Source: Candidatus Electrothrix communis
GTDB taxonomy: Bacteria; Desulfobacterota; Desulfobulbia; Desulfobulbales; Desulfobulbaceae
Reading direction: 5' to 3'
Assembly: GCA_030644725.1 (NCBI GenBank)
Contig: CP130629.1
Coordinates: 1,295,572-1,359,571, forward strand
Length of the DNA stretch: 64,000 bases
Shown here: piece after piece, positions 1 to 64,000 of the stretch
Position numbering within the stretch: position 1 is the stretch's first letter
Layout: each line of letters begins with the position of its first letter
The notes under the pieces: generated by a model
What the model was told of the DNA's origin: nothing
The model's database searches: none
The model's input: the letters and a program-made list of their open reading frames with translations, nothing else
Made by a program: the position numbers and the translations under genes

Positions 1-525
1 GGCACCAAGATCATCAAAAATTGCCAGGGAAGTAAGAAAAATCTTTAAAGAATTCGGCACCCCCGAACCCAACAAAGTCAGTACCCCCAGAGCAAAGGCA
101 ATATCCGTTGCTGTGGGAACGGCCCAGCCTCGCATTGCCGTGGCATCCCCGATATTCAACGCCGTGTAGATCAGTGCTGGGATCAGCATCCCGCCCACTG
201 CCCCGATCACCGGCAGCATAATATTCTGCCTGTTCGAAAGCTCACCTTCTAACATTTCCCGTTTTAATTCCAGGCCCACCAAGAAGAAAAAGACCGCCAT
301 CAGGCCGTCATTAATAATATGGTGCAAAGAAAGGTTGAGACCGACAGCCTTAATGCCAGGTATCCAGGAAAACGGATAAAGATGAAGAAAAGCCTCATAG
401 AGACTGCTCAAGTCGGAAATATTGGCGCTGATAACAGCCAAGGCAGCTGTAAGCATCAGGAGAATCCCCCCGGCTGCTTCCATTTTTAAAAACTCGGTGA
501 TAAATCTTGTTGTTTTCTTCTTCAT
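1..525 (-). CDS. nhaA: Na+/H+ antiporter NhaA, N-terminal part
   Basis: The first 175 codons of an NhaA-type sodium/proton antiporter of the inner membrane; the gene runs off the left edge. Translating the minus strand from the ATG at 523-525 gives a start like [20 protein letters not shown], followed by hydrophobic helices, the conserved [16 protein letters not shown] stretch, and [10 protein letters not shown], which carries the aspartate equivalent to E. coli Asp133. The edge cuts just after FDDLGA, the pair equivalent to Asp163/Asp164, the ion-binding site. A strong purine-rich ribosome site (gggggag) sits just upstream of the ATG, which fixes the start. Known family role: Na+ extrusion and pH homeostasis driven by proton influx. 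Identification is firm although only about 45 percent of the protein is visible. Confidence 0.93.
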
Positions 526-666
526 ATTCTCCCCCTTTGTAAGTACTACTTAACCCTCATTTTTTATTTTACTTCTTCGTATAAATATTAGGGATATTAT
601 CCTTTGTGCCTTCCTGGCATGTCAAGTAAGAAGAGAGCAGATCGACGTATATTTTTTCAAATCAAC

Positions 667-695
667 TTGACTTGATAATTGCTACCATCTAACAT
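667..695 (+). promoter_or_regulatory. Candidate sigma-70 promoter for the first PASTA-like gene
   Basis: TTGACT (667-672), 17-bp spacer, TAACAT (690-695), about 75 bp before the start at 770. The spacing equals that of the better promoter of the paralogue. Inferred from sequence only. Confidence 0.45.
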
Positions 696-769
696 CTAAC
701 TATCATTTACTGAACAATGATGGTTTGAACATAGGCGGGATAAAGCTACCAAAAAAAGAGGAGTGTAAG

Positions 770-1141
770 ATGAGAATAAACAGAAAACTACTTATAACGA
801 CTGCTATATTAGTATCATGCGCAACATGGTCTCCCAATGCATTCGCCGGATTAGATTTTCTTCCTAAGCCTAATGTTGAGGGATTAACCGTAGAAAAGGC
901 CACAAAAAAATATGGCCCAGAGTCTGGATACGAACAGCCGATGAGATTTGAAGTAAACACTCAGGTAGGAAGTCCTGACTGCAGGATAATCGCGCCTGAC
1001 TGCAGTAAAGCCTGTCCAAAAGAAAAAATTTATTACCAATCACCCCACTATTACCTGAACAGAGATGGAAGCCGTACTGTAAAGGTGGACATTCTTTTCG
1101 ATGTAAATGATGTCATAACCTCAAGGGAGCCATCCTGCTAA
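770..1141 (+). CDS. Small secreted Cys-containing protein with PASTA-like signature (paralogue A)
   Basis: A 123-residue protein with a clear Sec signal peptide (MRINRK, hydrophobic core, cleavage probably after NAFA) and a mature part of about 97 residues. The start at 770 is preferred over an upstream in-frame ATG at 725 because an AGAGGAG ribosome site lies 6-7 bases ahead of it. The mature part begins PNVEGLTVEKATKKYG and ends with a QSPHYYLNRDGSRTVKVDI strand, which resembles one PASTA domain (P-x-V-x-G-x-T-x-x-x-A at the start, Q-S-P near the end). Four cysteines are conserved with its neighbour at 1506, so two disulfides are likely in the periplasm. PASTA domains bind peptidoglycan or beta-lactams in kinases and PBPs; here there is no kinase or PBP partner. 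Function unknown; the PASTA assignment is by eye. Confidence 0.7.
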   Translation: MRINRKLLITTAILVSCATWSPNAFAGLDFLPKPNVEGLTVEKATKKYGPESGYEQPMRFEVNTQVGSPDCRIIAPDCSKACPKEKIYYQSPHYYLNRDGSRTVKVDILFDVNDVITSREPSC

Positions 1142-1173
1142 AAAAACGCTAATATAGCGCAACAACAAACTCA

Positions 1174-1203
1174 AAAGGCGGACAGATTTCCGCCTTTCTT
1201 TAT
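1174..1203 (+). terminator. Rho-independent terminator after PASTA-like gene A
   Basis: AAAGGCGG (1174-1181) pairs with CCGCCTTT (1190-1197) across an 8-base loop, followed by a short T-rich run. Nearly the same hairpin ends the paralogue at 1874, so gene and terminator were probably duplicated together. Confidence 0.8.
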
Positions 1204-1422
1204 TCCTTCCTTACTCCTCCGCTAGCCGTCTCTCAACGCTCTACTGATATTAATTAATGCCTACGAGAAATCGGTTATAGCAATTCTAATATAGACACCA
1301 TCTTTTAACTCCTCATTTTTCGTTGCCAGAGAGAAAATTATTACTTTTCGTACCAAATGCAACATTCTCTAGACGTAACATAATAATATTAAATATTTTA
1401 TATTTTATATTTTACATTTTAC

Positions 1423-1451
1423 TTGACACCTCTTCCTTCGCCCGTTATTAT
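1423..1451 (+). promoter_or_regulatory. Strong sigma-70 promoter for PASTA-like gene B
   Basis: A perfect TTGACA (1423-1428), 17-bp spacer and TATTAT (1446-1451), behind an AT-rich tract, 54 bp before the start codon at 1506. This is the best housekeeping-type promoter I see in the window. Confidence 0.75.
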
Positions 1452-1455
1452 TTTA

Positions 1456-1474
1456 TTAAGAGGTAATCATTATC
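1456..1474 (+). promoter_or_regulatory. Candidate Fur operator overlapping the transcription start
   Basis: TTAAGAGGTAATCATTATC agrees with the 19-bp Fur consensus (GATAATGATAATCATTATC) at 13 of 19 positions, with the right 11 positions perfect. It lies immediately after the -10 box, where a repressor would block initiation. If real, the gene at 1506 is iron-repressed; no such site was seen for the paralogue at 770. Confidence 0.4.
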
Positions 1475-1505
1475 AATAATATTTTCGCCTAAAAAGGAGG
1501 AGAAA

Positions 1506-1874
1506 ATGATTAAATTTAACCTGTTGTTACTAACCATCATGCTGGCATCATCTGGAGTATGGGCTCAAAATTCTTTTGCTGCCTTAGGCCCTGATCCTAT
1601 GCCTAATCTTGTGGGTTTGACGGTAGAAGAGGCTGAAAAAAAATATGGGCCTGAATCCGGATTCGACCATCCACTGCTTTTTGAGGTGAACCGCAGATTA
1701 GGAAATAAAAAATGTGAGATAATAGGACCTGACTGCAGTAAGGCTTGCCCGACAGCAAAGATCTATCACCAATCACCTCACCATTACCTGAACAACGATG
1801 ACAGTCGTACAGTAAGGGTCGATATTTATTTTGATGTCAATCAGGTAACAACTTCATGGGCTCCATCCTGCTGA
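1506..1874 (+). CDS. Small secreted Cys-containing protein with PASTA-like signature (paralogue B)
   Basis: A 122-residue paralogue of the protein at 770. Signal peptide MIKFNLLLLTIMLASSGVWA-type, then a mature domain starting MPNLVGLTVEEAEKKYGPES, very close to the PASTA consensus, and ending in a QSPHHYLNNDDSRTVRVDI strand and a C-terminal PSC. The four cysteines of the paralogue (KKC, PDC, KAC, PSC) are all kept. A strong AAGGAGGAG ribosome site lies 5 bases before the ATG. Promoter, possible Fur site and terminator are all visible, so this is a single-gene unit likely to be well expressed. The residues shared by the two paralogues (PDCSKACP, YYLN/HYLN, SRTV) show what is under constraint. 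The function is not known; a periplasmic peptidoglycan-associated or ligand-binding role is speculation. Confidence 0.75.
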   Translation: MIKFNLLLLTIMLASSGVWAQNSFAALGPDPMPNLVGLTVEEAEKKYGPESGFDHPLLFEVNRRLGNKKCEIIGPDCSKACPTAKIYHQSPHHYLNNDDSRTVRVDIYFDVNQVTTSWAPSC

Positions 1875-1912
1875 AGAAAAGCCTTGCTGGTACAACAGAA
1901 TAACAGATAGAG

Positions 1913-1941
1913 AAAGGCGGACCGATGTCCGCCTTTTTTTT
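1913..1941 (+). terminator. Rho-independent terminator after PASTA-like gene B
   Basis: AAAGGCGGAC (1913-1922) pairs perfectly with GTCCGCCTTT (1927-1936) around a CGAT loop, followed by a run of T. Confidence 0.88.
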
Positions 1942-1986
1942 ATTCATACCCCTAATTTCTCCGACTTCTCCGGCTGCCCCCCTCCC

Positions 1987-3126
1987 CTATCTCATCAAAA
2001 TCCCCAGTAGCGTTCCTGCCTCAGTTGCTTCAACAACCTCCCTTGCGGCGAGATCATCATGAGGCGCAAAGGTCTCAAGAAAGAGTCGTTGAGGAGTAAT
2101 CTCAGGAAGAAAATACAGAGTTAAGGTACAACGTCTGTGTTCCGCTGCCGGATAATGTCGTTCCAGCATATCTCCCCACACCTCCCTAGATTCTTCTAAA
2201 AATACCTTCTCATCTGAAGCAGTTAACCCCGCTCTGATTGTTGCGATTAACTCACTGGCCTCTTCCTGGAAACGATCTCGACAGAGCAAGGCCTCATCGT
2301 CTTCATCAAAAAAAGCAGGAAGAGGTAGACTCAACAACTGCTTCGCTGTTTTGGTGTGTTCCTGCCGGTAATGCTTAAGAAGGGCTTCAACGGTATCAGG
2401 GCTTGAGCTGATAAAGGCGGTCGTTTCGAATTGATCTGGACTGAGAGCAAAGAGACGACTCCAGGCCTTGAGGCGCAACCGTTGTTGTTTCAACGAAAGT
2501 TCATTATCCGTGTCGAACAAAGGAAAAGCCAATCCAGGAGGTTCCCCTTCCTCTTCTTTGCGTTCTTTGCGCAGCTCACGGAACAGCTCCTCTTGCTGAC
2601 GGGTCATTCTGTCCAGGTCTCGACGGATCTCGGCTTGATTCTGATCCAGGGACTCACCGAGTTTGAGCAGCAATCGGGCCTGCCAGAGAAGCACGGAAGA
2701 GGCGTTCTTTTCTTGCCCCTTTCCCGGTTCAGGAGTATTGTCCCTGGACCCCGCCCCAATGCCGGTTTGATGCAGCAGGGTGTCCATGATGGATTTTTCC
2801 TGTTCATTGGGCCTGATCATATGGCCGAGCCCGGCAGAAAGATTGCCGAGATGCCCGGCATAATCCTCAGGACGGGAACGGATATCCTGAAGCAAGATAA
2901 GGAAACGCTCGCGGTCCTCTGCAAGCGGGGCAGGACAAGAAAAGTTAATACACCCGCCCCTCCCCTGCTGGTCCGCTGTCTCAACTGAAAACGGGGTATC
3001 AGTATCTGGAAGATCGTCTTCAACCGGCCTGAGAAGAACAATCTGATCAAAAAACTGGGCCAAGGGAAATATCAAGCCGTTGTCAGGAAGGATATTTGGA
3101 AAGATATAGGCACGTTCAACAGACAT
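1987..3126 (-). CDS. Conserved-looking cytoplasmic protein of unknown function
   Basis: About 379 residues if translation starts at the ATG at 3124-3126 (MSVERAYIFPNILP); an in-frame ATG at 3165 would add 13 residues that look unlike protein. No ribosome site decides between them. No signal peptide or membrane span. The middle (roughly residues 150-200) is rich in E, K, Q and R and likely a short coiled coil (TRQQEELFRELRKERKEEEG), and the N-terminus carries FPLAQFFDQIVLLRPVEDD. I do not recognise the family. The start codon lies one base from the start of the divergent gene at 3128, so each gene's leader must lie within the other's coding sequence. Function open. Confidence 0.65.
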   Translation of the reverse strand: MSVERAYIFPNILPDNGLIFPLAQFFDQIVLLRPVEDDLPDTDTPFSVETADQQGRGGCINFSCPAPLAEDRERFLILLQDIRSRPEDYAGHLGNLSAGLGHMIRPNEQEKSIMDTLLHQTGIGAGSRDNTPEPGKGQEKNASSVLLWQARLLLKLGESLDQNQAEIRRDLDRMTRQQEELFRELRKERKEEEGEPPGLAFPLFDTDNELSLKQQRLRLKAWSRLFALSPDQFETTAFISSSPDTVEALLKHYRQEHTKTAKQLLSLPLPAFFDEDDEALLCRDRFQEEASELIATIRAGLTASDEKVFLEESREVWGDMLERHYPAAEHRRCTLTLYFLPEITPQRLFLETFAPHDDLAAREVVEATEAGTLLGILMR

Positions 3127-3127
3127 T

Positions 3128-3490
3128 ATGCAAACATTTCGTGAAAGATTCACCCTGTTCCTCACCGCCGCAGCCTATCTGCTCTTTCATCTGCGCTTAG
3201 GGCCGTCGGCAGAAAGTATTGTTACAGGAACGGTGGCTCAACTCCTAACCACAGTCCCGTACTGTATCGGCTTTACTTGGATTCTGGTGGTAATTATCCG
3301 TTTTCTCCACAAGGGCAAACGACTTGCCTGGGACAGGATTGCCCGAATCTTCTTCACCATTGGCATCTTGTTCGCCTTCTATTTTGCTCTGTATGAGCGT
3401 AACGAACGGGTGCTCCAGGAACGGCAGCAGGAACAGGGGCAACAAGAACAGGAACAACCTGCTGCCAGCCCTGATCGACAAGGAATTTAA
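3128..3490 (+). CDS. Small membrane protein of unknown function
   Basis: 120 residues with about three hydrophobic segments (FTLFLTAAAYLLFHL; VPYCIGFTWILVVIIRFL; IFFTIGILFAFYFALY) and a polar, glutamine-rich C-terminal tail (QERQQEQGQQEQEQ) that is likely cytoplasmic. It begins one base from the divergent gene at 3126. No recognised family; no clear ribosome site. The coding potential is supported by the consistent membrane pattern. A partner of the divergent soluble protein is possible but is inference from gene order only. Confidence 0.5.
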   Translation: MQTFRERFTLFLTAAAYLLFHLRLGPSAESIVTGTVAQLLTTVPYCIGFTWILVVIIRFLHKGKRLAWDRIARIFFTIGILFAFYFALYERNERVLQERQQEQGQQEQEQPAASPDRQGI

Positions 3491-3521
3491 TAAGAAATAT
3501 CTTACCCATTATGCCGAGTGC

Positions 3522-3651
3522 CGTAGGGGCGAGCCCCTGTGTCTCCCCGGCATACCGGGCAGGACAGGGATCTGCCCCTACATCTTTTGTTGCTGTAGGG
3601 GCGACCGGCGGTCGCCCTGTCATTCCTCCGGGCAGGGAAGATACGCAGGTA
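3522..3651. repeat. Two adjacent TGTAGGGG-family intergenic palindromes
   Basis: First unit: GTAGGGGC at 3523-3530 and its complement GCCCCTAC at 3574-3581. Second unit: TGTAGGGGCGACCGGCGGTC begins at 3593 and forms a tight hairpin. Related elements recur at 9461, 9692, 22220, 37266, 54812 and 54869, always between genes or at gene ends. Confidence 0.75.
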
Positions 3652-3669
3652 AACCCCTGCTCAAAAAAC

Positions 3670-4785
3670 TTAACTGATATGCTCCAAGGCAATTTTCAGC
3701 ATCCGACGAACCGGCTCAGCAGCACCCCAGAGTAACTGGTCACCAACGCTGAAGGCACTCAGATACTGCTCGCCCAGATTCATCTTGCGCAGACGTCCTA
3801 CTGGGATATCAAGCGTTTGGGTAACACGGGTAGGGGTCAACTTATTGATCGTCTCTTCCTTGGTATTGGCGACCAGGTAGACCCACTCATTATGTCCGGC
3901 AATAGCCTTTTCAATATCAGCTAAGGGAATATCCTGATTTAGCTTGATGGTGAAAGCCTGACTGTGGCAACGCATGGAACCGACCCGGACACAACAACCA
4001 TCAATAGGAATCTGATTTTCAGTATATCCGAGGATTTTATTGGTCTCAGCGATTCCCTTCCATTCTTCGCGGGTCTGGCCATTGTCCATAGCCCGATCAA
4101 TCCAAGGAATAAGACTCGCTGCCAAAGGCGCGCCAAATTGCTTTGTCAAAAAGCGAGGACTGCGGATGGTCTCTGTGACGTTTTTGTCGATCTCCTGCAC
4201 GACCTCATTATCGTCCAGCAGGTTCTGGGCATTCTCACCAATCAGGCGCATCTGCTCTACCAGCTCAATCATATTCTTGGCCCCGGCTCCAGACGCTGCC
4301 TGATAGGTCTGGGAGGTGATCCATTCTACCCAACCCCTTTCAAACAGACCGGCCAGGGCCATCAACATGAGAGAGACAGTGCAGTTGCCGCCGATATAAT
4401 CTTTAATCCCGTCGGCCAGCCCCTGATCAATGATTTTACGGTTCACCGGATCCAGAACAATGATAGAATCCTCTGCCATACGCAGGGTCGAAGCAGCATC
4501 AAGCCAATACCCTTCCCAGCCCTCACCCCGCAACTTTGGATGGATATCCGAGGTGTACTCACCACCCTGACAGGAGAGCAGAATATCGGTTTCCTTCAGC
4601 AGGTTCAGATCATGGGCATCAAGCAGTTCATAGGTGGTGCCGTTGATCTCAGGCCCCTCCTGACCTGCCTGGGAAGTGGAGAAAAACAGAGGCTCAATGT
4701 TCTTGAAATCATCCTCTTCACGCATGCGCTCCATGAGCACGGATCCGACCATGCCTCGCCAACCGATTATACCGACTTTTTTCAT
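3670..4785 (-). CDS. asd: Aspartate-semialdehyde dehydrogenase
   Basis: 371 residues, the normal length for the Gram-negative-type enzyme that reduces L-aspartyl-4-phosphate to L-aspartate 4-semialdehyde, the branch to lysine/diaminopimelate, threonine and methionine. The N-terminal VGIIGWRGMVGSVLMERM is the NADPH-binding loop. The catalytic cysteine is Cys135 in GGNCTVSLM; Gln162 (TYQAASGAG), Arg267 and His274 (RVGSMRCHSQAF) sit where the family's substrate-binding and acid-base residues are expected. The C-terminal PVGRLRKMNLG and VGDQLLWGAAEP are also typical. It is the last of a minus-strand run leuB-prs-asd; 127 bp separate it from prs. Confidence 0.97.
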   Translation of the reverse strand: MKKVGIIGWRGMVGSVLMERMREEDDFKNIEPLFFSTSQAGQEGPEINGTTYELLDAHDLNLLKETDILLSCQGGEYTSDIHPKLRGEGWEGYWLDAASTLRMAEDSIIVLDPVNRKIIDQGLADGIKDYIGGNCTVSLMLMALAGLFERGWVEWITSQTYQAASGAGAKNMIELVEQMRLIGENAQNLLDDNEVVQEIDKNVTETIRSPRFLTKQFGAPLAASLIPWIDRAMDNGQTREEWKGIAETNKILGYTENQIPIDGCCVRVGSMRCHSQAFTIKLNQDIPLADIEKAIAGHNEWVYLVANTKEETINKLTPTRVTQTLDIPVGRLRKMNLGEQYLSAFSVGDQLLWGAAEPVRRMLKIALEHIS

Positions 4786-4912
4786 CTCTTTTTCCTGGTT
4801 TCTGCGGCGGGATCACACCACCAAGTTATTAATATTCGAACCTCGTTAAAAACAAGCACAGCATTATTGAGCAAAACAATCGGCCAAGCGCAAAGCAAGC
4901 CGCCTGCCGCCG

Positions 4913-5833
4913 TCAAACAACCCGCAGATAATGAACCAATTCCGAGGCAATAATCGGAGCAACAGAATACACCTCCAGCAGGTCATCTTTCTGCGTACCG
5001 GGAAAGGTATCTGCCCCGATGATTCGATTAATGCCCTTTTCTTTGAAGCGTTCACGGGCTCCACCGGAAAGGACCAGATGGGTTGCCATGACCATAACAT
5101 CAACAGCCCCAGCCTCATAACAGCGATCCGCTGTCTGCAACATGGAACCGCCGGTCCGGATCATATCATCGCAGATAATGGCGATCCTGCTTTTTACCGC
5201 GCTGGACAACTGGCTGATAATAGTCTGGTCCACATCATATCTATCCTTATTAGCTGCTGTATGCGGACATTTTAGGATACCAGCCAGCAGGGCCACCCGT
5301 TTACTGAACCCATAATCAGGTGAAACCAGCACATAATCCTTCAGATCCATATTGCGAATTTTCTCGGCCGCCAAGGTCTCGGTCCAGAGATGGCGGGTGC
5401 GGACCTCGCCGGAATGGGCATGGAGTACAGCCTCGGAATGGAGGTCGACAAAGGCCACGTAATTAGGCCGGGTACGGAAAATCTGGCGGGTGCGGGTGAT
5501 TCCTTTGGGAATCTCGCCAGACTCGGGCTTGGAGCGCTCCATAGTGGAATAGCCCAGATAGGGTATCACCACGTTCACGCTACGGGCATTCCAATAACGC
5601 GCACCCGCGATCAGGTCGATCAACTCCTGATTCGCCTCATCCGTATGGGTTGATCCGATAATGATAATATCACGGCCTGAGACATCACAGGGGAAGGCGT
5701 GGTATATTTCACCGTCAGCAAACTGCTTGCGGATCATGGGGGTACACACAACCCTCAGCTCAGCTGCTACCTTATCGGCAAGGGGGACGGTATCCTGGGT
5801 TGCAATAAGTAAAATATTCTCTCGTCTGGTCAT
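4913..5833 (-). CDS. prs: Ribose-phosphate pyrophosphokinase (PRPP synthetase), divergent type
   Basis: 306 residues. Makes PRPP from ribose 5-phosphate and ATP for nucleotide, histidine and tryptophan synthesis. Two phosphoribosyltransferase-type halves are visible: the ADGEIYHAFP segment and the NVVIPYLGYSTMERSKPESG flexible-loop region in the first half, then VDLHSE, VSPDYGFSKR and the PRPP/ribose-phosphate loop CDDMIRTGGSM in the second. Several motifs differ from the common class I enzyme (VSPDYGFSKR rather than VSPDxGGxxR; DDMIRTGG rather than DDMIDTAG), so this may be a second, specialised copy rather than the main cellular enzyme. It starts 27 bp after leuB and probably shares its transcript. 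Confidence 0.85.
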   Translation of the reverse strand: MTRRENILLIATQDTVPLADKVAAELRVVCTPMIRKQFADGEIYHAFPCDVSGRDIIIIGSTHTDEANQELIDLIAGARYWNARSVNVVIPYLGYSTMERSKPESGEIPKGITRTRQIFRTRPNYVAFVDLHSEAVLHAHSGEVRTRHLWTETLAAEKIRNMDLKDYVLVSPDYGFSKRVALLAGILKCPHTAANKDRYDVDQTIISQLSSAVKSRIAIICDDMIRTGGSMLQTADRCYEAGAVDVMVMATHLVLSGGARERFKEKGINRIIGADTFPGTQKDDLLEVYSVAPIIASELVHYLRVV

Positions 5834-5860
5834 CGGTCTCTGTTGTTTTGTCCTGCCGGA

Positions 5861-7252
<1,392 letters not shown>

Positions 7253-7915
7253 TTATGCAACCTTTTGCAACAGGGTCAAGACTCTTGGATGATGGGAAAA
7301 AGGAAGGGTGAATTTCTGTTCCTCCAGGCATTGCCAACCCGCCGCAATCTGCTTTTCCTGTCCAGGTAAGGAGGCCTCGTCGGTCGCGCCCATCATGATG
7401 ACCACTGTTTTTTCGGTGGCAATCCCCTCTATCAGAGGGAGAAAGGCATCTACCGCAGCCACGGCCCGGCTGGTGATAAAGGTACATTCTGGGCCGTCCC
7501 AAGCCTGCCCTGGCTCAATCCGCTGGTCTGTAACCTGTACATTGGTCAAGCCAAGGATTCTGATGATATGGCGCAAAAAAGAGACCCGTTTTTGCCTGGG
7601 CTCCACCAGGGTGACGGTCAGTTCTGGCAGGGCCGCCGCTAACACCAGGCCGGGAAAACCAGCTCCAGAGCCTACGTCAATGAGGCTTACTCCTCGCTCC
7701 AGGCCGTATTGGCGGAGAGCAGGCAGCAGGGTCAAAGAATCAATAAAATGCTTTTCCACAATATCAGTCGGACTGGTATTGCGGGCAATCAGATTGACCC
7801 GTTTGTTCCATTTTTGCAGTTCCTGACAGTAAAGGAGGATGCTGTCGGTTTGTTGGGGCGAGAGAGAAAGACTGAGCTTGCTCAGTCCGCTGGTAAATTG
7901 TTTTCGATTACACAT
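7253..7915 (-). CDS. rsmG: 16S rRNA (guanine527-N7)-methyltransferase
   Basis: 220 residues, the normal size for RsmG/GidB, which uses SAM to methylate G527 of 16S rRNA. Landmarks: NKRVNLIARN in the N-terminal helices, the SAM loop SLIDVGSGAGFPGLVLA, VEPRQKRVSFLRHI, and ITSRAVAAVDAFLPL. Lies 122 bp downstream of xseA on the same strand. In many bacteria rsmG sits with mnmG near the origin; here it does not. The start gives the standard N-terminal length. Confidence 0.95.
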   Translation of the reverse strand: MCNRKQFTSGLSKLSLSLSPQQTDSILLYCQELQKWNKRVNLIARNTSPTDIVEKHFIDSLTLLPALRQYGLERGVSLIDVGSGAGFPGLVLAAALPELTVTLVEPRQKRVSFLRHIIRILGLTNVQVTDQRIEPGQAWDGPECTFITSRAVAAVDAFLPLIEGIATEKTVVIMMGATDEASLPGQEKQIAAGWQCLEEQKFTLPFSHHPRVLTLLQKVA

Positions 7916-8037
7916 GGTTATTTAAACGTAGTCCGTACCCTATGTTTGTAAGAGACAGGAGGCCGAAATTTTAACTCCAGGAAAAATCTCTTTCTATCTT
8001 AACGGGCAGCGCAAAAAAAATAAAGGGGGATAAGCGA

Positions 8038-9414
8038 TCACAAATCGGCATTGCTTGATTCCACCTTCGTCACCTCGCACTCCAGCCGTCCCTGATAGAG
8101 CAACACCTCAATGGGCTCTCCAATGCACACCTGGCCTGCTGCCGAGATCAAAGTTCTGTGGCCTGAGACTTTCCTGGACACAGAGTAGCCACGTGCGAGC
8201 GTAGACAGCGGGCTTACCGCCTCCAGCACCCCTGCTGCTCGGGCAAGTTCCTGTTCCTTATCGCTGATAAGCCTGATACCGATCTGGCGAAGCCGTCGTT
8301 GCATCTCCTCAATCCGTTGATGATAGAGGTTGAGCACCAGCAAGGGGTTGTTCCGTTTGAGGCGATTTTCCACCCGGTCTAGGCGGGCCTGAAGAGTAGT
8401 CAAATTCGCCTGCATAGCATGCTCCATATTTTCGGACATATGGTCCAAACGGAGAAGCAAGGTATCAACAGGCTGGGCAGCACCGGTCAGCTTTTGCCGA
8501 TACAGGGCTATCCGCTCCTGATGACGATCCAGTTTATCCTGCATGGTCCGGCGCAATCGACGGGCCTGATCAGCAAGATGCTCGCGCAGAGCCTGGCTGT
8601 CCGGCAACAGCATCTCAGCGGCCCCGCTGGGGGTGGGCGCACGAAGATCGGCCACCAGATCGGCAATGGTAAAGTCGATTTCATGGCCCACAGCACTGAC
8701 CACCGGGATGACTGACCTGTGGATCTCCCAAGCCAGTTCTTCATTATTAAAGGCCTGCAAATCCTCAGCAGAACCGCCGCCCCGGCAGAGGATAATCGCG
8801 TCTGCTGCCAGCCGTCCTGCGGCCTGCTGAAGATTAATCTCCGACACAGCCTGACACAACTCTTTTGCTGCATGCTCTCCCTGCACTGCTGCCGGATAAA
8901 CCGAAATCCGTACCTGCGGGTATCTCTTCTGGGCAATGCGGATGAAATCATGGATCGCAGCACCCGAGGGCGAGGTCACGAGGATCAGGTGCTCGGGTAG
9001 AGGCGGAATCGGCTTTTTCAGCTCCTGATCAAAGAGCCCTTCAGCGTCCAGCCTTTTTTTCAGCTGCTCAAAGGCGAGCTGCAAAGTACCTTCTCCATGA
9101 TAATCCAAGCTGTCGATGATGAGCTGGTAATCGCCCCTAGGCTCGTACACGGAAACTCTGCCCAGACAAATCACCATATCGCCGTCATTAGGCAGCTGTT
9201 GCAAATATCGCTGCTGCATCTTGAAAAGCACAGCCTTGATCTGAGCCTGATCGTCCTTGAGGGTGAAGTATAGATGACCGGAGCCCGGTCGCCGCAGGCC
9301 GGAAATCTCCCCGGCAACGCTGATAAAGGAGAAGCGGCCCTCCAGCATGCCCTTGATGGAGCGGGTCAGCTCGGAGACGCTGAAGACTTTTTGTTGGGTG
9401 GTTTGAGGGAGCAT
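8038..9414 (-). CDS. xseA: Exodeoxyribonuclease VII large subunit
   Basis: 458 residues. Catalytic subunit of the single-strand DNA exonuclease VII. N-terminal OB-fold (residues about 8-105; FSVSELTRSIKGMLEGRF, GSGHLYFTLKDD), the catalytic XseA domain with LVTSPSGAAIHDF, the LCRGGGSAEDLQAFN motif and VSAVGHEIDFTIADLVAD RAPTPS region, then a long helical coiled-coil arm (about 270-400) and a C-terminal strand segment. No xseB (small subunit) is adjacent. Upstream of its start lies the 231-bp tandem repeat. Confidence 0.96.
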   Translation of the reverse strand: MLPQTTQQKVFSVSELTRSIKGMLEGRFSFISVAGEISGLRRPGSGHLYFTLKDDQAQIKAVLFKMQQRYLQQLPNDGDMVICLGRVSVYEPRGDYQLIIDSLDYHGEGTLQLAFEQLKKRLDAEGLFDQELKKPIPPLPEHLILVTSPSGAAIHDFIRIAQKRYPQVRISVYPAAVQGEHAAKELCQAVSEINLQQAAGRLAADAIILCRGGGSAEDLQAFNNEELAWEIHRSVIPVVSAVGHEIDFTIADLVADLRAPTPSGAAEMLLPDSQALREHLADQARRLRRTMQDKLDRHQERIALYRQKLTGAAQPVDTLLLRLDHMSENMEHAMQANLTTLQARLDRVENRLKRNNPLLVLNLYHQRIEEMQRRLRQIGIRLISDKEQELARAAGVLEAVSPLSTLARGYSVSRKVSGHRTLISAAGQVCIGEPIEVLLYQGRLECEVTKVESSNADL

Positions 9415-9441
9415 GATGAAAAGAATATTACTCAGGGTGTT

Positions 9442-9949
9442 ATGGTGGTGTCGTTATTATTGTAGGGGTAGGTCCCTGTGCCTACCCGGTTTCATGTGCC
9501 CGGATATTCAGGGCAGACACATAGGTCTGCACCCTACAACAGGCCAGCGGGTACCGATACCCCAAAGGGGTTATATTTATCAGCTCGGGGTAACACCCCG
9601 AGAAAACGGACGGGATACACTACGGACTCAGGGTGTTACCCTGAGCTGGTTAGATATAGCCCCCGTTGGAGCATGGTGGTGTCGTTATTATTGTAGGGGT
9701 AGGTCCCTGTGCCTACCCGGTTTCGTGTGCCCGGATATTCAGGGCAGACACATAGGTCTGCACCCTACAACAGGCCAGCGGGTACCGATACCCCAAAGGG
9801 GTTATATTTATCAGCTCGGGGTAACACCCCGAGAAAACGGACGGGATACACTACGGACTCAGGGTGTTACCCTGAGCTGGTTAGATATAGCCCCCGTTGG
9901 AGCATGGTGGTGTCGTTATTATTGTAGGGGTAGGTCCCTGTGCCTACCC
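9442..9949. repeat. 231-bp tandem repeat, 2.2 copies, built of two nested palindromes
   Basis: Copies at 9442-9672 and 9673-9903 are almost identical (a visible A/G change near 9494/9725) and a third starts at 9904 and breaks off near 9949. Each unit holds a TGTAGGGG...CCCTACA element (9461-9538, 9692-9769) and a second inverted repeat in which GGGGTTATATTTATCAGCTC pairs imperfectly with a downstream GAGCTGGTTAGATATAGCCCC. Because 231 is divisible by 3, all frames repeat in phase and a long plus-strand reading frame results, which I regard as not coding. Confidence 0.9.
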
Positions 9950-10069
9950 ATTTTCGTTCTTGGCAACAAACCCAAAACCGTTTTATATAAATCACGGATT
10001 GAATCGCAGATTTACATAAAATTTATACTTCCAAAAATAACGGCAACATATGCTGATCAGGCGGAAAAA

Positions 10070-11125
10070 CTACCTCTTCCCCCCCATCTCCCGATACACC
10101 AACAAGGGAGACACCAGCACCCTCGGATACCGACAGGTCCGCACCATCTGCTCAAACCCTTCAAAGCCACGAAAAACGCTACGGAACCCACGCTCAACCG
10201 CTTCCTTGCTCGATAAATCGCCGCCCAGAAATTCCTGATGAGGATTAAACAGCGCATCCTCTGGATTAGGAACCGAGCTGACGATACCGAGCATGGTCAG
10301 CTCTTCGGTGGGGACCGAACCATAGGTGAAGTGAAAGGCAGAGACATCCATATCAAAGAAGTTTTCCTGCTTCAAATGCCCGAAAACCTGCACTGCCATT
10401 TGCTCTTGGGAGGGATAGATCCGCAAATTAATAATGCCAGGAATGAAGGTGTCAATCCAGCTCTTCAAGCCATCTAAAATCCACTGTTCAACCACTCCGG
10501 CCTTGGTGTAGTTTTCCAGCAGATCCATCAGCTTTTTCTTCTGCTCTTTGAGCGGAGCCTGTTGAATATTGCGGGCATTCCTATCCTTTATCTTGGCTAT
10601 CTCTGCTTCTCTGACCTTGATCTGCTCCACAAGCTCTTTGTAGGCATCCGTGCTTTTCACTGCCGCCTTGTTGCTCTGATTAATCAATGCCGCAATATCG
10701 GGGAACGAATCAGAAATCTTCTTCATTCGCTCGTAATGCTCAATAACGCATCGCCCTGTTACCTTGACACAGAAGGTATTTTTTAAGGTCTTACGAAACT
10801 CCTTATCCTGAATCTTTTCCGCCATTCCTGTGCCGGACAAGTCAACCATATGCCCCTGATTGCTCAGCTCTTCTTCCAGCTCCTGAAACAGGGCATGGTG
10901 GGGTTTGACCTGCTCCTGTGCCCCCTGCCCCTCCTGACCCGCGCTGGCAGAATCGTTTTTAAATATTTTAAAATCGTATTTTTTCTTATTCTCCGCCGGA
11001 TTGACGGTTGCGTACGTGGACTCTCCGGCAGAAACAACAGCGCCGGTCAGTTGATTGTACACGGAAAGAATTTTCTTGGTGTCCACGTAGAGATAATCGC
11101 AGAGAGACATGTTCTTCTTTTTCAT
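10070..11125 (-). CDS. Cytoplasmic protein of unknown function, DUF6414-like
   Basis: 351 residues, no signal peptide and no membrane span. It opens with CDYLYVDTKKILSVYNQLTG, a pattern I associate with proteins annotated DUF6414 (a tyrosine/aspartate-rich start followed by a helical middle); that link is from memory and should be treated as tentative. A predicted coiled-coil stretch runs around residues 150-200 (VEQIKVREAEIAKIKDRNA). The C-terminal third looks globular (NFFDMDVSAFHFTYGSVPTEELTMLG is near residue 265). Monocistronic, convergent with the tandem repeat. No ribosome site stronger than the GGATATCC-flanked purine run upstream. Confidence 0.6.
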   Translation of the reverse strand: MKKKNMSLCDYLYVDTKKILSVYNQLTGAVVSAGESTYATVNPAENKKKYDFKIFKNDSASAGQEGQGAQEQVKPHHALFQELEEELSNQGHMVDLSGTGMAEKIQDKEFRKTLKNTFCVKVTGRCVIEHYERMKKISDSFPDIAALINQSNKAAVKSTDAYKELVEQIKVREAEIAKIKDRNARNIQQAPLKEQKKKLMDLLENYTKAGVVEQWILDGLKSWIDTFIPGIINLRIYPSQEQMAVQVFGHLKQENFFDMDVSAFHFTYGSVPTEELTMLGIVSSVPNPEDALFNPHQEFLGGDLSSKEAVERGFRSVFRGFEGFEQMVRTCRYPRVLVSPLLVYREMGGKR

Positions 11126-11491
11126 TGGATATCCTTATAGAGTTCTGTCATTATGCGCTGCACATTATATTGTCAGGTGTTTTAAATTTCGGATGCATTC
11201 CCTTTCCGCCGCCATCTACTATAGAAAGAAAATCCCTGTGTTCGCCCTTGTTCCCCGAGAGCACGCCGAATTTATGAATCTTTTTACATACCAAAGACCG
11301 TAACAGCCTGTCAAGCTGAAGTCAGCAGCTCTTCGCAAAAGACAAAGAAAAGGAGAGGCTTGACACGACTGCAACAGAAAGGTATTTTTCATTATCAACT
11401 TCCTTGTATTCAGAGGTGGCTCCATATTGCACCCGTACGTACCTGTACCACTCTGTTTTCATCAGACCACAGCAATGTACTGACAAAAAAA
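11126..11491. other. Intergenic region before the DUF1538 pair
   Basis: 366 bp between divergent genes. It must hold the promoters of both; no convincing -35/-10 pair or ribosome site was found. The reading frame of the downstream gene is open from 11360, but those extra residues look unlike the family. Confidence 0.35.
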
Positions 11492-12223
11492 ATGCTTCTC
11501 ACCGCCCTGAAAAAACTCTGGTCCGCCTTTACCGACCTGCTGCCCATTGTCCTGGTTATCAGCTTTTTCCAGCTGATTGTGTTGCGGCAACCTCTGCCTA
11601 ATCTTATTGAGGTCCTGTTCGGGGCTATGCTGGTGGTGGTTGGCTTGGCTCTCTTTGTCCAGGGCCTGGAAATGGGGCTTTTTCCCATCGGTGAAAGCCT
11701 GGCTCAAGCCTTGGCCCGCAAAGGCAGTCTGCTCTGGCTGTTGGTCTTTGCCTTTGCTTTGGGCTTTGCCACCACGGTGGCAGAGCCTGCCCTGATTGCA
11801 GTGGCTGATGAGGCGGCAGAAATCGCGGCCAAGGGGGGACTCATTGAGGCTGGTGAACAGGCTGCCCAACAATACGCCCTTGGTCTCCGCCTGTCTGTGG
11901 CCTTTTCCGTGGGCCTTGCCATTCTCATCGGAGTGTTGCGTATCTTGCGGGGCTGGCCGGTCCATTATCTCATCATCGGCGGGTATGTCCTGGTTATGCT
12001 GATGACCATGATAGCACCCAAGGAGATTATCGGCCTGGCCTATGATGCAGGCGGCGTCACCACCTCCACCATCACGGTGCCTCTGGTCGCCGCTCTCGGG
12101 GTGGGGCTGGCCTCCATTATCCGGGGCAGGAATCCCCTACTGGACGGCTTTGGCCTTATCGCCTTTGCCTCCCTGCTGCCCATAATTTTTGTCATGGGCT
12201 ATGGCCTACTGGTTTTTCACTGA
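11492..12223 (+). CDS. DUF1538 membrane protein, first subunit (UmpA-like)
   Basis: About 243 residues from the ATG at 11492 ([20 protein letters not shown]); the open frame extends to 11360 but upstream residues are not family-like. Six or so transmembrane segments with the family's repeated signatures: [65 protein letters not shown] and [17 protein letters not shown]1538 pair from Halomonas (UmpAB) has been reported, as I recall, to act as a two-component Na+(K+,Li+)/H+ antiporter. The second subunit starts 12 bp downstream, followed by PII and CBS regulators. The transport role here is inference from the family. Confidence 0.85.
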
Positions 12224-12235
12224 GAAGGATTGCCT

Positions 12236-13036
12236 ATGGATTTCTTTATCGATTTTGCAGACATTCTCCTCCTCACCCTGCGTGATGTCACCCCGATTGT
12301 GGGCCTGATTATCGGCTTCCAGCTCCTGGTCATCCGGCAGCCTGTTCCTCATCCCAAACGACTCATCCTCGGCGGAATTTATGTAGTGCTCGGCCTGTCT
12401 CTCTTTCTCATCGGCCTGGAAAAAGCCCTGTTTCCCCTGGGCAAAATGATGGCTACCCAGCTTTCTGACCCGCATTTTCTCTACGGTACCGAGACCATGC
12501 CTGCAACACCGGACTGGCTAGCCTACGGCTGGATCTATCTTTTTGCCGCCATGATCGGCTTTGCCACCACCATTGCCGAACCCTCATTAATCGCGGTTGC
12601 CTATAAGGCCAACGAGGTCTCCGGCGGGACCATCAGCCAATGGGGCTTACGAATAACGGTAGCTGTCGGGGTGGCCTTCGGCATCAGCCTGGGCACCTTC
12701 CGCATTGTCAGCGGAACCCCGCTGTATCTTTATATTTTAACAGGTTATATCATCGTCATCATTCAGACCCTCTTTGCCCCGAAAAATATTATACCCTTGG
12801 CCTATGACTCAGGCGGAGTCACCACCTCCACAGTGACTGTGCCCCTGGTAGCCGCTTTGGGGTTGGGGCTGGCCTCCACGGTGCCGGGTCGTAACCCTGC
12901 TCTGGACGGCTTCGGGCTGATCGCTTTTGCCAGCCTCTTCCCAATTATCACCGTCCTTGGTTATGCTCAATTCGGACAATGGATGACCGCAAGGCGAAGA
13001 AAGAAAGAAAACAAGGAGAACGAACATGTTGTTTAA
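12236..13036 (+). CDS. DUF1538 membrane protein, second subunit (UmpB-like)
   Basis: 266 residues starting at ATG 12236, chosen because the GAGAAGGA ribosome site lies 6 bases ahead (an upstream TTG at 12230 would leave no spacing). Same fold as the first subunit: FQLLVIRQPVPHPKRLILGG, GLEKALFPLGKMM, GFATTIAEPSLIAVA, LAYDSGGVTTSTVTVPLVAA and [20 protein letters not shown]. The conserved T-T-x-A-E-P and [10 protein letters not shown] motifs in membrane helices are candidate ion-path residues. Its last 11 bases overlap the PII-like gene, implying translational coupling and joint function. Confidence 0.87.
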   Translation: MDFFIDFADILLLTLRDVTPIVGLIIGFQLLVIRQPVPHPKRLILGGIYVVLGLSLFLIGLEKALFPLGKMMATQLSDPHFLYGTETMPATPDWLAYGWIYLFAAMIGFATTIAEPSLIAVAYKANEVSGGTISQWGLRITVAVGVAFGISLGTFRIVSGTPLYLYILTGYIIVIIQTLFAPKNIIPLAYDSGGVTTSTVTVPLVAALGLGLASTVPGRNPALDGFGLIAFASLFPIITVLGYAQFGQWMTARRRKKENKENEHVV

Positions 13037-13373
13037 AACGATTATCGCCTCGGTAAAACCCGATCACACCGACAAAGTCGTAGATGCGGCCAAAAATGCC
13101 GGGGCCACCGGGGCCACCATCCTTTCCGGTCGGGGCACAGGCTGTCACGAGGCCAAGACCTTTTTCGGCCTGACCTTAGAGCCCCAGAGCGATATTATCA
13201 TGATGCTGATTGAAGAGCATCTGGTCCAAGGAATTTTGGATGCCATTGTTGAGGCCGGAGAATTCAACAAGCCCGGAACCGGCATGGCCTTTGTTTTGCC
13301 TGTGGAGCAGGTCGTTGGCCTGGATAGTCAACTTGATATCATTAAAGAAAAAATACAGGATCAGTATTTTTAG
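13026..13373 (+). CDS. PII-like signalling protein
   Basis: 115 residues with the ferredoxin-like PII pattern: FKTIIASVKPDHTDKVVDAA, GATGATILSGRGTG, a short T-loop region around FFGLTLEPQSD without the uridylylatable tyrosine context, and GTGMAFVLPVEQVVGL at the C-terminal strand. It is not a canonical GlnB/GlnK: the GKIGDGKIF loop is replaced by NKPGTGMAF. Overlaps the DUF1538 gene by 11 bp. PII proteins typically bind nucleotides and gate a membrane partner, as GlnK gates AmtB; by analogy this one may regulate the DUF1538 transporter. Trimeric cytoplasmic protein by family. Confidence 0.85.
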   Translation: MLFKTIIASVKPDHTDKVVDAAKNAGATGATILSGRGTGCHEAKTFFGLTLEPQSDIIMMLIEEHLVQGILDAIVEAGEFNKPGTGMAFVLPVEQVVGLDSQLDIIKEKIQDQYF

Positions 13374-13386
13374 AGATACCCCTTCA

Positions 13387-13450
13387 TCCCGCCCCCTGGG
13401 GCGGGACAACAAAATATAAAAACTGGGTTAGGTGACTCCAAGGAGTCGCC
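13387..13450 (+). other. Two hairpins between the PII-like and CBS genes
   Basis: TCCCGCCCC (13387-13395) pairs with GGGGCGGGA (13398-13406), and GGTGACTCC (13431-13439) pairs with GGAGTCGCC (13442-13450) with one G-T. No T run follows on the plus strand, so they look like mRNA processing or attenuating structures rather than terminators. Confidence 0.5.
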
Positions 13451-13498
13451 CGGTACTTTCATATAAAAAAATTGAGAAACAAAGAAGAGAGAAAAAAA

Positions 13499-13900
13499 AT
13501 GGCAACACAAGGAACAATCATTCGGGCACGAGATGTGATGCGGACAAAGTTGGCCACCATCGACGGCATGGCCACAGTCAGGGAAGCAGCAAATAAGATG
13601 CGGGAGCAACACCTCTCCCACCTACTGGTGGAAAGAAGAAATGCAGACGATGTTTGGGCCATCGTTTCTATCCGAGATCTGGTGGAAGGCGTACTGATCC
13701 CGGACCGCCCTGCTGAAGATGTCAATGTCTTTGAAGTCATGACCAAGCCGGTGATCACCGTTCCACCGGACATGGATATCCGCTATGTAGCCCGGTTGCT
13801 CCATAATACCGGCCTGAGCAGAGTGCCGGTGGAGGAAAACAACGAGTTGATCGGCATCATTTCCCTTTCCTCGCTGATCCTGCATGAATCGGTTTTTTGA
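13499..13900 (+). CDS. Tandem CBS-domain protein
   Basis: 133 residues from the ATG at 13499 (MATQGTIIRARDVM), which follows a GAAGAGAG ribosome site; the frame is open 27 bases further up. Two CBS motifs form one Bateman module: about residues 8-60 (RDVMRTKLATIDGMATVREAA ... VSIRDLVEGVL) and 73-130 (FEVMTKPVITVPPDMDIRYVA ... GIISLSSLILHE). Such modules bind adenine nucleotides or related ligands and usually control a linked transporter or enzyme. As the fourth gene after two DUF1538 proteins and a PII-like protein, it is probably a second regulator of the same transporter. Confidence 0.88.
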   Translation: MATQGTIIRARDVMRTKLATIDGMATVREAANKMREQHLSHLLVERRNADDVWAIVSIRDLVEGVLIPDRPAEDVNVFEVMTKPVITVPPDMDIRYVARLLHNTGLSRVPVEENNELIGIISLSSLILHESVF

Positions 13901-13932
13901 TTATTTTTTCCGGGGGAGGGTGCATAAACATC

Positions 13933-14826
13933 TTATCCCGGCCTGCCGAAGATCTTCGGCACAGTATAGGGAACCTGAAGGTATTCCAGCACCTTCCCTG
14001 TCTTATGGTACTTATACTGATGAAAGAGCCGGGAAAAATTAAAGGATATCCCGAAATAAACGCGGCGTTCCTGATCTGATTCAGATGTATCATACCCCCG
14101 GGTGCAATATCCTGCATGCAGTTCCGCCCATTGCAGCCAGGAATGTTGCAGTTGATCAAAACCATCAAGCTTGACAACTACGGCATAGTACATATTTGAG
14201 TAATCATCAAAAATTCCTTGCACAGGGACATTCAAGGCATATTCAACACGAAAATCTATCTTGCGATCCAGTTCCGGGTATTGCTCCATGAGCATGCTGG
14301 TTAATGCCCCGAGCGTATTCATTGTCATATCGCCCCAATCAAACCCCTGGGCTTGGCTGGTTCCGTCATCAAGCTCCATGATTGCCTGGACGGCCCAGGA
14401 CGAAAACACACCGAAGCGACCAGCTGTTTTCCTGTCATATCCCCAATGATTGTACAGGCCGGTAAAGGCATCGGCAATGGCATACGTCGCCCAAAAATGA
14501 CCGGCTTTATCCGCACCTCCATATTTTGAGCCTTTTTCAAACCAACCTTCGTCAGTAACATGAAAACTTTCTGAACCGTAATCCCAATCAGCCATCCCGT
14601 AGAGGCTAATAAAGGCTGCTGCGGAAATATTGGTGTACAGGGCCTTTTTCTCCTTAGAAAGCTCACCCCACCACCCACCCTGCGGTTCCATGCCTGCTTG
14701 CTCAACATCGGTATAATTCTGTGGCGAATACTGTGGAGCATTCTGTAGATCTCCACTACATGCCGGAGAGATAAAAATGACCATGACAGCAAAGAAGATA
14801 ATCAGGATATTGAAGTATTTTTTCAT
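13933..14826 (-). CDS. YfiM/DUF2279-like envelope protein
   Basis: 297 residues with an N-terminal signal sequence (MKKYFNILIIFFAVMVIFIS) ending in SPAC at Cys23, an imperfect lipobox, so it may be a lipoprotein. The core fits the DUF2279/YfiM pattern: GGADKAGHFWATYAIADAF, an AGRFG-FSSWAVQAIMELDDG segment and FDWGDMTMNTLGALTSML. The C-terminal half (about 190-297) has alternating strands rich in Tyr (YYAVVVKLDG, RVYFGISFNFSRLF), which could be a small beta-structure. Function of the family is unknown; predicted outer-membrane or periplasmic. Convergent with the CBS gene, 32 bp apart. Confidence 0.75.
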   Translation of the reverse strand: MKKYFNILIIFFAVMVIFISPACSGDLQNAPQYSPQNYTDVEQAGMEPQGGWWGELSKEKKALYTNISAAAFISLYGMADWDYGSESFHVTDEGWFEKGSKYGGADKAGHFWATYAIADAFTGLYNHWGYDRKTAGRFGVFSSWAVQAIMELDDGTSQAQGFDWGDMTMNTLGALTSMLMEQYPELDRKIDFRVEYALNVPVQGIFDDYSNMYYAVVVKLDGFDQLQHSWLQWAELHAGYCTRGYDTSESDQERRVYFGISFNFSRLFHQYKYHKTGKVLEYLQVPYTVPKIFGRPG

Positions 14827-15272
14827 TAACCGGCTTAAAAGGAGGCTTTATTATGTTCATCCGATCAGTGGCTGGTAATACACAACCCCCGTGCAGAGGG
14901 GTTGGTTTGGTTCCACAATCTGAGACATTGCAAAAAACAGCACAGGAAAAACCATCGCGCGTCAACATACATCATCGTTTATATATGCCCCTTCCATAAA
15001 AGACAAATTTTTTCATAGCAATCGAACGTAATCAATACTGTGCCCTCTCGGAGGGATCCCCATGCATTCAAAATAAAAATTATAAGATCAGCAAGATAAG
15101 AAAGAGCAGCAAGAAGAAGAGTCAACATATCCCTGAGAAGAAAAACGACTGATAGATTGCGTTGACAGAGCTATTCAGCTATGATGTGCTGAAGCAGGAA
15201 TCCAAAATTCTCCGGCAAGATCCATACGGGACAGCGGCACATCCTGCAAGAGCTCTCAAAATTATTCCGAAT
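14827..15272. other. Intergenic region before livM
   Basis: 446 bp if livM starts at 15273. No repeat of the TGTAGGGG family, no RNA gene and no promoter I would defend. The livM frame is open from a TTG at 15162. Confidence 0.35.
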
Positions 15273-16493
15273 ATGAACAACATACTCGCATTTCAACATC
15301 TAAAAAAAGCATTTCTGGTTGCTCTCTGGTTCTGTTTTCTCACCTTTCCCATTATGGTCATCAAGGTGAATCCCTATGAAGAAACCGTTATCTGGCGTTG
15401 GCAGAATATGCTCTATGTGGCGCTGGTCAGCTTTTCCTTGTACCTTTTGAGCCAAGCCTTTCTGGGTTGGAAGACAGGACAGGAAGAGAAGAAAAAACGA
15501 CGCATCAACCCTCATAGGGTAAAAAAGAATTGGCAGCACGTCCTGCTCAACGAGCCAAAGGTATTTATACCGGTTCTCGCAGTGTTTCTGGTTATTTTTT
15601 CTGCTTTTCCGGTGTACCTTTCCACTTACCAGATCAATATTATGATCACAGCCCTGATGTACGTGGTCTTAGGGCTGGGCCTCAATATCGTTGTCGGGGT
15701 GGCAGGCCTGCTTGATCTGGGCTATGTGGCCTTTTATGCGGTTGGGGCCTATACCTATGCCCTGCTCAATCTCCATTTTGGGATCGGCTTTTGGACAGCC
15801 CTGCCCATCGGTGGGTTACTGGCAGCCTGTTTCGGCATCCTGCTCGGCTTTCCGGTGCTGCGCCTGCGGGGCGACTATCTGGCCATTGTCACCTTGGGTT
15901 TCGGAGAAATTATCCGCTTGGTGCTGGAAAACTGGACCGAATTTTCCCAAGGTCCCAGCGGGATATCCAATATCCCCAGGCCCGGCTTGTTCGGCATGGA
16001 GATGACGCTTGATCAGTCTATCAACTATCTCTATTACCTGATGATCGCTTTGGTGATCTTCACCGTGTTTATGGTGAACCGGCTGCAAAATTCCCGAATC
16101 GGTCGCGCCTGGTTTGCCCTGCGGGAAGACGAGATTGCCTGCCAGGCTATGGGAATCGACAAAACCAAGACCAAGCTGACTGCTTTTTCTCTGGGTGCCT
16201 TCTGGGCAGGCATGGTCGGGGTGATCTTTGCCGCCAAAACCACCTTTGTTAATCCTTCTTCCTTTACCTTTCTTGAATCCGCTATTATCCTCTGCATCGT
16301 GGTGCTGGGCGGGATGGGCTCTATTATCGGGGTGATCATTGCGGCGCTGGTCCTGATGTTGTTGCCGGAATATCTGCGGGCCTTTGCCGATTACCGCATG
16401 CTGGTCTTCGGAGCGACCTTGGTTATCATGATGGTCTTCCGGCCCAAGGGGCTGATTTCCACGGTGCGACGGACGTACAACATCAAATCATAA
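15273..16493 (+). CDS. livM: Branched-chain amino acid ABC transporter permease LivM
   Basis: About 406 residues from the ATG at 15273 (MNNILAFQHLKKAFLVALW); the reading frame is open back to 15162 and no ribosome site is decisive. N-terminal extra helices (residues 1-120) precede the conserved permease core: MYVVLGLGLNIVVGVAGLLDLG, the LRLRGDYLAIVTLGFGEIIR signature, SRIGRAWFALREDEIACQAMG (the ABC-ATPase contact loop) and VVLGGMGSIIGVIIAA. Imports leucine/isoleucine/valine or related solutes together with LivH, LivG, LivF and a binding protein. Only LivG is also in the window; livH, which normally precedes livM, is absent upstream. Confidence 0.92.
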   Translation: MNNILAFQHLKKAFLVALWFCFLTFPIMVIKVNPYEETVIWRWQNMLYVALVSFSLYLLSQAFLGWKTGQEEKKKRRINPHRVKKNWQHVLLNEPKVFIPVLAVFLVIFSAFPVYLSTYQINIMITALMYVVLGLGLNIVVGVAGLLDLGYVAFYAVGAYTYALLNLHFGIGFWTALPIGGLLAACFGILLGFPVLRLRGDYLAIVTLGFGEIIRLVLENWTEFSQGPSGISNIPRPGLFGMEMTLDQSINYLYYLMIALVIFTVFMVNRLQNSRIGRAWFALREDEIACQAMGIDKTKTKLTAFSLGAFWAGMVGVIFAAKTTFVNPSSFTFLESAIILCIVVLGGMGSIIGVIIAALVLMLLPEYLRAFADYRMLVFGATLVIMMVFRPKGLISTVRRTYNIKS

Positions 16494-16495
16494 CA

Positions 16496-16795
16496 ATGCA
16501 GCTTTTAAAAACCTCTACAGATGAATACCCTCAAGTGACGCAGGCAGATTTCGACCGGGCTGTTTTGCGCCGGAACCTCGAACCTGATGAAAAAAAACAG
16601 CGCATTACTCTTGCGCTTGATGTCGAGGTTGTCCGGTATTTTAAAACAAAGGGCGGAAAGCAGGGCTATCATAATCTTATCAACGAGACTTTGAAAAGAA
16701 TCGTCAGAATGGATATTGCCGAACAGAATGGTTTTGAAGAAATTCTGCGAAAAATTATCAGAGAGGAGCTGGCAGCAGCCGGTAATGCTCATTAA
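16496..16795 (+). CDS. BrnA-like (DUF4415) antitoxin, orphan
   Basis: 99 residues, starting 2 bp after the livM stop. The centre, KQRITLALDVEVVRYFKTKG followed by KQGYHNLINETLKRIV, fits the C-terminal ribbon-helix-helix of BrnA/DUF4415 antitoxins (typical pattern: I-T-L-R-L-D-x-D-V-V-x-x-F-K, then G-Y-Q-x-x-I-N-x-x-L). BrnA normally neutralises and co-represses the BrnT toxin encoded just upstream; there is no BrnT here, only livM. The extra C-terminal stretch (DIAEQNGFEEILRKIIREEL) is longer than usual. It interrupts the liv operon, so it was probably acquired. Confidence 0.65.
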   Translation: MQLLKTSTDEYPQVTQADFDRAVLRRNLEPDEKKQRITLALDVEVVRYFKTKGGKQGYHNLINETLKRIVRMDIAEQNGFEEILRKIIREELAAAGNAH

Positions 16796-16812
16796 TCTTC
16801 GGTTTGAGAGTC

Positions 16813-16959
16813 GTGCGGGACGCGCCCTTTGCATCGGTTGCAGGAGAAATTCCCATAAAGTCATTTTCAAAAGATACAGAGGCGATTGCGAAAATTACAG
16901 GCTTGCCGATTGAAGAGCTTCAGAGGTTGAAGCAGGAGAATGGTCTGATAAAAGAATGA
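16813..16959 (+). pseudogene. Gene-end remnant resembling Rpn/PD-(D/E)XK transposase C-terminus
   Basis: An open stretch without a credible start ends in DTEAIAKITGLPIEELQRLK and a TGA at 16957. The I-A-x-I-T-G-L-x-I-E-E-L/I-x-x-L pattern is common at the C-terminus of Rpn-type recombination-promoting nucleases and related putative transposases. The rest of such a gene is missing. Assignment is by eye. Confidence 0.35.
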
Positions 16960-17004
16960 ATCGACAGCCGGTGGAGCGGGCTACCTTGTATAGATGATTT
17001 GATT

Positions 17005-17406
17005 ATGAAAAAATCAGAAGCCATAAAAATTGCCAATTCTTTGTATGGGATTGATTGTGATCAAACAAATTCGCATTTTTCAAAGGTGAATGCCACTAAG
17101 CCGGTTTGGTGGATTGAAGTGTCGCTGAAGAAGATTCAGCAATTAAAAGTTCCTTTTCTTTATTTTTTGCTTCAAAAGAATCCGACAGTTAGGGTTCTCA
17201 AAATTCCTATTTTATTTTTGAGTGATTCGATTAATAATTTTCGTATTCGAAATGATAAGCATGTTATGTGTTTTGAAATAAATATCTCTACATATCAGGA
17301 TGTGATTGGTCCTAACAAAATCGACTTGAAACGTTTTTTGCTAGCCGAGCAGAATTTCCACCCTGCACCGACTCTGGTTTTGAATTCAGACAAAACAACA
17401 TCATGA
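17005..17406 (+). CDS. AT-rich ORF of unknown function
   Basis: 133 residues (MKKSEAIKIANSLYGIDCDQ...). No signal peptide or membrane span, no recognised domain. Clearly more A+T-rich than livM and livG on either side, and preceded by a remnant and an orphan antitoxin, so it looks like part of an inserted patch. The pattern of charged and hydrophobic residues (WWIEVSLKKIQQLKVPFLYFLL) suggests a real protein. No convincing ribosome site. Confidence 0.45.
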   Translation: MKKSEAIKIANSLYGIDCDQTNSHFSKVNATKPVWWIEVSLKKIQQLKVPFLYFLLQKNPTVRVLKIPILFLSDSINNFRIRNDKHVMCFEINISTYQDVIGPNKIDLKRFLLAEQNFHPAPTLVLNSDKTTS

Positions 17407-17483
17407 GCAAAATGACAGAAGCGAAAAAACGAGATTTTGTTACGCAGCTCATCATGCATGTTGAGAGTATCAGAAAACCCTGA
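17403..17483 (+). CDS. Possible 26-codon ORF coupled to the preceding gene
   Basis: Its ATG overlaps the previous stop as ATGA (17403-17406) and it reads MSKMTEAKKRDFVTQLIMHV and a few more codons to a TGA 9 bp before livG. It could be the start of a lost gene or a leader; evidence is only the coupling and the plausible amino-acid content. Confidence 0.25.
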   Translation: MSKMTEAKKRDFVTQLIMHVESIRKP

Positions 17484-17492
17484 TCGAAAAAG

Positions 17493-18290
17493 ATGACCGA
17501 GCAAAACAATCATTCCATCCTCGAAGTACAGGATCTCACAATGGACTTCGGCGGAATCAGGGCCTTGGACAAAATGAATATCCGGGTTCGGCAGGGGGAA
17601 ATCGCCGCCCTGATCGGCCCTAACGGAGCAGGCAAAACCACCTTTTTCAATTGCCTGACCGGAATTTACAAACCGACCTCCGGCAATCTCCTGCTGACAC
17701 CGCCAGGACAAAGCAGCAAACGACTCAACGGCTTAAAACCCAACCAAGTAACGGAACAGGGACTTGCCCGGACCTTTCAAAATATCCGCCTCTTCCCTGA
17801 CATGAGCGTCTTGGAAAACGTCATGATCGGTTGCCATTGCCGAACCAAGGCCAGGGTGCTCGGAGCAATCTTTCGCGATAAGCGAACGATCAAGGAAGAA
17901 AAAGAGGTCATTGCCCGTTCCTTTACCCTCTTAGAAAAAGTCGGTCTTGCCGAGCTGGCCAATGAATTTGCCAAGAACTTACCCTATGGAGCCCAGCGCA
18001 GGCTGGAAATAGCCAGAGCTCTGGCAACCGATCCCGCTCTTCTGCTCCTTGATGAACCGGCAGCCGGAATGAATCCCCAGGAAACTGTGGAGCTGGATGA
18101 ACTCATTACCGAGATCCGTGATGACGCCATTTCCATCCTTCTGATTGAGCACGATATGAAATTGGTCATGAGTCTCTCCGACCACATCTTTGTGATGGAT
18201 TACGGCAAAAAAATTGCTGAAGGTACACCCCATGAGGTCCGGAATAACCCAGAGGTCATCAAGGCGTATCTCGGGGAAGATATAGAATAA
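17493..18290 (+). CDS. livG: Branched-chain amino acid ABC transporter ATPase LivG
   Basis: 265 residues, the usual LivG length. Walker A GPNGAGKTTF (about 42-51), Q-loop region ARTFQNIRLFPDMSVLENVM typical of LivG, an ABC signature variant LPYGAQRRLEIARAL, Walker B LLLLDEPAAGMNPQE and the H-loop IEHDMKLVMSLSDH. Hydrolyses ATP in the cytoplasm to drive import through the LivH/LivM channel. It is about 1 kb from livM, separated by accessory ORFs, and livF does not follow; the next gene is miaB. Confidence 0.95.
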   Translation: MTEQNNHSILEVQDLTMDFGGIRALDKMNIRVRQGEIAALIGPNGAGKTTFFNCLTGIYKPTSGNLLLTPPGQSSKRLNGLKPNQVTEQGLARTFQNIRLFPDMSVLENVMIGCHCRTKARVLGAIFRDKRTIKEEKEVIARSFTLLEKVGLAELANEFAKNLPYGAQRRLEIARALATDPALLLLDEPAAGMNPQETVELDELITEIRDDAISILLIEHDMKLVMSLSDHIFVMDYGKKIAEGTPHEVRNNPEVIKAYLGEDIE

Positions 18291-18358
18291 GGTAATGATA
18301 TAACAGCATAACAATACCCACCCCCCCTTTTTTGGGGCGGAAGAATAAAATACACACA

Positions 18359-19702
18359 ATGAGCAAACACGTTTTTATAAAGACCTTTGGCTGCCAGATG
18401 AACGAGCGAGACTCGGAAATTATGGCCCAGCTTCTGTCCCAATCAGGCTATATCGCAGTGGGTGAACCGACAGATGCCGACCTGGTCATCCTCAACACTT
18501 GCTCTATCCGCGACAAGGCAGAACAGAAGGTCTTCAGCCTGCTTGGATCACTCCGCCTGCAAAAAAAGCAGCAGCCGGAACTGCGCATAGCTGTAGCAGG
18601 CTGTGTGGCTCAGCAGGAAGGCGAGCAGATCTTCCGCCGAATGCCCCATGTGGATATTGTGGTGGGAACTCAGCAACTCTATCAGCTACCTGAGATGCTC
18701 GGACGCCTTGAGCGGAAAGAGACGGCCAGGGAAATATCCTGCGATCTTGACAAGGAGTTCACTATTCCTCCTTTTCAAAGATTATTAGAAAAAACGCCTT
18801 TTCAGGCGCAGTCAGTAGAATTTCGCAAATTCGTGACCATTATGCAGGGCTGTGATAATTATTGCAGCTATTGTGTGGTGCCGAAAACCCGGGGGCGGGA
18901 GATCAGCAGGCCAGTTGCGGATATCCTGGAAGAAGTCCGACTCCTGATTGCACGGGGCATCAAAGAGATCACCCTGCTGGGCCAGAATGTCAACTCCTAC
19001 GGCTGTACCAATGCCGTTGCCGAAGATCCGACCGGCTTTGCCGACCTGCTCAAGATGGTTGCCGAGATACCCGGAGTGCAGCGCCTCCGTTTTACCACCT
19101 CGAATCCGCAGGATCTCTCCACGGAACTGATGCAATGTTTTCGTGATCTTCCTAACCTCTGCCCGCAGTTCCATCTGCCAGTGCAAGCCGGTTCTAATGC
19201 TGTGTTAAAAAAGATGCACAGAAAATATACCCGAGAAATGTATCTGGAAAAAGTTGCGGAACTGCGCTCCTATTGCCCGGATATCGCCATCTGTACCGAT
19301 GTTATTGTCGGTTTCCCCGGAGAGACAGAGGAAGACTTTACCCAGACCATGGATCTGCTTGAAACCGTTCGCTTCCACGGTTCGTACTCTTTTAAATACT
19401 CTGATCGTCCCCATACCCGCTCAGCTGATTTTACCGATAAGGTCGATGAGCAGATCAAAAAGGAACGGCTGCAACGCTTTCAAAGCCGCCAGGACGCCAT
19501 CAGCTTGGAACGCAACCAGGAATTTCTTGGCAAGACGGTCGAAGTCATGGTTGAATCCTGCGCCCCCTCCAGAGCACAGGGACGAACAGGATCAAACCAT
19601 ATTGTCCATTTCACCTCTCCAACAGATCTGCTGCCCGGTGACCTTACTCTGATCACTATCACCCATGCAGGTCATCATTCCCTCAAAGGGGAGCCGGTCT
19701 AA
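18359..19702 (+). CDS. miaB: tRNA-2-methylthio-N6-dimethylallyladenosine synthase
   Basis: 447 residues from MSKHVFIKTFGCQMNERDSE; the frame is open from 18332 but this start gives the standard N-terminus. Methylthiolates i6A37 of tRNAs that read UNN codons. The N-terminal UPF0004 domain holds three cluster cysteines (FGCQMNE, LNTCSIRDKAEQ, VAGCVAQQEG); the radical-SAM domain carries the CxxxCxxC motif in MQGCDNYCSYCVVPKTRGRE; a TRAM domain closes the protein (EVMVESCAPS, GDLTLITITHAG). Two [4Fe-4S] clusters are expected. Lies 68 bp after livG on the same strand. Confidence 0.97.
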   Translation: MSKHVFIKTFGCQMNERDSEIMAQLLSQSGYIAVGEPTDADLVILNTCSIRDKAEQKVFSLLGSLRLQKKQQPELRIAVAGCVAQQEGEQIFRRMPHVDIVVGTQQLYQLPEMLGRLERKETAREISCDLDKEFTIPPFQRLLEKTPFQAQSVEFRKFVTIMQGCDNYCSYCVVPKTRGREISRPVADILEEVRLLIARGIKEITLLGQNVNSYGCTNAVAEDPTGFADLLKMVAEIPGVQRLRFTTSNPQDLSTELMQCFRDLPNLCPQFHLPVQAGSNAVLKKMHRKYTREMYLEKVAELRSYCPDIAICTDVIVGFPGETEEDFTQTMDLLETVRFHGSYSFKYSDRPHTRSADFTDKVDEQIKKERLQRFQSRQDAISLERNQEFLGKTVEVMVESCAPSRAQGRTGSNHIVHFTSPTDLLPGDLTLITITHAGHHSLKGEPV

Positions 19703-19843
19703 AAGGACTGTACCGATGCCTAGGACCAACCCCATCTCGCAAAACAGGGTAGCACTAGCAAGTATTTTTTAGAACAAACTCTTAAAACATTCGGTAAGCA
19801 GCATGGTTTCAAACCAGGAATTTTTCCACAAAAGGATATCTGC

Positions 19844-20500
19844 ATGGCACTTTCACTTTTTGATCTTGATAACACACTGTTAGCCGGTGACAGCGATTAT
19901 GAATGGGGTCGCTTTCTCGTTAAAAAAGGTCTGGTTGACGAGGCCTATTATGAGGCGGGAAACAACCGTTTTTATGAGCAGTATAAACAGGGCACCCTGG
20001 ATATTTATGAATTTTGCGCCTTCAGCTTTCAGCCTCTGGCAACACGCAGCATGGAAGAACTTCAGCGGCTCCATGCAGAATTCATGCAGGACGTTATCCA
20101 ACCGATGATCGGAGAAAAGGCACGCACCTTGGTGAATAAGCATAAAGAGCAAGGAGACACCGTGATAGTTATCACGGCAACCAACAGTTTTATCACCGGC
20201 CCTATTGTCCGCGCCTTCGGGATAGAACATCTCCTGGCTACAGAGCCAAAGGTTGTTAATGATCGCTATACCACAGAGATTGACGGCATCCCCTGTTTTC
20301 ATGAGGGCAAGGTGCAACGCTTGGAGAACTGGCTGGCTGAAAAAAAGATGTCGCTCCAAGGAAGCTGCTTTTACAGTGACTCAATCAACGATCTCCCCTT
20401 ATTGGAAAAGGTGGATACCCCTGTTGCTGTTGATCCGGATAAAAAATTGGCTGCGCTTGCCCGCCAAAAAGGCTGGGATTGTATTTCGCTGCGCGATTGA
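19844..20500 (+). CDS. HAD-IB family phosphatase
   Basis: 218 residues, cytoplasmic. Motif I is FDLDNTLL with nucleophile Asp7 and acid/base Asp9; motif II is VIVITATNSF; the motif III lysine is in HEGKVQRLENW; motif IV is FYSDSINDLPLLE. The helical cap between motifs I and II (DYEWGRFLVKKG, NRFYEQYKQGTLD) is that of subfamily IB (SerB-like, histidinol-phosphatase-like, CicA-like). The substrate cannot be told from sequence: phosphoserine, histidinol phosphate or a lipid phosphate are all possible for this group. Single gene between miaB and the response regulator. Confidence 0.88.
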   Translation: MALSLFDLDNTLLAGDSDYEWGRFLVKKGLVDEAYYEAGNNRFYEQYKQGTLDIYEFCAFSFQPLATRSMEELQRLHAEFMQDVIQPMIGEKARTLVNKHKEQGDTVIVITATNSFITGPIVRAFGIEHLLATEPKVVNDRYTTEIDGIPCFHEGKVQRLENWLAEKKMSLQGSCFYSDSINDLPLLEKVDTPVAVDPDKKLAALARQKGWDCISLRD

Positions 20501-20856
20501 TCTGAAGACTCGCCCGAATCCCCTCCTCTCAAAGGATATTGTTTTTCAAAAGTCCTTTTTTTATGGACAACGACTTGTTTTCTACATAACTTATATGTAG
20601 TGAACCCCTGATTTTTTTTATGGTAATTTTGATGGTCAGGTAAAAAGTCAGCGTTTAGGTTTTTGGCGACGATAACTCAATAAGTTACGACACTCAAAAG
20701 GGGTATCTTGGACTTTTTGCGAATCCATCAATTTTACAGCATCACATTTTTTATATCTTTTCTTTTACTTGAACACATCTTGTATCGATAAGCGTACCGG
20801 CAATAGCTCTCTATCCTCAACAGAAACAATAAAACTTGCAACAGCTTACTGACTCC
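20501..20856. other. Intergenic region before the response regulator
   Basis: 356 bp. No ORF, no palindrome of the TGTAGGGG family and no recognised sigma-54 (-24/-12) promoter. Nothing further that I can support. Confidence 0.35.
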
Positions 20857-22203
20857 ATGGAAAAAAAGAAGGTCCAAATTTTAATTGTAGATGATGAACA
20901 AGTCCATAGGTACATGCTCTACTCCATGCTGACTGAATGGGGCTGGTCGTGTCATGAAGCGGATGACGGTGAGACAGCGGTTGAAGCGGTACGACAAGGG
21001 CCTTTTGATGTCATCCTCATGGATGTCTGCATGGAACCAATGGACGGGCTAGAGGCTCTGCGCAAGATACACGCCATCAATCCATCGATTCCGGTCGTTA
21101 TGATGACTGCCTACTCCTCAATAGATTCGGCTGTTGAGGCAATCAAATTGGGTGCCCATGATTATCTTACAAAACCCATAGATTTTGAACGACTTCGTCA
21201 AACCTTAGAAGTTGCTATGGGGCATCGCCAGCAACCGGACAAGACGGAGCTGTCTCAAAAACCTTTTGGCGAAGACGGCAGAATCATCGGATCTTCAACG
21301 CCTATGCAGATCCTCTGGGAGATGATCGTCCAAGTTGCTCCTACAGAGGCCACAGTGCTGATCACCGGTGATTCAGGGACCGGCAAGGAACTGGTCGCCT
21401 CAGCCCTCCATTATAAAAGCCACCGCAGGAAGGGACCCTTTATCAAGGTCAATTGCGCAGCCCTATCTGAAACGCTGCTGGAATCGGAGCTCTTCGGCCA
21501 TGAAAAAGGAGCCTTTACTGGCGCGGATCGTCGCCGCGAAGGATGTTTTGTCCGGGCGCAGGAGGGAACGCTCTTCCTTGATGAGATAGGTGAAACAACC
21601 CCGGCCATGCAGGCAAAACTTTTACGGGTCCTTCAGGAGCACGAACTCCAACGCGTTGGCGGCCAAGAAATCATTACCGTTGATGTGCGTATTGTCACGG
21701 CCACCAACCGAAATCTGGAGGCAGAGGTGAAGGTGGGCAACTTCCGGGAAGATCTTTATTACCGACTCAATGTTGTGGCCCTGGACATGCCTTCTTTATC
21801 TGACCGTGACGGTGATATCCCCTTGCTCGCTGATTTTTTCCTGCGCAATTTTGCCAAAAGAAATAAGCGGCAGGTACAGGGAATCACTCCTGAATGCATG
21901 GATATCTTCAATCGTTACCCCTGGCCGGGCAATGTCCGGGAGCTGGAAAACGCCATAGAACGGGGAGTAATCCTGATGCGGGGAGACTATCTTGACCTTG
22001 AGAGCCTGCCTATGGCTGTGCAAAACTGGGCTGGAATGAATCCGGAAAAGGAAGAAGAGCAACCATCCACCCTGAGAGAAGCTGAGCGTGTGCTCATCCT
22101 GAAGACCCTTGAGGAAACCAACGGAAACCGCAGTGAGGCCGCCCGCCGCTTACAGATTACTCGGAAGACCCTGCTGAATAAATTGAAAAAGTATGGTGTA
22201 TAA
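20857..22203 (+). CDS. Sigma-54-dependent response regulator, NtrC/ZraR type
   Basis: 448 residues from the ATG at 20857 (a TTG at 20836 is in frame). Receiver domain 1-125 with phospho-acceptor Asp56 in VILMDVCMEP, acidic pair VDDE and lysine in YLTKPIDF. AAA+ sigma-54 activator domain about 145-385: Walker A TGDSGTGKE, the sigma-54-contact loop ELFGHEKGAFTGADRR, Walker B TLFLDEIGE, and RFREDLYYRLNV-type sensor segment (NFREDLYYRLNVVALDMP). C-terminal Fis-type helix-turn-helix (NRSEAARRLQITRKTLLNKL). No histidine kinase is adjacent, so the input is unknown; the malic enzyme gene converges on it. Confidence 0.95.
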   Translation: MEKKKVQILIVDDEQVHRYMLYSMLTEWGWSCHEADDGETAVEAVRQGPFDVILMDVCMEPMDGLEALRKIHAINPSIPVVMMTAYSSIDSAVEAIKLGAHDYLTKPIDFERLRQTLEVAMGHRQQPDKTELSQKPFGEDGRIIGSSTPMQILWEMIVQVAPTEATVLITGDSGTGKELVASALHYKSHRRKGPFIKVNCAALSETLLESELFGHEKGAFTGADRRREGCFVRAQEGTLFLDEIGETTPAMQAKLLRVLQEHELQRVGGQEIITVDVRIVTATNRNLEAEVKVGNFREDLYYRLNVVALDMPSLSDRDGDIPLLADFFLRNFAKRNKRQVQGITPECMDIFNRYPWPGNVRELENAIERGVILMRGDYLDLESLPMAVQNWAGMNPEKEEEQPSTLREAERVLILKTLEETNGNRSEAARRLQITRKTLLNKLKKYGV

Positions 22204-22218
22204 AAAAATAAAAACAAG

Positions 22219-22285
22219 AGTAGGGGCACCCTGTGTTCGCCCTTGTATAGCGGGCAGGCACAGGGACCTGGGTTGTTCCTACAAC
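22219..22285. repeat. TGTAGGGG-family intergenic palindrome
   Basis: Starts GTAGGGGCACC at 22220 and ends TTCCTACAA near 22284, with an internal GGGCAGGCACAGGGACC segment like that of the elements at 3523 and 9461. Lies between the convergent response regulator and malic enzyme genes. Confidence 0.65.
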
Positions 22286-22381
22286 ATAATCCGAAAACGG
22301 GTGCTCACCCACTCCTTGAGCACATTAAGGGGTAAAATATTCTTTACCCCTCCTCTACTATCCTTCCTCATCCTCCTCCTC

Positions 22382-24116
22382 TCACATGGCAACCAAGGGG
22401 AGATAGGTTGGTTGCCAACGAAAATCACGGATCAATCGCTGCAAGCGAATCGGATCATTATGATGCTGAAAGCTGGAAAAAGCGCAAGGCCGACTCACTC
22501 CCGCCGCAATCGCCGCCTCCCCAACTGCCTGAGCAACCTTGAGACTGACTTCAGCAAGGTCGGTCACTGGAGGCAACAGAGCCCCGCCCTGCATATCTCC
22601 AGGGCTCACGCAGGAGGAGACCGCTCCAGCAGCAGCGGTAAAAAACTCCGGCAACACAGCACGGGACCCGGAAACCAAGGTGCCTAGCCCAACACCTGGA
22701 AAGACAAAAACATTATTGGCCTGGGCCACCGAGAAAGCCCGTCCTTCATAGAGCACATCAGGAAAAGGAGAGCCTGTTCCGATTAACGCTCGTCCACCGG
22801 TCCAGCTGTAGATATCTGCTGGCATAGCTTCGGCATGATCCGTGGGATTGGAAAGCGGCATAATCACCGGACGATCAGTATGCTCCAGTACTGACAGCAC
22901 AACCTCTTTACTAAAGCATCCGGGCTGGCCCGAGGTGCCTATCAGCACTGTAATTCCTGCCTTCTTAACCACATTTCCAAGCTGCCCGTCCTTTTCCTCT
23001 CGTAGCCAATCAAGCGTTGCCGGGTCCTGGGCAAATTTCTGTTTATAAGGAAGAAGCTCTCGATCCGTCGTAATCAGGCCCTGTGAATCCAAGGTGAAGA
23101 TCTGTTTGCGAGCCTTCTCTTCCGACATTCCTTCCGCACAAAGGGCAACCATGATCTGCTCGGCAATACCGATCCCCCTGCCCCTGCTCCGTGGATCAGG
23201 AACTTCTGCTTTGCCAGACTTTCCTGCTTGATCCGCATGGCCGTGTAGATGGCAGCTAAGGCAACTGCGCCGGTCCCCTGGATATCATCATTAAAGGAAA
23301 TCAGGTCATGAAGAAAGGTATCACGGATGGCAAAGGCATTCTGCTTTGAAAAATCTTCCCACTGACAAAGGGCACTGGGAAAAACATTACGGAAGGCCCT
23401 GGCAAAACGTTGAATAAAATCAATGTATTGATCTCCAGTGATCCGCCTGTGCCGCCATCCCAGGTATTCATGATCATTGAGTAACGCTTCATTATTAGTA
23501 CCCACATCCAAGGAAATGGGCAGGCAATGCCACGGCGCGATTCCTGCTCCTTGGGTATAGAGCATCAGCTTGCCTAGGCAGATGGCGATTCCACCTGCGC
23601 CCTGATCACCAAGTCCGAGGATACCCTGGTTATCCGTCACCACGGCGACCCGAATATCCCGCTGTTGAAAACGACGGAGAACATTTTCCGCCTGATCAAT
23701 ATTGCCGGGATGAAAATGCAACCCGTTGGCCGAGCGAAACATGGAAGAGTACTGCTGGCAGGCATAGCCCACTGTAGGCGTGTAGATGATGGACATATAA
23801 CGGCTGATATCGCTCTTGATCAGGGCATGGGCCAAGGTCACATTGCGGTCAAACAGGGAACGGATATAGACAAAACGCTCGATATCCGACCCCTTATCTT
23901 CCACCTTAACCCGGCTGTTTTCCACCTGCTCTTCCAAGCTGCGCACAGCAGGGGCAACATGGCAACCAGCCCGAGGCGCTGCCGTTCATCTTTGGTAAAG
24001 GCGGTTCCTCGATTGACAAAAGGGTCGGCATGCAGGCTGAGACCGCTGGAGTAGACATAGATTTCGCGGGTGTTGCCGTATTTATCGTACTTGAACATTG
24101 AGGAATTTTCCGACAT
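22382..24116 (-). pseudogene. NAD-dependent malic enzyme, interrupted by two single-base frameshifts
   Basis: Three overlapping minus-strand frames join into one malic enzyme of about 577 codons (oxidative decarboxylation of L-malate to pyruvate). The start at 24116 has an AAGGAG ribosome site 9 bases ahead. Frame 1 gives VNRGTAFTKDERQRLGLVAML; after one missing base in the GGGG run at 23951-23954 (plus strand) frame 2 continues with RSLEEQVENSRVKVEDKG, the YTPTVGYACQQYS motif, ILGLGDQGAGGIAICLGKL, LDVGTNNEALLND, FNDDIQGTGAVAL and the NAD loop IHGAGAGG; after one missing base in the CCCCC run at 23174-23178 frame 3 gives the C-terminal domain (IGTSGQPGCFSKEVV, ALIGTGSPFPDV, NNVFVFPGVGLG). Adding one base at each run restores an unbroken protein, so sequencing or assembly error is as likely as genuine inactivation. 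Confidence 0.9.
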
Positions 24117-25282
24117 AGGTGCAGTCTCCTTGAGTTTACAGTTCCCGGTGTGGCTCCTGGCTTACACTGTGAGTGTGACCAGGACCCTCTTCACCCCAAA
24201 AATAGGACAGGAATCATTGATTTTATTATAGATGGAGTTTACCAGCGCAGTGGAGAAAGTTCAAGGGAAGAGCATAGCGGATTGCCTTCAGCGGGCTTAC
24301 TCGTTTTTGAAAAGAATGAGGCAATTAACGGAAACCGAATGGTAAAAATGTAGGCTCTGTATATGTACATTACAGGTCCGGCTCTCTTGACAATGGGGTC
24401 CACTATAACCTTCACTTATATGTAGTACTACACTGTAGCTTCTTTCTGCGTTTTTTACTTTGCAATCACAATGGTTTAATTTTTTACACAATAATAACCA
24501 AGTCTATATAGAAAGTGCCCATAGCCTATCTTTAGCGTTTTATTCAATTATTTATGCACGGGGAATTTCTCGCCACCAAGCTTTACAGATAACCATCAAT
24601 TATCATTAACAAATACACATCTCCATACTGATTAAAACTTGTTGATATACTCTTAAAAATTAATCGTTGGTTTTTCAGGAATGATTTATGCATCCTACAT
24701 GGTAGGACATGCGAATCTAAAATACATGCATGTTTCATACTGAACGTGATTATTCTTATTTTTTTTGGGAGTGGAAAAAATTTAACTTTTCCAAAATATC
24801 AATCATCACAATATGGTCATGTTATGAATAATAAAAAACAAATCAGGATCGTATCAATGAATTGAAACATAAAATTTTCTATGCTGAAGCTGCACGAGAT
24901 AATTATAGAGAAACACATGCAATGCTTTATGAAACAAATTCATTTTATGTAGAGACGTTGAAGCAGAAGTTGACCGGTCTGGAAGCTCGAAGGGGTTGAT
25001 AAGGTCATGGCCCTCTAAAAATCCCGTAAAAGGCTGGCAGCGTATCCTGACGGTCTCGTTAAATTTTTGATTCATATTATGTTTAAGGAGCTCATAGAGG
25101 CATCATAAGGCTATCCAAATGCCAACCACTTAAAACTACAAGTATTGACCAAGAGTCATATCGAGCTCCAGCAATATCTCTTTAACTATAAAATTAATAA
25201 GTTATCTTTTCTTGCAATACAAACGGCTCTAGAATCCAACCTGAGCCTTAAAGATAACCTATTTACTATAAATGGAGGTGCT
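24117..25282. other. Long AT-rich stretch with at most one small gene
   Basis: 1.17 kb between the malic enzyme start and the ORF at 25283. It becomes markedly AT-rich after about 24450. Apart from a possible 58-codon gene at 24824-24999 I see no supported feature. It marks the left side of the accessory region. Confidence 0.5.
24824..24999 (+). pseudogene. Possible small protein with a one-base frameshift
   Basis: From 24835 an open frame reads DRINELKHKIFYAEAARDNY and continues ETHAMLYETN ... LKQKLTGLEARRG to a TGA at 24997-24999; the composition looks protein-like and helical. Its only good start, the ATG at 24824 (MNNKK), is one frame off. One extra A in the A-run at 24833-24838 would join them into a 58-residue protein. 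It resembles the small orphan coiled-coil proteins often found near defence genes but has no recognised family. Confidence 0.35.
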
Positions 25283-25690
25283 ATGAGGAACTTACGGAAA
25301 GGATCATTTGGTGCGGAAAAGAGAAGGCTTGAAGCTTACCCGAAGGAGATGCTTTTTGTCAGGAAATATAGAGATGAAGTAACAATGAAAATTAACGAGT
25401 TCTGCTGTCAAGGATTCGGTGTAAAACCTAGAATTTCGGAAAATTATATATCGTTCCAGTCCCCTCTAAAAGCTGATGACGAGGTTTTCCGATGGACGTT
25501 CTCTTATAGTGGGGCTGTCTTTATAGTTTCTTTGATAAAAAAAGAACTTGTTTACTGGAAATACAATTCAATTTTTAAAGAAAAACATCATGCCATGCCT
25601 CTTGACCTAATCAATCCTACAGATTTAATTGCAGAATTCGTACGTTGCATAGCTTTATACCGTCCAAATTGCGACAAACTTCCAGAATAG
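25283..25690 (+). CDS. ORF of unknown function
   Basis: 135 residues from the ATG at 25283, chosen because a GGAGG ribosome site lies 5 bases ahead (the frame is open to a TTG at 25145). Reads MRNLRKGSFGAEKRRLEAYP, then a mixed alpha/beta pattern (NYISFQSPLKADDEVFRWTF, GAVFIVSLIKKELVYWKYNS). No signal peptide, no membrane span, no recognised domain. AT-rich relative to the core genes. Convergent with hsdR. Confidence 0.5.
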   Translation: MRNLRKGSFGAEKRRLEAYPKEMLFVRKYRDEVTMKINEFCCQGFGVKPRISENYISFQSPLKADDEVFRWTFSYSGAVFIVSLIKKELVYWKYNSIFKEKHHAMPLDLINPTDLIAEFVRCIALYRPNCDKLPE

Positions 25691-25716
25691 TTTCGTTGAT
25701 TTTTTTGATATGAATT

Positions 25717-25800
25717 GCCGGGTACATGCTCAGCGCGTGACCGGCTTTTTTTGCCTTTCGGGTCTGGGATTCGAATCTGCAACCCCGACCTGTACCCCGC
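25717..25800 (-). repeat. Two-hairpin dispersed repeat (copy 1)
   Basis: Read on the minus strand: a hairpin with loop GCAGATTCGAATCCC (TCGGG ... CCCGA stem), an A-rich linker, then GCCGG ... CCGGC around TCACGCGCTGAGCATG. The plus-strand copy at 60176-60257 has the same two hairpins and linker. The first hairpin mimics a tRNA T-arm but no cloverleaf surrounds it. It sits just past the 3' end of hsdR. Confidence 0.6.
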
Positions 25801-25853
25801 ATCAATCACCCGGCAGAAGACTCCTGGGTCGCTGCTCTCTCTGACCCGCCTTG

Positions 25854-28800
25854 TTACTGACCAAGCCTATGATCCGCCCCATGGGCCTTGGCATACACCT
25901 CATGAAGCAAGAAAGCGAGCAGCTCCTGCCGCAACGCTCCATTGGTCATGAAATCTTTGACGATCTTTGCATTACGATCCTGGCGAGCCACAATGGCCTT
26001 AATCGCCTCAGGCTCAAAGACCGGGCTGAACTGTTCTGCTGAGTTGGCCTGGGCCTGTTGGCGTAGCCGTTCATCCTGGGCCAGATCACCAATAACTTGG
26101 ACAACAAGCAGGCCATCTTCCGCTGTCCAATCCGTCTTAAAGCGGCTGTTGATTTGGGCAATAAGCACAGAGAGCGGTGACTGTTCCAGCTCCTTGGCCC
26201 TGCCCGTACCCACCGCACTGGGACCATAGAGCGGAGCAGCCTTTTCACCGATTTCCAGGGCGGCATTGCCCTCAAAGGTCTTTTCATTACGATAGGAAGC
26301 CAAGGCCAACTCATCATCCAGATCCAGCATGCCTGCATCGCTCCGATAGGGCAGCTTGGCCAGCAAATGGAGGCCATAGGCATAGTTTCTTTCCAGCTCA
26401 GTATCCTGCCAATCAATGATCTGGCTGATAAAGGCGTACAAGCGGGTAAAACTGCGCAGGTCGGCCTTCAACTGTTCTCCCTGTTCCAGGTATTTTTCCT
26501 CGCCTGCCTTTGCGGTCGGATCCCGATATTCGTCTTGATACCGTTGCACAGCAGGGGCAATCCATTTATACAGCGCACCATGATCCCGTTTGCTTTGCCG
26601 GGCCTGGGGTTTGAAATAGATACGGGCAAACTCGTCCACATCGCTGGGTCGGATCACCGGCGGAGTCTGAATGGCCCGCAGCAAGGTGTAGATCTGATTG
26701 GGCTCTGTGGGCTGGTCAATTTCCGTGCTTTGAAAATAGGGTGTAAAGGCCTCCTGAATATCCTCAACCCTGTTGGCAAAATCCAGGATAAAGGTGTCGC
26801 CCTTATCCTTGGCAGAACGATTGAGCCGGGACAGGGTCTGAACCGCCTTGAGGCCGGAGAGCGGCTTATCAACAAACATGGTATGGAGCAGGGGCTGATC
26901 AAAGCCGGTCTGGTATTTTTCCGCCACAATCAGGAGTTGATATTCTGGGCTGGCAAAACGCTGGGGCAGTTCTTTTTCCTTAAAGCCGTTCAGGCTCTCC
27001 TCGCTCAGCTGCCTGCATCCGCCGTCCAGATCAGGCTCATTGGGATCCTGGACAAGCCCGGAAAAGGCCACCAGCACCTTGATGTCCTGATAGCCCTGGT
27101 CAGCAAGATAGCGATCAAAGGCCCGTTTATAGCGGACAGCATGGAGCCGGGACCGGGTGACCAACATGGCCTTGGCCTGACCGTTGATCTTGCTCTTGGT
27201 GAATCGGCGGAAATGCTCCACCATGATCTCGGTCTTTTGGGACAGATTATGGGGATGGAGGGACATGAAGCGGGCAATGGCCTTTTTTGCCTTTTTGCTG
27301 TCCAGCTCCGGGTCATCCTCCACGGCCTTGGAGAGCTTGAAATAGCTGTTATAGGTGCTGTAATGACGGAGCACATCCAGGATGAATTTTTCCTCAATGG
27401 CCTGACGCATGGAGTAGAGATGAAAGGGCGCTGGCCTGCCGTCAGCAGCGGGTACCCCGAACATCTCCAGGGTCTTATGCTTGGGTGTGGCGGTAAAGGC
27501 GTAAAAGGAGATATTGGCCTGCCTGCCCCGGCTCTTGGCCTCTTCAAGGACCAGATCTTCCAAGGAGGGCGGTTCCGGTTCGCTGCGATCCTGGTTCTCG
27601 GCCTGGGCCAGGGTTTCTTCCTCGTTCAGGATCAAGTTGACATCGCCGTTCAGGGCGGCGTTGCCCAGACCACCACCCAGCACCCCACGCAGACTGCCAG
27701 CACTTCTGCCGCTCTGGCTGGAATGGGCCTCATCGACAATCACGGCAAAGCGTTTATCCGACAGGTCTTTGACCTTACCCATGAGAAAGGAGAATTTTTG
27801 CAGGGTGGTGATAATGATCTTACTGCCCCGGTTCAGCTCCTCAGCCAGATCAGCAGCATGTTTTTTCTCGTCAATCAGGGCAACGAGTCCGTGCTTATGC
27901 TCTATCTGATAAATCGAATCCTGGAGCTGTTTGTCCAGGTTTCTTCGGTCAGAGACCACAATCACCGACGAAAAAATCGGTTGGTTCTCCTGGTCATGGA
28001 GGCTGGCCAGCTGGTGGGCTGTCCAGGAAATGGTATTGGTCTTGCCACTGCCTGCAGAATGCTGGATCAGGTAATTCTCCCCTGCCCCCTTGTCTCGGGT
28101 CGCGTCCAGTAACTTGCGGGTGGCGATCAGCTGGTGATAGCGGGGGAAGATCAGGGTTTCTGTGGTCTTTTTCTTGCCGGTCCTGGGGTCGCTACGCTCC
28201 TTTTCCTCCAGATGGATAAAGCGGTGGATGATGTCCAGCCAGCTGTCCCGTTGCCAGATTTCTTCCCAGAGATAGCCGCTTGTATAACCTGTGCGGTAGG
28301 TATGCTCTGTTGGATTGCCCTTACCGCCCTGGTTGCCGGTGTTAAAGGGGAGGAAATAGGTTGCGCTCCCAGCCAGCCGGGTGGTCATAAAAACCTCATC
28401 CGGGTCCACGGCAAAATGGACCAAGGCCCGTTTTTTAAACTGGAGCAGCGGGGTTCGGGTTGTGGGGACTCGATTCTCGATATATTGCTTGATCGCGTGA
28501 TCGGTCTGCTGGCCGGTAAAGGGGTTTTTCAGCTCCACGGTGGCAATGGGCAGGCCGTTGAGGGAGAGCAGCATGTCCAGGGTGGAGCGGGCCTTGGTGT
28601 CAAAAGGGACCTGGCGCATCACGGTCAGGCGGTTTTGGCTGTAGCGTTTTTCCGTGTCCGGGTTCAGGGAGGTGGGTGGTTTGAAATAGGCGAGCTGGAG
28701 GTGCTGGCCCCGGTCTTTGACTCCGTTGCGGAGGACATCCAGCAGGCCCCGTGCGTCGCATTCTGCGGCGATCCAGCGCACCACAGCGGCATCGACCTTG

Positions 28801-28997
28801 TTTGGGCCGTAGCTTTTTGCCAGGGCGTCGTAGGTCTCGGGTTGGCTCTCTTTGAGAAAGGCCAGGAGCGTGGTTTTATCCAGGGCCAGGGCCGGGTCGA
28901 ACTGGCTTGGAGCAGCGTGTTCATAGTCAGCATGCTCCAGCAGCCATGCCTCTATGGCGATTTCAAAATGGCTTTCTTTATTGGGTTTGTCTGCCAT
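25854..28997 (-). CDS. hsdR: Type I restriction enzyme, R (restriction/translocase) subunit
   Basis: 1047 residues, standard HsdR length. An N-terminal PD-(D/E)XK nuclease is visible with Asp141 and E155-x-K157 (IATVELKNPF). Superfamily 2 helicase motor: Walker A HSAGSGKTN (312-321), DEAH at 422-425 (VIVDEAHSSQSG), motif III FYAFTATPKHKTLEMFG and motif VI-like EKYQTGFDQPLLHTMFVDKP. Cuts DNA after ATP-driven translocation when the HsdM/HsdS complex meets unmethylated sites. Last gene of the hsdM-hsdS-hsdR operon, 23 bp after hsdS, with an AAGGA ribosome site. No frameshift, so restriction is probably functional. Confidence 0.96.
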   Translation of the reverse strand: MADKPNKESHFEIAIEAWLLEHADYEHAAPSQFDPALALDKTTLLAFLKESQPETYDALAKSYGPNKVDAAVVRWIAAECDARGLLDVLRNGVKDRGQHLQLAYFKPPTSLNPDTEKRYSQNRLTVMRQVPFDTKARSTLDMLLSLNGLPIATVELKNPFTGQQTDHAIKQYIENRVPTTRTPLLQFKKRALVHFAVDPDEVFMTTRLAGSATYFLPFNTGNQGGKGNPTEHTYRTGYTSGYLWEEIWQRDSWLDIIHRFIHLEEKERSDPRTGKKKTTETLIFPRYHQLIATRKLLDATRDKGAGENYLIQHSAGSGKTNTISWTAHQLASLHDQENQPIFSSVIVVSDRRNLDKQLQDSIYQIEHKHGLVALIDEKKHAADLAEELNRGSKIIITTLQKFSFLMGKVKDLSDKRFAVIVDEAHSSQSGRSAGSLRGVLGGGLGNAALNGDVNLILNEEETLAQAENQDRSEPEPPSLEDLVLEEAKSRGRQANISFYAFTATPKHKTLEMFGVPAADGRPAPFHLYSMRQAIEEKFILDVLRHYSTYNSYFKLSKAVEDDPELDSKKAKKAIARFMSLHPHNLSQKTEIMVEHFRRFTKSKINGQAKAMLVTRSRLHAVRYKRAFDRYLADQGYQDIKVLVAFSGLVQDPNEPDLDGGCRQLSEESLNGFKEKELPQRFASPEYQLLIVAEKYQTGFDQPLLHTMFVDKPLSGLKAVQTLSRLNRSAKDKGDTFILDFANRVEDIQEAFTPYFQSTEIDQPTEPNQIYTLLRAIQTPPVIRPSDVDEFARIYFKPQARQSKRDHGALYKWIAPAVQRYQDEYRDPTAKAGEEKYLEQGEQLKADLRSFTRLYAFISQIIDWQDTELERNYAYGLHLLAKLPYRSDAGMLDLDDELALASYRNEKTFEGNAALEIGEKAAPLYGPSAVGTGRAKELEQSPLSVLIAQINSRFKTDWTAEDGLLVVQVIGDLAQDERLRQQAQANSAEQFSPVFEPEAIKAIVARQDRNAKIVKDFMTNGALRQELLAFLLHEVYAKAHGADHRLGQ

Positions 28998-29020
28998 GAT
29001 GCCTGGGTCCTTTGCGGTGG

Positions 29021-30316
29021 TCAGTCTGGGTTGCGTACGTCGATTTTGCCGGTTACTGCTGCGGAGATGAGGGCTGTTCTGCGTTCTTGGAGCAGGGTGA
29101 TGGCGTGCTTTGACTTTTCAACTAATGCGTCCAGCTTGGTTGTTTGATTAGATATGTGTTGCACGATTTCCTGCTGTTCGATTGTAGAGGGCATGAAAAA
29201 AAACAATTGTTCGAACTTTTCTGGTTCGATGCGCCACTGGCTGGGCCGTATGCCATTTGATATCATTTTGTATACATCAGGCATATTTTGGTTTCTGAGT
29301 AAGTAATGAAAAAAGCGGTCATATTCTTTATGAGTGGACGAATAAACCACATAATCTGGACTGGTAATTCCAGTATGCTGCGAGATTCCAAGTGATCCCT
29401 GCCAAGCCTTCATTTTATTAATAACCAGGTCCCCCACTTCAACTAATTGGTAGGAAGATAAGTTTTCAGGAGTTTTATTATGATTGTCATTACGTGAGGA
29501 TTTAATGACGACTCCATAATCTCGATATACAGAGAGCACCTCATGATCTGAATAACCTTGTCGCTTATTTTGCTTGAAGCATTGTTTTAATTTTATCCTG
29601 TTCCAATGCTCCGGCACCTCGCCCAACCACTCCACCCCGGAATCCTTCATTTTTACATCGGGATCCAACCCCTTGGTCACGGTATGGGAGATAACCGCCT
29701 GTCGTTTCTCCTTGAGCAGTTCGATGAGTTTTTGCTGCTTGGCGATCAGGGTGTCGATCTTTTTTGTTTCGTGGTCAAGAAAGTTGGCGATGGCGATTTG
29801 TTCGGAAATTGAAGGGGCAACAACATGTAATCTTACTAATTCTGATGCATTTATTGCTGGGTAACTAATGCCGACGGAATAAGCTACGATTGACTCTATG
29901 AAGTACCTACATCGTACAGCGTAGAAAGCAAAATTTGCATAGAAATTTCTTTGCGGCCTGATAACTGCGAAGCCTGTAGAAACAATTAAATTTTTAGGGG
30001 GTTTTTGAATTCGGGCAACAGCTTCAAGGTATGTACGAACTGTTGATATGATTATATCGCCATCTCTTACTATTCTTCTGGCTCTTGAAGGGGACTTTTT
30101 ATATGGCAACGTTTCTGTTTTAGAAATACCGCTTGTCTTGTCAACGCTTGATATATCTACATATTCAATTTTATAATCAGGAGGTGTTTTTTCAGAGAGA
30201 GTTTCGTCATTATATGAGCAAGTGTATTTTAGCGGCAGCACCTCCCACCCATCAGGCACCGCCCCAAGCCACTCAACCCCGCTCTCCTTATACGCAGGAT
30301 ACCCCCGATACCTCAT
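29021..30316 (-). CDS. hsdS: Type I restriction enzyme, S (specificity) subunit
   Basis: 431 residues. Starts at the ATG 30314-30316, which overlaps the hsdM stop as ATGA and has GGAGG 8 bases upstream. Two target-recognition half-subunits are visible, each opening with the same signature: GVEWLGAVPDGWE near the N-terminus and GVEWLGEVPEHWN near residue 225; each is followed by a variable TRD and a conserved helical spacer (IANFLDHETKKIDTLIAKQ ... and IVQHISNQTTKLDALVEKS). The bipartite DNA site recognised cannot be read from the sequence. Base composition within the TRDs is more AT-rich, as is usual for these exchangeable modules. Confidence 0.96.
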   Translation of the reverse strand: MRYRGYPAYKESGVEWLGAVPDGWEVLPLKYTCSYNDETLSEKTPPDYKIEYVDISSVDKTSGISKTETLPYKKSPSRARRIVRDGDIIISTVRTYLEAVARIQKPPKNLIVSTGFAVIRPQRNFYANFAFYAVRCRYFIESIVAYSVGISYPAINASELVRLHVVAPSISEQIAIANFLDHETKKIDTLIAKQQKLIELLKEKRQAVISHTVTKGLDPDVKMKDSGVEWLGEVPEHWNRIKLKQCFKQNKRQGYSDHEVLSVYRDYGVVIKSSRNDNHNKTPENLSSYQLVEVGDLVINKMKAWQGSLGISQHTGITSPDYVVYSSTHKEYDRFFHYLLRNQNMPDVYKMISNGIRPSQWRIEPEKFEQLFFFMPSTIEQQEIVQHISNQTTKLDALVEKSKHAITLLQERRTALISAAVTGKIDVRNPD

Positions 30317-32274
30317 GAACAAACCTCCTGCAACAACCCCATAATCTCCCCAGACACCTTATCCAGATCCGCATCAATCTCCTCCAGCGGACGAGGCGGC
30401 ACATAGCTGTAAAAATGGCGATTAAAGGGGATCTCGTAACCCACCTTGGTCTTGCTGTGATCAATCCAGGCATCCGGCAGGTGGGGCAGCACCTCACGCT
30501 GAAAATACTCGTCAATATCCTCTGTGAGCGGAATATTCTCATAATCCCTGCGCTGGGAATCAGGTTCCGGGTTACCGTTCTTCATCAGCACCACCTCAGC
30601 CTCTTCGTCATGCGCACTCAAGGCCTGCCAAATGGTCTTGAGCATGGCCGGTTTGACGGTCAAACCTGCTACCTTAAAGGCCGCTTTCATCGCCTTGATA
30701 AAGACCTCTCGATTGCGATAGAGATGGTCCTGATCCAGGCTTTGCAGGGCCTTGATTATCGCCTCCTGCTGATCCTGACCTAATTTTGTAAAGGCAGTGA
30801 CCTTGGCCAAGTTCTCCAGCCGCTCCGCACTGACCTGGAAATTGAGCTGCAAGGGCCGCTCCACCGTGATCCGATGATAGCCAAACTCCCGGTTGTCAAA
30901 GATCTTACAGACCGCAGTCTCTTGAAAATCTCCAAAGATCCGGGTGATCTCCTCAATCTGCTCCGTTGCAATCTGCTTGCGCTTACTGCCCAGGCTCTTG
31001 CGCATGGGGGTGTGAAAGGCCGTGGCATTGATCAGCTGAATCTTGCCCTTGCGCTGTCCTGTTTTCTGATTGGTTACAATCCAGATATAGGTGGCAATGC
31101 CGGTGTTGTAAAACATGTCTGTGGGCAGGGCCACAATGGCCTCCAGCCAGTCGTTTTCAATAACCCAGCGCCGGATCTCGGATTCACCGCTGCCTGCCCC
31201 GCCGGTAAACAGGGGCGAGCCGTTGAGAACAATGGCCAGCCGGGAGACGCTGTCGTCGGTATTGAACTTGGCAATCATATGCTGAAGAAAGAGGAGGGAG
31301 CCATCAGAAACCCGAGGCAGACCAGCCCCGAAACGACCGCTGTAGCCCTGGGAATCCGCCTCATCCTTGATAAGACCCTGGACCTTTTTCCAATCAACCC
31401 CAAAGGGCGGATTAGAGAGCATATAGTCAAAACGCTGCTCAGCCAACCCGTCCTGGGTAAAGGAGTTGCCCGGCAGGATATTGCGGGCGTTCTGGCCCTT
31501 GATGATCATATCAGACTTGCAGGTGGCATAGGATTCATCGTTGAGTTCCTGACCATAGACCTCCAGATGGGCGTCAGGGTTTAGCTCCCGCAGATACTCT
31601 TCTGCCACCGATAGCATGCCGCCGGTGCCGCAGGCCGGGTCGTAGAGTTTGCGGATAATACCCGGTCGGGTCAGGACATCACTGTCCTCCTGAAAGATCA
31701 GGTTGACCATGAGCCGAATCGCCTCCCTGGGGGTGAAATGCTCGCCAGCAGTCTCGTTGGACTGCTCAGAAAAACGGCGGATCAGCTCTTCAAAGATATA
31801 GCCCATCTGCAAATTACTGACCTGATCCGGGTGAAGATCGGTCTGGGCAAAGCGGCTCACCACCAGGTAGAGGAGATTGTCCTTGTCCAGGCGGGTGATC
31901 TGCTCAGGCAGTTTAAAGCAGTCAAGAAAGATCTCCCGGGCATCTCCACTGAAATTATTGATGAGATTATTGAGATTGGCCCCGATATTATCCGGATCAT
32001 CCAGCAGCTTGTCAAAGGTGAAGGCAGAGGTGTTGTGGAAGTTATGGCCTGAGGCCATATTGAGCATGGTCTCCCGCATAACCTCGTCCACCTCCGCAGA
32101 CAGGTTGGCCTGCTGTTCCATGACCGCGTCCTTGCTCGGTTCCAGGACACAGTCCAACCTGCGCAAAACCGTAAAGGGCAGGATCACCCGCCCGTATTCC
32201 GACTGCTTAAAGCTGCCCCGCAGGATCTCTGCGATGCTCCAGATAAAGCTGATGCTTTCGTTGAAATTTTTCAT
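30313..32274 (-). CDS. hsdM: Type I restriction enzyme, M (adenine methyltransferase) subunit
   Basis: 653 residues. N-terminal HsdM helical domain (SISFIWSIAEILRGSFKQSE, ILPFTVLRRLD), then the N6-adenine methyltransferase domain: SAM motif DPACGTGG at 212-219 and catalytic NPPF at 288-291 (SNPPFGVDWK), with TAGEHFTPREAIRLMV just before. The C-terminal extension (about 450-653) is longer than E. coli HsdM and typical of a subgroup. Modifies both strands of the bipartite target with HsdS. First gene of the operon; overlaps hsdS by 4 bases. Confidence 0.96.
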   Translation of the reverse strand: MKNFNESISFIWSIAEILRGSFKQSEYGRVILPFTVLRRLDCVLEPSKDAVMEQQANLSAEVDEVMRETMLNMASGHNFHNTSAFTFDKLLDDPDNIGANLNNLINNFSGDAREIFLDCFKLPEQITRLDKDNLLYLVVSRFAQTDLHPDQVSNLQMGYIFEELIRRFSEQSNETAGEHFTPREAIRLMVNLIFQEDSDVLTRPGIIRKLYDPACGTGGMLSVAEEYLRELNPDAHLEVYGQELNDESYATCKSDMIIKGQNARNILPGNSFTQDGLAEQRFDYMLSNPPFGVDWKKVQGLIKDEADSQGYSGRFGAGLPRVSDGSLLFLQHMIAKFNTDDSVSRLAIVLNGSPLFTGGAGSGESEIRRWVIENDWLEAIVALPTDMFYNTGIATYIWIVTNQKTGQRKGKIQLINATAFHTPMRKSLGSKRKQIATEQIEEITRIFGDFQETAVCKIFDNREFGYHRITVERPLQLNFQVSAERLENLAKVTAFTKLGQDQQEAIIKALQSLDQDHLYRNREVFIKAMKAAFKVAGLTVKPAMLKTIWQALSAHDEEAEVVLMKNGNPEPDSQRRDYENIPLTEDIDEYFQREVLPHLPDAWIDHSKTKVGYEIPFNRHFYSYVPPRPLEEIDADLDKVSGEIMGLLQEVCS

Positions 32275-33022
32275 GTATTATTCAAGAGGTACGAACCGTA
32301 GCTGGCAGGTTGTATTCATCTGATATTTTTTTAAGAGAACAGGCTGTCCAACAACAGGAACGTGCTGGAGAGTCAGCTCAGCTGCAACTGCTTGGTATTT
32401 TTAGCACAGCAAAAAGGCTGCTGCAAGCTATTCAGTGGAAACGATTGCTGGTCAGACTACTGGTCAGCAAAGGGGGGGGGCTGGGAAAATTTACATGACA
32501 ACTTCTGATTTTGAAGATGGCCCAGGAAGGCGGCAAAAAGATTACCGGATATTCTGCCGTGATCAGCACTGGCTGCGGCCATTGCGTAGACGATGCCATC
32601 AATGAATTCGTGTTTTACTTCGCTGACGAGTTCACTACTCAGATATTCATATTCACTGATTTTTTGTTGCTGATAGAATGACATGTTTTTTCGACTTTTT
32701 TTAATGGCATGAAGATATTAACCAATTATCTCATTTTTGACAGTTCATCATCAGATGATAAGTTTTATTTTTAAATAAGCTTGAGATCAAACCGAAAATC
32801 AATCGAGTCTGACCCTATTTTGCTATTGATTTGCTTCACTTCGGCCTCTGATTTTGGCCTGTGATACCGCTATGAATACTTTTTATTGACTTTGTCAATT
32901 CAACATGTATCTTTGGTAGATCGAAATCGTTAATCATGGTATTACCCCGATTTACTACGATTAACTGTTATCTTGAACAACACTCTGGAAGGGCACCATC
33001 AAAAATTCAAAGGAGGAGAATT
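32275..33022. other. Region between hsdM and the ELWxxDGT gene
   Basis: 748 bp containing the broken Uma2 gene (32457-32684), a run of nine G at 32472-32480, and upstream of the repeat-protein gene a weak promoter candidate (TTGACT 32886-32891, TATCTT 32908-32913). A GAGTCTGACCCTATTTTG stretch near 32808 resembles REP/RAYT-type sequence, on memory only. Confidence 0.4.
32457..32684 (-). pseudogene. Uma2/DUF820 nuclease, N-terminal fragment
   Basis: 75 codons opening MSFYQQQKISEYEYLSSELV and SEVKHEFIDGIVYAMAAASADHG, a close match to the start of Uma2-family (DUF820) putative restriction-like nucleases, whose full length is about 190 residues. The similarity ends at LSCKF; a G9 homopolymer and stops in all frames follow. 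The catalytic D and E-x-K of the family, which lie further on, are missing, so the fragment cannot be active. Uma2 genes are often multicopy near mobile DNA in related bacteria. Confidence 0.75.
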
Positions 33023-35752
33023 ATGAAAAACAAACAAATGCATTCTTGGCGGGTTGCTTTAACCGCTGTCATGCTGTTGGCCCTGCTGCCGTTAAGCACA
33101 ATAGCGGCAGAGCCGTATCTGGTCAAGGATATCAATCTGTTTTCACAAAGCTCCATGCCTTCTCAAGGGGTTGCTCTGGGCAATATTTATTACTTTACCG
33201 CCTCTGACGAAATTCACGGTCGTGAGTTGTGGAAGAGCGACGGTACTGAGGAGGGAACCGTCATGGTAAAAGACATTTACGAGGGCTCAAGCGGCTCGAA
33301 TCCCAACCATCTGACCGTTATGGACGGGCTGCTCTATTTCAGCGCCAATGACGGAATACACGGCGAGGAGCTGTGGAAGAGCGACGGGACAGAGGAGGGA
33401 ACCGTCATGGTAAAAGAAACTTACGAGGGTTCAGTCGGCTCGATTTTCTACGATCTGACTGTTATGGACGGGCTGCTCTATTTCGCAACCACTGACTACA
33501 ATAGTAGTGCGCTGTGGAAGAGCGACGGTACTGAGGAGGGAACCGTCATGGTGACTTACTACTACATGTATCTAGACAATCTGACCGCTATGGACGGGCT
33601 CCTCTATTTCACAACATCTTTCGAAGAAAGTGGAGATTATCTGTGGAAGAGCGACGGTACTGAGGAGGGAACCGTTATGGTAAAAACTATTAATTCTCTA
33701 AAAGAGTATCCGGCCTATTCCCCAAGATATCTGACAGCTGTGGACGGGCTGCTCTATTTCAGCGCCAATGACGAAACTAACGGCGAGGAGCTATGGAAGA
33801 GCGACGGTACTGAGGAGGGAACCGTCATGGTAAAAGACATTAACGTAGGCTCAAGCGGCTCGAACCCCAACCATCTGACCGTTATGGACGGGCTCCTCTA
33901 TTTCACGGCCTATGACGGAACCAGCGGCACTGAGCTGTGGAAGAGCGACGGTACTGAGGAGGGGACCGTCATGGTAAAAGACATTAACGTGGGCTCAAGC
34001 AGCTCGGACTCAAGTTTTCTGATCGCTATGGGCGGGGTGCTCTATTTCGTGGCCGATGACGGGACCAACGGAAAAGAGCTGTGGAAAAGCGACGGTACTG
34101 AGGAGGGGACCGTCATGGTAAAAGACATTAACGCGGGCTCAAGCAGCTCGGACCCAAGTTTTCTGACCGCTATGGGCGGAGTGCTCTATTTTATGGCCTC
34201 TAACGGAACCAATGAGCTGTGGAAGAGCGATGGTACAAGTGCGGGAACCGTCATGGTCAAAGACATTAACGGGTACTTAAAAAAGTCGGCCCCCTACAAT
34301 CTAACCGTTGTGGACGGGACCCTCTATTTCAGCGCCTATGACTACATTCACGGCATGGAGCCGTGGAAGAGTGACGGTACTGAGAAGGGAACCGTCATGA
34401 TAAAAGACATTTACGTGGACATAAGCAAAAGTAACTCGGCCCCACGCACTCTGACCACTGTGGACGGACTGCTCTATTTCAGCGCCAATGACGGAGCCCA
34501 CGGCGAGGAGCTGTGGAAGAGCGACGGGACTGAAGCGGGAACCGTCATGGTAAAGGATATTTACTCGGGCTCAAGCAGCTCGATCCCCGTCTACTCTGGC
34601 TATCATATGACCGCAGTGGACAAGCTACTCTATTTCAGGGCCAATAATGAAACCCACGGTCGTGAGTTGTGGAAGAGCGACGGGACAGAGGCTGGAACTG
34701 TAATGGTAAAAGATATTTACGCGGGATCAAGCGGATCGGTCTCCTACTCTGATATGACGGCTGTGGACGGGGTGCTCTATTTCAATGCCGATGACGGAAT
34801 CCACGGCGAGGAGCTGTGGAAGAGTGACGGTACAGAGGCTGGAACTGTAATGATCAAAGACATTAACACGGGCTTAAGCAAGTCGTCCCCCTCCAATCTA
34901 ACCGCTGTGGACGGGCTCCTCTATTTCAGAGCCGATGACGGAATCCATGGCCTTGAGCTGTGGAAGAGCGACGGGACTGAGGCGGGGACCATCATGGTAA
35001 AAGACATTAACGCGGGCTCAAGCAGATCGGGTGCCTACTCTCTGATCGCTATGGACGGGCTCCTCTATTTCAGAGCCGATGACGGAATCCATGGTCATGA
35101 GCTGTGGAAAAGCGATGGTACTGAGGCGGGGACCATCATGGTAAAAGACATTTACGAGGGCTCAAGCAAATCGGTCGCCTACGCCTGTAGGACCACTATG
35201 GACGGGCTCCTCTATTTCAATGCCGATGACGGAATCCATGGTTATGAGCTGTGGAAGAGCGATGGTACTGAGGCGGGGACCACCATGGTAAAAGACATTT
35301 ACGAGGGCTCAAGCGAATCGGTCTCCTACACTCCTATGACCACTATGGACGGGCTCCTCTATTTCAGTGCTGATAATGGAGCCAACGGCAGAGAGCTGTG
35401 GAAAAGCGACGGGACAGAGGCGGGAACTGTTATAGTCAAAGACATTTACGCGGGCTTAACTGGCTCGAATCCCAACCATCTAACCGTTGTGGACGGGCTC
35501 CTCTATTTCAGTGCCGAGAATGGAGCCAACGGCAGAGAGCTGTGGAAGAGCGATGGGACAGAGGCGGGAACTGTTATAATCAAAGACATTTACGCAGACT
35601 TAACTGGCTCGAATCCCTACTATCTGACCGTTGTGGACGGGCTGCTCTATTTCAGTGCCGATAATGGAGCCAACGGCAGAGAGCTGTGGGCGTATGTACC
35701 TAAAAAAATAATAGGATGGCTACCTGCTGTCTTTCTGTTACTGGTGCCATAA
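33023..35752 (+). CDS. Secreted ELWxxDGT repeat protein
   Basis: 909 residues from the ATG at 33023, which has a perfect AGGAGG ribosome site (the frame is open from 32936). Signal peptide MKNKQMHSWRV + hydrophobic core, cleavage probably after STIAA. The rest is 17 copies of a 42-50-residue repeat centred on ELWKSDGTEEGTVMVKDI, each followed by a spacer and DGLLYFSANDG, then a last incomplete unit (RELWAYVPK) and a hydrophobic tail IIGWLPAVFLLLV that may anchor the protein. Early repeats carry TEEGT and later ones TEAGT, so the array grew by two block expansions. The repeat family is known in secreted proteins of marine and sediment bacteria; it probably forms a beta-propeller-like surface. 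Function unknown; adhesion or extracellular binding is plausible. Confidence 0.9.
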   Translation: MKNKQMHSWRVALTAVMLLALLPLSTIAAEPYLVKDINLFSQSSMPSQGVALGNIYYFTASDEIHGRELWKSDGTEEGTVMVKDIYEGSSGSNPNHLTVMDGLLYFSANDGIHGEELWKSDGTEEGTVMVKETYEGSVGSIFYDLTVMDGLLYFATTDYNSSALWKSDGTEEGTVMVTYYYMYLDNLTAMDGLLYFTTSFEESGDYLWKSDGTEEGTVMVKTINSLKEYPAYSPRYLTAVDGLLYFSANDETNGEELWKSDGTEEGTVMVKDINVGSSGSNPNHLTVMDGLLYFTAYDGTSGTELWKSDGTEEGTVMVKDINVGSSSSDSSFLIAMGGVLYFVADDGTNGKELWKSDGTEEGTVMVKDINAGSSSSDPSFLTAMGGVLYFMASNGTNELWKSDGTSAGTVMVKDINGYLKKSAPYNLTVVDGTLYFSAYDYIHGMEPWKSDGTEKGTVMIKDIYVDISKSNSAPRTLTTVDGLLYFSANDGAHGEELWKSDGTEAGTVMVKDIYSGSSSSIPVYSGYHMTAVDKLLYFRANNETHGRELWKSDGTEAGTVMVKDIYAGSSGSVSYSDMTAVDGVLYFNADDGIHGEELWKSDGTEAGTVMIKDINTGLSKSSPSNLTAVDGLLYFRADDGIHGLELWKSDGTEAGTIMVKDINAGSSRSGAYSLIAMDGLLYFRADDGIHGHELWKSDGTEAGTIMVKDIYEGSSKSVAYACRTTMDGLLYFNADDGIHGYELWKSDGTEAGTTMVKDIYEGSSESVSYTPMTTMDGLLYFSADNGANGRELWKSDGTEAGTVIVKDIYAGLTGSNPNHLTVVDGLLYFSAENGANGRELWKSDGTEAGTVIIKDIYADLTGSNPYYLTVVDGLLYFSADNGANGRELWAYVPKKIIGWLPAVFLLLVP

Positions 35753-35794
35753 TCACCCCATTACAACAGAGGAGAAATCTCCCCCCTAAAGCAA

Positions 35795-35829
35795 AAAGGC
35801 CACTCCCGTTTTACACGAGAGTGGCCTTT
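35795..35829. terminator. Bidirectional terminator, copy 1 of 3
   Basis: AAAGGCCACTC (35795-35805) pairs with GAGTGGCCTTT (35819-35829), with A run before and T run after. It ends the ELWxxDGT gene. Followed by CTTCAAGATCAAAAAATC, which also follows the carB terminator at 44238. Confidence 0.85.
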
Positions 35830-35914
35830 CCAACTTCAAGATCAAAAAATCGGTGGTCTCCCTCTGGAGTGTAACTCGGTAACCCGCGTTACTGTTTCCA
35901 CCAAGACAACAAAA

Positions 35915-35950
35915 AAAGGCCACTCCCGTTGTACACGAGAGTGGCCTTTT
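35915..35950. terminator. Bidirectional terminator, copy 2 of 3
   Basis: Near-identical hairpin to copy 1 (AAAGGCCACTC / GAGTGGCCTTTT). In the minus direction it lies just after a remnant of the carB 3' end and before it in the plus direction, exactly as copy 3 does at the real carB. Confidence 0.85.
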
Positions 35951-35960
35951 CATCTTCAAA

Positions 35961-36014
35961 ATCAAAAAATCAAATCTACGAAGAAAACTCCTGCACCGCC
36001 TTCACCCCTACCTC
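35961..36014 (-). repeat. Duplicated carB 3' end (left, attL-like repeat)
   Basis: Minus strand 36014-35976 reads E-V-G-V-K-A-V-Q-E-F-S-S-stop; the real CarB ends [12 protein letters not shown]. 36 bp (35961-35996) are identical to 44284-44319, and the remaining codons differ mostly at silent positions. Similarity stops abruptly beyond 36014. With the terminator it forms a direct repeat of about 100 bp with the end of carB. Confidence 0.85.
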
Positions 36015-37159
36015 CAGACATTTCGAAAATTTCTTACCAAGGCATCTTCTTTGTCCATCTCCAACTCACCGTCATAAATCAGCATACCGGGCTGATCCGA
36101 GCCTGAGAGTTTTTGAAAATAGCGGATACCTTTCAAGAATTCGCTCCGGTACATCCGGGATGATTTGATTTCAACAGGAAGAAAGGATGAGCCGGAAGGA
36201 TAGAGAAGGTCAACCTCATGCTGATACCGGTCACGATAAAAATAGAGCCCAGGCTCCAGCCCGGCATTTATCCTTGATTTATATGCCTCAGCGATCACCA
36301 TGTTCTCAAACAGACCGCCAAAGGCTGGATCCCGTTCCAGCTGCTTGGGATTTTCTATTCCCAAAAGGTAGCAGGCAAGACCGGGTTCAACAAAAAAAAT
36401 CTTTGGTGATTTGGTGATTCGCTTGCCGAAATTCCTGAAAAACGGCGGAAGCCTAAAAATAATAAAGGAAGCCTCCAGAAGACTGAGCCATTTTTTGATC
36501 TGCGGCGCACTGATGCCGACCTGTCCGGCAAGGGAGCTGTAATTGACTTCATGTCCGACCCGCCCGGCCAGAAGCTTAAGGAAAAGCTCAAACGCTTGCT
36601 GATTTTCAACAGCCATGAGTTGCCGGACATCCCGTTCAACATAGGTCTGGAAATAATCCCTGTAAAGCCGGCCCGGTCGTATGTTTTTATCGTGGAGCCT
36701 CGGCATAAAGCCATTATACAGCAGGGTTTCCCTGTCTGTTTGAATATATTCTTTCGGAAGTTCGTTCAGTGCGAAGGGGAAAAGTGTCAGCAGGGCCGTT
36801 CTTCCTGCCAAGGATTGGGTGATTGCCTCTCTCAACTGCAACTGATGGCTGCCGGTCAGGATATACCCCCCGATCAGGTCGGGATTTTCATCAACTACTA
36901 CCTGTATCCATGACAGAAGTTCGGGGACATTCTGAATTTCATCAAAAATGACCGGTGCCGGATATCGGTGCATAAACGTTTTTGGATCATCCAGAGCAAG
37001 GCTGCGCAATTCCGGATTCTCAAGATTCACATAGGCATGGTGCTGGAAAACTTTTCGAGCCAAGGTGGTTTTTCCAGACTGGCGGGGGCCTATAATGGTT
37101 ATGACCGGATATTCATCAGCGGTTGTCTTCAGTTCATTTTCAATTTTTCGACTCAGCAT
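36008..37159 (-). CDS. AAA ATPase with DUF4143 domain
   Basis: 383 residues. N-terminal AAA_14 ATPase: Walker A IIGPRQSGKTTLARKVF (about 21-37), Walker B PVIFDEIQNVPELL, and sensor GGYILTGSHQLQLREAITQSLAGR. C-terminal DUF4143 domain (about 190-350) with SYSLAGQ-type winged helix (NYSSLAGQVGISAPQIKKWL) and the nuclease-like end FYRDRYQHEVDLLYPSG ... PVEIKSS, a degenerate (D/E)-x-K restriction-endonuclease fold. This family is common and poorly understood; defence or regulatory roles have been proposed. Its stop codon lies inside the duplicated carB tail, so the native C-terminus may have been altered by the insertion event. Confidence 0.9.
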   Translation of the reverse strand: MLSRKIENELKTTADEYPVITIIGPRQSGKTTLARKVFQHHAYVNLENPELRSLALDDPKTFMHRYPAPVIFDEIQNVPELLSWIQVVVDENPDLIGGYILTGSHQLQLREAITQSLAGRTALLTLFPFALNELPKEYIQTDRETLLYNGFMPRLHDKNIRPGRLYRDYFQTYVERDVRQLMAVENQQAFELFLKLLAGRVGHEVNYSSLAGQVGISAPQIKKWLSLLEASFIIFRLPPFFRNFGKRITKSPKIFFVEPGLACYLLGIENPKQLERDPAFGGLFENMVIAEAYKSRINAGLEPGLYFYRDRYQHEVDLLYPSGSSFLPVEIKSSRMYRSEFLKGIRYFQKLSGSDQPGMLIYDGELEMDKEDALVRNFRNVWR

Positions 37160-37487
37160 AATACAGACAAATCTAAACTTGAGGTTTTAATTTGTCTATA
37201 TATTCGTATTCAGAGCTTTCGTCAATGATTAATATCGGGATCTCCCTGTGTAACGGTTCACAGTCGTAGGGTCCGCCCTGCGCACCATTTGCTTGAACAT
37301 GCAGTATCATGGTGCGCGGCCCGCACCCTACTCGGCTTCATAAAAAAAATCGCCGCAATCTAAGCCTCTAATAGTTGAGCCTGACAAAACATCACTTGAA
37401 GAATACTCCATTTTTGCATAGGATGAACATCGTCAAAAATCCCCCTGCTTCTCACCGAAAAAAAGCATCTCATAACAGGAACCCGTT
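37160..37487. other. Intergenic region before the STAND gene
   Basis: 328 bp between divergent genes. It holds a palindromic element at 37266-37332 (GTAGGGTCCGCC ... GCACCCTAC with inner GCGCACCAT / ATGGTGCGC arms) of the TGTAGGGG family. No promoter I would defend. Confidence 0.5.
37266..37332. repeat. TGTAGGGG-family palindrome with GCGCACCAT arms
   Basis: Outer arms GTAGGGT / ACCCTAC-like ends, inner arms GCGCACCAT (37280-37288) and ATGGTGCGC (37309-37317). A long imperfect cruciform in the intergenic space of the divergent ATPase and STAND genes. Confidence 0.7.
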
Positions 37488-40400
37488 ATGTCCTCATCAT
37501 CCCTGGAATCTGCTCTTGTCCGTCTTCTGATTGATACTCAAGATCCGCGCAAGCCGGTAGGTGCTGGTTTTCTCGTGACACCGAACCATGTCATCACCTG
37601 TGCCCATGTGGTGAATGATGCCCTGAAGCGGCCCCAAAGCAGTCCTGACCAGCCTGATGCCGAAATATTTCTTGATTTTTCACTGGTCAAGGATCAACCC
37701 CTGCTCCGGGCAAGGGTGCTGCACTGGTATCCGGTGCTAGTGGATTCCGCTGTGGGCGAGCTTGAAGACATCGCCGTGCTGGAACTGCTGTCTGACTCCC
37801 CGCTGCCTGCCAGGTTGCGACCTGCCCCGGTTGTGGTGGTGGCAGAACAGGAGGGCTTCTTGACCGAGTCCAAGGTCAGGATGTGTGGCTTTCCCGCCGG
37901 GGTTGATCACGGCACCTATGCCAATGGTATTCTCCAAGGGAGGACTGCTAAAGGATGGGTGGAGATCCATCACCGAGGCGACAACTTGGTTGAGCAGGGA
38001 TTCAGCGGTACAGCAGTCTGGGCTGTAGCAGAAAACGCTGTCTGCGGTATGACGGTGAGTGTGCTGAACCGACGCAATACTGTGGTTGCCTACATGATTC
38101 CGGCATCTGTATTGATTGCCGCCTTTCCAGAGATGGAAAAACTCAGCCGCCCAGCCAATCCCTATCGCGGCCTGGAGGCTTTTCGGGAAAAGGATGCCAA
38201 GCTTTATTTCGGCAGAGAACAGACCATTACCCGAGTACAACAGGTTATTGCGGACCAACCCTTTGCTGCGGTGATCGGGGCCAGTGGCAGTGGCAAATCC
38301 TCGGTGGTCTTTGCGGGCTTGGTTCCGGCCCTGCGCCAGAGTGGAGACTGGCTGATTACTCATTGCCGTCCCAAAAATCAGCCCCTGTACGAGCTGGCTG
38401 CCTGCCTGATTCCTCTGCTCTATGATGATCCCTTGATGCGCTCGGAAAGAACCGACGTACTCCATAAAAAATTCAGCATGGGAAAAATCACGCTGAAGAG
38501 TCTCATCCGCCAAATTCGCAAAAAATATGAGGGCCAGGATTTTCTGCTGATTGTGGATCAGTTTGAAGAACTCTTTACCCTTAATGCAGATACAAAGCTG
38601 ATCCGCCAGTATATCGACCTCCTGCTGGAATGCCTGCACACCAAGCAGTTCACGGTCCTGTGTACCATGCGGGCAGATTTTTTTGCCGCTGCTGTCAGCC
38701 ACCCTGCCCTTGCTCAGACTTTGGATAGCTATGCACCGATCATTCTGCCTCAGCTTGATGAACAGGGTCTGCGAGAGGCGGTTGAACAACCTGCCAGCTC
38801 TCTTGGTATCCGCTTTGCAGACGGATTGGTTGACCTGATTATCCGGGACGTGGGCCAGGAGCCAGGGAGCCTGCCTTTGCTGGAGTTTTGCCTGACTCAG
38901 CTCTGGGAGCGGCAGGAATTCCGGGAGATCAATCATGATGCCTATAAGGCCATCGGTGGCGTCCAACAAGCCCTGGCCAATCATGCTGATGCGGTTTATG
39001 GGGAATTTGCTGAAGAAGAGCGGGAGCAGCTCCGGCATATCTTTCTCAAGCTGGTGCGTCCGGGACAGGGCACTGAGGATACCCGACAGGTGGCATCGGT
39101 TGGGCAGATTGCTGAGGAGTACCGGGGACTGATTACTCGGCTGGCGGATAAACGACTTCTCGTTACCGGGCGGGATGAAGAGCGTGGGGAAGAAACGGTT
39201 GAGGTGGTCCATGAGGCGTTGATTCGGCGTTGGCAGACGTTGCGGTCGTGGGTGGATGAGGAACGGGAGTTTCTGGTCTGGCAAGAGAAGTTGCAGGTGC
39301 TGCTGGAGCAGTGGGAGGAGAGCAAGGAGGATGAAGGGGCCTTATTGCGGGGGTTGCCGTTGGATGAGGCTTTGCGGTCGCGGGAGACGCATGGTGTTCA
39401 TTTAGCGGATAAGGAGCGGGAGTTTATTGGAGCCAGTGGTCAACTGCGGGAGAAAGAGCAGCAAGCAAAGAAAAGGCGGGGGCAATATCTTGTCATCGGC
39501 TTGGTGGGTGCGGTTGTTCTTGCTGTACTTGCTGGAGTGTTTGGATTAGAGGCGAGGCGGCAGCAGGTAGTTGCCGAGCAGGAGCGGCATCGTGCTGTTG
39601 AGCAAAAAGGAATTGCTGAACAAAAAACTGTTGAGGCGGAAAAAGAGAAGGCTAGAGCTGAACAGCAGACTCTTGCGGCGAATTACAATCTTGCCAAGGC
39701 GTTTGAGGAAAAGGCGTTGATGGCTTTGGAAAAAGCTGAAGATGATCAAAACAATGAATCATACAAAAAGATAATGCTTTTTACCTCGGCAGCCTTAACG
39801 CAAAATATTGAAAACAATAAATCTGCGCTGCGGAAGAGTTCCATCACTAGACTCTTTGTCCCTGAAATATTCAATAATGCATTGACGGAACAATGGAATT
39901 CTCCGTCCGTAAATTTCAATGAGTCCTCAGCTCTCTGCGTGGCATTCAGTCCAGACGGAAAAACTCTGGCTTCGGCTTCTGGGGGCCGTTTGTACAGCAA
40001 GGATAATACCGTGCGGCTGTGGAACATTGAAACAGGCAATGAAAAAACCGTATTCAAAGGACATGAGGAAAGGGTCAACAGCGTGGCATTCAGTCCAGAC
40101 GGAAAAACTCTGGCTTCGGCTTCTGGGGGCGATTGGTACAGCAAGGATAATACCGTGCGGCTGTGGAACATTGAAACAGGAACTGAGATAACCGCATTTA
40201 AAGGACATCAGTCCCCTGTCAACAGCGTAGTCTTCAGTCCGGATGGAAAAACTCTGGCTTCGGCTTCTGGGACGCTTTTAAACAGCAAGGATAATACCGT
40301 GCGGCTGTGGAACATTGAAACAGGAACTGAGATAACCGCATTTAAAGGACATCGGTCCCCTGTCAACAGCGTGGCATTCAGTCCGGACGGAATAACTTTG

Positions 40401-42875
40401 GCCTCTGCTTCCTTTGATAAAACCGTACGGCTATGGGACATTGAAACAGGAAAAGAGAGAATCGTATTCAAAGGACATCAGGCACCTGTAGAAAGCGTGG
40501 CATTCAGTCCAGACGGAAAAATTCTGGCCTCTGCTTCTAGAGATAATACTGTTCGGTTGTGGGACATTGAAACAGGAAAAGAAAAAATCGTATTCAAAAG
40601 ACATGAAAGCTGGGTCACCAGCGTGGCATTCAATCCAGACGGAAAAACTCTGGCTTCTGCTTCCGATGACAACACCGTTCGGCTGTGGGACATCAAAACA
40701 GGCAAAGAGAAAAACGTATTCAAAGGACATCAGTACTCTTTTAACAGCGTCGCATTCAGTCCGGACGGAAAAGTTCTGGCTTTGACTTCTGTGAATGACT
40801 CTGTTCGGCTTTGGGACATTGAAACAGGAAAAGAAAAAACCGTACTCAAAGGACATCAGGCAGCTGTAGAAAGCGTGGCATTCAGTCCGGACGGAAAAAC
40901 TCTAGCTTCTGCTTCCGATGATTACACCGTTCGGCTGTGGGATATGGAAACAGGGAAAGAGAAAAACGTATTCAAAGGACATGAGAAAAGGGTCGAAAGC
41001 GTGATCTTCAGTCCAGACGGAAAAACTCTAGCTTCTGCTTCCTATGATTACACCATTCGGCTGTGGGATATTAAAACCGGAAAAGAGAAAAACCTATTCA
41101 AAGGACATAAAACCTATATTAACAGCGTGGCATTCAGTCCAGACGGAAAAATTCTAGCCTCCGCTTCCGATGACAACACCGTTCGGCTGTGGGACATTGA
41201 AGCTGGCAAAGAGAAAATCATATTCAAAGGACATGAAAACGATGTCAACAGCGTGGCATTCAGTCCGGACGGAAAAACTCTGGCTTCTGCTTCCGATGAT
41301 CTCACTGTTTGGCTATGGGAAATTAAAACCGGCAAGAGAAAAAAGGTATTCAAGGGACATAAGTCTCCTGTCTTAAGCGTGGCATTCAGTCCAGACGGAA
41401 AAACTCTGGCTTCGACTTCTGGGGCATTTTTACTCAACGGGGATAACACCGTGCGGCTCTGGGATATTGCGAGCGGCAAAGAGCTAACCGTATTCAAAGG
41501 ACATGAAAAGCATGTCAACAGCGTGACCTTCAGTCCGGACGGGAAAATTCTGGCCTCCGCTTCTGGGGATAACACCGTGCGGCTCTGGCACATTGAAACC
41601 GGAAAAGAAAAAACCGTATTAAAAGGACATGAAAACAATGTCACTAGCGTGGCATTCAGCCCGAACGGAAAAACTCTGGTCTCCGCTTCTTGGGATGACA
41701 CCGTGCGGATGTGGGACATCGAAACCGGAAAAAAGAAAACCGTATTCAAAGGACATAAGTCCTATGTCTTGAGCGTGGCCTTCAGTCCTGACGGAAAAAT
41801 TCTGGCTTCCGCTTCCTATGATAAAACCGTGCGGCTGTGGAATATTGAAACCGGCAAAGAGCTCAACGTCTTCAAAGGACATGAAGACTGGGTCACCAGC
41901 GTGGCATTCAGTCCGGACGGAAAAACTCTAGCCTCCGCTTCCGATGACTACACCGTTCGACTGTGGGACATTGAAACAGGAAAAGAGAAAATCGTATTCA
42001 AAGGACATGAGTACGCTTTCAGTCTGGATGGAAAAACTCTGGCTTACTATTCTGGGAGCAACACCGTTCGACTGTGGGACATTGAAACAGGAAAAGAAAA
42101 AATCGTATTCAAAGGACATCAGTACTCTGTCCAATGTATGGCATTCAGTCCAGACGGAAAAACTATGGCTTTAGTTTCCTATGATCAGACTGTGCGGCTA
42201 TGGGACATTGAAACAGGAAAAGAGAAAATCGTATTCAAAGGACATGGGGGCTGGGGTAGCAGCGTGACCTTCAGTCCTGATGGAAAAACTTTGGCTTCCT
42301 ACTCTGAGGTGGGATGCAACGAGAATCAAACCGTTCTGCTGTGGGACATTGAAACAGGAAAAGAAAAAACTGTGTTCAAAGGACATGAGAGCTGTGTCAC
42401 CAGCGTGGCATTCAGTCCGGACGGAAGAACTGTGGCCTCTGCTTCTAAAGATGATACTGTTCGGCTGTGGGACATTGAAACAGGAAAAGAGAAAATCGTA
42501 TTCAAAGGACATGAGAGCTGGGTCACCAGCGTGGCATTCAGTCCTGATGGCAAGACGCTGGCTTCCGCTTCCTATGATAAAACCGTGCGGCTGTGGAATG
42601 AAGATATGAATCTCTATCCCCTGTTTCTGGATAAAGGAAAAGCCACCTCCTTATACCGTAGCTTCATAGAAGGAATACAATTTCTCTGGCAGGTCAAATT
42701 GGACGGCCTTGAGTTTGTACCGGCAGAGTATAAACGTACGCGTACCCTCTATGCCCAGGACGGCTACAACTTTGTCTGTGACCCAAAATTTCTGCCCCTA
42801 CTTCCGCCCCCACCCCCCAACCAAAGCAAATTCGATCAAGTGCTGGAGTGGGCAAAAAAGCAGCAGGAAAAGTAA
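37488..42875 (+). CDS. Trypsin-like protease - nSTAND1 NTPase - WD40 protein
   Basis: 1795 residues in five parts. (1) Residues 20-180: trypsin-like serine protease with an intact triad, His40 (VITCAHVV), Asp94 (ELEDIAVLEL), Ser173 (EQGFSGTAVW). (2) About 225-640: nSTAND1 NTPase, opening NPYRGLEAFREKDAKLYFGR; Walker A GASGSGKSS (264-272), Walker B LLIVDQFEELF, then a winged-helix end (VEVVHEALIRRWQTL). (3) One membrane helix near 667-686 (YLVIGLVGAVVLAVLAGVFG). (4) A charged coiled coil, about 690-755. (5) From about 813 to 1704, 21 WD40 blades of about 42 residues (VAFSPDGKTLASAS ... DNTVRLWDIETGKEK ... FKGH), equal to three seven-bladed propellers; blade 17 is short. STAND proteins oligomerise when their sensor repeats bind a trigger; here the effector would be the protease. 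Related architectures are predicted immune or programmed-death systems. The DNA of the blades is highly similar, a sign of repeat turnover. Confidence 0.93.
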   Translation: MSSSSLESALVRLLIDTQDPRKPVGAGFLVTPNHVITCAHVVNDALKRPQSSPDQPDAEIFLDFSLVKDQPLLRARVLHWYPVLVDSAVGELEDIAVLELLSDSPLPARLRPAPVVVVAEQEGFLTESKVRMCGFPAGVDHGTYANGILQGRTAKGWVEIHHRGDNLVEQGFSGTAVWAVAENAVCGMTVSVLNRRNTVVAYMIPASVLIAAFPEMEKLSRPANPYRGLEAFREKDAKLYFGREQTITRVQQVIADQPFAAVIGASGSGKSSVVFAGLVPALRQSGDWLITHCRPKNQPLYELAACLIPLLYDDPLMRSERTDVLHKKFSMGKITLKSLIRQIRKKYEGQDFLLIVDQFEELFTLNADTKLIRQYIDLLLECLHTKQFTVLCTMRADFFAAAVSHPALAQTLDSYAPIILPQLDEQGLREAVEQPASSLGIRFADGLVDLIIRDVGQEPGSLPLLEFCLTQLWERQEFREINHDAYKAIGGVQQALANHADAVYGEFAEEEREQLRHIFLKLVRPGQGTEDTRQVASVGQIAEEYRGLITRLADKRLLVTGRDEERGEETVEVVHEALIRRWQTLRSWVDEEREFLVWQEKLQVLLEQWEESKEDEGALLRGLPLDEALRSRETHGVHLADKEREFIGASGQLREKEQQAKKRRGQYLVIGLVGAVVLAVLAGVFGLEARRQQVVAEQERHRAVEQKGIAEQKTVEAEKEKARAEQQTLAANYNLAKAFEEKALMALEKAEDDQNNESYKKIMLFTSAALTQNIENNKSALRKSSITRLFVPEIFNNALTEQWNSPSVNFNESSALCVAFSPDGKTLASASGGRLYSKDNTVRLWNIETGNEKTVFKGHEERVNSVAFSPDGKTLASASGGDWYSKDNTVRLWNIETGTEITAFKGHQSPVNSVVFSPDGKTLASASGTLLNSKDNTVRLWNIETGTEITAFKGHRSPVNSVAFSPDGITLASASFDKTVRLWDIETGKERIVFKGHQAPVESVAFSPDGKILASASRDNTVRLWDIETGKEKIVFKRHESWVTSVAFNPDGKTLASASDDNTVRLWDIKTGKEKNVFKGHQYSFNSVAFSPDGKVLALTSVNDSVRLWDIETGKEKTVLKGHQAAVESVAFSPDGKTLASASDDYTVRLWDMETGKEKNVFKGHEKRVESVIFSPDGKTLASASYDYTIRLWDIKTGKEKNLFKGHKTYINSVAFSPDGKILASASDDNTVRLWDIEAGKEKIIFKGHENDVNSVAFSPDGKTLASASDDLTVWLWEIKTGKRKKVFKGHKSPVLSVAFSPDGKTLASTSGAFLLNGDNTVRLWDIASGKELTVFKGHEKHVNSVTFSPDGKILASASGDNTVRLWHIETGKEKTVLKGHENNVTSVAFSPNGKTLVSASWDDTVRMWDIETGKKKTVFKGHKSYVLSVAFSPDGKILASASYDKTVRLWNIETGKELNVFKGHEDWVTSVAFSPDGKTLASASDDYTVRLWDIETGKEKIVFKGHEYAFSLDGKTLAYYSGSNTVRLWDIETGKEKIVFKGHQYSVQCMAFSPDGKTMALVSYDQTVRLWDIETGKEKIVFKGHGGWGSSVTFSPDGKTLASYSEVGCNENQTVLLWDIETGKEKTVFKGHESCVTSVAFSPDGRTVASASKDDTVRLWDIETGKEKIVFKGHESWVTSVAFSPDGKTLASASYDKTVRLWNEDMNLYPLFLDKGKATSLYRSFIEGIQFLWQVKLDGLEFVPAEYKRTRTLYAQDGYNFVCDPKFLPLLPPPPPNQSKFDQVLEWAKKQQEK

Positions 42876-42990
42876 AGCATTCAACTGCTGGTATATCCCT
42901 TTGACATATCCCAAATCAACTGTACAATATACTTGATACCCCCACCCAACATCACCAGTATCCCCTCCAAATACATTTAAGAGGTGCCCC

Positions 42991-43230
42991 ATGAATTGCG
43001 CTCGAACCAAAATATTTAAAAGCAACAGAAGCCAGGCAGTCCGCCTGCCAAAGTCTGTTGCTTTTCCCGAATCAATTAAAGATGTTGAGATTATAGCTAT
43101 CGGCAACAAACGTATAATTGCTCCGGCAGATCAATCCTGGGACGACTGGTTTGATGCACCGGGAGTTTCCGACGATTTCATGGAACAAGGACGGGAACAG
43201 CCCGATGATCAAATCCGGGAAACCCTGTAA
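42991..43230 (+). CDS. vapB: VapB-type antitoxin (AbrB/SpoVT fold)
   Basis: 79 residues. N-terminal swapped-hairpin DNA-binding domain KIFKSNRSQAVRLPKSVAFP, typical of VapB/FitA, and a C-terminal toxin-binding tail WDDWFDAPGVSDDFMEQGRE. An AGAGGTG ribosome site lies 5 bases before the ATG. Overlaps vapC by one base (TAATG), the usual arrangement, and would bind the promoter upstream with VapC to autoregulate. Its tail is shared at 91 percent DNA identity with the Phd-type antitoxin at 43868. Confidence 0.92.
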   Translation: MNCARTKIFKSNRSQAVRLPKSVAFPESIKDVEIIAIGNKRIIAPADQSWDDWFDAPGVSDDFMEQGREQPDDQIRETL

Positions 43231-43640
43231 TGCTGAAGTATATGCTGGACACCAATATCGTTATGTATGCGATGAAAAATCGTCCGCAACAGATCCGGAG
43301 CTGTTTTAAAAAACATCAGGGACAAATGTGTATTTCCACCGTCACCCTTGGCGAGCTGATTTTCGGAGCAGAGCGTTCTCAGCAGGTGGAACGCAACCTT
43401 GTGGATATTGAAGCAATGGTCGCCCGGATGGAGGTGCTCCCCTTGGACAATCAAGCCACCTACCATTTCGGCCAGATACGGTCGGAGCTGTGTCGAATCG
43501 GTCAGCCCATAGGACCGTATGACATGATGATTGCCGGTCATGCCCGATCATCGGGACTCATCCTGGTGGCCAATAATATCAAGGTATTTGAACGTGTTCC
43601 TGGACTACGCCTTGAGAACTGGGTTAAGTCGGATTGCTGA
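43230..43640 (+). CDS. vapC: VapC-type PIN-domain toxin
   Basis: 136 residues. PIN nuclease: first acidic residue Asp7 in YMLDTNIVMYAMKN, glutamate in TLGELIFGAE, and the second acidic cluster in PIGPYDMMIAGHARSSG with IKVFERVPGLRLENW at the end. VapC toxins cleave tRNA or rRNA when free of VapB. Translationally coupled to vapB. All acidic residues of the active site are present, so the toxin is probably active. Confidence 0.94.
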   Translation: MLKYMLDTNIVMYAMKNRPQQIRSCFKKHQGQMCISTVTLGELIFGAERSQQVERNLVDIEAMVARMEVLPLDNQATYHFGQIRSELCRIGQPIGPYDMMIAGHARSSGLILVANNIKVFERVPGLRLENWVKSDC

Positions 43641-43669
43641 AAATACCTTTCGCGAAAGGCTCCCCCCGG

Positions 43670-43732
43670 CCAAAGCAAATTCGACCAAGTGCTGGAATGG
43701 GCCGAGAAGCAGCAGGAGAAATAGAAGCATTG
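43670..43732 (+). pseudogene. Duplicated 3' end of a STAND-WD40 gene
   Basis: 63 bp matching 42821-42883. The coding part reads Q-S-K-F-D-Q-V-L-E-W-A-E-K-Q-Q-E-K-stop (to 43724); the STAND protein ends with the same residues save K for E. The AAGCATT after the stop is also shared. No WD40 sequence precedes it, so it is the tail of a lost paralogue or a recombination scar after vapBC entered. Confidence 0.85.
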
Positions 43733-43867
43733 CGGCCCCCCTCTATAGCTTCCTTGCGTCCTGATTGATCACGCTGTATCCTGTAACTAAGTGCTCTATA
43801 ACAATCCGAAGGAAACAAGGCGCAAAACACAACACACGATCTGCAAATCAAAGGAGAGGGCTGCACA

Positions 43868-44200
43868 ATGGCTCGAACACGTTCAATCCTGACTGATGTC
43901 AGTGCCGGAATATCAGAACTGAAAAAAAATCCTATGGCTGTCCTGCAACAGGGCCACGGTGCCCCGGTTGTTATCCTCAATCACGACGAACCCGCATTCT
44001 ATGCAGTTCCTGCCGAGATGTATGAACGGCTGATGGACAGATTGGATGACATTGAACTTACCGAAATTGTCCGGGAGCGGGAAGGTCAACCCGAAATTAA
44101 GGTGGATATTGATGCTTGGTTTGATGCACCGGGAGTTTCCGACAATTTCATAGAGCAAGGGCGGGAGCAGCCCGATGATCAGATAGGGCCGTATGTTTAA
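43868..44200 (+). CDS. Phd/YefM-type antitoxin with a VapB-like tail, no adjacent toxin
   Basis: 110 residues. The N-terminal 75 residues are a Phd/YefM antitoxin (ILTDVSAGISELKKNPMAVL, GAPVVILNHDEPAFYAVPAE, MYERLMDRLDDIEL). The C-terminus, however, WFDAPGVSDNFIEQGREQ and following, is that of the VapB at 42991, the part that binds a PIN toxin. GGAG ribosome site 9 bases before the ATG. A ParE/RelE-type toxin gene should follow but the next feature is the carB terminator. It could act on VapC, repress the vapBC promoter, or be inert. Confidence 0.87.
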   Translation: MARTRSILTDVSAGISELKKNPMAVLQQGHGAPVVILNHDEPAFYAVPAEMYERLMDRLDDIELTEIVREREGQPEIKVDIDAWFDAPGVSDNFIEQGREQPDDQIGPYV

Positions 44201-44237
44201 CAGGGCGGTACGAAGTTTAAGCCCTCACTTCAAAACA

Positions 44238-44273
44238 CAAAAGGCCACCCCCGTAAAACGAGAGCGGCCTTTC
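44238..44273. terminator. Bidirectional terminator, copy 3 of 3 (carB and phd)
   Basis: AAAGGCC (44240-44246) pairs with GGCCTTT (44266-44272), flanked by A and T runs; serves the convergent phd and carB genes. Near-copies occur at 35795 and 35915. Confidence 0.82.
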
Positions 44274-44283
44274 CATCTTCAAG

Positions 44284-44337
44284 ATCAAAAAATCAAATCT
44301 ACGAAGAAAACTCCTGCACAGTCTTCACACCCACTTC
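44284..44337 (-). repeat. carB 3' end (right, attR-like repeat)
   Basis: The last 12 codons and stop of carB (44299-44337) plus 15 bp downstream; 44284-44319 is identical over 36 bp to 35961-35996. Confidence 0.85.
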
Positions 44338-47300
44338 CTGCTCAGCCGTGGCGATAATAGCCTGGGCCATAGAAACCGCTCCGCTGACCGTCGTGGTGTA
44401 CGGGATATGATAATCCAGAGCAGCCCGGCGGATGAGGTAGGAATCCTCGGTGGTCCTGTTACCGGATGAGGTATTGATGATCCACTGCACCTGTCCGTCC
44501 TTGATCTTATCAAGGATATGCGGGCGGCCCTGAGAGATCTTATTGATCTGCTCGCAATCCACGCCATACCCGCTCAGCTTTTCCGCAGTACCGTCAGTAG
44601 CCAGCACAGTGAAGCCCCTTTCCAGCAGGGACTTAACCACCGGCACCAAGGGTTCCTTATCACCGCGCCGAACCGAGATGAAGACGCAGCCTGGTTCAGG
44701 GATCTTCTGATTTGCCGCCTGCTGAGCCTTGGCCAGAGCCAAACCGAGATCATCATCAATACCCATGACCTCACCGGTGGATTTCATTTCCGGCCCCAAC
44801 AGGGTATCCACATTCTCAAAACGGTCAAAGGGGAACACTGCTTCCTTGACCGCCCAATGGCTGATCGCAACCTCTTTGGTGAAGCCAAGCTCTTCCAAGG
44901 TCATACCCATCATCACCTTGGTAGCCATCTTGGCCAGAGGAACACCGGTGGCCTTGGAGACAAAAGGCACTGTGCGCGAGGCTCTGGGGTTGACCTCCAG
45001 AATATAGAGTTCCTCGTTCTTGACCGCATACTGCACGTTCATCAGCCCGATAACGCCGAGTTCTCCAGCCATAGCCTTGGTGGCCCGCGTAATTTCAGCA
45101 ATCATGTTATCAGAGAGCGTGTGGGGTGGGAGCACACAGGCCGAGTCACCGGAGTGGATGCCCGCTTCTTCGATATGCTCCATAATACCGCCAATCACGG
45201 TCATCTTGCCATCTGAGACCGCATCGACATCCACTTCCACGGCGTCTTTCAGGAACCTGTCCAGCAGGACCGGATGTTCGCTGCCAACAATACTGGGCAG
45301 GGCCATAAACTTACGCAGCCCCTCTTCGTTATAGACAATCTTCATGTCCCGACCGCCCAACACATAGGAAGGACGCATCACCACGGGATAGCCGATCCGC
45401 TCGACCGCCTTCAAGGCTTCGTCCACAGTGCTAACGGTCCCATTTTCCGGCTGTTTTAACCCCAGTTTCTGGAGGAGCTGCTGGAAACGCTTCCGGTCTT
45501 CTGCCCGGTCAATGGCATCGGGCGGCGTACCAACGATCTGTACACCGGCCTTATCCAAGGTCACAGCAAGATTCAGCGGGGTCTGGCCTCCGAACTGGAC
45601 AATAACCCCGTCCGGTTTTTCCAACTCAATAATATTGAGGACATCCTCACGGGTCAGCGGTTCAAAATAGAGTCGATCCGAGGTGTCATAGTCAGTGGAC
45701 ACGGTTTCCGGGTTGGAATTGACCATGACAGATTCGATGCCGATCTCTTCCAGGGCAAAGGAGGCATGGACGCAGCAATAATCAAACTCAATGCCTTGGC
45801 CGATTCGATTGGGTCCGCCTCCCAGAATGATAATTTTCTTCCGATCCGAAGGCAGGGATTCATTCTCCTGATCATAGCAAGAATAATAATAGGGGGTATA
45901 GGATTCAAACTCAGCAGCACAGGTGTCCACCTGCTTATAAACCGGCAGAACCGCATGTTGCTTACGCAGCTGTCGGATATCATCTTCCGAGGTTCCGGTC
46001 ATGTGCCCTAATTGCACATCGGAAAATCCGTTTTGTTTTGCTGTGCGGAGGAACTCAGCATCAAGCCCGGCAAAACCCTGCTGCTCAATGTTCTTCCCCA
46101 TATCGACAATCTGCTGCATACTGCGCAAATACCAAGGGTCAATCTTGCTCAGCTCATACATCCGTTCAATGGACATTCCCCGCTGCATGGCTTCGAACAG
46201 GAAAAAGAAACGCTTCGAGTTCGGTACATTCAGACCCTGCTCCAGATCATCCTGATGCAGGTCATGCAGCTCATCCTTTCCGTCAAAACCGAAACCCATC
46301 CGTCCAACTTCCAGGGAACGCAGAGCCTTCTGAAAGGCTTCCTTGAAGGTCCTCCCCATGGACATGGTCTCACCCACCGATTTCATGGCTGTGGTCAGAA
46401 AATCTTCAGTCTCCGGGAACTTTTCAAAGGTCCAGCGGGGAATCTTGACCACGCAGTAATCAATGGTGGGCTCAAAGGCTGCATAGGTTTCCTGGGTGAT
46501 GTCGTTCTGTAACTCATCCAGGGTATAGCCGACCGCCAGTTTGGCCGCAATCTTGGCAATGGGGAAACCAGTGGCCTTGGAGGCCAGGGCTGAAGAGCGG
46601 GACACCCTGGGGTTCATCTCAATGATCATGATCTCCCCGTCTTCCGGGTTGACCGCAAACTGAACATTGGAACCACCGGTTTCTACCCCGATCTCTCGAA
46701 TAATGGCGATGGATGCATCACGCAGCTCCTGGTACTCAACATCGGACAGGGTCTGCTGCGGGGCCACGGTGATGGAATCACCGGTATGCACGCCCATGGC
46801 ATCGATATTTTCAATGGAGCAGATAATGACCACGTTATCCTTGCGGTCCCGCACCACCTCCAGCTCATATTCTTTCCAGCCCAACAGGCTGCGCTCCAGC
46901 ATGATCTCTGTGGTCATGGAGAGATCCAGCCCGCCTGTACACATCTCCCGCAGCTCCTGACGGTTATAGGCCACCCCACCGCCGGTTCCGCCCAGGGTGA
47001 AGCTGGGTCGGACAATCACGGGAAAGCCGATTTTATCACCGGCATCCATAGCATCCTCAATGGTATGGACAATAAAGGATTTCGGCACATTCAGGCCGAT
47101 CTTCTCCATAGCATCGCGGAACTCTTCCCGGCCTTCGGCCTTGCGAATAACATCGATGTTTGCCGCCAGCAGCTCAACATTGTATTTTTCTAAAGCGCCG
47201 GTCTCAGCAACCTTGATGGCTGTATTCAGGGCTGTCTGGCCGCCAAGGGTGGGCAGGATGGCATCAGGCCGTTCCCGCTCAATAACCTTGATCAGGTACT

Positions 47301-47514
47301 CCGGGGTGATGGGTTCAATATAGGTGCGGTCGGCTAGACCTGGATCGGTCATGATGGTGGCAGGATTGGAGTTAATCAGCACCACCTCATAGCCCTCTTC
47401 CTTGAGGGCCTTAACGGCCTGAGCACCGGAATAATCAAATTCACAGGCCTGACTGATAATGATCGGCCCGGAGCCTATAATCAGAATCTTATGTATATCT
47501 GTGCGTTTTGGCAT
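44299..47514 (-). CDS. carB: Carbamoyl-phosphate synthase large subunit
   Basis: 1071 residues, full length. Makes carbamoyl phosphate from bicarbonate, ammonia (channelled from CarA) and 2 ATP for pyrimidines and arginine. Two homologous ATP-grasp halves are seen: [20 protein letters not shown] at the N-terminus and [20 protein letters not shown] near residue 560, each followed by VNSNP ([18 protein letters not shown]), ATP-binding RPSFTLGG / RPSYVLGG, and [18 protein letters not shown] / [18 protein letters not shown]. The C-terminal allosteric MGS-like domain ends the protein ([19 protein letters not shown]). carA lies 80 bp upstream. Its last 12 codons are duplicated at 36014. Confidence 0.98.
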
Positions 47515-47594
47515 GATAAAGGGGATATCGGTAAGAGTATATTAAAAAGAGCTTCATCTATGAGGGTCTATCAAGATCTGTCAGGACAGACCTG

Positions 47595-48710
47595 TTAGGC
47601 CATCAGCTCAAGAAAGCGATCAAAAAGATAGATAGCGTCATGGGGACCGGGTGCGTGCTCAGGATGATATTGCACAGAAAAAGCCGGAAACTCAGTATGG
47701 CGCATACCCTCTAGGCTGCCATCATTAAGATTGACATGGGTCATCTCTACCTTATCAGGCAGGTTCTCCTGATCAACACAAAAACCGTGATTCTGCGAGG
47801 TGATCTCCACCTTGCCGGTCAGCAAATCCTTGACCGGCTGATTAGCGCCTCGATGACCAAATTTGAGTTTATAGGTAGAGGCCCCGTAGGCCAGTCCCAA
47901 CATTTGATGACCTAGACAAATACCAAAGATAGGCTTCTTGCCCAGCAGCTTGCGCACGTTTTCCACGACGCCTTCTACACCGGCTGGATCACCAGGGCCG
48001 TTGGAAAGAAAGATACCGTCCGGATTCAGGGCCAGCACATCCTCGGCAGAGGTTGTGGCGGGCACCACATGCACGGCACAACCTTTTTCTTTGAGAATAC
48101 GCAACTGGTTGTACTTGATCCCGAAATCGTAGGCAACTACTTTGTACTTAGCAGTATCCTCGGCTAAACCAGTATCGAAGTCTGCTCCCGGCACCGGAGC
48201 GTTATTTACCCAGTTATAGGGAACCTTGGTTGTGACCCTGGCAACCATATCTCGTCCCACCAGTCCCGGCCAGTCCTTGGCCCGTTGCACCAGAGAGGCC
48301 TCGTCCAGGTCCTCAGTGGAGATAATCGCCTTCATTGCACCGTGGTTACGAATAATCCGGGTCAGCATCCGGGTATCAAACCCGTCAACACCCAACACGC
48401 TAAATTTTTTTAAAAATTCAGCCAAAGTGCCGGTTGCCCTGAAATTACTGGGCACGTCCTGATACTCCCGCATCAGAAAGGCGCGGGGATGGACAGATGC
48501 GGACTCCATGTCCTCATCGTTGACCCCGTAGTTACCGATCAGGGGATAGGTCATGGTGACCAGCTGGCCGGTATAGGAGGGATCGGTCAAAACCTCCTGA
48601 TAACCGCTCATTCCGGTATTAAAGACAATTTCGCCCACTGCTTCTCCGGCTCCGGTAAAGGAGCGCCCGGTGAGCACGGTGCCATCTTCAAGCGCGATTA
48701 ATGCTTTCAT
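47595..48710 (-). CDS. carA: Carbamoyl-phosphate synthase small subunit
   Basis: 371 residues from [20 protein letters not shown]; the frame is open to 48956 but the extra 82 residues are not family-like. Glutaminase subunit that feeds ammonia to CarB. N-terminal CPSase_sm_chain domain ([34 protein letters not shown]), then a class I amidotransferase: nucleophile Cys in [10 protein letters not shown], with the catalytic His and Glu in [21 protein letters not shown] is the oxyanion-side loop. Forms an operon with carB. No UTR regulatory element was recognised. Confidence 0.98.
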
Positions 48711-48816
48711 ATGAAATATATTCTGTAGAGATAGACTATGGATTTCGCCTGCGGCGTTTGAGTTCCGACGCTTTTTAACATTCTCTGTATCGCTTTGCAA
48801 TGAAGATAACAGAAAG

Positions 48817-49416
48817 CTATCCCCGTAACGTTGCGGCGACCTCCCCCATACGTATACCAAGATTCCTGGCTGTGGCAATACCTGTGGTATCAGCCTCATA
48901 GCCGTCAGGATGATTGGCCCAGGCAGCACCGCCGAAATGGTCTCCGTCACCGACAATGATCATATCATGAATCATCATAGCAGCATGCACAGCCTGTACG
49001 GTCAGTTCCTGGCCCCCGTTGCGCGATCCGCCCACGGCGATAACACCGCCGAGTTTATTTTTAAAAAGAAACCCGTTGCGCCGGAAGAGAACAGTTCGAT
49101 CGATAAAAGCCTTGGCCCGACTGGTCATACAGCCCATATAGACCGGAGTTGCCATGATGATCCCGACGACTTCCGGATCGGCAAGTTTGGGGATAATAGA
49201 CTGAAAGCCATCATCCTGACTGCATAAGACACCTTTTTTGCAGGCATCACAGGCAATACAGCCCTGAATTTCTAACGGGGCAAGATCAATCAATTCAACC
49301 TCAATGCCGTTTTTAGATGCCTCGCTCGCATTCTTGATAGCATCAAGGCATTGTTCCAACAGGAATCGGGTGGATTTATTCGTTCTCGGACTTGCTGCTA
49401 CACCTATGATTTTCAT
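48817..49416 (-). CDS. Iron-sulfur flavoprotein / NADPH-dependent FMN reductase family
   Basis: 199 residues, flavodoxin-like fold. [21 protein letters not shown] is the FMN phosphate loop; [20 protein letters not shown] and [15 protein letters not shown] follow. The cysteine cluster [18 protein letters not shown] has the spacing C-x2-C-x2-C-x5-C, which matches the compact [4Fe-4S] motif of Isf-type iron-sulfur flavoproteins of anaerobes. Cytoplasmic electron carrier or oxygen/peroxide defence role by family; the partner is unknown. Lies 106 bp upstream of carA on the same strand. Confidence 0.88.
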
Positions 49417-49553
49417 GACTAACCTTTTTCTCGTATTCGTAGTTCGTGATTCGTGATTCGTAACTCATAAAAAAGAGACAAGAATATACCGACAAAGGGC
49501 CGGGTTATACTCAAAAGACTCTTCACCTTTCTTGTAAGGATCGAGGTGCAAAA

Positions 49554-50468
49554 TCAATGACACCACTGACGTTCGCACGGAACACCATCATTGTCACCAT
49601 CCATCTTGGTTCCTGGACAATTCCGTATATAAAACTTTGCCTCAGCACAGGATCTCATTTGCGTACAACGCGTCTTGCCTTGGCAAGAAAACCTGCTTTT
49701 GTCTTGTCCAGCTGCCTTCTTGTTCACAGATCTTGCCACCGATTGTCCCTTGTGTTTTTCGTGTTCTTTGACGAGGCGCACCCTTTTTTCATCAAAAAGA
49801 TACACTCCGGAACAGGCAAGAATCACACCGATAACAGAAAACATAAAGGGCTTTGCGGCAGACCGCCAATGGAGGAAAAGAAAAAACAAGGAGACAAAGG
49901 GGAGCAGGAGACAACCAAGTCCCCAGAGAATATGCACCCGAAAGGCGGCGATAATAAGCCAGAAGAGTCCGGCAAGAACAAGGAAAACTCCAATGAGGGG
50001 AAGAAAGAGATGCGATACACCGCTCAGGCCGTATTTTTGATACTGTTTTTCACCGAGTTTTTGAAGGTCTGCAAACGATTCAACGGACTTTAACTTACGA
50101 ATAAGATAGCCGACCCTGCTCCGCTCTATCTGCTCAAGGGTTTCTTCATAGTCTCTATTGCTTTGGTTTGACGCGTTAATCTTTGCAATCGCACCGGGAG
50201 TAAACCTGTTGATAAATTCGATTTTCTCCTTATCGATAATCTGAACGCCTTCCACCGTACTGAGATCATAGCTGACAACCTGATTCTGCTCAATACATGC
50301 GATGTTATTCTCTCTTATTTGGAGGGAGTCACAATGTTTTTCTTCATTGCCTCCAGCAACTGACAGATAAAACTCTGCTGCTACAGCGAATTCTGCATGC
50401 ACCAACAAGGAAAACAGAATAATCAATAAAAAACAAACCTTTACTTTTAAAATAATAAAAATACGCAT
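49554..50468 (-). CDS. Membrane protein with C-terminal excalibur domain
   Basis: 304 residues from ATG 50466-50468 (a second ATG at 50483 is possible). Signal peptide, then an extracytoplasmic region with a Cys pair (KHCDSLQIRENNIACIEQ, VVSYDLSTVEGVQIID) that resembles a short SH3-like/prokaryotic beta domain, a helical stretch, two to three membrane helices (about 155-235), and at the C-terminus the excalibur motif FSCQGKTRCTQMRSCAEAKF followed by NCPGTKMDGDNDGVPCE. Excalibur is a calcium-binding EF-hand-like loop stabilised by cysteines, usually extracellular; its Dx DxDG core is intact here. Function unknown. Confidence 0.83.
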   Translation of the reverse strand: MRIFIILKVKVCFLLIILFSLLVHAEFAVAAEFYLSVAGGNEEKHCDSLQIRENNIACIEQNQVVSYDLSTVEGVQIIDKEKIEFINRFTPGAIAKINASNQSNRDYEETLEQIERSRVGYLIRKLKSVESFADLQKLGEKQYQKYGLSGVSHLFLPLIGVFLVLAGLFWLIIAAFRVHILWGLGCLLLPFVSLFFLFLHWRSAAKPFMFSVIGVILACSGVYLFDEKRVRLVKEHEKHKGQSVARSVNKKAAGQDKSRFSCQGKTRCTQMRSCAEAKFYIRNCPGTKMDGDNDGVPCERQWCH

Positions 50469-50557
50469 TGTGTAAAATCTCATTCAATCGTGAAAGATAC
50501 TTCACCAGAGTAAAGGCATGACTTCTGTCAAAGAATATGCAAACTCGCTATTTATTA

Positions 50558-51286
50558 TCAAAACGCAATATTTTGTGCCTTCATCCTTGATGCTTCACAA
50601 CTTTTTAATTCATCACCAATAAGATAAATATCAGGCTTTCCGGGATCATCATTATGTATAATTTCCCATTGAGAATGCTTGGAATGAAAATACACCGTAC
50701 TGCCATCTATATCAATTGATCCCCCGGGGTAAAGAAGAAGAAATTCGTGGTCATTATAATAGAGGTCGGACATATTAAAATAAGTGTCCGGTCGGTTGGT
50801 AAGCAGATAAGTATACACAGACTCGCATGGTGCGGGCATACTTTTTTTTACGTATTGTACCAGAGGCTCTGTTGCTGCGGCAAACCTCTGCATGGCTATA
50901 TCCTGTGATTTTACCATTATCAATGCAGCCAGCACTATCCCGATAATGGTCAACATTACCCTTCTAAGAAAGAAATGAGATGGTAATCTTTTTTTGCTCA
51001 AGCTATAAATCAACAACGACAGTTGAACCAATAATCCTGGGCAGGTAAAAAACAATATAAGATTGTTCCAACTGCCGTTAGCCGGACACCTCAGCCCATC
51101 CAGAAAAATAAACAGAGTTATAACAATATAAAAAACGAGCAAGAGTACGGCAAGGGCATTGATTCCTACAAGAAGCCCCTCTTTTTTGTTAGCCGATGCG
51201 GAGAAATATTTTCGTTTCAGGACACAATGAACAATAACAACAACGACAAACAACAAGAAACCGATAAAGACCAATGACTCTTCCAT
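50558..51286 (-). CDS. Membrane protein of unknown function
   Basis: 242 residues from the ATG at 51284-51286, which is preceded by AAAGGGG at suitable spacing (the frame is open to 51340). Four predicted membrane helices in the first 135 residues (SLVFIGFLLFVVVVIVHCVL, ALAVLLLVFYIVITLFIF, LILFFTCPGLLVQLSLLIY, VMLTIIGIVLAALIMV) and a C-terminal soluble domain of about 100 residues with a Cys pair (MPAPCESVYTYLLTNRPDTY, GDELKSCEASRMKAQ). Not recognised. Same strand as the excalibur gene, 90 bp upstream, so the two may be cotranscribed. Confidence 0.6.
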   Translation of the reverse strand: MEESLVFIGFLLFVVVVIVHCVLKRKYFSASANKKEGLLVGINALAVLLLVFYIVITLFIFLDGLRCPANGSWNNLILFFTCPGLLVQLSLLIYSLSKKRLPSHFFLRRVMLTIIGIVLAALIMVKSQDIAMQRFAAATEPLVQYVKKSMPAPCESVYTYLLTNRPDTYFNMSDLYYNDHEFLLLYPGGSIDIDGSTVYFHSKHSQWEIIHNDDPGKPDIYLIGDELKSCEASRMKAQNIAF

Positions 51287-51355
51287 AACAATGCCCCTTT
51301 GCCTCCAGTGAAATTTGTACCCGAACTGCGCCCGAAGCATGACAAGGGGTAATGA

Positions 51356-52735
51356 TTAAGCAAGATCCCCTCCCAAAACCCGCAAAACCATCTCCGCCTG
51401 CCGCTTCGCCGCTCCCTGCTGGGTCTGCGCGAGTCGCTCCGCCGCCTGACAGGTCTGTTCGTAGGCGGGTGAACCAAGAGGATACTCCAGCAGGCGATCC
51501 GCCAACTCATCGGGCGAGCCCACCTGAACGCCTGCACCAGCCGAGACAACAAGGTCTACGGCATCCTGAAAATCTTGCATAAAGGGACCGAAAAAAACCG
51601 GCTTCCCTTGAGCTATGGGTTCCATAATATTATGCCCCCCCTTATGAACAAGGCTGGCCCCGCAAAAAATATAATGGCCTGCAGCATACAGGCGGGCGAG
51701 CTCGCCCATACTGTCCAGCAGAATAATATTCTCTTGGCACTCCTTGGTGGAGCCCTGAGAACCCTGGGTGCATTGCGAAAACAGCTCATAGCCGAGTCCT
51801 GCTCGATCCAGCAAGGCCATCACCTCAGGCAAACGTTCTAAATGGCGCGGAGCAAGAATCCACAGGAGCCTGCCGGAGTATTTTTCTTGTAATCGCCTAA
51901 AAACAGGCAAGAGAAGTTGCTCTTCCCCTGTGCGGGTTGATCCACAGATAAAAACGACGTCATCCGGCTGAATCCCAAGCAATCGGGCATATTTTTCCTC
52001 AGCCTGTTCCGCTGAATTCGTTCCTGATTTTTGCAGATCTTTCGGATCTTTCGGATCTTGCGGATCTTGCGGCATGAGATCGTACTTTAAATCGTACTTC
52101 ATATTGCCGCAAACCTGAATACACTCAGCAGGCACCCCAAGGTGATGAAAACGTTCTTTGTCCTGCTCCCCAATCACCCCGATAGCTGAAAAACCGGCAA
52201 GAAATGCTCCTACCGTTCCCTTTATGCGCTGATATTGCTTAAAGGAGCGCTCGGAAATCCGACCGTTGAGAAGCAACATAGGCACCCCAGCCTTACGCAT
52301 CTTTGTCAACATGACCGGCCAGAATTCTGTTTCCAGACAAATATAAAGATCCGGTTGCAAAAGCTTGAGGGCCCTGTCCACGGCTTGGGGCACATCCAAG
52401 GGGGCCAACTCGCAATGAACCTGGGCGGGCAACAGAGAACGAGCAATTGCCCTTCCCTGCCGAGTCATGGTGGTCAGAAAGAATGCAGCCTCGGGCAAGG
52501 TATCAACCAGAACCGCAATAAGGGCGCGTGCCGCCTGCACTTCCCCCACCGAAGCAGCATGTATCCAAATCAACTGCGTACGACTTGATGCCGGTGCCGA
52601 TTGATCAAGCTCCTGATAACGCCCCAGCCGCTGGCTCAGCTGCCAATTTGGCAAAAAACGCTCAAAGAGCGGTGAGCCCATAACGAGCAGAGGATAAAGA
52701 ACTGTTCCAGTTATTCGATAAAAATTATACAGCAC
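51356..52735 (-). CDS. waaA: 3-deoxy-D-manno-octulosonic-acid (Kdo) transferase
   Basis: 459 residues, a little long for WaaA/KdtA (about 425). Transfers Kdo from CMP-Kdo to lipid IVA at the inner membrane during LPS synthesis. N-terminal membrane anchor (YRITGTVLYPLLVMGSPLFERFL), IWIHAASVGEVQAARALI with the catalytic glutamate of the family, TTMTRQGRAIARSLL, LETEFWPVMLTKMRKAGVPM and the C-terminal nucleotide-sugar site (FCGASLVHKGGHNIMEPIAQGK). The extra length is a low-complexity insert, residues about 222-245, made of repeated D-P-Q/K triplets encoded by a 9-bp DNA repeat. Confirms a Gram-negative outer membrane. Confidence 0.95.
   Translation of the reverse strand: MLYNFYRITGTVLYPLLVMGSPLFERFLPNWQLSQRLGRYQELDQSAPASSRTQLIWIHAASVGEVQAARALIAVLVDTLPEAAFFLTTMTRQGRAIARSLLPAQVHCELAPLDVPQAVDRALKLLQPDLYICLETEFWPVMLTKMRKAGVPMLLLNGRISERSFKQYQRIKGTVGAFLAGFSAIGVIGEQDKERFHHLGVPAECIQVCGNMKYDLKYDLMPQDPQDPKDPKDLQKSGTNSAEQAEEKYARLLGIQPDDVVFICGSTRTGEEQLLLPVFRRLQEKYSGRLLWILAPRHLERLPEVMALLDRAGLGYELFSQCTQGSQGSTKECQENIILLDSMGELARLYAAGHYIFCGASLVHKGGHNIMEPIAQGKPVFFGPFMQDFQDAVDLVVSAGAGVQVGSPDELADRLLEYPLGSPAYEQTCQAAERLAQTQQGAAKRQAEMVLRVLGGDLA
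52036..52071. repeat. 9-bp tandem repeat inside waaA
   Basis: Four in-frame units: GATCTTTCG twice and GATCTTGCG twice (52036-52071, plus strand), giving D-P-K/Q triplet repeats in the linker of WaaA. Slippage would change the protein by 3 residues without a frameshift. Confidence 0.9.
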
Positions 52736-53057
52736 TGAGTGTCCTTGTCTTTCCCGGTCCCAAAAAACTTCGTTTTTTCAAAGGAGAACCAGATTTTTGC
52801 TATCTTTTCGCAAAACTGCTTATTTAAACAAGATTCCCCCTCCTCGTCAATAGGGAAGAAAACGCAATCCTAAAAAAGAAATACTTCGGTTTTTCTTGAC
52901 AACTGCTGCCATGTTTTGTTAGCAACCCTATACAGTTTCTCTGTTCAGGTAGACCCTTGCGTGCCCCTGTCCTCTTCTTCTGATTGCGACATAACGGAGC
53001 AACGCAGGACAAAACCTGAGCAAGGTAAAAATACATTATTCGCTGTTGGAGGCGTCC

Positions 53058-54140
53058 ATGCACAAACTGCTCGCAAATCGTTATATTATCCTCATTATCT
53101 TGTCGGCATTGTTTGTTTTTATACAACAGCCTGTTTCAGCAACAACCGAACATGGGGAAGCCCCTCAGAAAACCAAGGAAAAAAATATGCAAGACGGATT
53201 ATACGCAAAGATAAGCACCCCCAAGGGAGATATCCTTCTCAACCTGTATTATGACAAGGCTCCGTTGACAGTCATTAATTTTGTCGGCCTGACCGAAGGC
53301 ACGTTGATCTACGGTGGCGCGGAAAAACCTACTGGAATCCGTTTCTACGACGATTTAAAATTCCATAGGGTCATCAAGGATTTCATGGTTCAGGGCGGCT
53401 GCCCATTGGGCACCGGAACCGGAGGCCCCGGCTACACCTTTGCCGATGAATTTGATCCGGAACTGCGCTTTACCGGTCCCGGCGTTTTGGCTATGGCTAA
53501 TGCAGGACCAGGCACCAACGGCTCGCAGTTCTTTATCACCCATGTTGCGACCCCGCACCTGAACGGCAAACATACAATCTTTGGGCATGTGGTGGAAGGA
53601 CAGGATGTCGTTGACAGCATTGCTCAAAACGATGCAATCAAAAAAGTCGAGATCATCCGGGTTGGCGAGAAAGCGGAGAATTTCAAGACCGACCAGGAAG
53701 CCTTTGATCAAATACAGGAAAAACGGAATCAGGCTCAGGAAGATACTACTTCCCAGGAAAAAGATAAGACCATCAAGATGATCAAGCAGAAATGGCCTGG
53801 CGCTCATTTCAGCAACTCTGGTCTGTACTGGGTCGTCAATCAGGAAGGCACGGGAGACAAGCCTGCCTCAGGAACCAAGATCAGTGCCCATTACGCTGGT
53901 CGTCTTCTTTCCAATGATCAGAAATTCGACAGCTCCTATGATCGCGGTGAGCCCATCCAATTTGAAGTCGGAGTAGGCCAGGTAATTAAAGGCTGGGACC
54001 AAGCCCTCTCCAATATGCGCAAAGGAGAAAAACGTACCCTGATTATACCGCCGGAATTGGCGTACGGATCACGGGGAGCAGGCGGCGTTATTCCGCCCAA
54101 TGCATGGTTGGTCTTTGACGTAGAACTTGTTGATTTCTGA
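53058..54140 (+). CDS. Dual-domain peptidyl-prolyl isomerase (cyclophilin-FKBP fusion)
   Basis: 360 residues from ATG 53058, which has GGAGG 5 bases ahead. Signal peptide (MHKLLANRYIILIILSALFV, cleavage after PVSA), so periplasmic. Residues about 48-200 are a cyclophilin: ISTPKGDILLNLYYDKAP, FHRVIKDFMVQGGCPLGTGT, ANAGPGTNGSQFFITHV and HTIFGHVVEGQDVVDSI. After a charged helical linker (about 205-250, QEKRNQAQEDTTSQEKDK) residues 268-360 are an FKBP: KISAHYAGRLLSNDQKFDSS, FEVGVGQVIKGWDQAL, GEKRTLIIPPELAYG and PPNAWLVFDVELVDF. Both active sites look complete. Fusions of the two immunophilin folds are uncommon. Confidence 0.93.
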   Translation: MHKLLANRYIILIILSALFVFIQQPVSATTEHGEAPQKTKEKNMQDGLYAKISTPKGDILLNLYYDKAPLTVINFVGLTEGTLIYGGAEKPTGIRFYDDLKFHRVIKDFMVQGGCPLGTGTGGPGYTFADEFDPELRFTGPGVLAMANAGPGTNGSQFFITHVATPHLNGKHTIFGHVVEGQDVVDSIAQNDAIKKVEIIRVGEKAENFKTDQEAFDQIQEKRNQAQEDTTSQEKDKTIKMIKQKWPGAHFSNSGLYWVVNQEGTGDKPASGTKISAHYAGRLLSNDQKFDSSYDRGEPIQFEVGVGQVIKGWDQALSNMRKGEKRTLIIPPELAYGSRGAGGVIPPNAWLVFDVELVDF

Positions 54141-54263
54141 TTCAACGATTATATGGGCAAGCTCCGGGTTCAACTCCGCTGCTTACGGCATATTTAAAAA
54201 ATCACTTTCACCTTGAACATCCTGCCTTTTGCAGGCAGGATGTTCACTACTGAGGAGAACACC

Positions 54264-54758
54264 ATGCAGGAAATTCAAACCATTATCACCCCTGTTGATT
54301 TTTCCGACAACGCTGAGATGATAGCGGAATCAGCCGCATACACAGCTGGAAAATTCGGTGCTGAGCTACATCTGATCTTTGTGGTCCAAAATTTCGAGGA
54401 TTATTCAGGGTTCTTTGTTCCGCCGGTCAATCTGCCCAATCTGGAAGAGGAATTGTTGAAATCCGCGCAACAGCGGATGGATGAGTTTGTCGCTGAGAAG
54501 AAAGAAGAATATTTGAAAGCCGGTGCAGCCGCTGTCCACAGCAAGGTGCTGACCGGGGATGTAAGCGAAGAAATTCTTCAGCATGCCAAAGACATCGCCT
54601 GTGACCTGATCGTCATGGGTACCCACGGTTATAAAGGACTTGAGCGGATCATGTTCGGCAGCGTGGCCGACAAGGTGGTTAAAAATTCCTGCTGTCCGGT
54701 TATGACCATTAATCCGTATCGTCAGGTCTGTGAAGATACGGAGGACGAAAAAAAATAA
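54264..54758 (+). CDS. Universal stress protein (UspA family)
   Basis: 164 residues from ATG 54264 with a GAGGAG ribosome site (the frame is open from 54213). Single Usp domain: IQTIITPVDFSDNAEMIAES at the N-terminus, and the ATP-binding G-x2-G-x9-G-S/T pattern at the C-terminus, VMGTHGYKGLERIMFGSVADKVVKNSCCPVM-type segment, complete. Nucleotide-binding stress protein, cytoplasmic. Downstream of the PPIase fusion on the same strand, 123 bp apart. Confidence 0.93.
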   Translation: MQEIQTIITPVDFSDNAEMIAESAAYTAGKFGAELHLIFVVQNFEDYSGFFVPPVNLPNLEEELLKSAQQRMDEFVAEKKEEYLKAGAAAVHSKVLTGDVSEEILQHAKDIACDLIVMGTHGYKGLERIMFGSVADKVVKNSCCPVMTINPYRQVCEDTEDEKK

Positions 54759-54811
54759 CAGACTCCTTTTTTACCACCCCCTCACGCCGAGAGCTTCTCC
54801 CGGCTGAATAC

Positions 54812-54841
54812 GTAGGGGCGGTTCGCGAACCGCCCCTTGTA
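54812..54841. repeat. TGTAGGGG-family short palindrome
   Basis: GTAGGGGCGGTTC / GAACCGCCCC: a near-perfect hairpin with TTCGCGAA at the centre, between uspA and trmFO. Could also act as a processing signal. Confidence 0.75.
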
Positions 54842-54868
54842 TTATGAAGTTATCGTTTTTGCAGCTGC

Positions 54869-54932
54869 TGTAGGGGTATAATTCATGAATTACCCTTGCA
54901 TATCGGGCAAACACACAGGTTTACCCCCTACA
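54869..54932. repeat. TGTAGGGG-family palindrome overlapping the trmFO stop
   Basis: TGTAGGGGT at 54869-54877 and CCCCCTACA at 54924-54932. On the minus strand the terminal TGTAGGGG supplies the TAG stop codon of trmFO (54928-54930). Confidence 0.8.
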
Positions 54933-56244
54933 ACTCCTGCTGCCATTCCTCCAAGAGACGCAAGGCCTGCTCCGCCCTGACACCCCCTCGATCCCGCTTA
55001 CGCATTTTTTTCTCCAACGGTGGAAAGAGACCAAAGTTAACATTGGAAGGTTGGAAATGCTTTGGATCTGTTCCTGTGAGATGATAAATTAAAGCCCCAA
55101 GTGCTGTGGCCGCAGGTGGAGGTATCATCGGTTTTTCTGCCACAAGGCGAGCCGCATTAATACCCGCAAGCAGGCCCATAGCTGTGGACTCAACATAGCC
55201 TTCCACCCCAGAGAGCTGGCCAGCCAGGAAAAGACCGGGTCGTTTTTTCATCTGCAACGAGGCATCCAGTAACTCTGGAGCACAAATAAAGGTATTGCGA
55301 TGAATGGAACCGAGTCGAACAAACTCGGCCTTCTCTAAACCGGGAATGGTGCGAAACACCCGCTTTTGCTCCGAATAGGTCAGCTTGGTCTGAAAGCCCA
55401 CTAAGTTATACATGGTTTTATCACGATTTTCGGCCCGCAACTGGACAACAGCATGGGCCTTTTCTCCGGTCTCTGGATGATCCAGCCCCACCGGTTTCAT
55501 GGGACCAAAGCGGAGGGTTTCCTGTCCCCGCTCGCACATCACTTCGACGGGCAAACAACCCTCAAAATATTTGGCCTTTTCAAAGGATTTCAGCGGCACC
55601 GACTTTGCTGATCCCAGCAAATCAATAAAATTCCGATACTGCTCCTCGGACATGGGACAGTTCAGGTAATCCCCCGGCCCCTCATCGTCCCAACGGGATT
55701 TCTGATAAACAATATCCATATCCAGTGAATCCGCCGCCACAATCGGGGCAATAGCATCGTAAAAGGCAAGATGCTGTTCACCGGTCAATTCGACCAAAGA
55801 AGCGGTCATGGCCTCGGAGGTTAAGGGGCCGGTAGCCAAAATGACCGGCGCATCCGCCTGAGTCGACTGCGGCAGAGCGGTTACCTCTTCTCGAATAACC
55901 GTAATGCCAGGATGATCCTCCACAGCTTGCGAAATAAAAGCGGCAAACTGCTGTCGATCCACAGCCAAAGCGGAACCCGCTGGCACAGCGGTGGCTTCTG
56001 CAGCCCGCATAATCAATGAATCAAAGCACCGCATCTCTTCTTTGAGCAGGCCCACCGCAGAATCCTGGGCATTGGAGCGCAGGGAGTTAGAGCAGACCAA
56101 CTCGCCCAGCAGCTCTAATTCATGGGCCGGGCTAAAGCGAGTCGGTTTCATTTCATAGAGTTCCACAGCACAGCCGCGTTCCGCAGCCTGCCAGGCAGCC
56201 TCGCAGCCAGCCAGGCCACCGCCGATTATTTGTATCGTTGACAT
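54928..56244 (-). CDS. trmFO: Methylenetetrahydrofolate-tRNA (uracil-54-C5)-methyltransferase
   Basis: 438 residues, standard length. Makes ribothymidine 54 in tRNA with methylene-THF and FADH2 instead of SAM; typical of Gram-positives, Deltaproteobacteria and relatives. FAD loop [32 protein letters not shown] with the conserved cysteine; [15 protein letters not shown]; the CPMSEEQY motif with the second catalytic cysteine in [33 protein letters not shown] at the C-terminus. The start has no strong ribosome site but fits the family exactly. The last codons run into an intergenic repeat that provides the stop. Confidence 0.97.
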
Positions 56245-56606
56245 ATTTTCTCAGTAATTGGATATGGCTTAGAATTTTTTTAAGGGATTTTTCAAAAACA
56301 CGATCCCCTTTCAGGTGCAGAGGGGTACGGCGCGCCGTGCCCCCACGGCACCCGGCTATGCTAGAGAATCTTCGGGAGGAATATCTAACAATATTAGCAC
56401 GGCAAAACAAGGAGAATCTGCCTGACAGGGACGACTGAAGCCCCCCTCTTCTTCTTTTTCCTTAAACTGGTTTCAACGGATTGCGAGGGCAATAAATGAA
56501 TGAAAGAACCAACATGATTTGACAGAAGAACTTTTTTTTGATAATCATTTCCGAATACAATTCCTCATTTTCAGGATAACTCTCTATCTCTGCACAATCT
56601 AAGTCT
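56245..56606. other. Intergenic region trmFO-coaX
   Basis: 362 bp between divergent genes; contains a GC-rich imperfect palindrome (GGGGTACGGCGCGCCGTGCC, from 56322) and nothing else I can support. It must hold both promoters. Confidence 0.45.
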
Positions 56607-57425
56607 ATGCTCCTCACTGTCGATGTAGGCAATTCACATACTGTCAGCGGTGTGTTCTATGGTCAAAACCTGATCCATCAATGGCGGTTAAAATCAGACC
56701 GGGATAAGACCGCTGATGAGCTGGCCATCCGCTACCACTCCCTCTTTCAGATGGATGGCATCCAAAAAGAGGACATTACTGCCTTCATTGTTAGCTCGGT
56801 TGTTCCCACTCTGGAAACCAGCTGGCTAAATTTTGCAGAAAAATATCTTACCGGGTGTACTCCCCCGCCCATGGCGGTTTCCCACAAGACAGACACCGGC
56901 ATTATCATCCGAACAGAAAGCCCTGCTGAAGTGGGCGCAGATAGAATTGTTAATGCCGTCGCAGCCTGGGATTATTTCAAAACCGCTCTGATCGCCATCG
57001 ACTTCGGCACAGCCATCACCTTTGACTGTGTCAGCAACAAAGGGGAATATCTCGGCGGCACCATCCATCCGGGTATCGGCATATCCCTTGATGCCCTTGC
57101 TGGAAAAACAGCTAAATTGCCTCGGATAGACCTGAATAGAAAACCCGTTCCCGTTATCGGCACCAATACGGTTGACGCGATCAGTTCCGGGATGCTGCAC
57201 GGATTCGGCGGCATGATTGATCGGATGTCCAGTCTCTTGCTCAAGGAAATGGAGCAGGAGGGGGAAGAAATCAATATCATTGCCACTGGAGGCATGGCGG
57301 AAATGATCGCGCCGTACTGCTCCGCCATCACTACTATTGATCCGCTCTTGACCCTAACCGGCCTACGCCTTATCCATGAATTGCGATCCTCCCTTACCCC
57401 TGACCGGCCTACGCCTTATCCATGA
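56607..57425 (+). CDS. coaX: Type III pantothenate kinase
   Basis: 272 residues. Phosphorylates pantothenate, first step of coenzyme A synthesis, with ATP and a monovalent cation. ASKHA-fold motifs: LLTVDVGNSHTVSGVF (phosphate 1), SSVVPTLETSW, VGADRIVNAVAAWDYF, LIAIDFGTAITFDCV (phosphate 2) with the catalytic Asp, GGTIHPGIGISLDALAGKTAKLP and TNTVDAISSGMLHGFGGMID; ATGGMAE is the adenosine loop. The normal C-terminus is disturbed: a 46-bp direct duplication (57357-57425) repeats the codons for TGLRLIH and shifts the frame, so the protein ends early in PDRPTPYP. The catalytic core is intact. Confidence 0.95.
   Translation: MLLTVDVGNSHTVSGVFYGQNLIHQWRLKSDRDKTADELAIRYHSLFQMDGIQKEDITAFIVSSVVPTLETSWLNFAEKYLTGCTPPPMAVSHKTDTGIIIRTESPAEVGADRIVNAVAAWDYFKTALIAIDFGTAITFDCVSNKGEYLGGTIHPGIGISLDALAGKTAKLPRIDLNRKPVPVIGTNTVDAISSGMLHGFGGMIDRMSSLLLKEMEQEGEEINIIATGGMAEMIAPYCSAITTIDPLLTLTGLRLIHELRSSLTPDRPTPYP
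57357..57425 (+). repeat. 46-bp-spaced direct repeat at the coaX 3' end
   Basis: A 23-bp block (57357-57379) ending CCTTATCCATGA recurs exactly at 57403-57425. The offset of 46 is not divisible by 3, so the second copy is read in another frame and its TGA ends coaX. Confidence 0.88.
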
Positions 57426-57681
57426 CCTTGAACCACGACTGCTGATCTTGGTAATGTTTTTTTTGGGAGGGGTGCCGCCTCATTCTCCTCCATGGGCTTC
57501 GCTGACCTCGGCGGCAAACGCTTGTCCTCGCACCCTTCACCAAGCTGTATTCATCCATTGCAACTTTCTTGGGAATCATTATAATCAAAAAGACCGGAAA
57601 ATAATCCGGCTCATAAAAAACACCAAGAATATTTTGCCAGTAATATATGAGCGCTTATAAACTGTCTGCTCCGAGGGCTGT

Positions 57682-59709
57682 ATGACGAGTGAACCAAAAA
57701 AGACTGCTGAAACAACAGCTCAGGATGAGCAGCAAAAAAAAAGTCAGGGCAAGCTCCATAAGCTCTTTGACGATAATTTTCTCGATTACACCTCCTATGT
57801 CATCCGGGAACGGGCGATACCGGACATCGACGACGGCCTGAAGCCGGTCCAACGACGTATCCTCCAGACTCTGCATAATATGGACGATGGACGCTACCAT
57901 AAGGTAGCCAACGTGGTGGGCGAGACCATGAAGCTCCATCCCCACGGGGATCAGTCCATCTTTGCCGCTTTAGTCAACCTAGCCAATAAGAACTACCTTA
58001 TTGATCGCCAAGGCAACTTCGGTAATATCTACACCGGCGATCAGGCCTCAGCGGCCCGTTATATCGAATGCCGCCTGACCCCGCTGGCCCGCGAGACCCT
58101 GTTTAACAAGGACCTGACCGAGTTTGTTGATTCCTATGACGGACGCATGCAGGAGCCGGTCTCTCTGCCCTCCAAGCTGCCCATGCTCCTGCTGCTCGGT
58201 GCCGAGGGCATCGCTGTGGGCATGGCCACCAAGATCATGCCCCATAATTTCCGGGAACTCCTGCAATGTCAGATCAAATACCTGGAGGGTGAAGAGTTCA
58301 TCCTGTACCCGGATTTCCCCAAAGGGGGGATTGTCGACGTCTCAGGCTATGACCACGGTAATGGTCGCCTGCGCTGCCGGGCCAAGATCGAAGTCAGCGA
58401 CGAAAAAACCATCTCCATCACCGAGCTGCCCTATACCCTGACCACCCAGGCTCTGACAGATTCAGTGGAAAAGGCGGCCAAGGCAGGCAAAATAAAAATA
58501 TCCTCAATCAACGATTATACAGCGGAAAAGGTAGAGGTTGAGATCAAGCTGCCGCGCGGAGTCTATGCTGAAGAAACCATTGACGCCCTGTACGCCTTTA
58601 CCGATTGCGAACTCAGTATCTCTCCCAACCTTGTGGTGATCAAGGAGAATATGCCCTGCATTGTCTCGGTTGAGGAGGTGCTCCGCCGGAATACAGATAA
58701 GCTGAAGCAGGATCTGGAAAAAGAACTCAATATTGAGCAGGGGCGTTTGCTGGATAAACTTCATGCTCGCAAGCTGGAACAGATCTTTATTGAAGAACGG
58801 CTGTACAAACAGATTGAGGAGCAGACCTCGTATAAGGCGGTGACCGTCACCGTGCGTGAAGCCTTGATCCCCTTTGCCGACGAGTTGATCCGCAAGGTGG
58901 CGAAAGAGGACATCGAGCGATTGCTGGAAATCAGGATAAAACGCATTTCCCGCTATGATATCAATAAGCAGGAAAAGGAAATCCGTATCCTGCAAAAAGG
59001 CATTGCTGCTATTGAAAAGCATCTGAAGGATATGGTGCTCTTTACCAAGAATTATCTTCAACAAGTGCTGGATAAATACGGTGAAGCTTTCCCGCGCCGG
59101 AGCGAGCTGAAATCCTTTGACGAGATCAATGTCCGAGAGGCTGCCCTGGCCAATATCCAGGTAGCCTATAACCGGGAATCCGGTTTCCTCGGTCATAAAA
59201 TCAGGGCGGAGGATAAGAAGAAGGATAAAGAATTCGCCTGCTCCGAGTTGGACCGTATCCTGCTGATTTTCAATAACGGCCTATACAAGGTTATCAATGT
59301 ACCGGATAAGCTCTTTATCGGCAGCGAGGTGGCTTGGCTGGGCGTAGTTGATAACAGCCTCGTCTTCAACCTGATCTACCGCTCAGGCTCAGTGAACCTG
59401 AGCTATGTTAAACGCTTTAAGATGCCGAAGTTTATCCTCAACCGAGAGTATCGGTTATTTGACGAACATAAGCGCTCAGCTATCCAAATGCTGCGAACCG
59501 GAGAAAAAGAAATCGGGGCTAGAATCAGCTTGGTTCCCTCCTCACGGGCTCGCTATAATTCGCTGGAAATTGAGATGGACGATTATCTGATCAAAGGGGT
59601 TGCTGCCAAGGGCAAACGGATCAGCAGCCGGGTGGTTCGTCGGGTGACGGATATTACCGGGAAACCGAGGAAGACCGGGCCGGTGGCTACATCTCTTCCT
59701 GGGCTATAA
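57682..59709 (+). CDS. parC: Type IIA topoisomerase A subunit (ParC/GyrA family)
   Basis: 675 residues. Breakage-reunion subunit that works with a GyrB/ParE ATPase. Quinolone-resistance-region context VIRERAIPDIDDGLKPVQRR, GETMKLHPHGDQSIFAALV, and the DNA-linking Tyr127 in QASAARYIECRLTP. Winged-helix and tower domains are complete (LPMLLLLGAEGIAVGMATKI, a Gly-rich segment equal to the GGGAEG-like loop), then a coiled coil (KLKQDLEKELNIEQGRLLD). The C-terminal domain is short, about 150 residues, without a GyrA box, which favours a topoisomerase IV-type enzyme. The partner parE is not in the window. Residue at the usual Ser83 position is Met/Leu (MKLHPHGD). Confidence 0.9.
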   Translation: MTSEPKKTAETTAQDEQQKKSQGKLHKLFDDNFLDYTSYVIRERAIPDIDDGLKPVQRRILQTLHNMDDGRYHKVANVVGETMKLHPHGDQSIFAALVNLANKNYLIDRQGNFGNIYTGDQASAARYIECRLTPLARETLFNKDLTEFVDSYDGRMQEPVSLPSKLPMLLLLGAEGIAVGMATKIMPHNFRELLQCQIKYLEGEEFILYPDFPKGGIVDVSGYDHGNGRLRCRAKIEVSDEKTISITELPYTLTTQALTDSVEKAAKAGKIKISSINDYTAEKVEVEIKLPRGVYAEETIDALYAFTDCELSISPNLVVIKENMPCIVSVEEVLRRNTDKLKQDLEKELNIEQGRLLDKLHARKLEQIFIEERLYKQIEEQTSYKAVTVTVREALIPFADELIRKVAKEDIERLLEIRIKRISRYDINKQEKEIRILQKGIAAIEKHLKDMVLFTKNYLQQVLDKYGEAFPRRSELKSFDEINVREAALANIQVAYNRESGFLGHKIRAEDKKKDKEFACSELDRILLIFNNGLYKVINVPDKLFIGSEVAWLGVVDNSLVFNLIYRSGSVNLSYVKRFKMPKFILNREYRLFDEHKRSAIQMLRTGEKEIGARISLVPSSRARYNSLEIEMDDYLIKGVAAKGKRISSRVVRRVTDITGKPRKTGPVATSLPGL

Positions 59710-59807
59710 GAGATCTTCGCCGTAGGATCAGAGGTAAAACAAGCCCCTGCCCCTTACCCGTTTATATACCGCACGGAACACGTTCAGGGCGAACACAGGG
59801 CATAAAA

Positions 59808-59840
59808 AAGGGTCGCTGGCATAAGCTGGCGACCTTTTTT
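59808..59840 (+). terminator. Rho-independent terminator downstream of parC
   Basis: GGTCGC (59811-59816) pairs with GCGACC (59829-59834), with inner GGC/GCT pairing, followed by six T and preceded by an A run, so it can work on both strands. Confidence 0.85.
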
Positions 59841-60175
59841 GTTTTGAGCATTTCACATAACATATCATTATACGACTAACTACAAAATTCCACAGGAATA
59901 ATGAAGCACCTTGCCAGAGAATGGCTCATGTTGTGTTTCAGGGGCTTGTTTTGGCATTGGAAGATAAAAATTAACGCCAACTGTTTGAAATTAAAAGCAA
60001 TGTTCTCGGGGGCACGCACGGTTTGCGCAATGATTCTTGTTTCGTAAAATCAATTAGTTATCATGGCAGGGATAAAAAAGACCCCAGAACCCAACATGAG
60101 CCAATAAAAATATTACATTGCGAGACAAAAGGTACCCAATATGGTATCACAGAACAAAATCGGAGGGCGCAGTGA

Positions 60176-60257
60176 TGGGGGTTACAGGTCGGGCTCGCAG
60201 GTTCGAAGCCCAGAGTTGGGCAAAAAAAACCGGGTCACGCGCTAAGCACGCACCCGG
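60176..60257 (+). repeat. Two-hairpin dispersed repeat (copy 2)
   Basis: Hairpin GGGCTCGCAGGTTCGAAGCC, an A8 linker, then CCGGGT ... ACCCGG around CACGCGCTAAGCACGC. Same plan as the copy at 25717-25800. No tRNA body is present. Confidence 0.6.
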
Positions 60258-60275
60258 TGAAGTTAGACATGAAGG

Positions 60276-60554
60276 CTATACTAAAACAAGCAGCTCTGTC
60301 TGCTCCTTGACCATTTTATAGAAATCACATCCACGGCATTCGTTAAATCCACCAAAACAACAATCTAACGTGCCTCCCAAAAGTTTTGTAGAGGCCACAA
60401 CCCAACAGCAACGCCCGCCATTTTTACCTTTATGGATGCCATCTGCTCTTTCATCAATTGCAGCAGGACATACCCCATACAGGATGACATTTTTTCCGCC
60501 AGGCTCTCTGCCGCATTCCTTGAATTCCCAACAGTTCAAGTATTTCTCTTCCAT
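60276..60554 (-). CDS. Two-CW domain protein
   Basis: 92 residues, with nine cysteines. Opens MEEKYLNCWEFKECGREPGG, then GVCPAA, GRCCWVVAST and CRGCDFYKMVKEQ: the CW...CW arrangement annotated as two-CW domain in Desulfobacterota and other anaerobes. The spacing suggests metal or Fe-S binding but no function has been assigned that I know of. In many genomes it is the C-terminal or N-terminal part of sensory proteins; here it stands alone, cytoplasmic. Convergent with parC. Confidence 0.8.
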   Translation of the reverse strand: MEEKYLNCWEFKECGREPGGKNVILYGVCPAAIDERADGIHKGKNGGRCCWVVASTKLLGGTLDCCFGGFNECRGCDFYKMVKEQTELLVLV

Positions 60555-60975
60555 GACACAACCGTTATTGAAAATTAATAACTATGTTTTTACGCAAGCG
60601 ATATTTAAATATTTGCACACTCGCGACATTTTAGTATAAATATTTATACCTCATTTGCGCTGAAAAAGCAACTTTTTCTCGCCAGAGAACGGCGGTCATT
60701 GGGGGTGACCAAAATGAGCGAAATGCTCGAAAATCGGCGCTGAAGGATCTTAAAAAAGAAGGAGGGGGGAAGTTTGGCGTGAATGGTGCGAATCTGACCC
60801 ACTCATTTAGTCTAAATCATCCTGAAACTGTCGTCTTATTTGGTCATTTCCCACGGCCTTTTCACGCCGTCAACCTCATGGAAAATTATAGGGGGGCTCT
60901 GTTGGTTTTAATTTCGCATCCGGATTGCTGTAAACGTTCTTGAAACGAGATGGATAACGAAAAAACGGCTACCTA
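60555..60975. other. Intergenic region after the two-CW gene
   Basis: 421 bp. AT-rich next to the two-CW gene, where its promoter must lie. The middle (about 60690-60830) has a run GGGGGTGACCAAAATGAGCG and CTGACCCACTCATTTAGT that look like degenerate insertion-sequence or MITE ends, but no inverted pair could be matched. Confidence 0.35.
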
Positions 60976-63102
60976 TCACTTCAGCACCTCCACCAAACTG
61001 CTATAGTCATCTGTCCAGATAATGTCGTCACGGATGTCTGACGGCCATGGGGTCACATAGTAAAACAATTCGGGAACACTGAGAAATTCCTTATCTCGTG
61101 TCATCAAAACCCATTCCGATCCCTTAATGAAGTCTTCAGGACGTCTCATTTTTTTTATCAGAAGGGTCGGTATATCCATAAGCTCGCCCAACCCGTAAAC
61201 CACAGGTTTAAGATTGATATGACGATTGGAAATATGGAGAGCAAGGATTCCGTCCGGGCGCAGGTGTTTGAAATACAGCTCCAAAGCCTCCCGTGTGATC
61301 AAATGAATAGGAATTGCATCACCGGAAAACGCATCAACAGCCAGGATGTCAAACTGCATTGAACCCTGAGACGCCAATTCCCGTTCCAGAGATATCCTGC
61401 CGTCACCGACAATAACCTTTGTCTCGGCCTCACTTTCCTTGAGCACGGTGAAAAACTCGTCGGCAATGCGGACAACCTCCCGGTTGATCTCGTAGAAGCG
61501 GAAGGTGTCGCCGGGCTCTCCCCATGACGCTATGACCCCGATACCCAAGCCGACCACACCCACCCGAAGAAGACTATCCTCCCCGGCTCCTTCAAAACTT
61601 TCAATACTTTCAGAACGTTCAGCACGAAGTCGCCGGGGATGATTACGAAAGGCGATTCCAAGGCCGCTATGAGCCGAATAATAGGAAAGAATACGGTACT
61701 TTTCTGAAGGATGGAGGAGTTGGAGACCGTGATTAATCTGCCCGTTATAGAGCGTGCGGCAGTGGCTTTCCTCTCCCTTGTCCTCCTCATACACCCGTAG
61801 CACCCCGTAAAAGTTGCGCCGGGTCGTCAAGGTTTCCTGCTCCGTTTCAACCATTGAGACGAGCAGCAGGCCGATGATTACAACGCTGAAGGCTGCCCAA
61901 GCCCATTTCCCCAGTAAGGACCAACGTTCTAACTTTTTGTTGGAATTCTTCTTACCGGAACGTCGGAACAAAGTATAACCAACCAAGATTAACGCTGTCC
62001 CAACGCCGACCTGAAGTTCCCAATAGGCAGGAAAAATCTTAGTGGCTACAAAGCTGACAAAGGCACCGCCAAGAGCGCCGCCCAACGAGACCATCAGATA
62101 AAAAAAGGTGAGTTGCTGAGCTGGTGGTTTACTGCGAGCCAGTTCGCCATGACAGACCATGATGATACAAAAAAGCGTCAGGCTGTAGAGCGAAATTGTA
62201 GTGAGGATGTGCAGCTGGGTTTCCGGATGCAGGAGATAGGTCAGCAGTGCGCAGGAGAGGAGAAAGGCCGGAAGCCAAATTCGGCGTCGATACCATCTAG
62301 GGTTGTCAAAGGCAATGATGAGGGTACAGAGATAGAGGCTGAGCGGCAGTACCCAAAGAAAGGGAATCACGGAAACATCTTGGGTGATTTTGCTCGTGAC
62401 CGCCAGGAACACCACTGACCCGCAGGCCGAAAGCCCCACCCAGAGCAGGGGTTGTGTCTTGCGTCGATCTGTCGGAGAAACTGCTTCAGCTCCCTTGGAT
62501 GGAGACTCGCAACGAACAGTATTCTTTGCCGACAGGAGCGAGCGGGCACTCCAGAGGCAAGCGGCGGCAAAGGCCAGGTAGCCACAGGACCAAAAAACAG
62601 TCTGCCTACCCAAAATCATATTGGGTTCCACCAGGAAAGGATAGCTGATCAAGCCCAACAGGGAGCCGAGGTTGGAAAGGGCATATAAGCGGTAAGGAGA
62701 CCTGTCCGCATATTTAAGCCTGTACCAATGCTGGAGCAGAGGGCCAGTTGATGATATCAAAACATAGGGTCCGCCCACTGTAAGGAGCAGCAGGCGGATG
62801 ATTCCCCAGACCGGATCATCATCGCCAGCAGGCTTTAGGGCAGCATCAGGTGTGATCGGCAGCAGAAACAGGGACGCGCCCAAGAGGACGGCATGGAGGA
62901 AAACCTGTCTACGCGACGAAAGATAGCGGGCCAGGAGATGAGCGTAGATATAACCGGTCAGTAAGCCAACCTGAAAAAAAAGCATACAGGTGGACCATAC
63001 TGCCGGACTTCCCCCGTACCAAGGAAGAATGTAGCGAGCAATGATCGGCTGTACTTGAAAAAGAAAAAAGGCGCTAACAAATATGGTAACAGCAAAAGGC
63101 AC
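60976..63102 (-). CDS. Membrane-fused spermidine-synthase-like protein
   Basis: 708 residues. The first 420 hold about ten membrane helices in an MFS-like arrangement (FFLFQVQPIIARYILPWYGG, VWSTCMLFFQVGLLTGY, LISSTGPLLQHWY, LYALSNLGSLLGLISYPFLV). The rest is a spermidine-synthase/methyltransferase fold: nucleotide loop VGVVGLGIGVIASWG, acidic residue FYEINREVVRIA, DGRISLERELA, ILAVDAFSGDAIPIHLITREA. The classical putrescine-binding residues are not evident, so it is probably not a spermidine synthase but an aminopropyltransferase-fold enzyme acting at the membrane. Substrate unknown. 23 bp downstream of the oxidoreductase gene on the same strand. Confidence 0.85.
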   Translation of the reverse strand: MPFAVTIFVSAFFLFQVQPIIARYILPWYGGSPAVWSTCMLFFQVGLLTGYIYAHLLARYLSSRRQVFLHAVLLGASLFLLPITPDAALKPAGDDDPVWGIIRLLLLTVGGPYVLISSTGPLLQHWYRLKYADRSPYRLYALSNLGSLLGLISYPFLVEPNMILGRQTVFWSCGYLAFAAACLWSARSLLSAKNTVRCESPSKGAEAVSPTDRRKTQPLLWVGLSACGSVVFLAVTSKITQDVSVIPFLWVLPLSLYLCTLIIAFDNPRWYRRRIWLPAFLLSCALLTYLLHPETQLHILTTISLYSLTLFCIIMVCHGELARSKPPAQQLTFFYLMVSLGGALGGAFVSFVATKIFPAYWELQVGVGTALILVGYTLFRRSGKKNSNKKLERWSLLGKWAWAAFSVVIIGLLLVSMVETEQETLTTRRNFYGVLRVYEEDKGEESHCRTLYNGQINHGLQLLHPSEKYRILSYYSAHSGLGIAFRNHPRRLRAERSESIESFEGAGEDSLLRVGVVGLGIGVIASWGEPGDTFRFYEINREVVRIADEFFTVLKESEAETKVIVGDGRISLERELASQGSMQFDILAVDAFSGDAIPIHLITREALELYFKHLRPDGILALHISNRHINLKPVVYGLGELMDIPTLLIKKMRRPEDFIKGSEWVLMTRDKEFLSVPELFYYVTPWPSDIRDDIIWTDDYSSLVEVLK

Positions 63103-63125
63103 AAGAGCCTCCGAGGAGAATTCGC

Positions 63126-64000
63126 TCAGAATTCATCAACAAACCCGAATTTCCCATCTGATCCGATCAGATGGCTAAACTGCTCCTGATTCTCCTGGAT
63201 CTGGCTGATAACGGAAAGGGCCACAGCCAGGGCACGACGCCCTTCCCTTCCAGAGACGGTTGGTTTCTGGCGATGGCGGATATTATTGACAAACTCTCTG
63301 ATCTCCATCTCCAGCACATCCTGATCACTAAAACCATGCCGGGAAACATCAGGGAGCGGTATATCTCCCTGGGCACCTTGTTTCAGCTTAATCGCCATGA
63401 CTTCCTTTTTGCCAAAGTCAACAGAGAGGTATTTCCCAGGCTGAAAAATGCGCATCCGTCGGACATTTTCCATGGAAATTCGACTGACCGTAATATTGGC
63501 TGTACATCCGTTCTTAAAAACAATCCGGGCATTGGCAATATCAGTGAGCGGGGTGATCACCGGTGCCCCCACAGTATGTATGTCTTTAATTGGCGAGTTA
63601 ATGATGGAGAGGATGATGTCAATATCATGAATCATCAGGTCAAGGATGACATCAACATCGGTACCGCGATTTTTGAAGGTTGACAGCCGGTGGGCCTCAA
63701 TAAAGAGGGGATTGTTGAGCAGGGGCTGCATGGCCAGGACAGCGGGGTTAAAGCGCTCAAGATGCCCGACTTGAAGCAGCAGCTTCTTGCTATCTGCCAA
63801 GGCAATCAGGTCATCCGCCTCTTCCAGGGTGGTGGTCATCGGCTTTTCTAAAAGAATATCGACACCTTGCCCCAGGCAGGCCATGGCAACAGCATGGTGA
63901 TACACTGTGGGAACAACAATGGAGACTGCATCGACCTCCTCAAGAAGAAGCTGATAGTCGGCAAATGCCTTGGTGGAGCACTCTTCGGCAACGGCCTGCC
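63126..64000 (-). CDS. Gfo/Idh/MocA-family oxidoreductase, C-terminal part
   Basis: The gene enters from the right edge; about 290 codons are visible and the N-terminal NAD(P) Rossmann loop is beyond the window. Seen are VDAVSIVVPTVYHHAVAMACL, the family's EKP motif in ILLEKPMTTTLEEADDLIALA, QVGHLERFNPAV, and the metal/catalytic segment DVILDLMIHDIDIILSIINS. The C-terminal alpha/beta domain is complete. NAD(P)-dependent oxidation/reduction of a sugar or nucleotide sugar is typical. In Gram-negatives a member of this family often lies in the lpx (lipid A) cluster; whether that holds here depends on genes outside the window. Confidence 0.9.
   Translation of the reverse strand, partial: QAVAEECSTKAFADYQLLLEEVDAVSIVVPTVYHHAVAMACLGQGVDILLEKPMTTTLEEADDLIALADSKKLLLQVGHLERFNPAVLAMQPLLNNPLFIEAHRLSTFKNRGTDVDVILDLMIHDIDIILSIINSPIKDIHTVGAPVITPLTDIANARIVFKNGCTANITVSRISMENVRRMRIFQPGKYLSVDFGKKEVMAIKLKQGAQGDIPLPDVSRHGFSDQDVLEMEIREFVNNIRHRQKPTVSGREGRRALAVALSVISQIQENQEQFSHLIGSDGKFGFVDEF

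Follow-up and report, generated by a model that had tools for sequence, protein, structure and literature searches.

Four genes in Candidatus Electrothrix communis, two for membrane proteins of the DUF1538 family, one for a PII-like protein and one for a protein with paired CBS domains, raise the question of whether the PII-like and CBS proteins regulate the membrane pair beside which they are encoded. An earlier note on the 64,000-nucleotide window (the whole stretch of DNA that was analysed) had read them as one transcription unit encoding a cation/proton antiporter under the control of two nucleotide sensors, and had suggested that two hairpins might set the dose of the CBS protein. The antiporter part of that prediction has a counterpart in the literature: the one assayed DUF1538 member that we found, UmpAB of Halomonas zhaodongensis, is reported as a heterodimeric Na+(Li+, K+)/H+ antiporter (PMC5484666), and by analogy antiport may be expected of the pair studied here, referred to below as UmpA and UmpB. 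In one study, DUF1538 also ranked in the top 20 Pfam families for the prediction of growth pH (PMC13255231). For cable bacteria, UmpAB homologs have been noted in saltwater species (PMC10030654) and listed as a possible salinity adaptation (PMC10030654, PMC12093952), in papers whose main texts mention neither PII nor CBS.

All four open reading frames described in the earlier note were recovered (Table 1). UmpA and UmpB scored 232.7 and 226.4 bits against DUF1538 (PF07556, gathering cut-off 22.6), the PII-like protein 46.5 bits against Pfam P-II (cut-off 25) and the CBS protein 88.8 bits against Pfam CBS (cut-off 24), the last in two CBS stretches, in keeping with the Bateman module proposed earlier. 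The umpA and umpB genes are spaced by 12 bp, and the PII-like gene does overlap umpB by the 11 bp previously claimed (13026–13036). Both neighbours, a DUF6414 gene at 10073–11125 and a DUF2279 gene at 13936–14826, lie on the opposite strand, so the four genes stand alone. The promoter-like site before umpA is weak, since the region holds six such sites where shuffles predict 2.5. The genome, a single contig of 4.85 Mb, was found to hold one DUF1538 pair and six PII matches, of which the PII-like protein of the unit scores lowest. The nearest named relative at the locus is the cable bacterium Ca. Electrothrix gigas, with 90% identity in UmpA. A tandem repeat with a period of ~231 bp and near-identical 77-aa units was also observed at 9413–10216; the open reading frame that carries it reaches into the end of the DUF6414 gene.

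Table 1. Features of the four-gene unit in Ca. Electrothrix communis (positions within the window).
Feature	Position	Strand	Description
Promoter-like site TTGACA-17-TATTTT	11360..11388	+	5' of umpA, 10/12 consensus matches
umpA-like gene	11492..12223	+	DUF1538, 243 aa, 7 predicted TM helices
umpB-like gene	12236..13036	+	DUF1538, 266 aa, K/R-rich tail
PII-like gene	13026..13373	+	115 aa, short T-loop, B-loop PGTGM replacing GDGK
Dispersed ~85-bp double-hairpin repeat, one copy	13385..13471	+	Between PII and CBS genes
CBS-pair (Bateman) gene	13499..13900	+	133 aa

To assess conservation of the unit, we searched the best 80 relatives listed from named genomes with profiles of the proteins from the window. 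Two DUF1538 genes followed by a PII gene were present in 77 of these 80, an order far beyond chance, and the remaining three loci (L027, L040, L065) are contig ends. The CBS gene was present in 66 of the 80. Six of the 14 loci without it end at a contig edge (the three above and L043, L044 and L085, whose contigs stop just past the PII gene), and eight lack it where enough sequence follows. No CBS protein of this type (E ≤ 1e-12) was found in any of ten whole genomes without one beside PII (the eight, L043 and L085), several of which are MAGs and may be incomplete; the same search recovered the protein in two genomes carrying it. The CBS protein is an optional component of DUF1538 systems. Gene overlaps, counted with script-chosen starts in loci having all the starts needed, were found between umpA and umpB in 12 of 75 loci, between umpB and PII in 23 of 75 (20 of these by exactly 8 bp) and between PII and CBS, by 1 bp, in 31 of 64. 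Between the genes, distance correlations ranged from 0.745 to 0.887 across 63 loci and show co-inheritance only. With order kept from Desulfobacterota to Gammaproteobacteria and Bacteroidota, and with overlaps frequent, comparative sequence data support the single co-directional unit that the earlier note had suggested.

The survey was then widened. DUF1538 turned up in 28 of 394 Desulfobacterota genomes, 59 of 292 from the order of Marinobacterium (L062; search with NF041627) and 8 of 198 from the phylum of a Bacteroidales MAG (L036). From these, 89 loci were sampled: the Desulfobacterota part came from 20 of the 28 genomes, and the order and phylum samples gave 62 and seven loci; L062, L036 and a 24-bit hit in G665 were left out. 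A system counted as complete if its DUF1538 score reached 300 bits and its downstream sequence 600 bp, by which 86 qualified among the 89 loci. A same-strand PII gene was located at most 1.6 kb downstream in 84 of these 86 systems, the sequences behind such locus counts being related and not independent; in the other two PII lies upstream, on the other strand in L225 and ahead of the split pair in L232. Several loci were set aside by the filter: L140 has little room downstream and a PII start, L220 and L145 end with the contig, L146 has PII with a single DUF1538 half, L147 has a partial DUF1538 without PII, and in L148, a 23-bit hit, no DUF1538 was found. One locus counted as complete, L137 (G256), has DUF1538 in several frames beside an intact PII gene, possibly reflecting decay or sequencing error.

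In the eight remaining Desulfobacterota genomes, including Ca. Electrothrix communis, PII adjoins DUF1538 by coordinates. Plasmid records with DUF1538, found by tblastn, had PII downstream in nine of nine cases (six Clostridia, three Alphaproteobacteria). All seven annotated plasmid records name this partner "P-II family nitrogen regulator", a label that probably misleads readers. In the reverse direction, all 18 PII-profile matches at E ≤ 1e-22 in the 394 Desulfobacterota genomes adjoin DUF1538. Because nearly every relative examined travels with a PII partner, these data suggest that the little-studied DUF1538 transporter family is switched by PII proteins.

The systems vary in how both partners are built. 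DUF1538 halves are split or fused, the fused open frames being 480–736 aa long, and PII occurs as one domain, as two genes, as two domains in one chain or as three in one chain. Among 84 systems, 52 have one PII domain, 22 have two and 10 have three; CBS accompanies 45 of the 52 single-PII systems and 1 of the 32 multi-PII systems. Locus L232, considered as a system with both CBS and multiple PII domains, proved to be a clustering artefact in which the second PII belongs to a neighbouring system. The triple-PII open frames span 374 to 567 aa. In eight triple chains the first, second and third domains cluster separately in the PII tree (88/96, 99/96 and 99/94), although the tree program flagged the first domains as long branches that may have been joined falsely. 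This clustering by position points to a triplication that is old and whose domains cannot replace one another. As PII proteins are trimers, the three-domain chain would most simply be a built-in trimer. Split and fused DUF1538 systems were also observed side by side in L196, L198 and L232, with PII near each.

The PII-like protein itself was predicted with a pLDDT of 80 and low confidence in the T-loop, and the best PDB matches of the model in Foldseek were PII structures (E 4.3e-8, TM about 0.65). Its T-loop is ~5 residues shorter than that of GlnB. We take the canonical GlnB/GlnK motifs to be Y[KR]G[AS][AE]Y in the T-loop and G[DE]G[KR] in the B-loop. The former was found in 0 of 209 DUF1538-linked domains compared with 12 of 12 canonical PII proteins, and the latter in 2 of 209 (both in the T-loop, none in the B-loop) compared with 12 of 12; GRQKG was missing from all 209. 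Of these domains, 76 come from the nearest 80 loci and 133 from those in the wider sample, a few of them being upstream or reverse-strand copies. Alignment and motif count both bear out the earlier description of a T-loop without the uridylylation-site motif. The B-loop of the nearest relatives reads PGTGIAF (G84 in 77, G86 in 79, I87 in 76 and A88 in 77 of 80) and is degenerate in some tandem and triple PII domains; a count of 191 of 209 for a hydrophobic B-loop pattern was set aside, since the pattern can match the T-loop too. Other residues are kept across the 80 rows, namely K44 (74), F46 (78), F47 (70), G48 (79), D56 (79), E63 (76), E64 (71), H65 (73) and Q102 (80). The lost motifs include GlnB residues that hold phosphate and 2-oxoglutarate. 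With the canonical motifs gone, the protein may not signal in the manner of GlnB.

In a PII tree of 120 rows and 98 columns, with bootstrap values unsettled, the DUF1538-linked domains (the PII-like protein of the unit among them), a sister group and L294, L295 and L305 were separated from GlnB, GlnK, NifI and L307 (97/85). The tree drew on 18 of the nearest 80 loci, 34 of the 89 in the wider sample and eight of the 11 with triple PII, and the linked domains were not recovered in it as one clade (three changes). The sister group consists of 105-aa PII-like proteins that are not near DUF1538. By eye, seven loci (L297 and L299–L304, at about position 4000) have a sister-group PII followed by a ~160-aa hydrophobic protein, for which three tested sequences gave no Pfam hit; this may be a second PII-partnered membrane system.

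The closest solved sequence to the CBS protein is CBS-CP12 (5nmu, E 6.4e-21). CBS-CP12 binds AMP, and by this likeness AMP is a lead only. The diadenylate cyclase family PF02457 was detected in 16 of 34 genomes searched, including Ca. Electrothrix communis, where c-di-AMP is a possible signal. Considered as a family-wide signal by analogy with DarA and DarB, c-di-AMP was rejected as unlikely because a cyclase match was absent from all 17 carrier genomes of the Marinobacterium order; PF02457 was also missing from one Desulfobacterota carrier (G312). The claim of two nucleotide sensors was not supported as worded: loss of the GlnB T-loop and the GDGK B-loop leaves the term unproven for the PII-like protein, and the CBS protein is optional.

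The 125-nt gap between the PII and CBS genes (13374–13498) folds at −37.7 kcal/mol (z −3.55), with none of 200 shuffles as low, so the two hairpins reported in the earlier note are real. A role as a conserved dosage element did not survive comparison. The segment 13385–13471 has 34 other matches in the genome, with up to 87% identity over most of its length, some of them short and a few in tandem, and the repeat is absent from Ca. Electrothrix gigas (L009), where the PII–CBS gap is 28 nt. No Rfam match was found for the gap; together with the dispersed copies and the absence in Ca. Electrothrix gigas, this led us to reject a conserved riboswitch or attenuator. The hairpin pair looks like an inserted REP-like repeat, which may affect CBS expression here and is not a feature of the family.

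UmpA and UmpB are 52% identical in alignment, and a model of the two as a single chain reached a pTM of 0.81 with a mean pLDDT of 81. In UmpA, lysine and arginine lie mainly on the N-terminal side in 76 of 76 sequences and in UmpB on the other side in 76 of 76, with loops taken from the model and sequences that are related rather than independent. In nine natural fusions (480–524 aa), 24–37 residues separate the two domain matches. The opposite charge asymmetry makes it probable that UmpA and UmpB lie antiparallel to each other as the halves of a single inverted-repeat transporter, and with an odd number of helices and nine fusions with linkers of this length, antiparallel halves would be the simplest arrangement. 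The N terminus of UmpA is probably inside and UmpB probably oriented oppositely, with its K/R-rich tail inside.

The modelled helices are broken at A97–E98 and at residues 190–194 (TTSTI) of UmpA and at the equivalent sites of UmpB. Two acids in each half, at or near these breaks, are invariant. E98 and D185 occur in all 157 A halves, and E115 and D191 in 156 of the 157 B halves, with a gap in the one other row. D185 and D191 are placed about one turn before the second break in the model. An alignment with UmpB-only rows was dropped, these rows having aligned onto the UmpA half, and a replacement alignment was used. Among the best 50 matches of the UmpAB model to solved folds in each search, none reached E ≤ 0.001 in Foldseek and Z was at most 4.2 in VIA-align. 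A bile-acid transporter fold appeared there with Z 3.0 among many unrelated ones, and UraA, NhaA and SbtA were unremarkable, although such folds could still apply.

We consider that the unit probably encodes a monovalent-cation/proton antiporter gated by a dedicated PII-like protein, with the CBS protein as an optional second input. UmpA (N terminus in) and UmpB (N terminus out), as homologous seven-helix halves, would form a heterodimer equivalent to an inverted-repeat transporter, with a conserved carboxylate pair at or near the broken helices of each half. The PII-like protein would be made beside UmpB through the gene overlap, and its trimer would sit on the cytoplasmic face and switch the transporter through the short T-loop. 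The CBS protein, likewise cytoplasmic, would probably read an adenine nucleotide. Extended to the whole DUF1538 family, the proposal becomes one of obligately PII-gated transporters with antiparallel seven-helix halves encoded by two genes or one, capped by a PII homotrimer from one gene that mostly comes with a CBS co-sensor, by two specialised PII domains or by a single-chain pseudo-trimer of three non-equivalent domains, with CBS and extra PII domains as alternative inputs and a ligand other than MgATP or 2-oxoglutarate; to this generalization we give slightly better than even credence.

One alternative reading draws on what PII proteins do elsewhere, which is mostly to gate uptake of nutrients or bicarbonate (Amt, SbtA). 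DUF1538 could accordingly be a PII-regulated carrier of another solute, such as an organic acid or bicarbonate, the Halomonas antiport being a side activity of overproduction in pump-deficient E. coli, and the weak fold hints, none significant, include glutamate, dicarboxylate and Na/Ca carriers. This is made unlikely by antiport having been measured with Na+, Li+ and K+ (PMC5484666) and by the occurrence of the cable-bacteria homologs in saltwater species (PMC10030654). As gene order denotes functional linkage, not contact, and could reflect co-regulation only, the PII-like and CBS proteins might instead be co-transcribed with the transporter and act elsewhere, for example on gene expression or an enzyme. 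However, PII accompanies the transporter in Desulfobacterota, Gammaproteobacteria, Bacteroidota, Clostridia and Alphaproteobacteria, and the link survives fusion of the transporter halves as well as duplication and fusion of PII domains, and we consider action elsewhere very improbable. The original proposal of an antiporter with two nucleotide sensors, and hairpins setting the CBS dose, gains from the fact that adenine nucleotides are frequent ligands of PII and CBS folds and from the likeness to CBS-CP12. It is rendered doubtful by the lost GDGK and T-loop motifs, by the 17 of 17 Marinobacterium-order carriers that lack the cyclase match seen in Ca. Electrothrix communis, by the ten of ten genomes in which no CBS relative replaces the one missing beside PII, and by the dispersed nature of the hairpin repeat.

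The PII-gated antiporter favoured here resembles several known systems in part. Halomonas zhaodongensis UmpAB likewise consists of paired DUF1538 genes with seven predicted helices each; its genes overlap by one base, whereas those here are apart, and it is described as two genes only, in a main text that mentions neither PII, P-II nor CBS and has no topology, inverted, antiparallel or symmetry wording (PMC5484666). It was assayed in E. coli as umpAB alone, from a cloned fragment whose last open reading frame is umpB (PMC5484666). Besides the single assayed member found and the lack of a solved fold resembling the model, the antiporter proposal has against it that UmpA and UmpB here fall below the NCBIfam equivalog cut-offs (374.9 bits against 490 for NF041627, 329.9 against 500 for NF041628); the NF041627 cut-off was passed by none of the 292 sampled genomes from the order of Marinobacterium. 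AmtB–GlnK and SbtA–SbtB are PII-gated transporters in which, as here, the transporter gene lies beside that of a PII-fold regulator. Their transporter families differ from DUF1538, and PII here is single, doubled or tripled and without the GlnB motifs.

In PII-NG, most members lie beside CzcA/RND metal pumps (PMC7726332), so that a PII-like protein again adjoins a proton-coupled transporter, although the neighbour here is DUF1538 and not an RND pump. Three RND-adjoining PII genes were present in our tree (L294, L295 and L307, which are not reference PII-NG sequences). L307 groups with GlnB and keeps GDGK, whereas L294 and L295 fall on the linked-PII side of the deep split, outside the linked group, on a branch that is not firm (97/70). 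DarA/PstA and DarB/CbpB of Firmicutes are c-di-AMP receptors and offer a further likeness, since they join a PII-like with a free-standing CBS-pair protein, both connected with ion balance; they differ in that the 17 Marinobacterium-order carriers had no diadenylate cyclase match and the CBS protein scored 14.3 bits against the CbpB model (cut-off 125).

A text search of open papers found none linking DUF1538 to PII; none of the five papers naming DUF1538 uses "P-II family nitrogen regulator", and no paper in the set searched combines PII-like, CBS domain and cation proton antiporter. New here are the DUF1538–PII link and its breadth, the series of one, two and three PII domains, the alternation with CBS and the proposed opposite orientation of the halves. 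The best-known role of PII proteins is to regulate the supply of nitrogen and carbon. If the proposal is correct, a whole family of ion antiporters would have its own PII regulator, the one assayed member that we found having been cloned as umpAB alone, and PII forms with one, two or three domains would amount to a natural experiment on how a PII trimer works.
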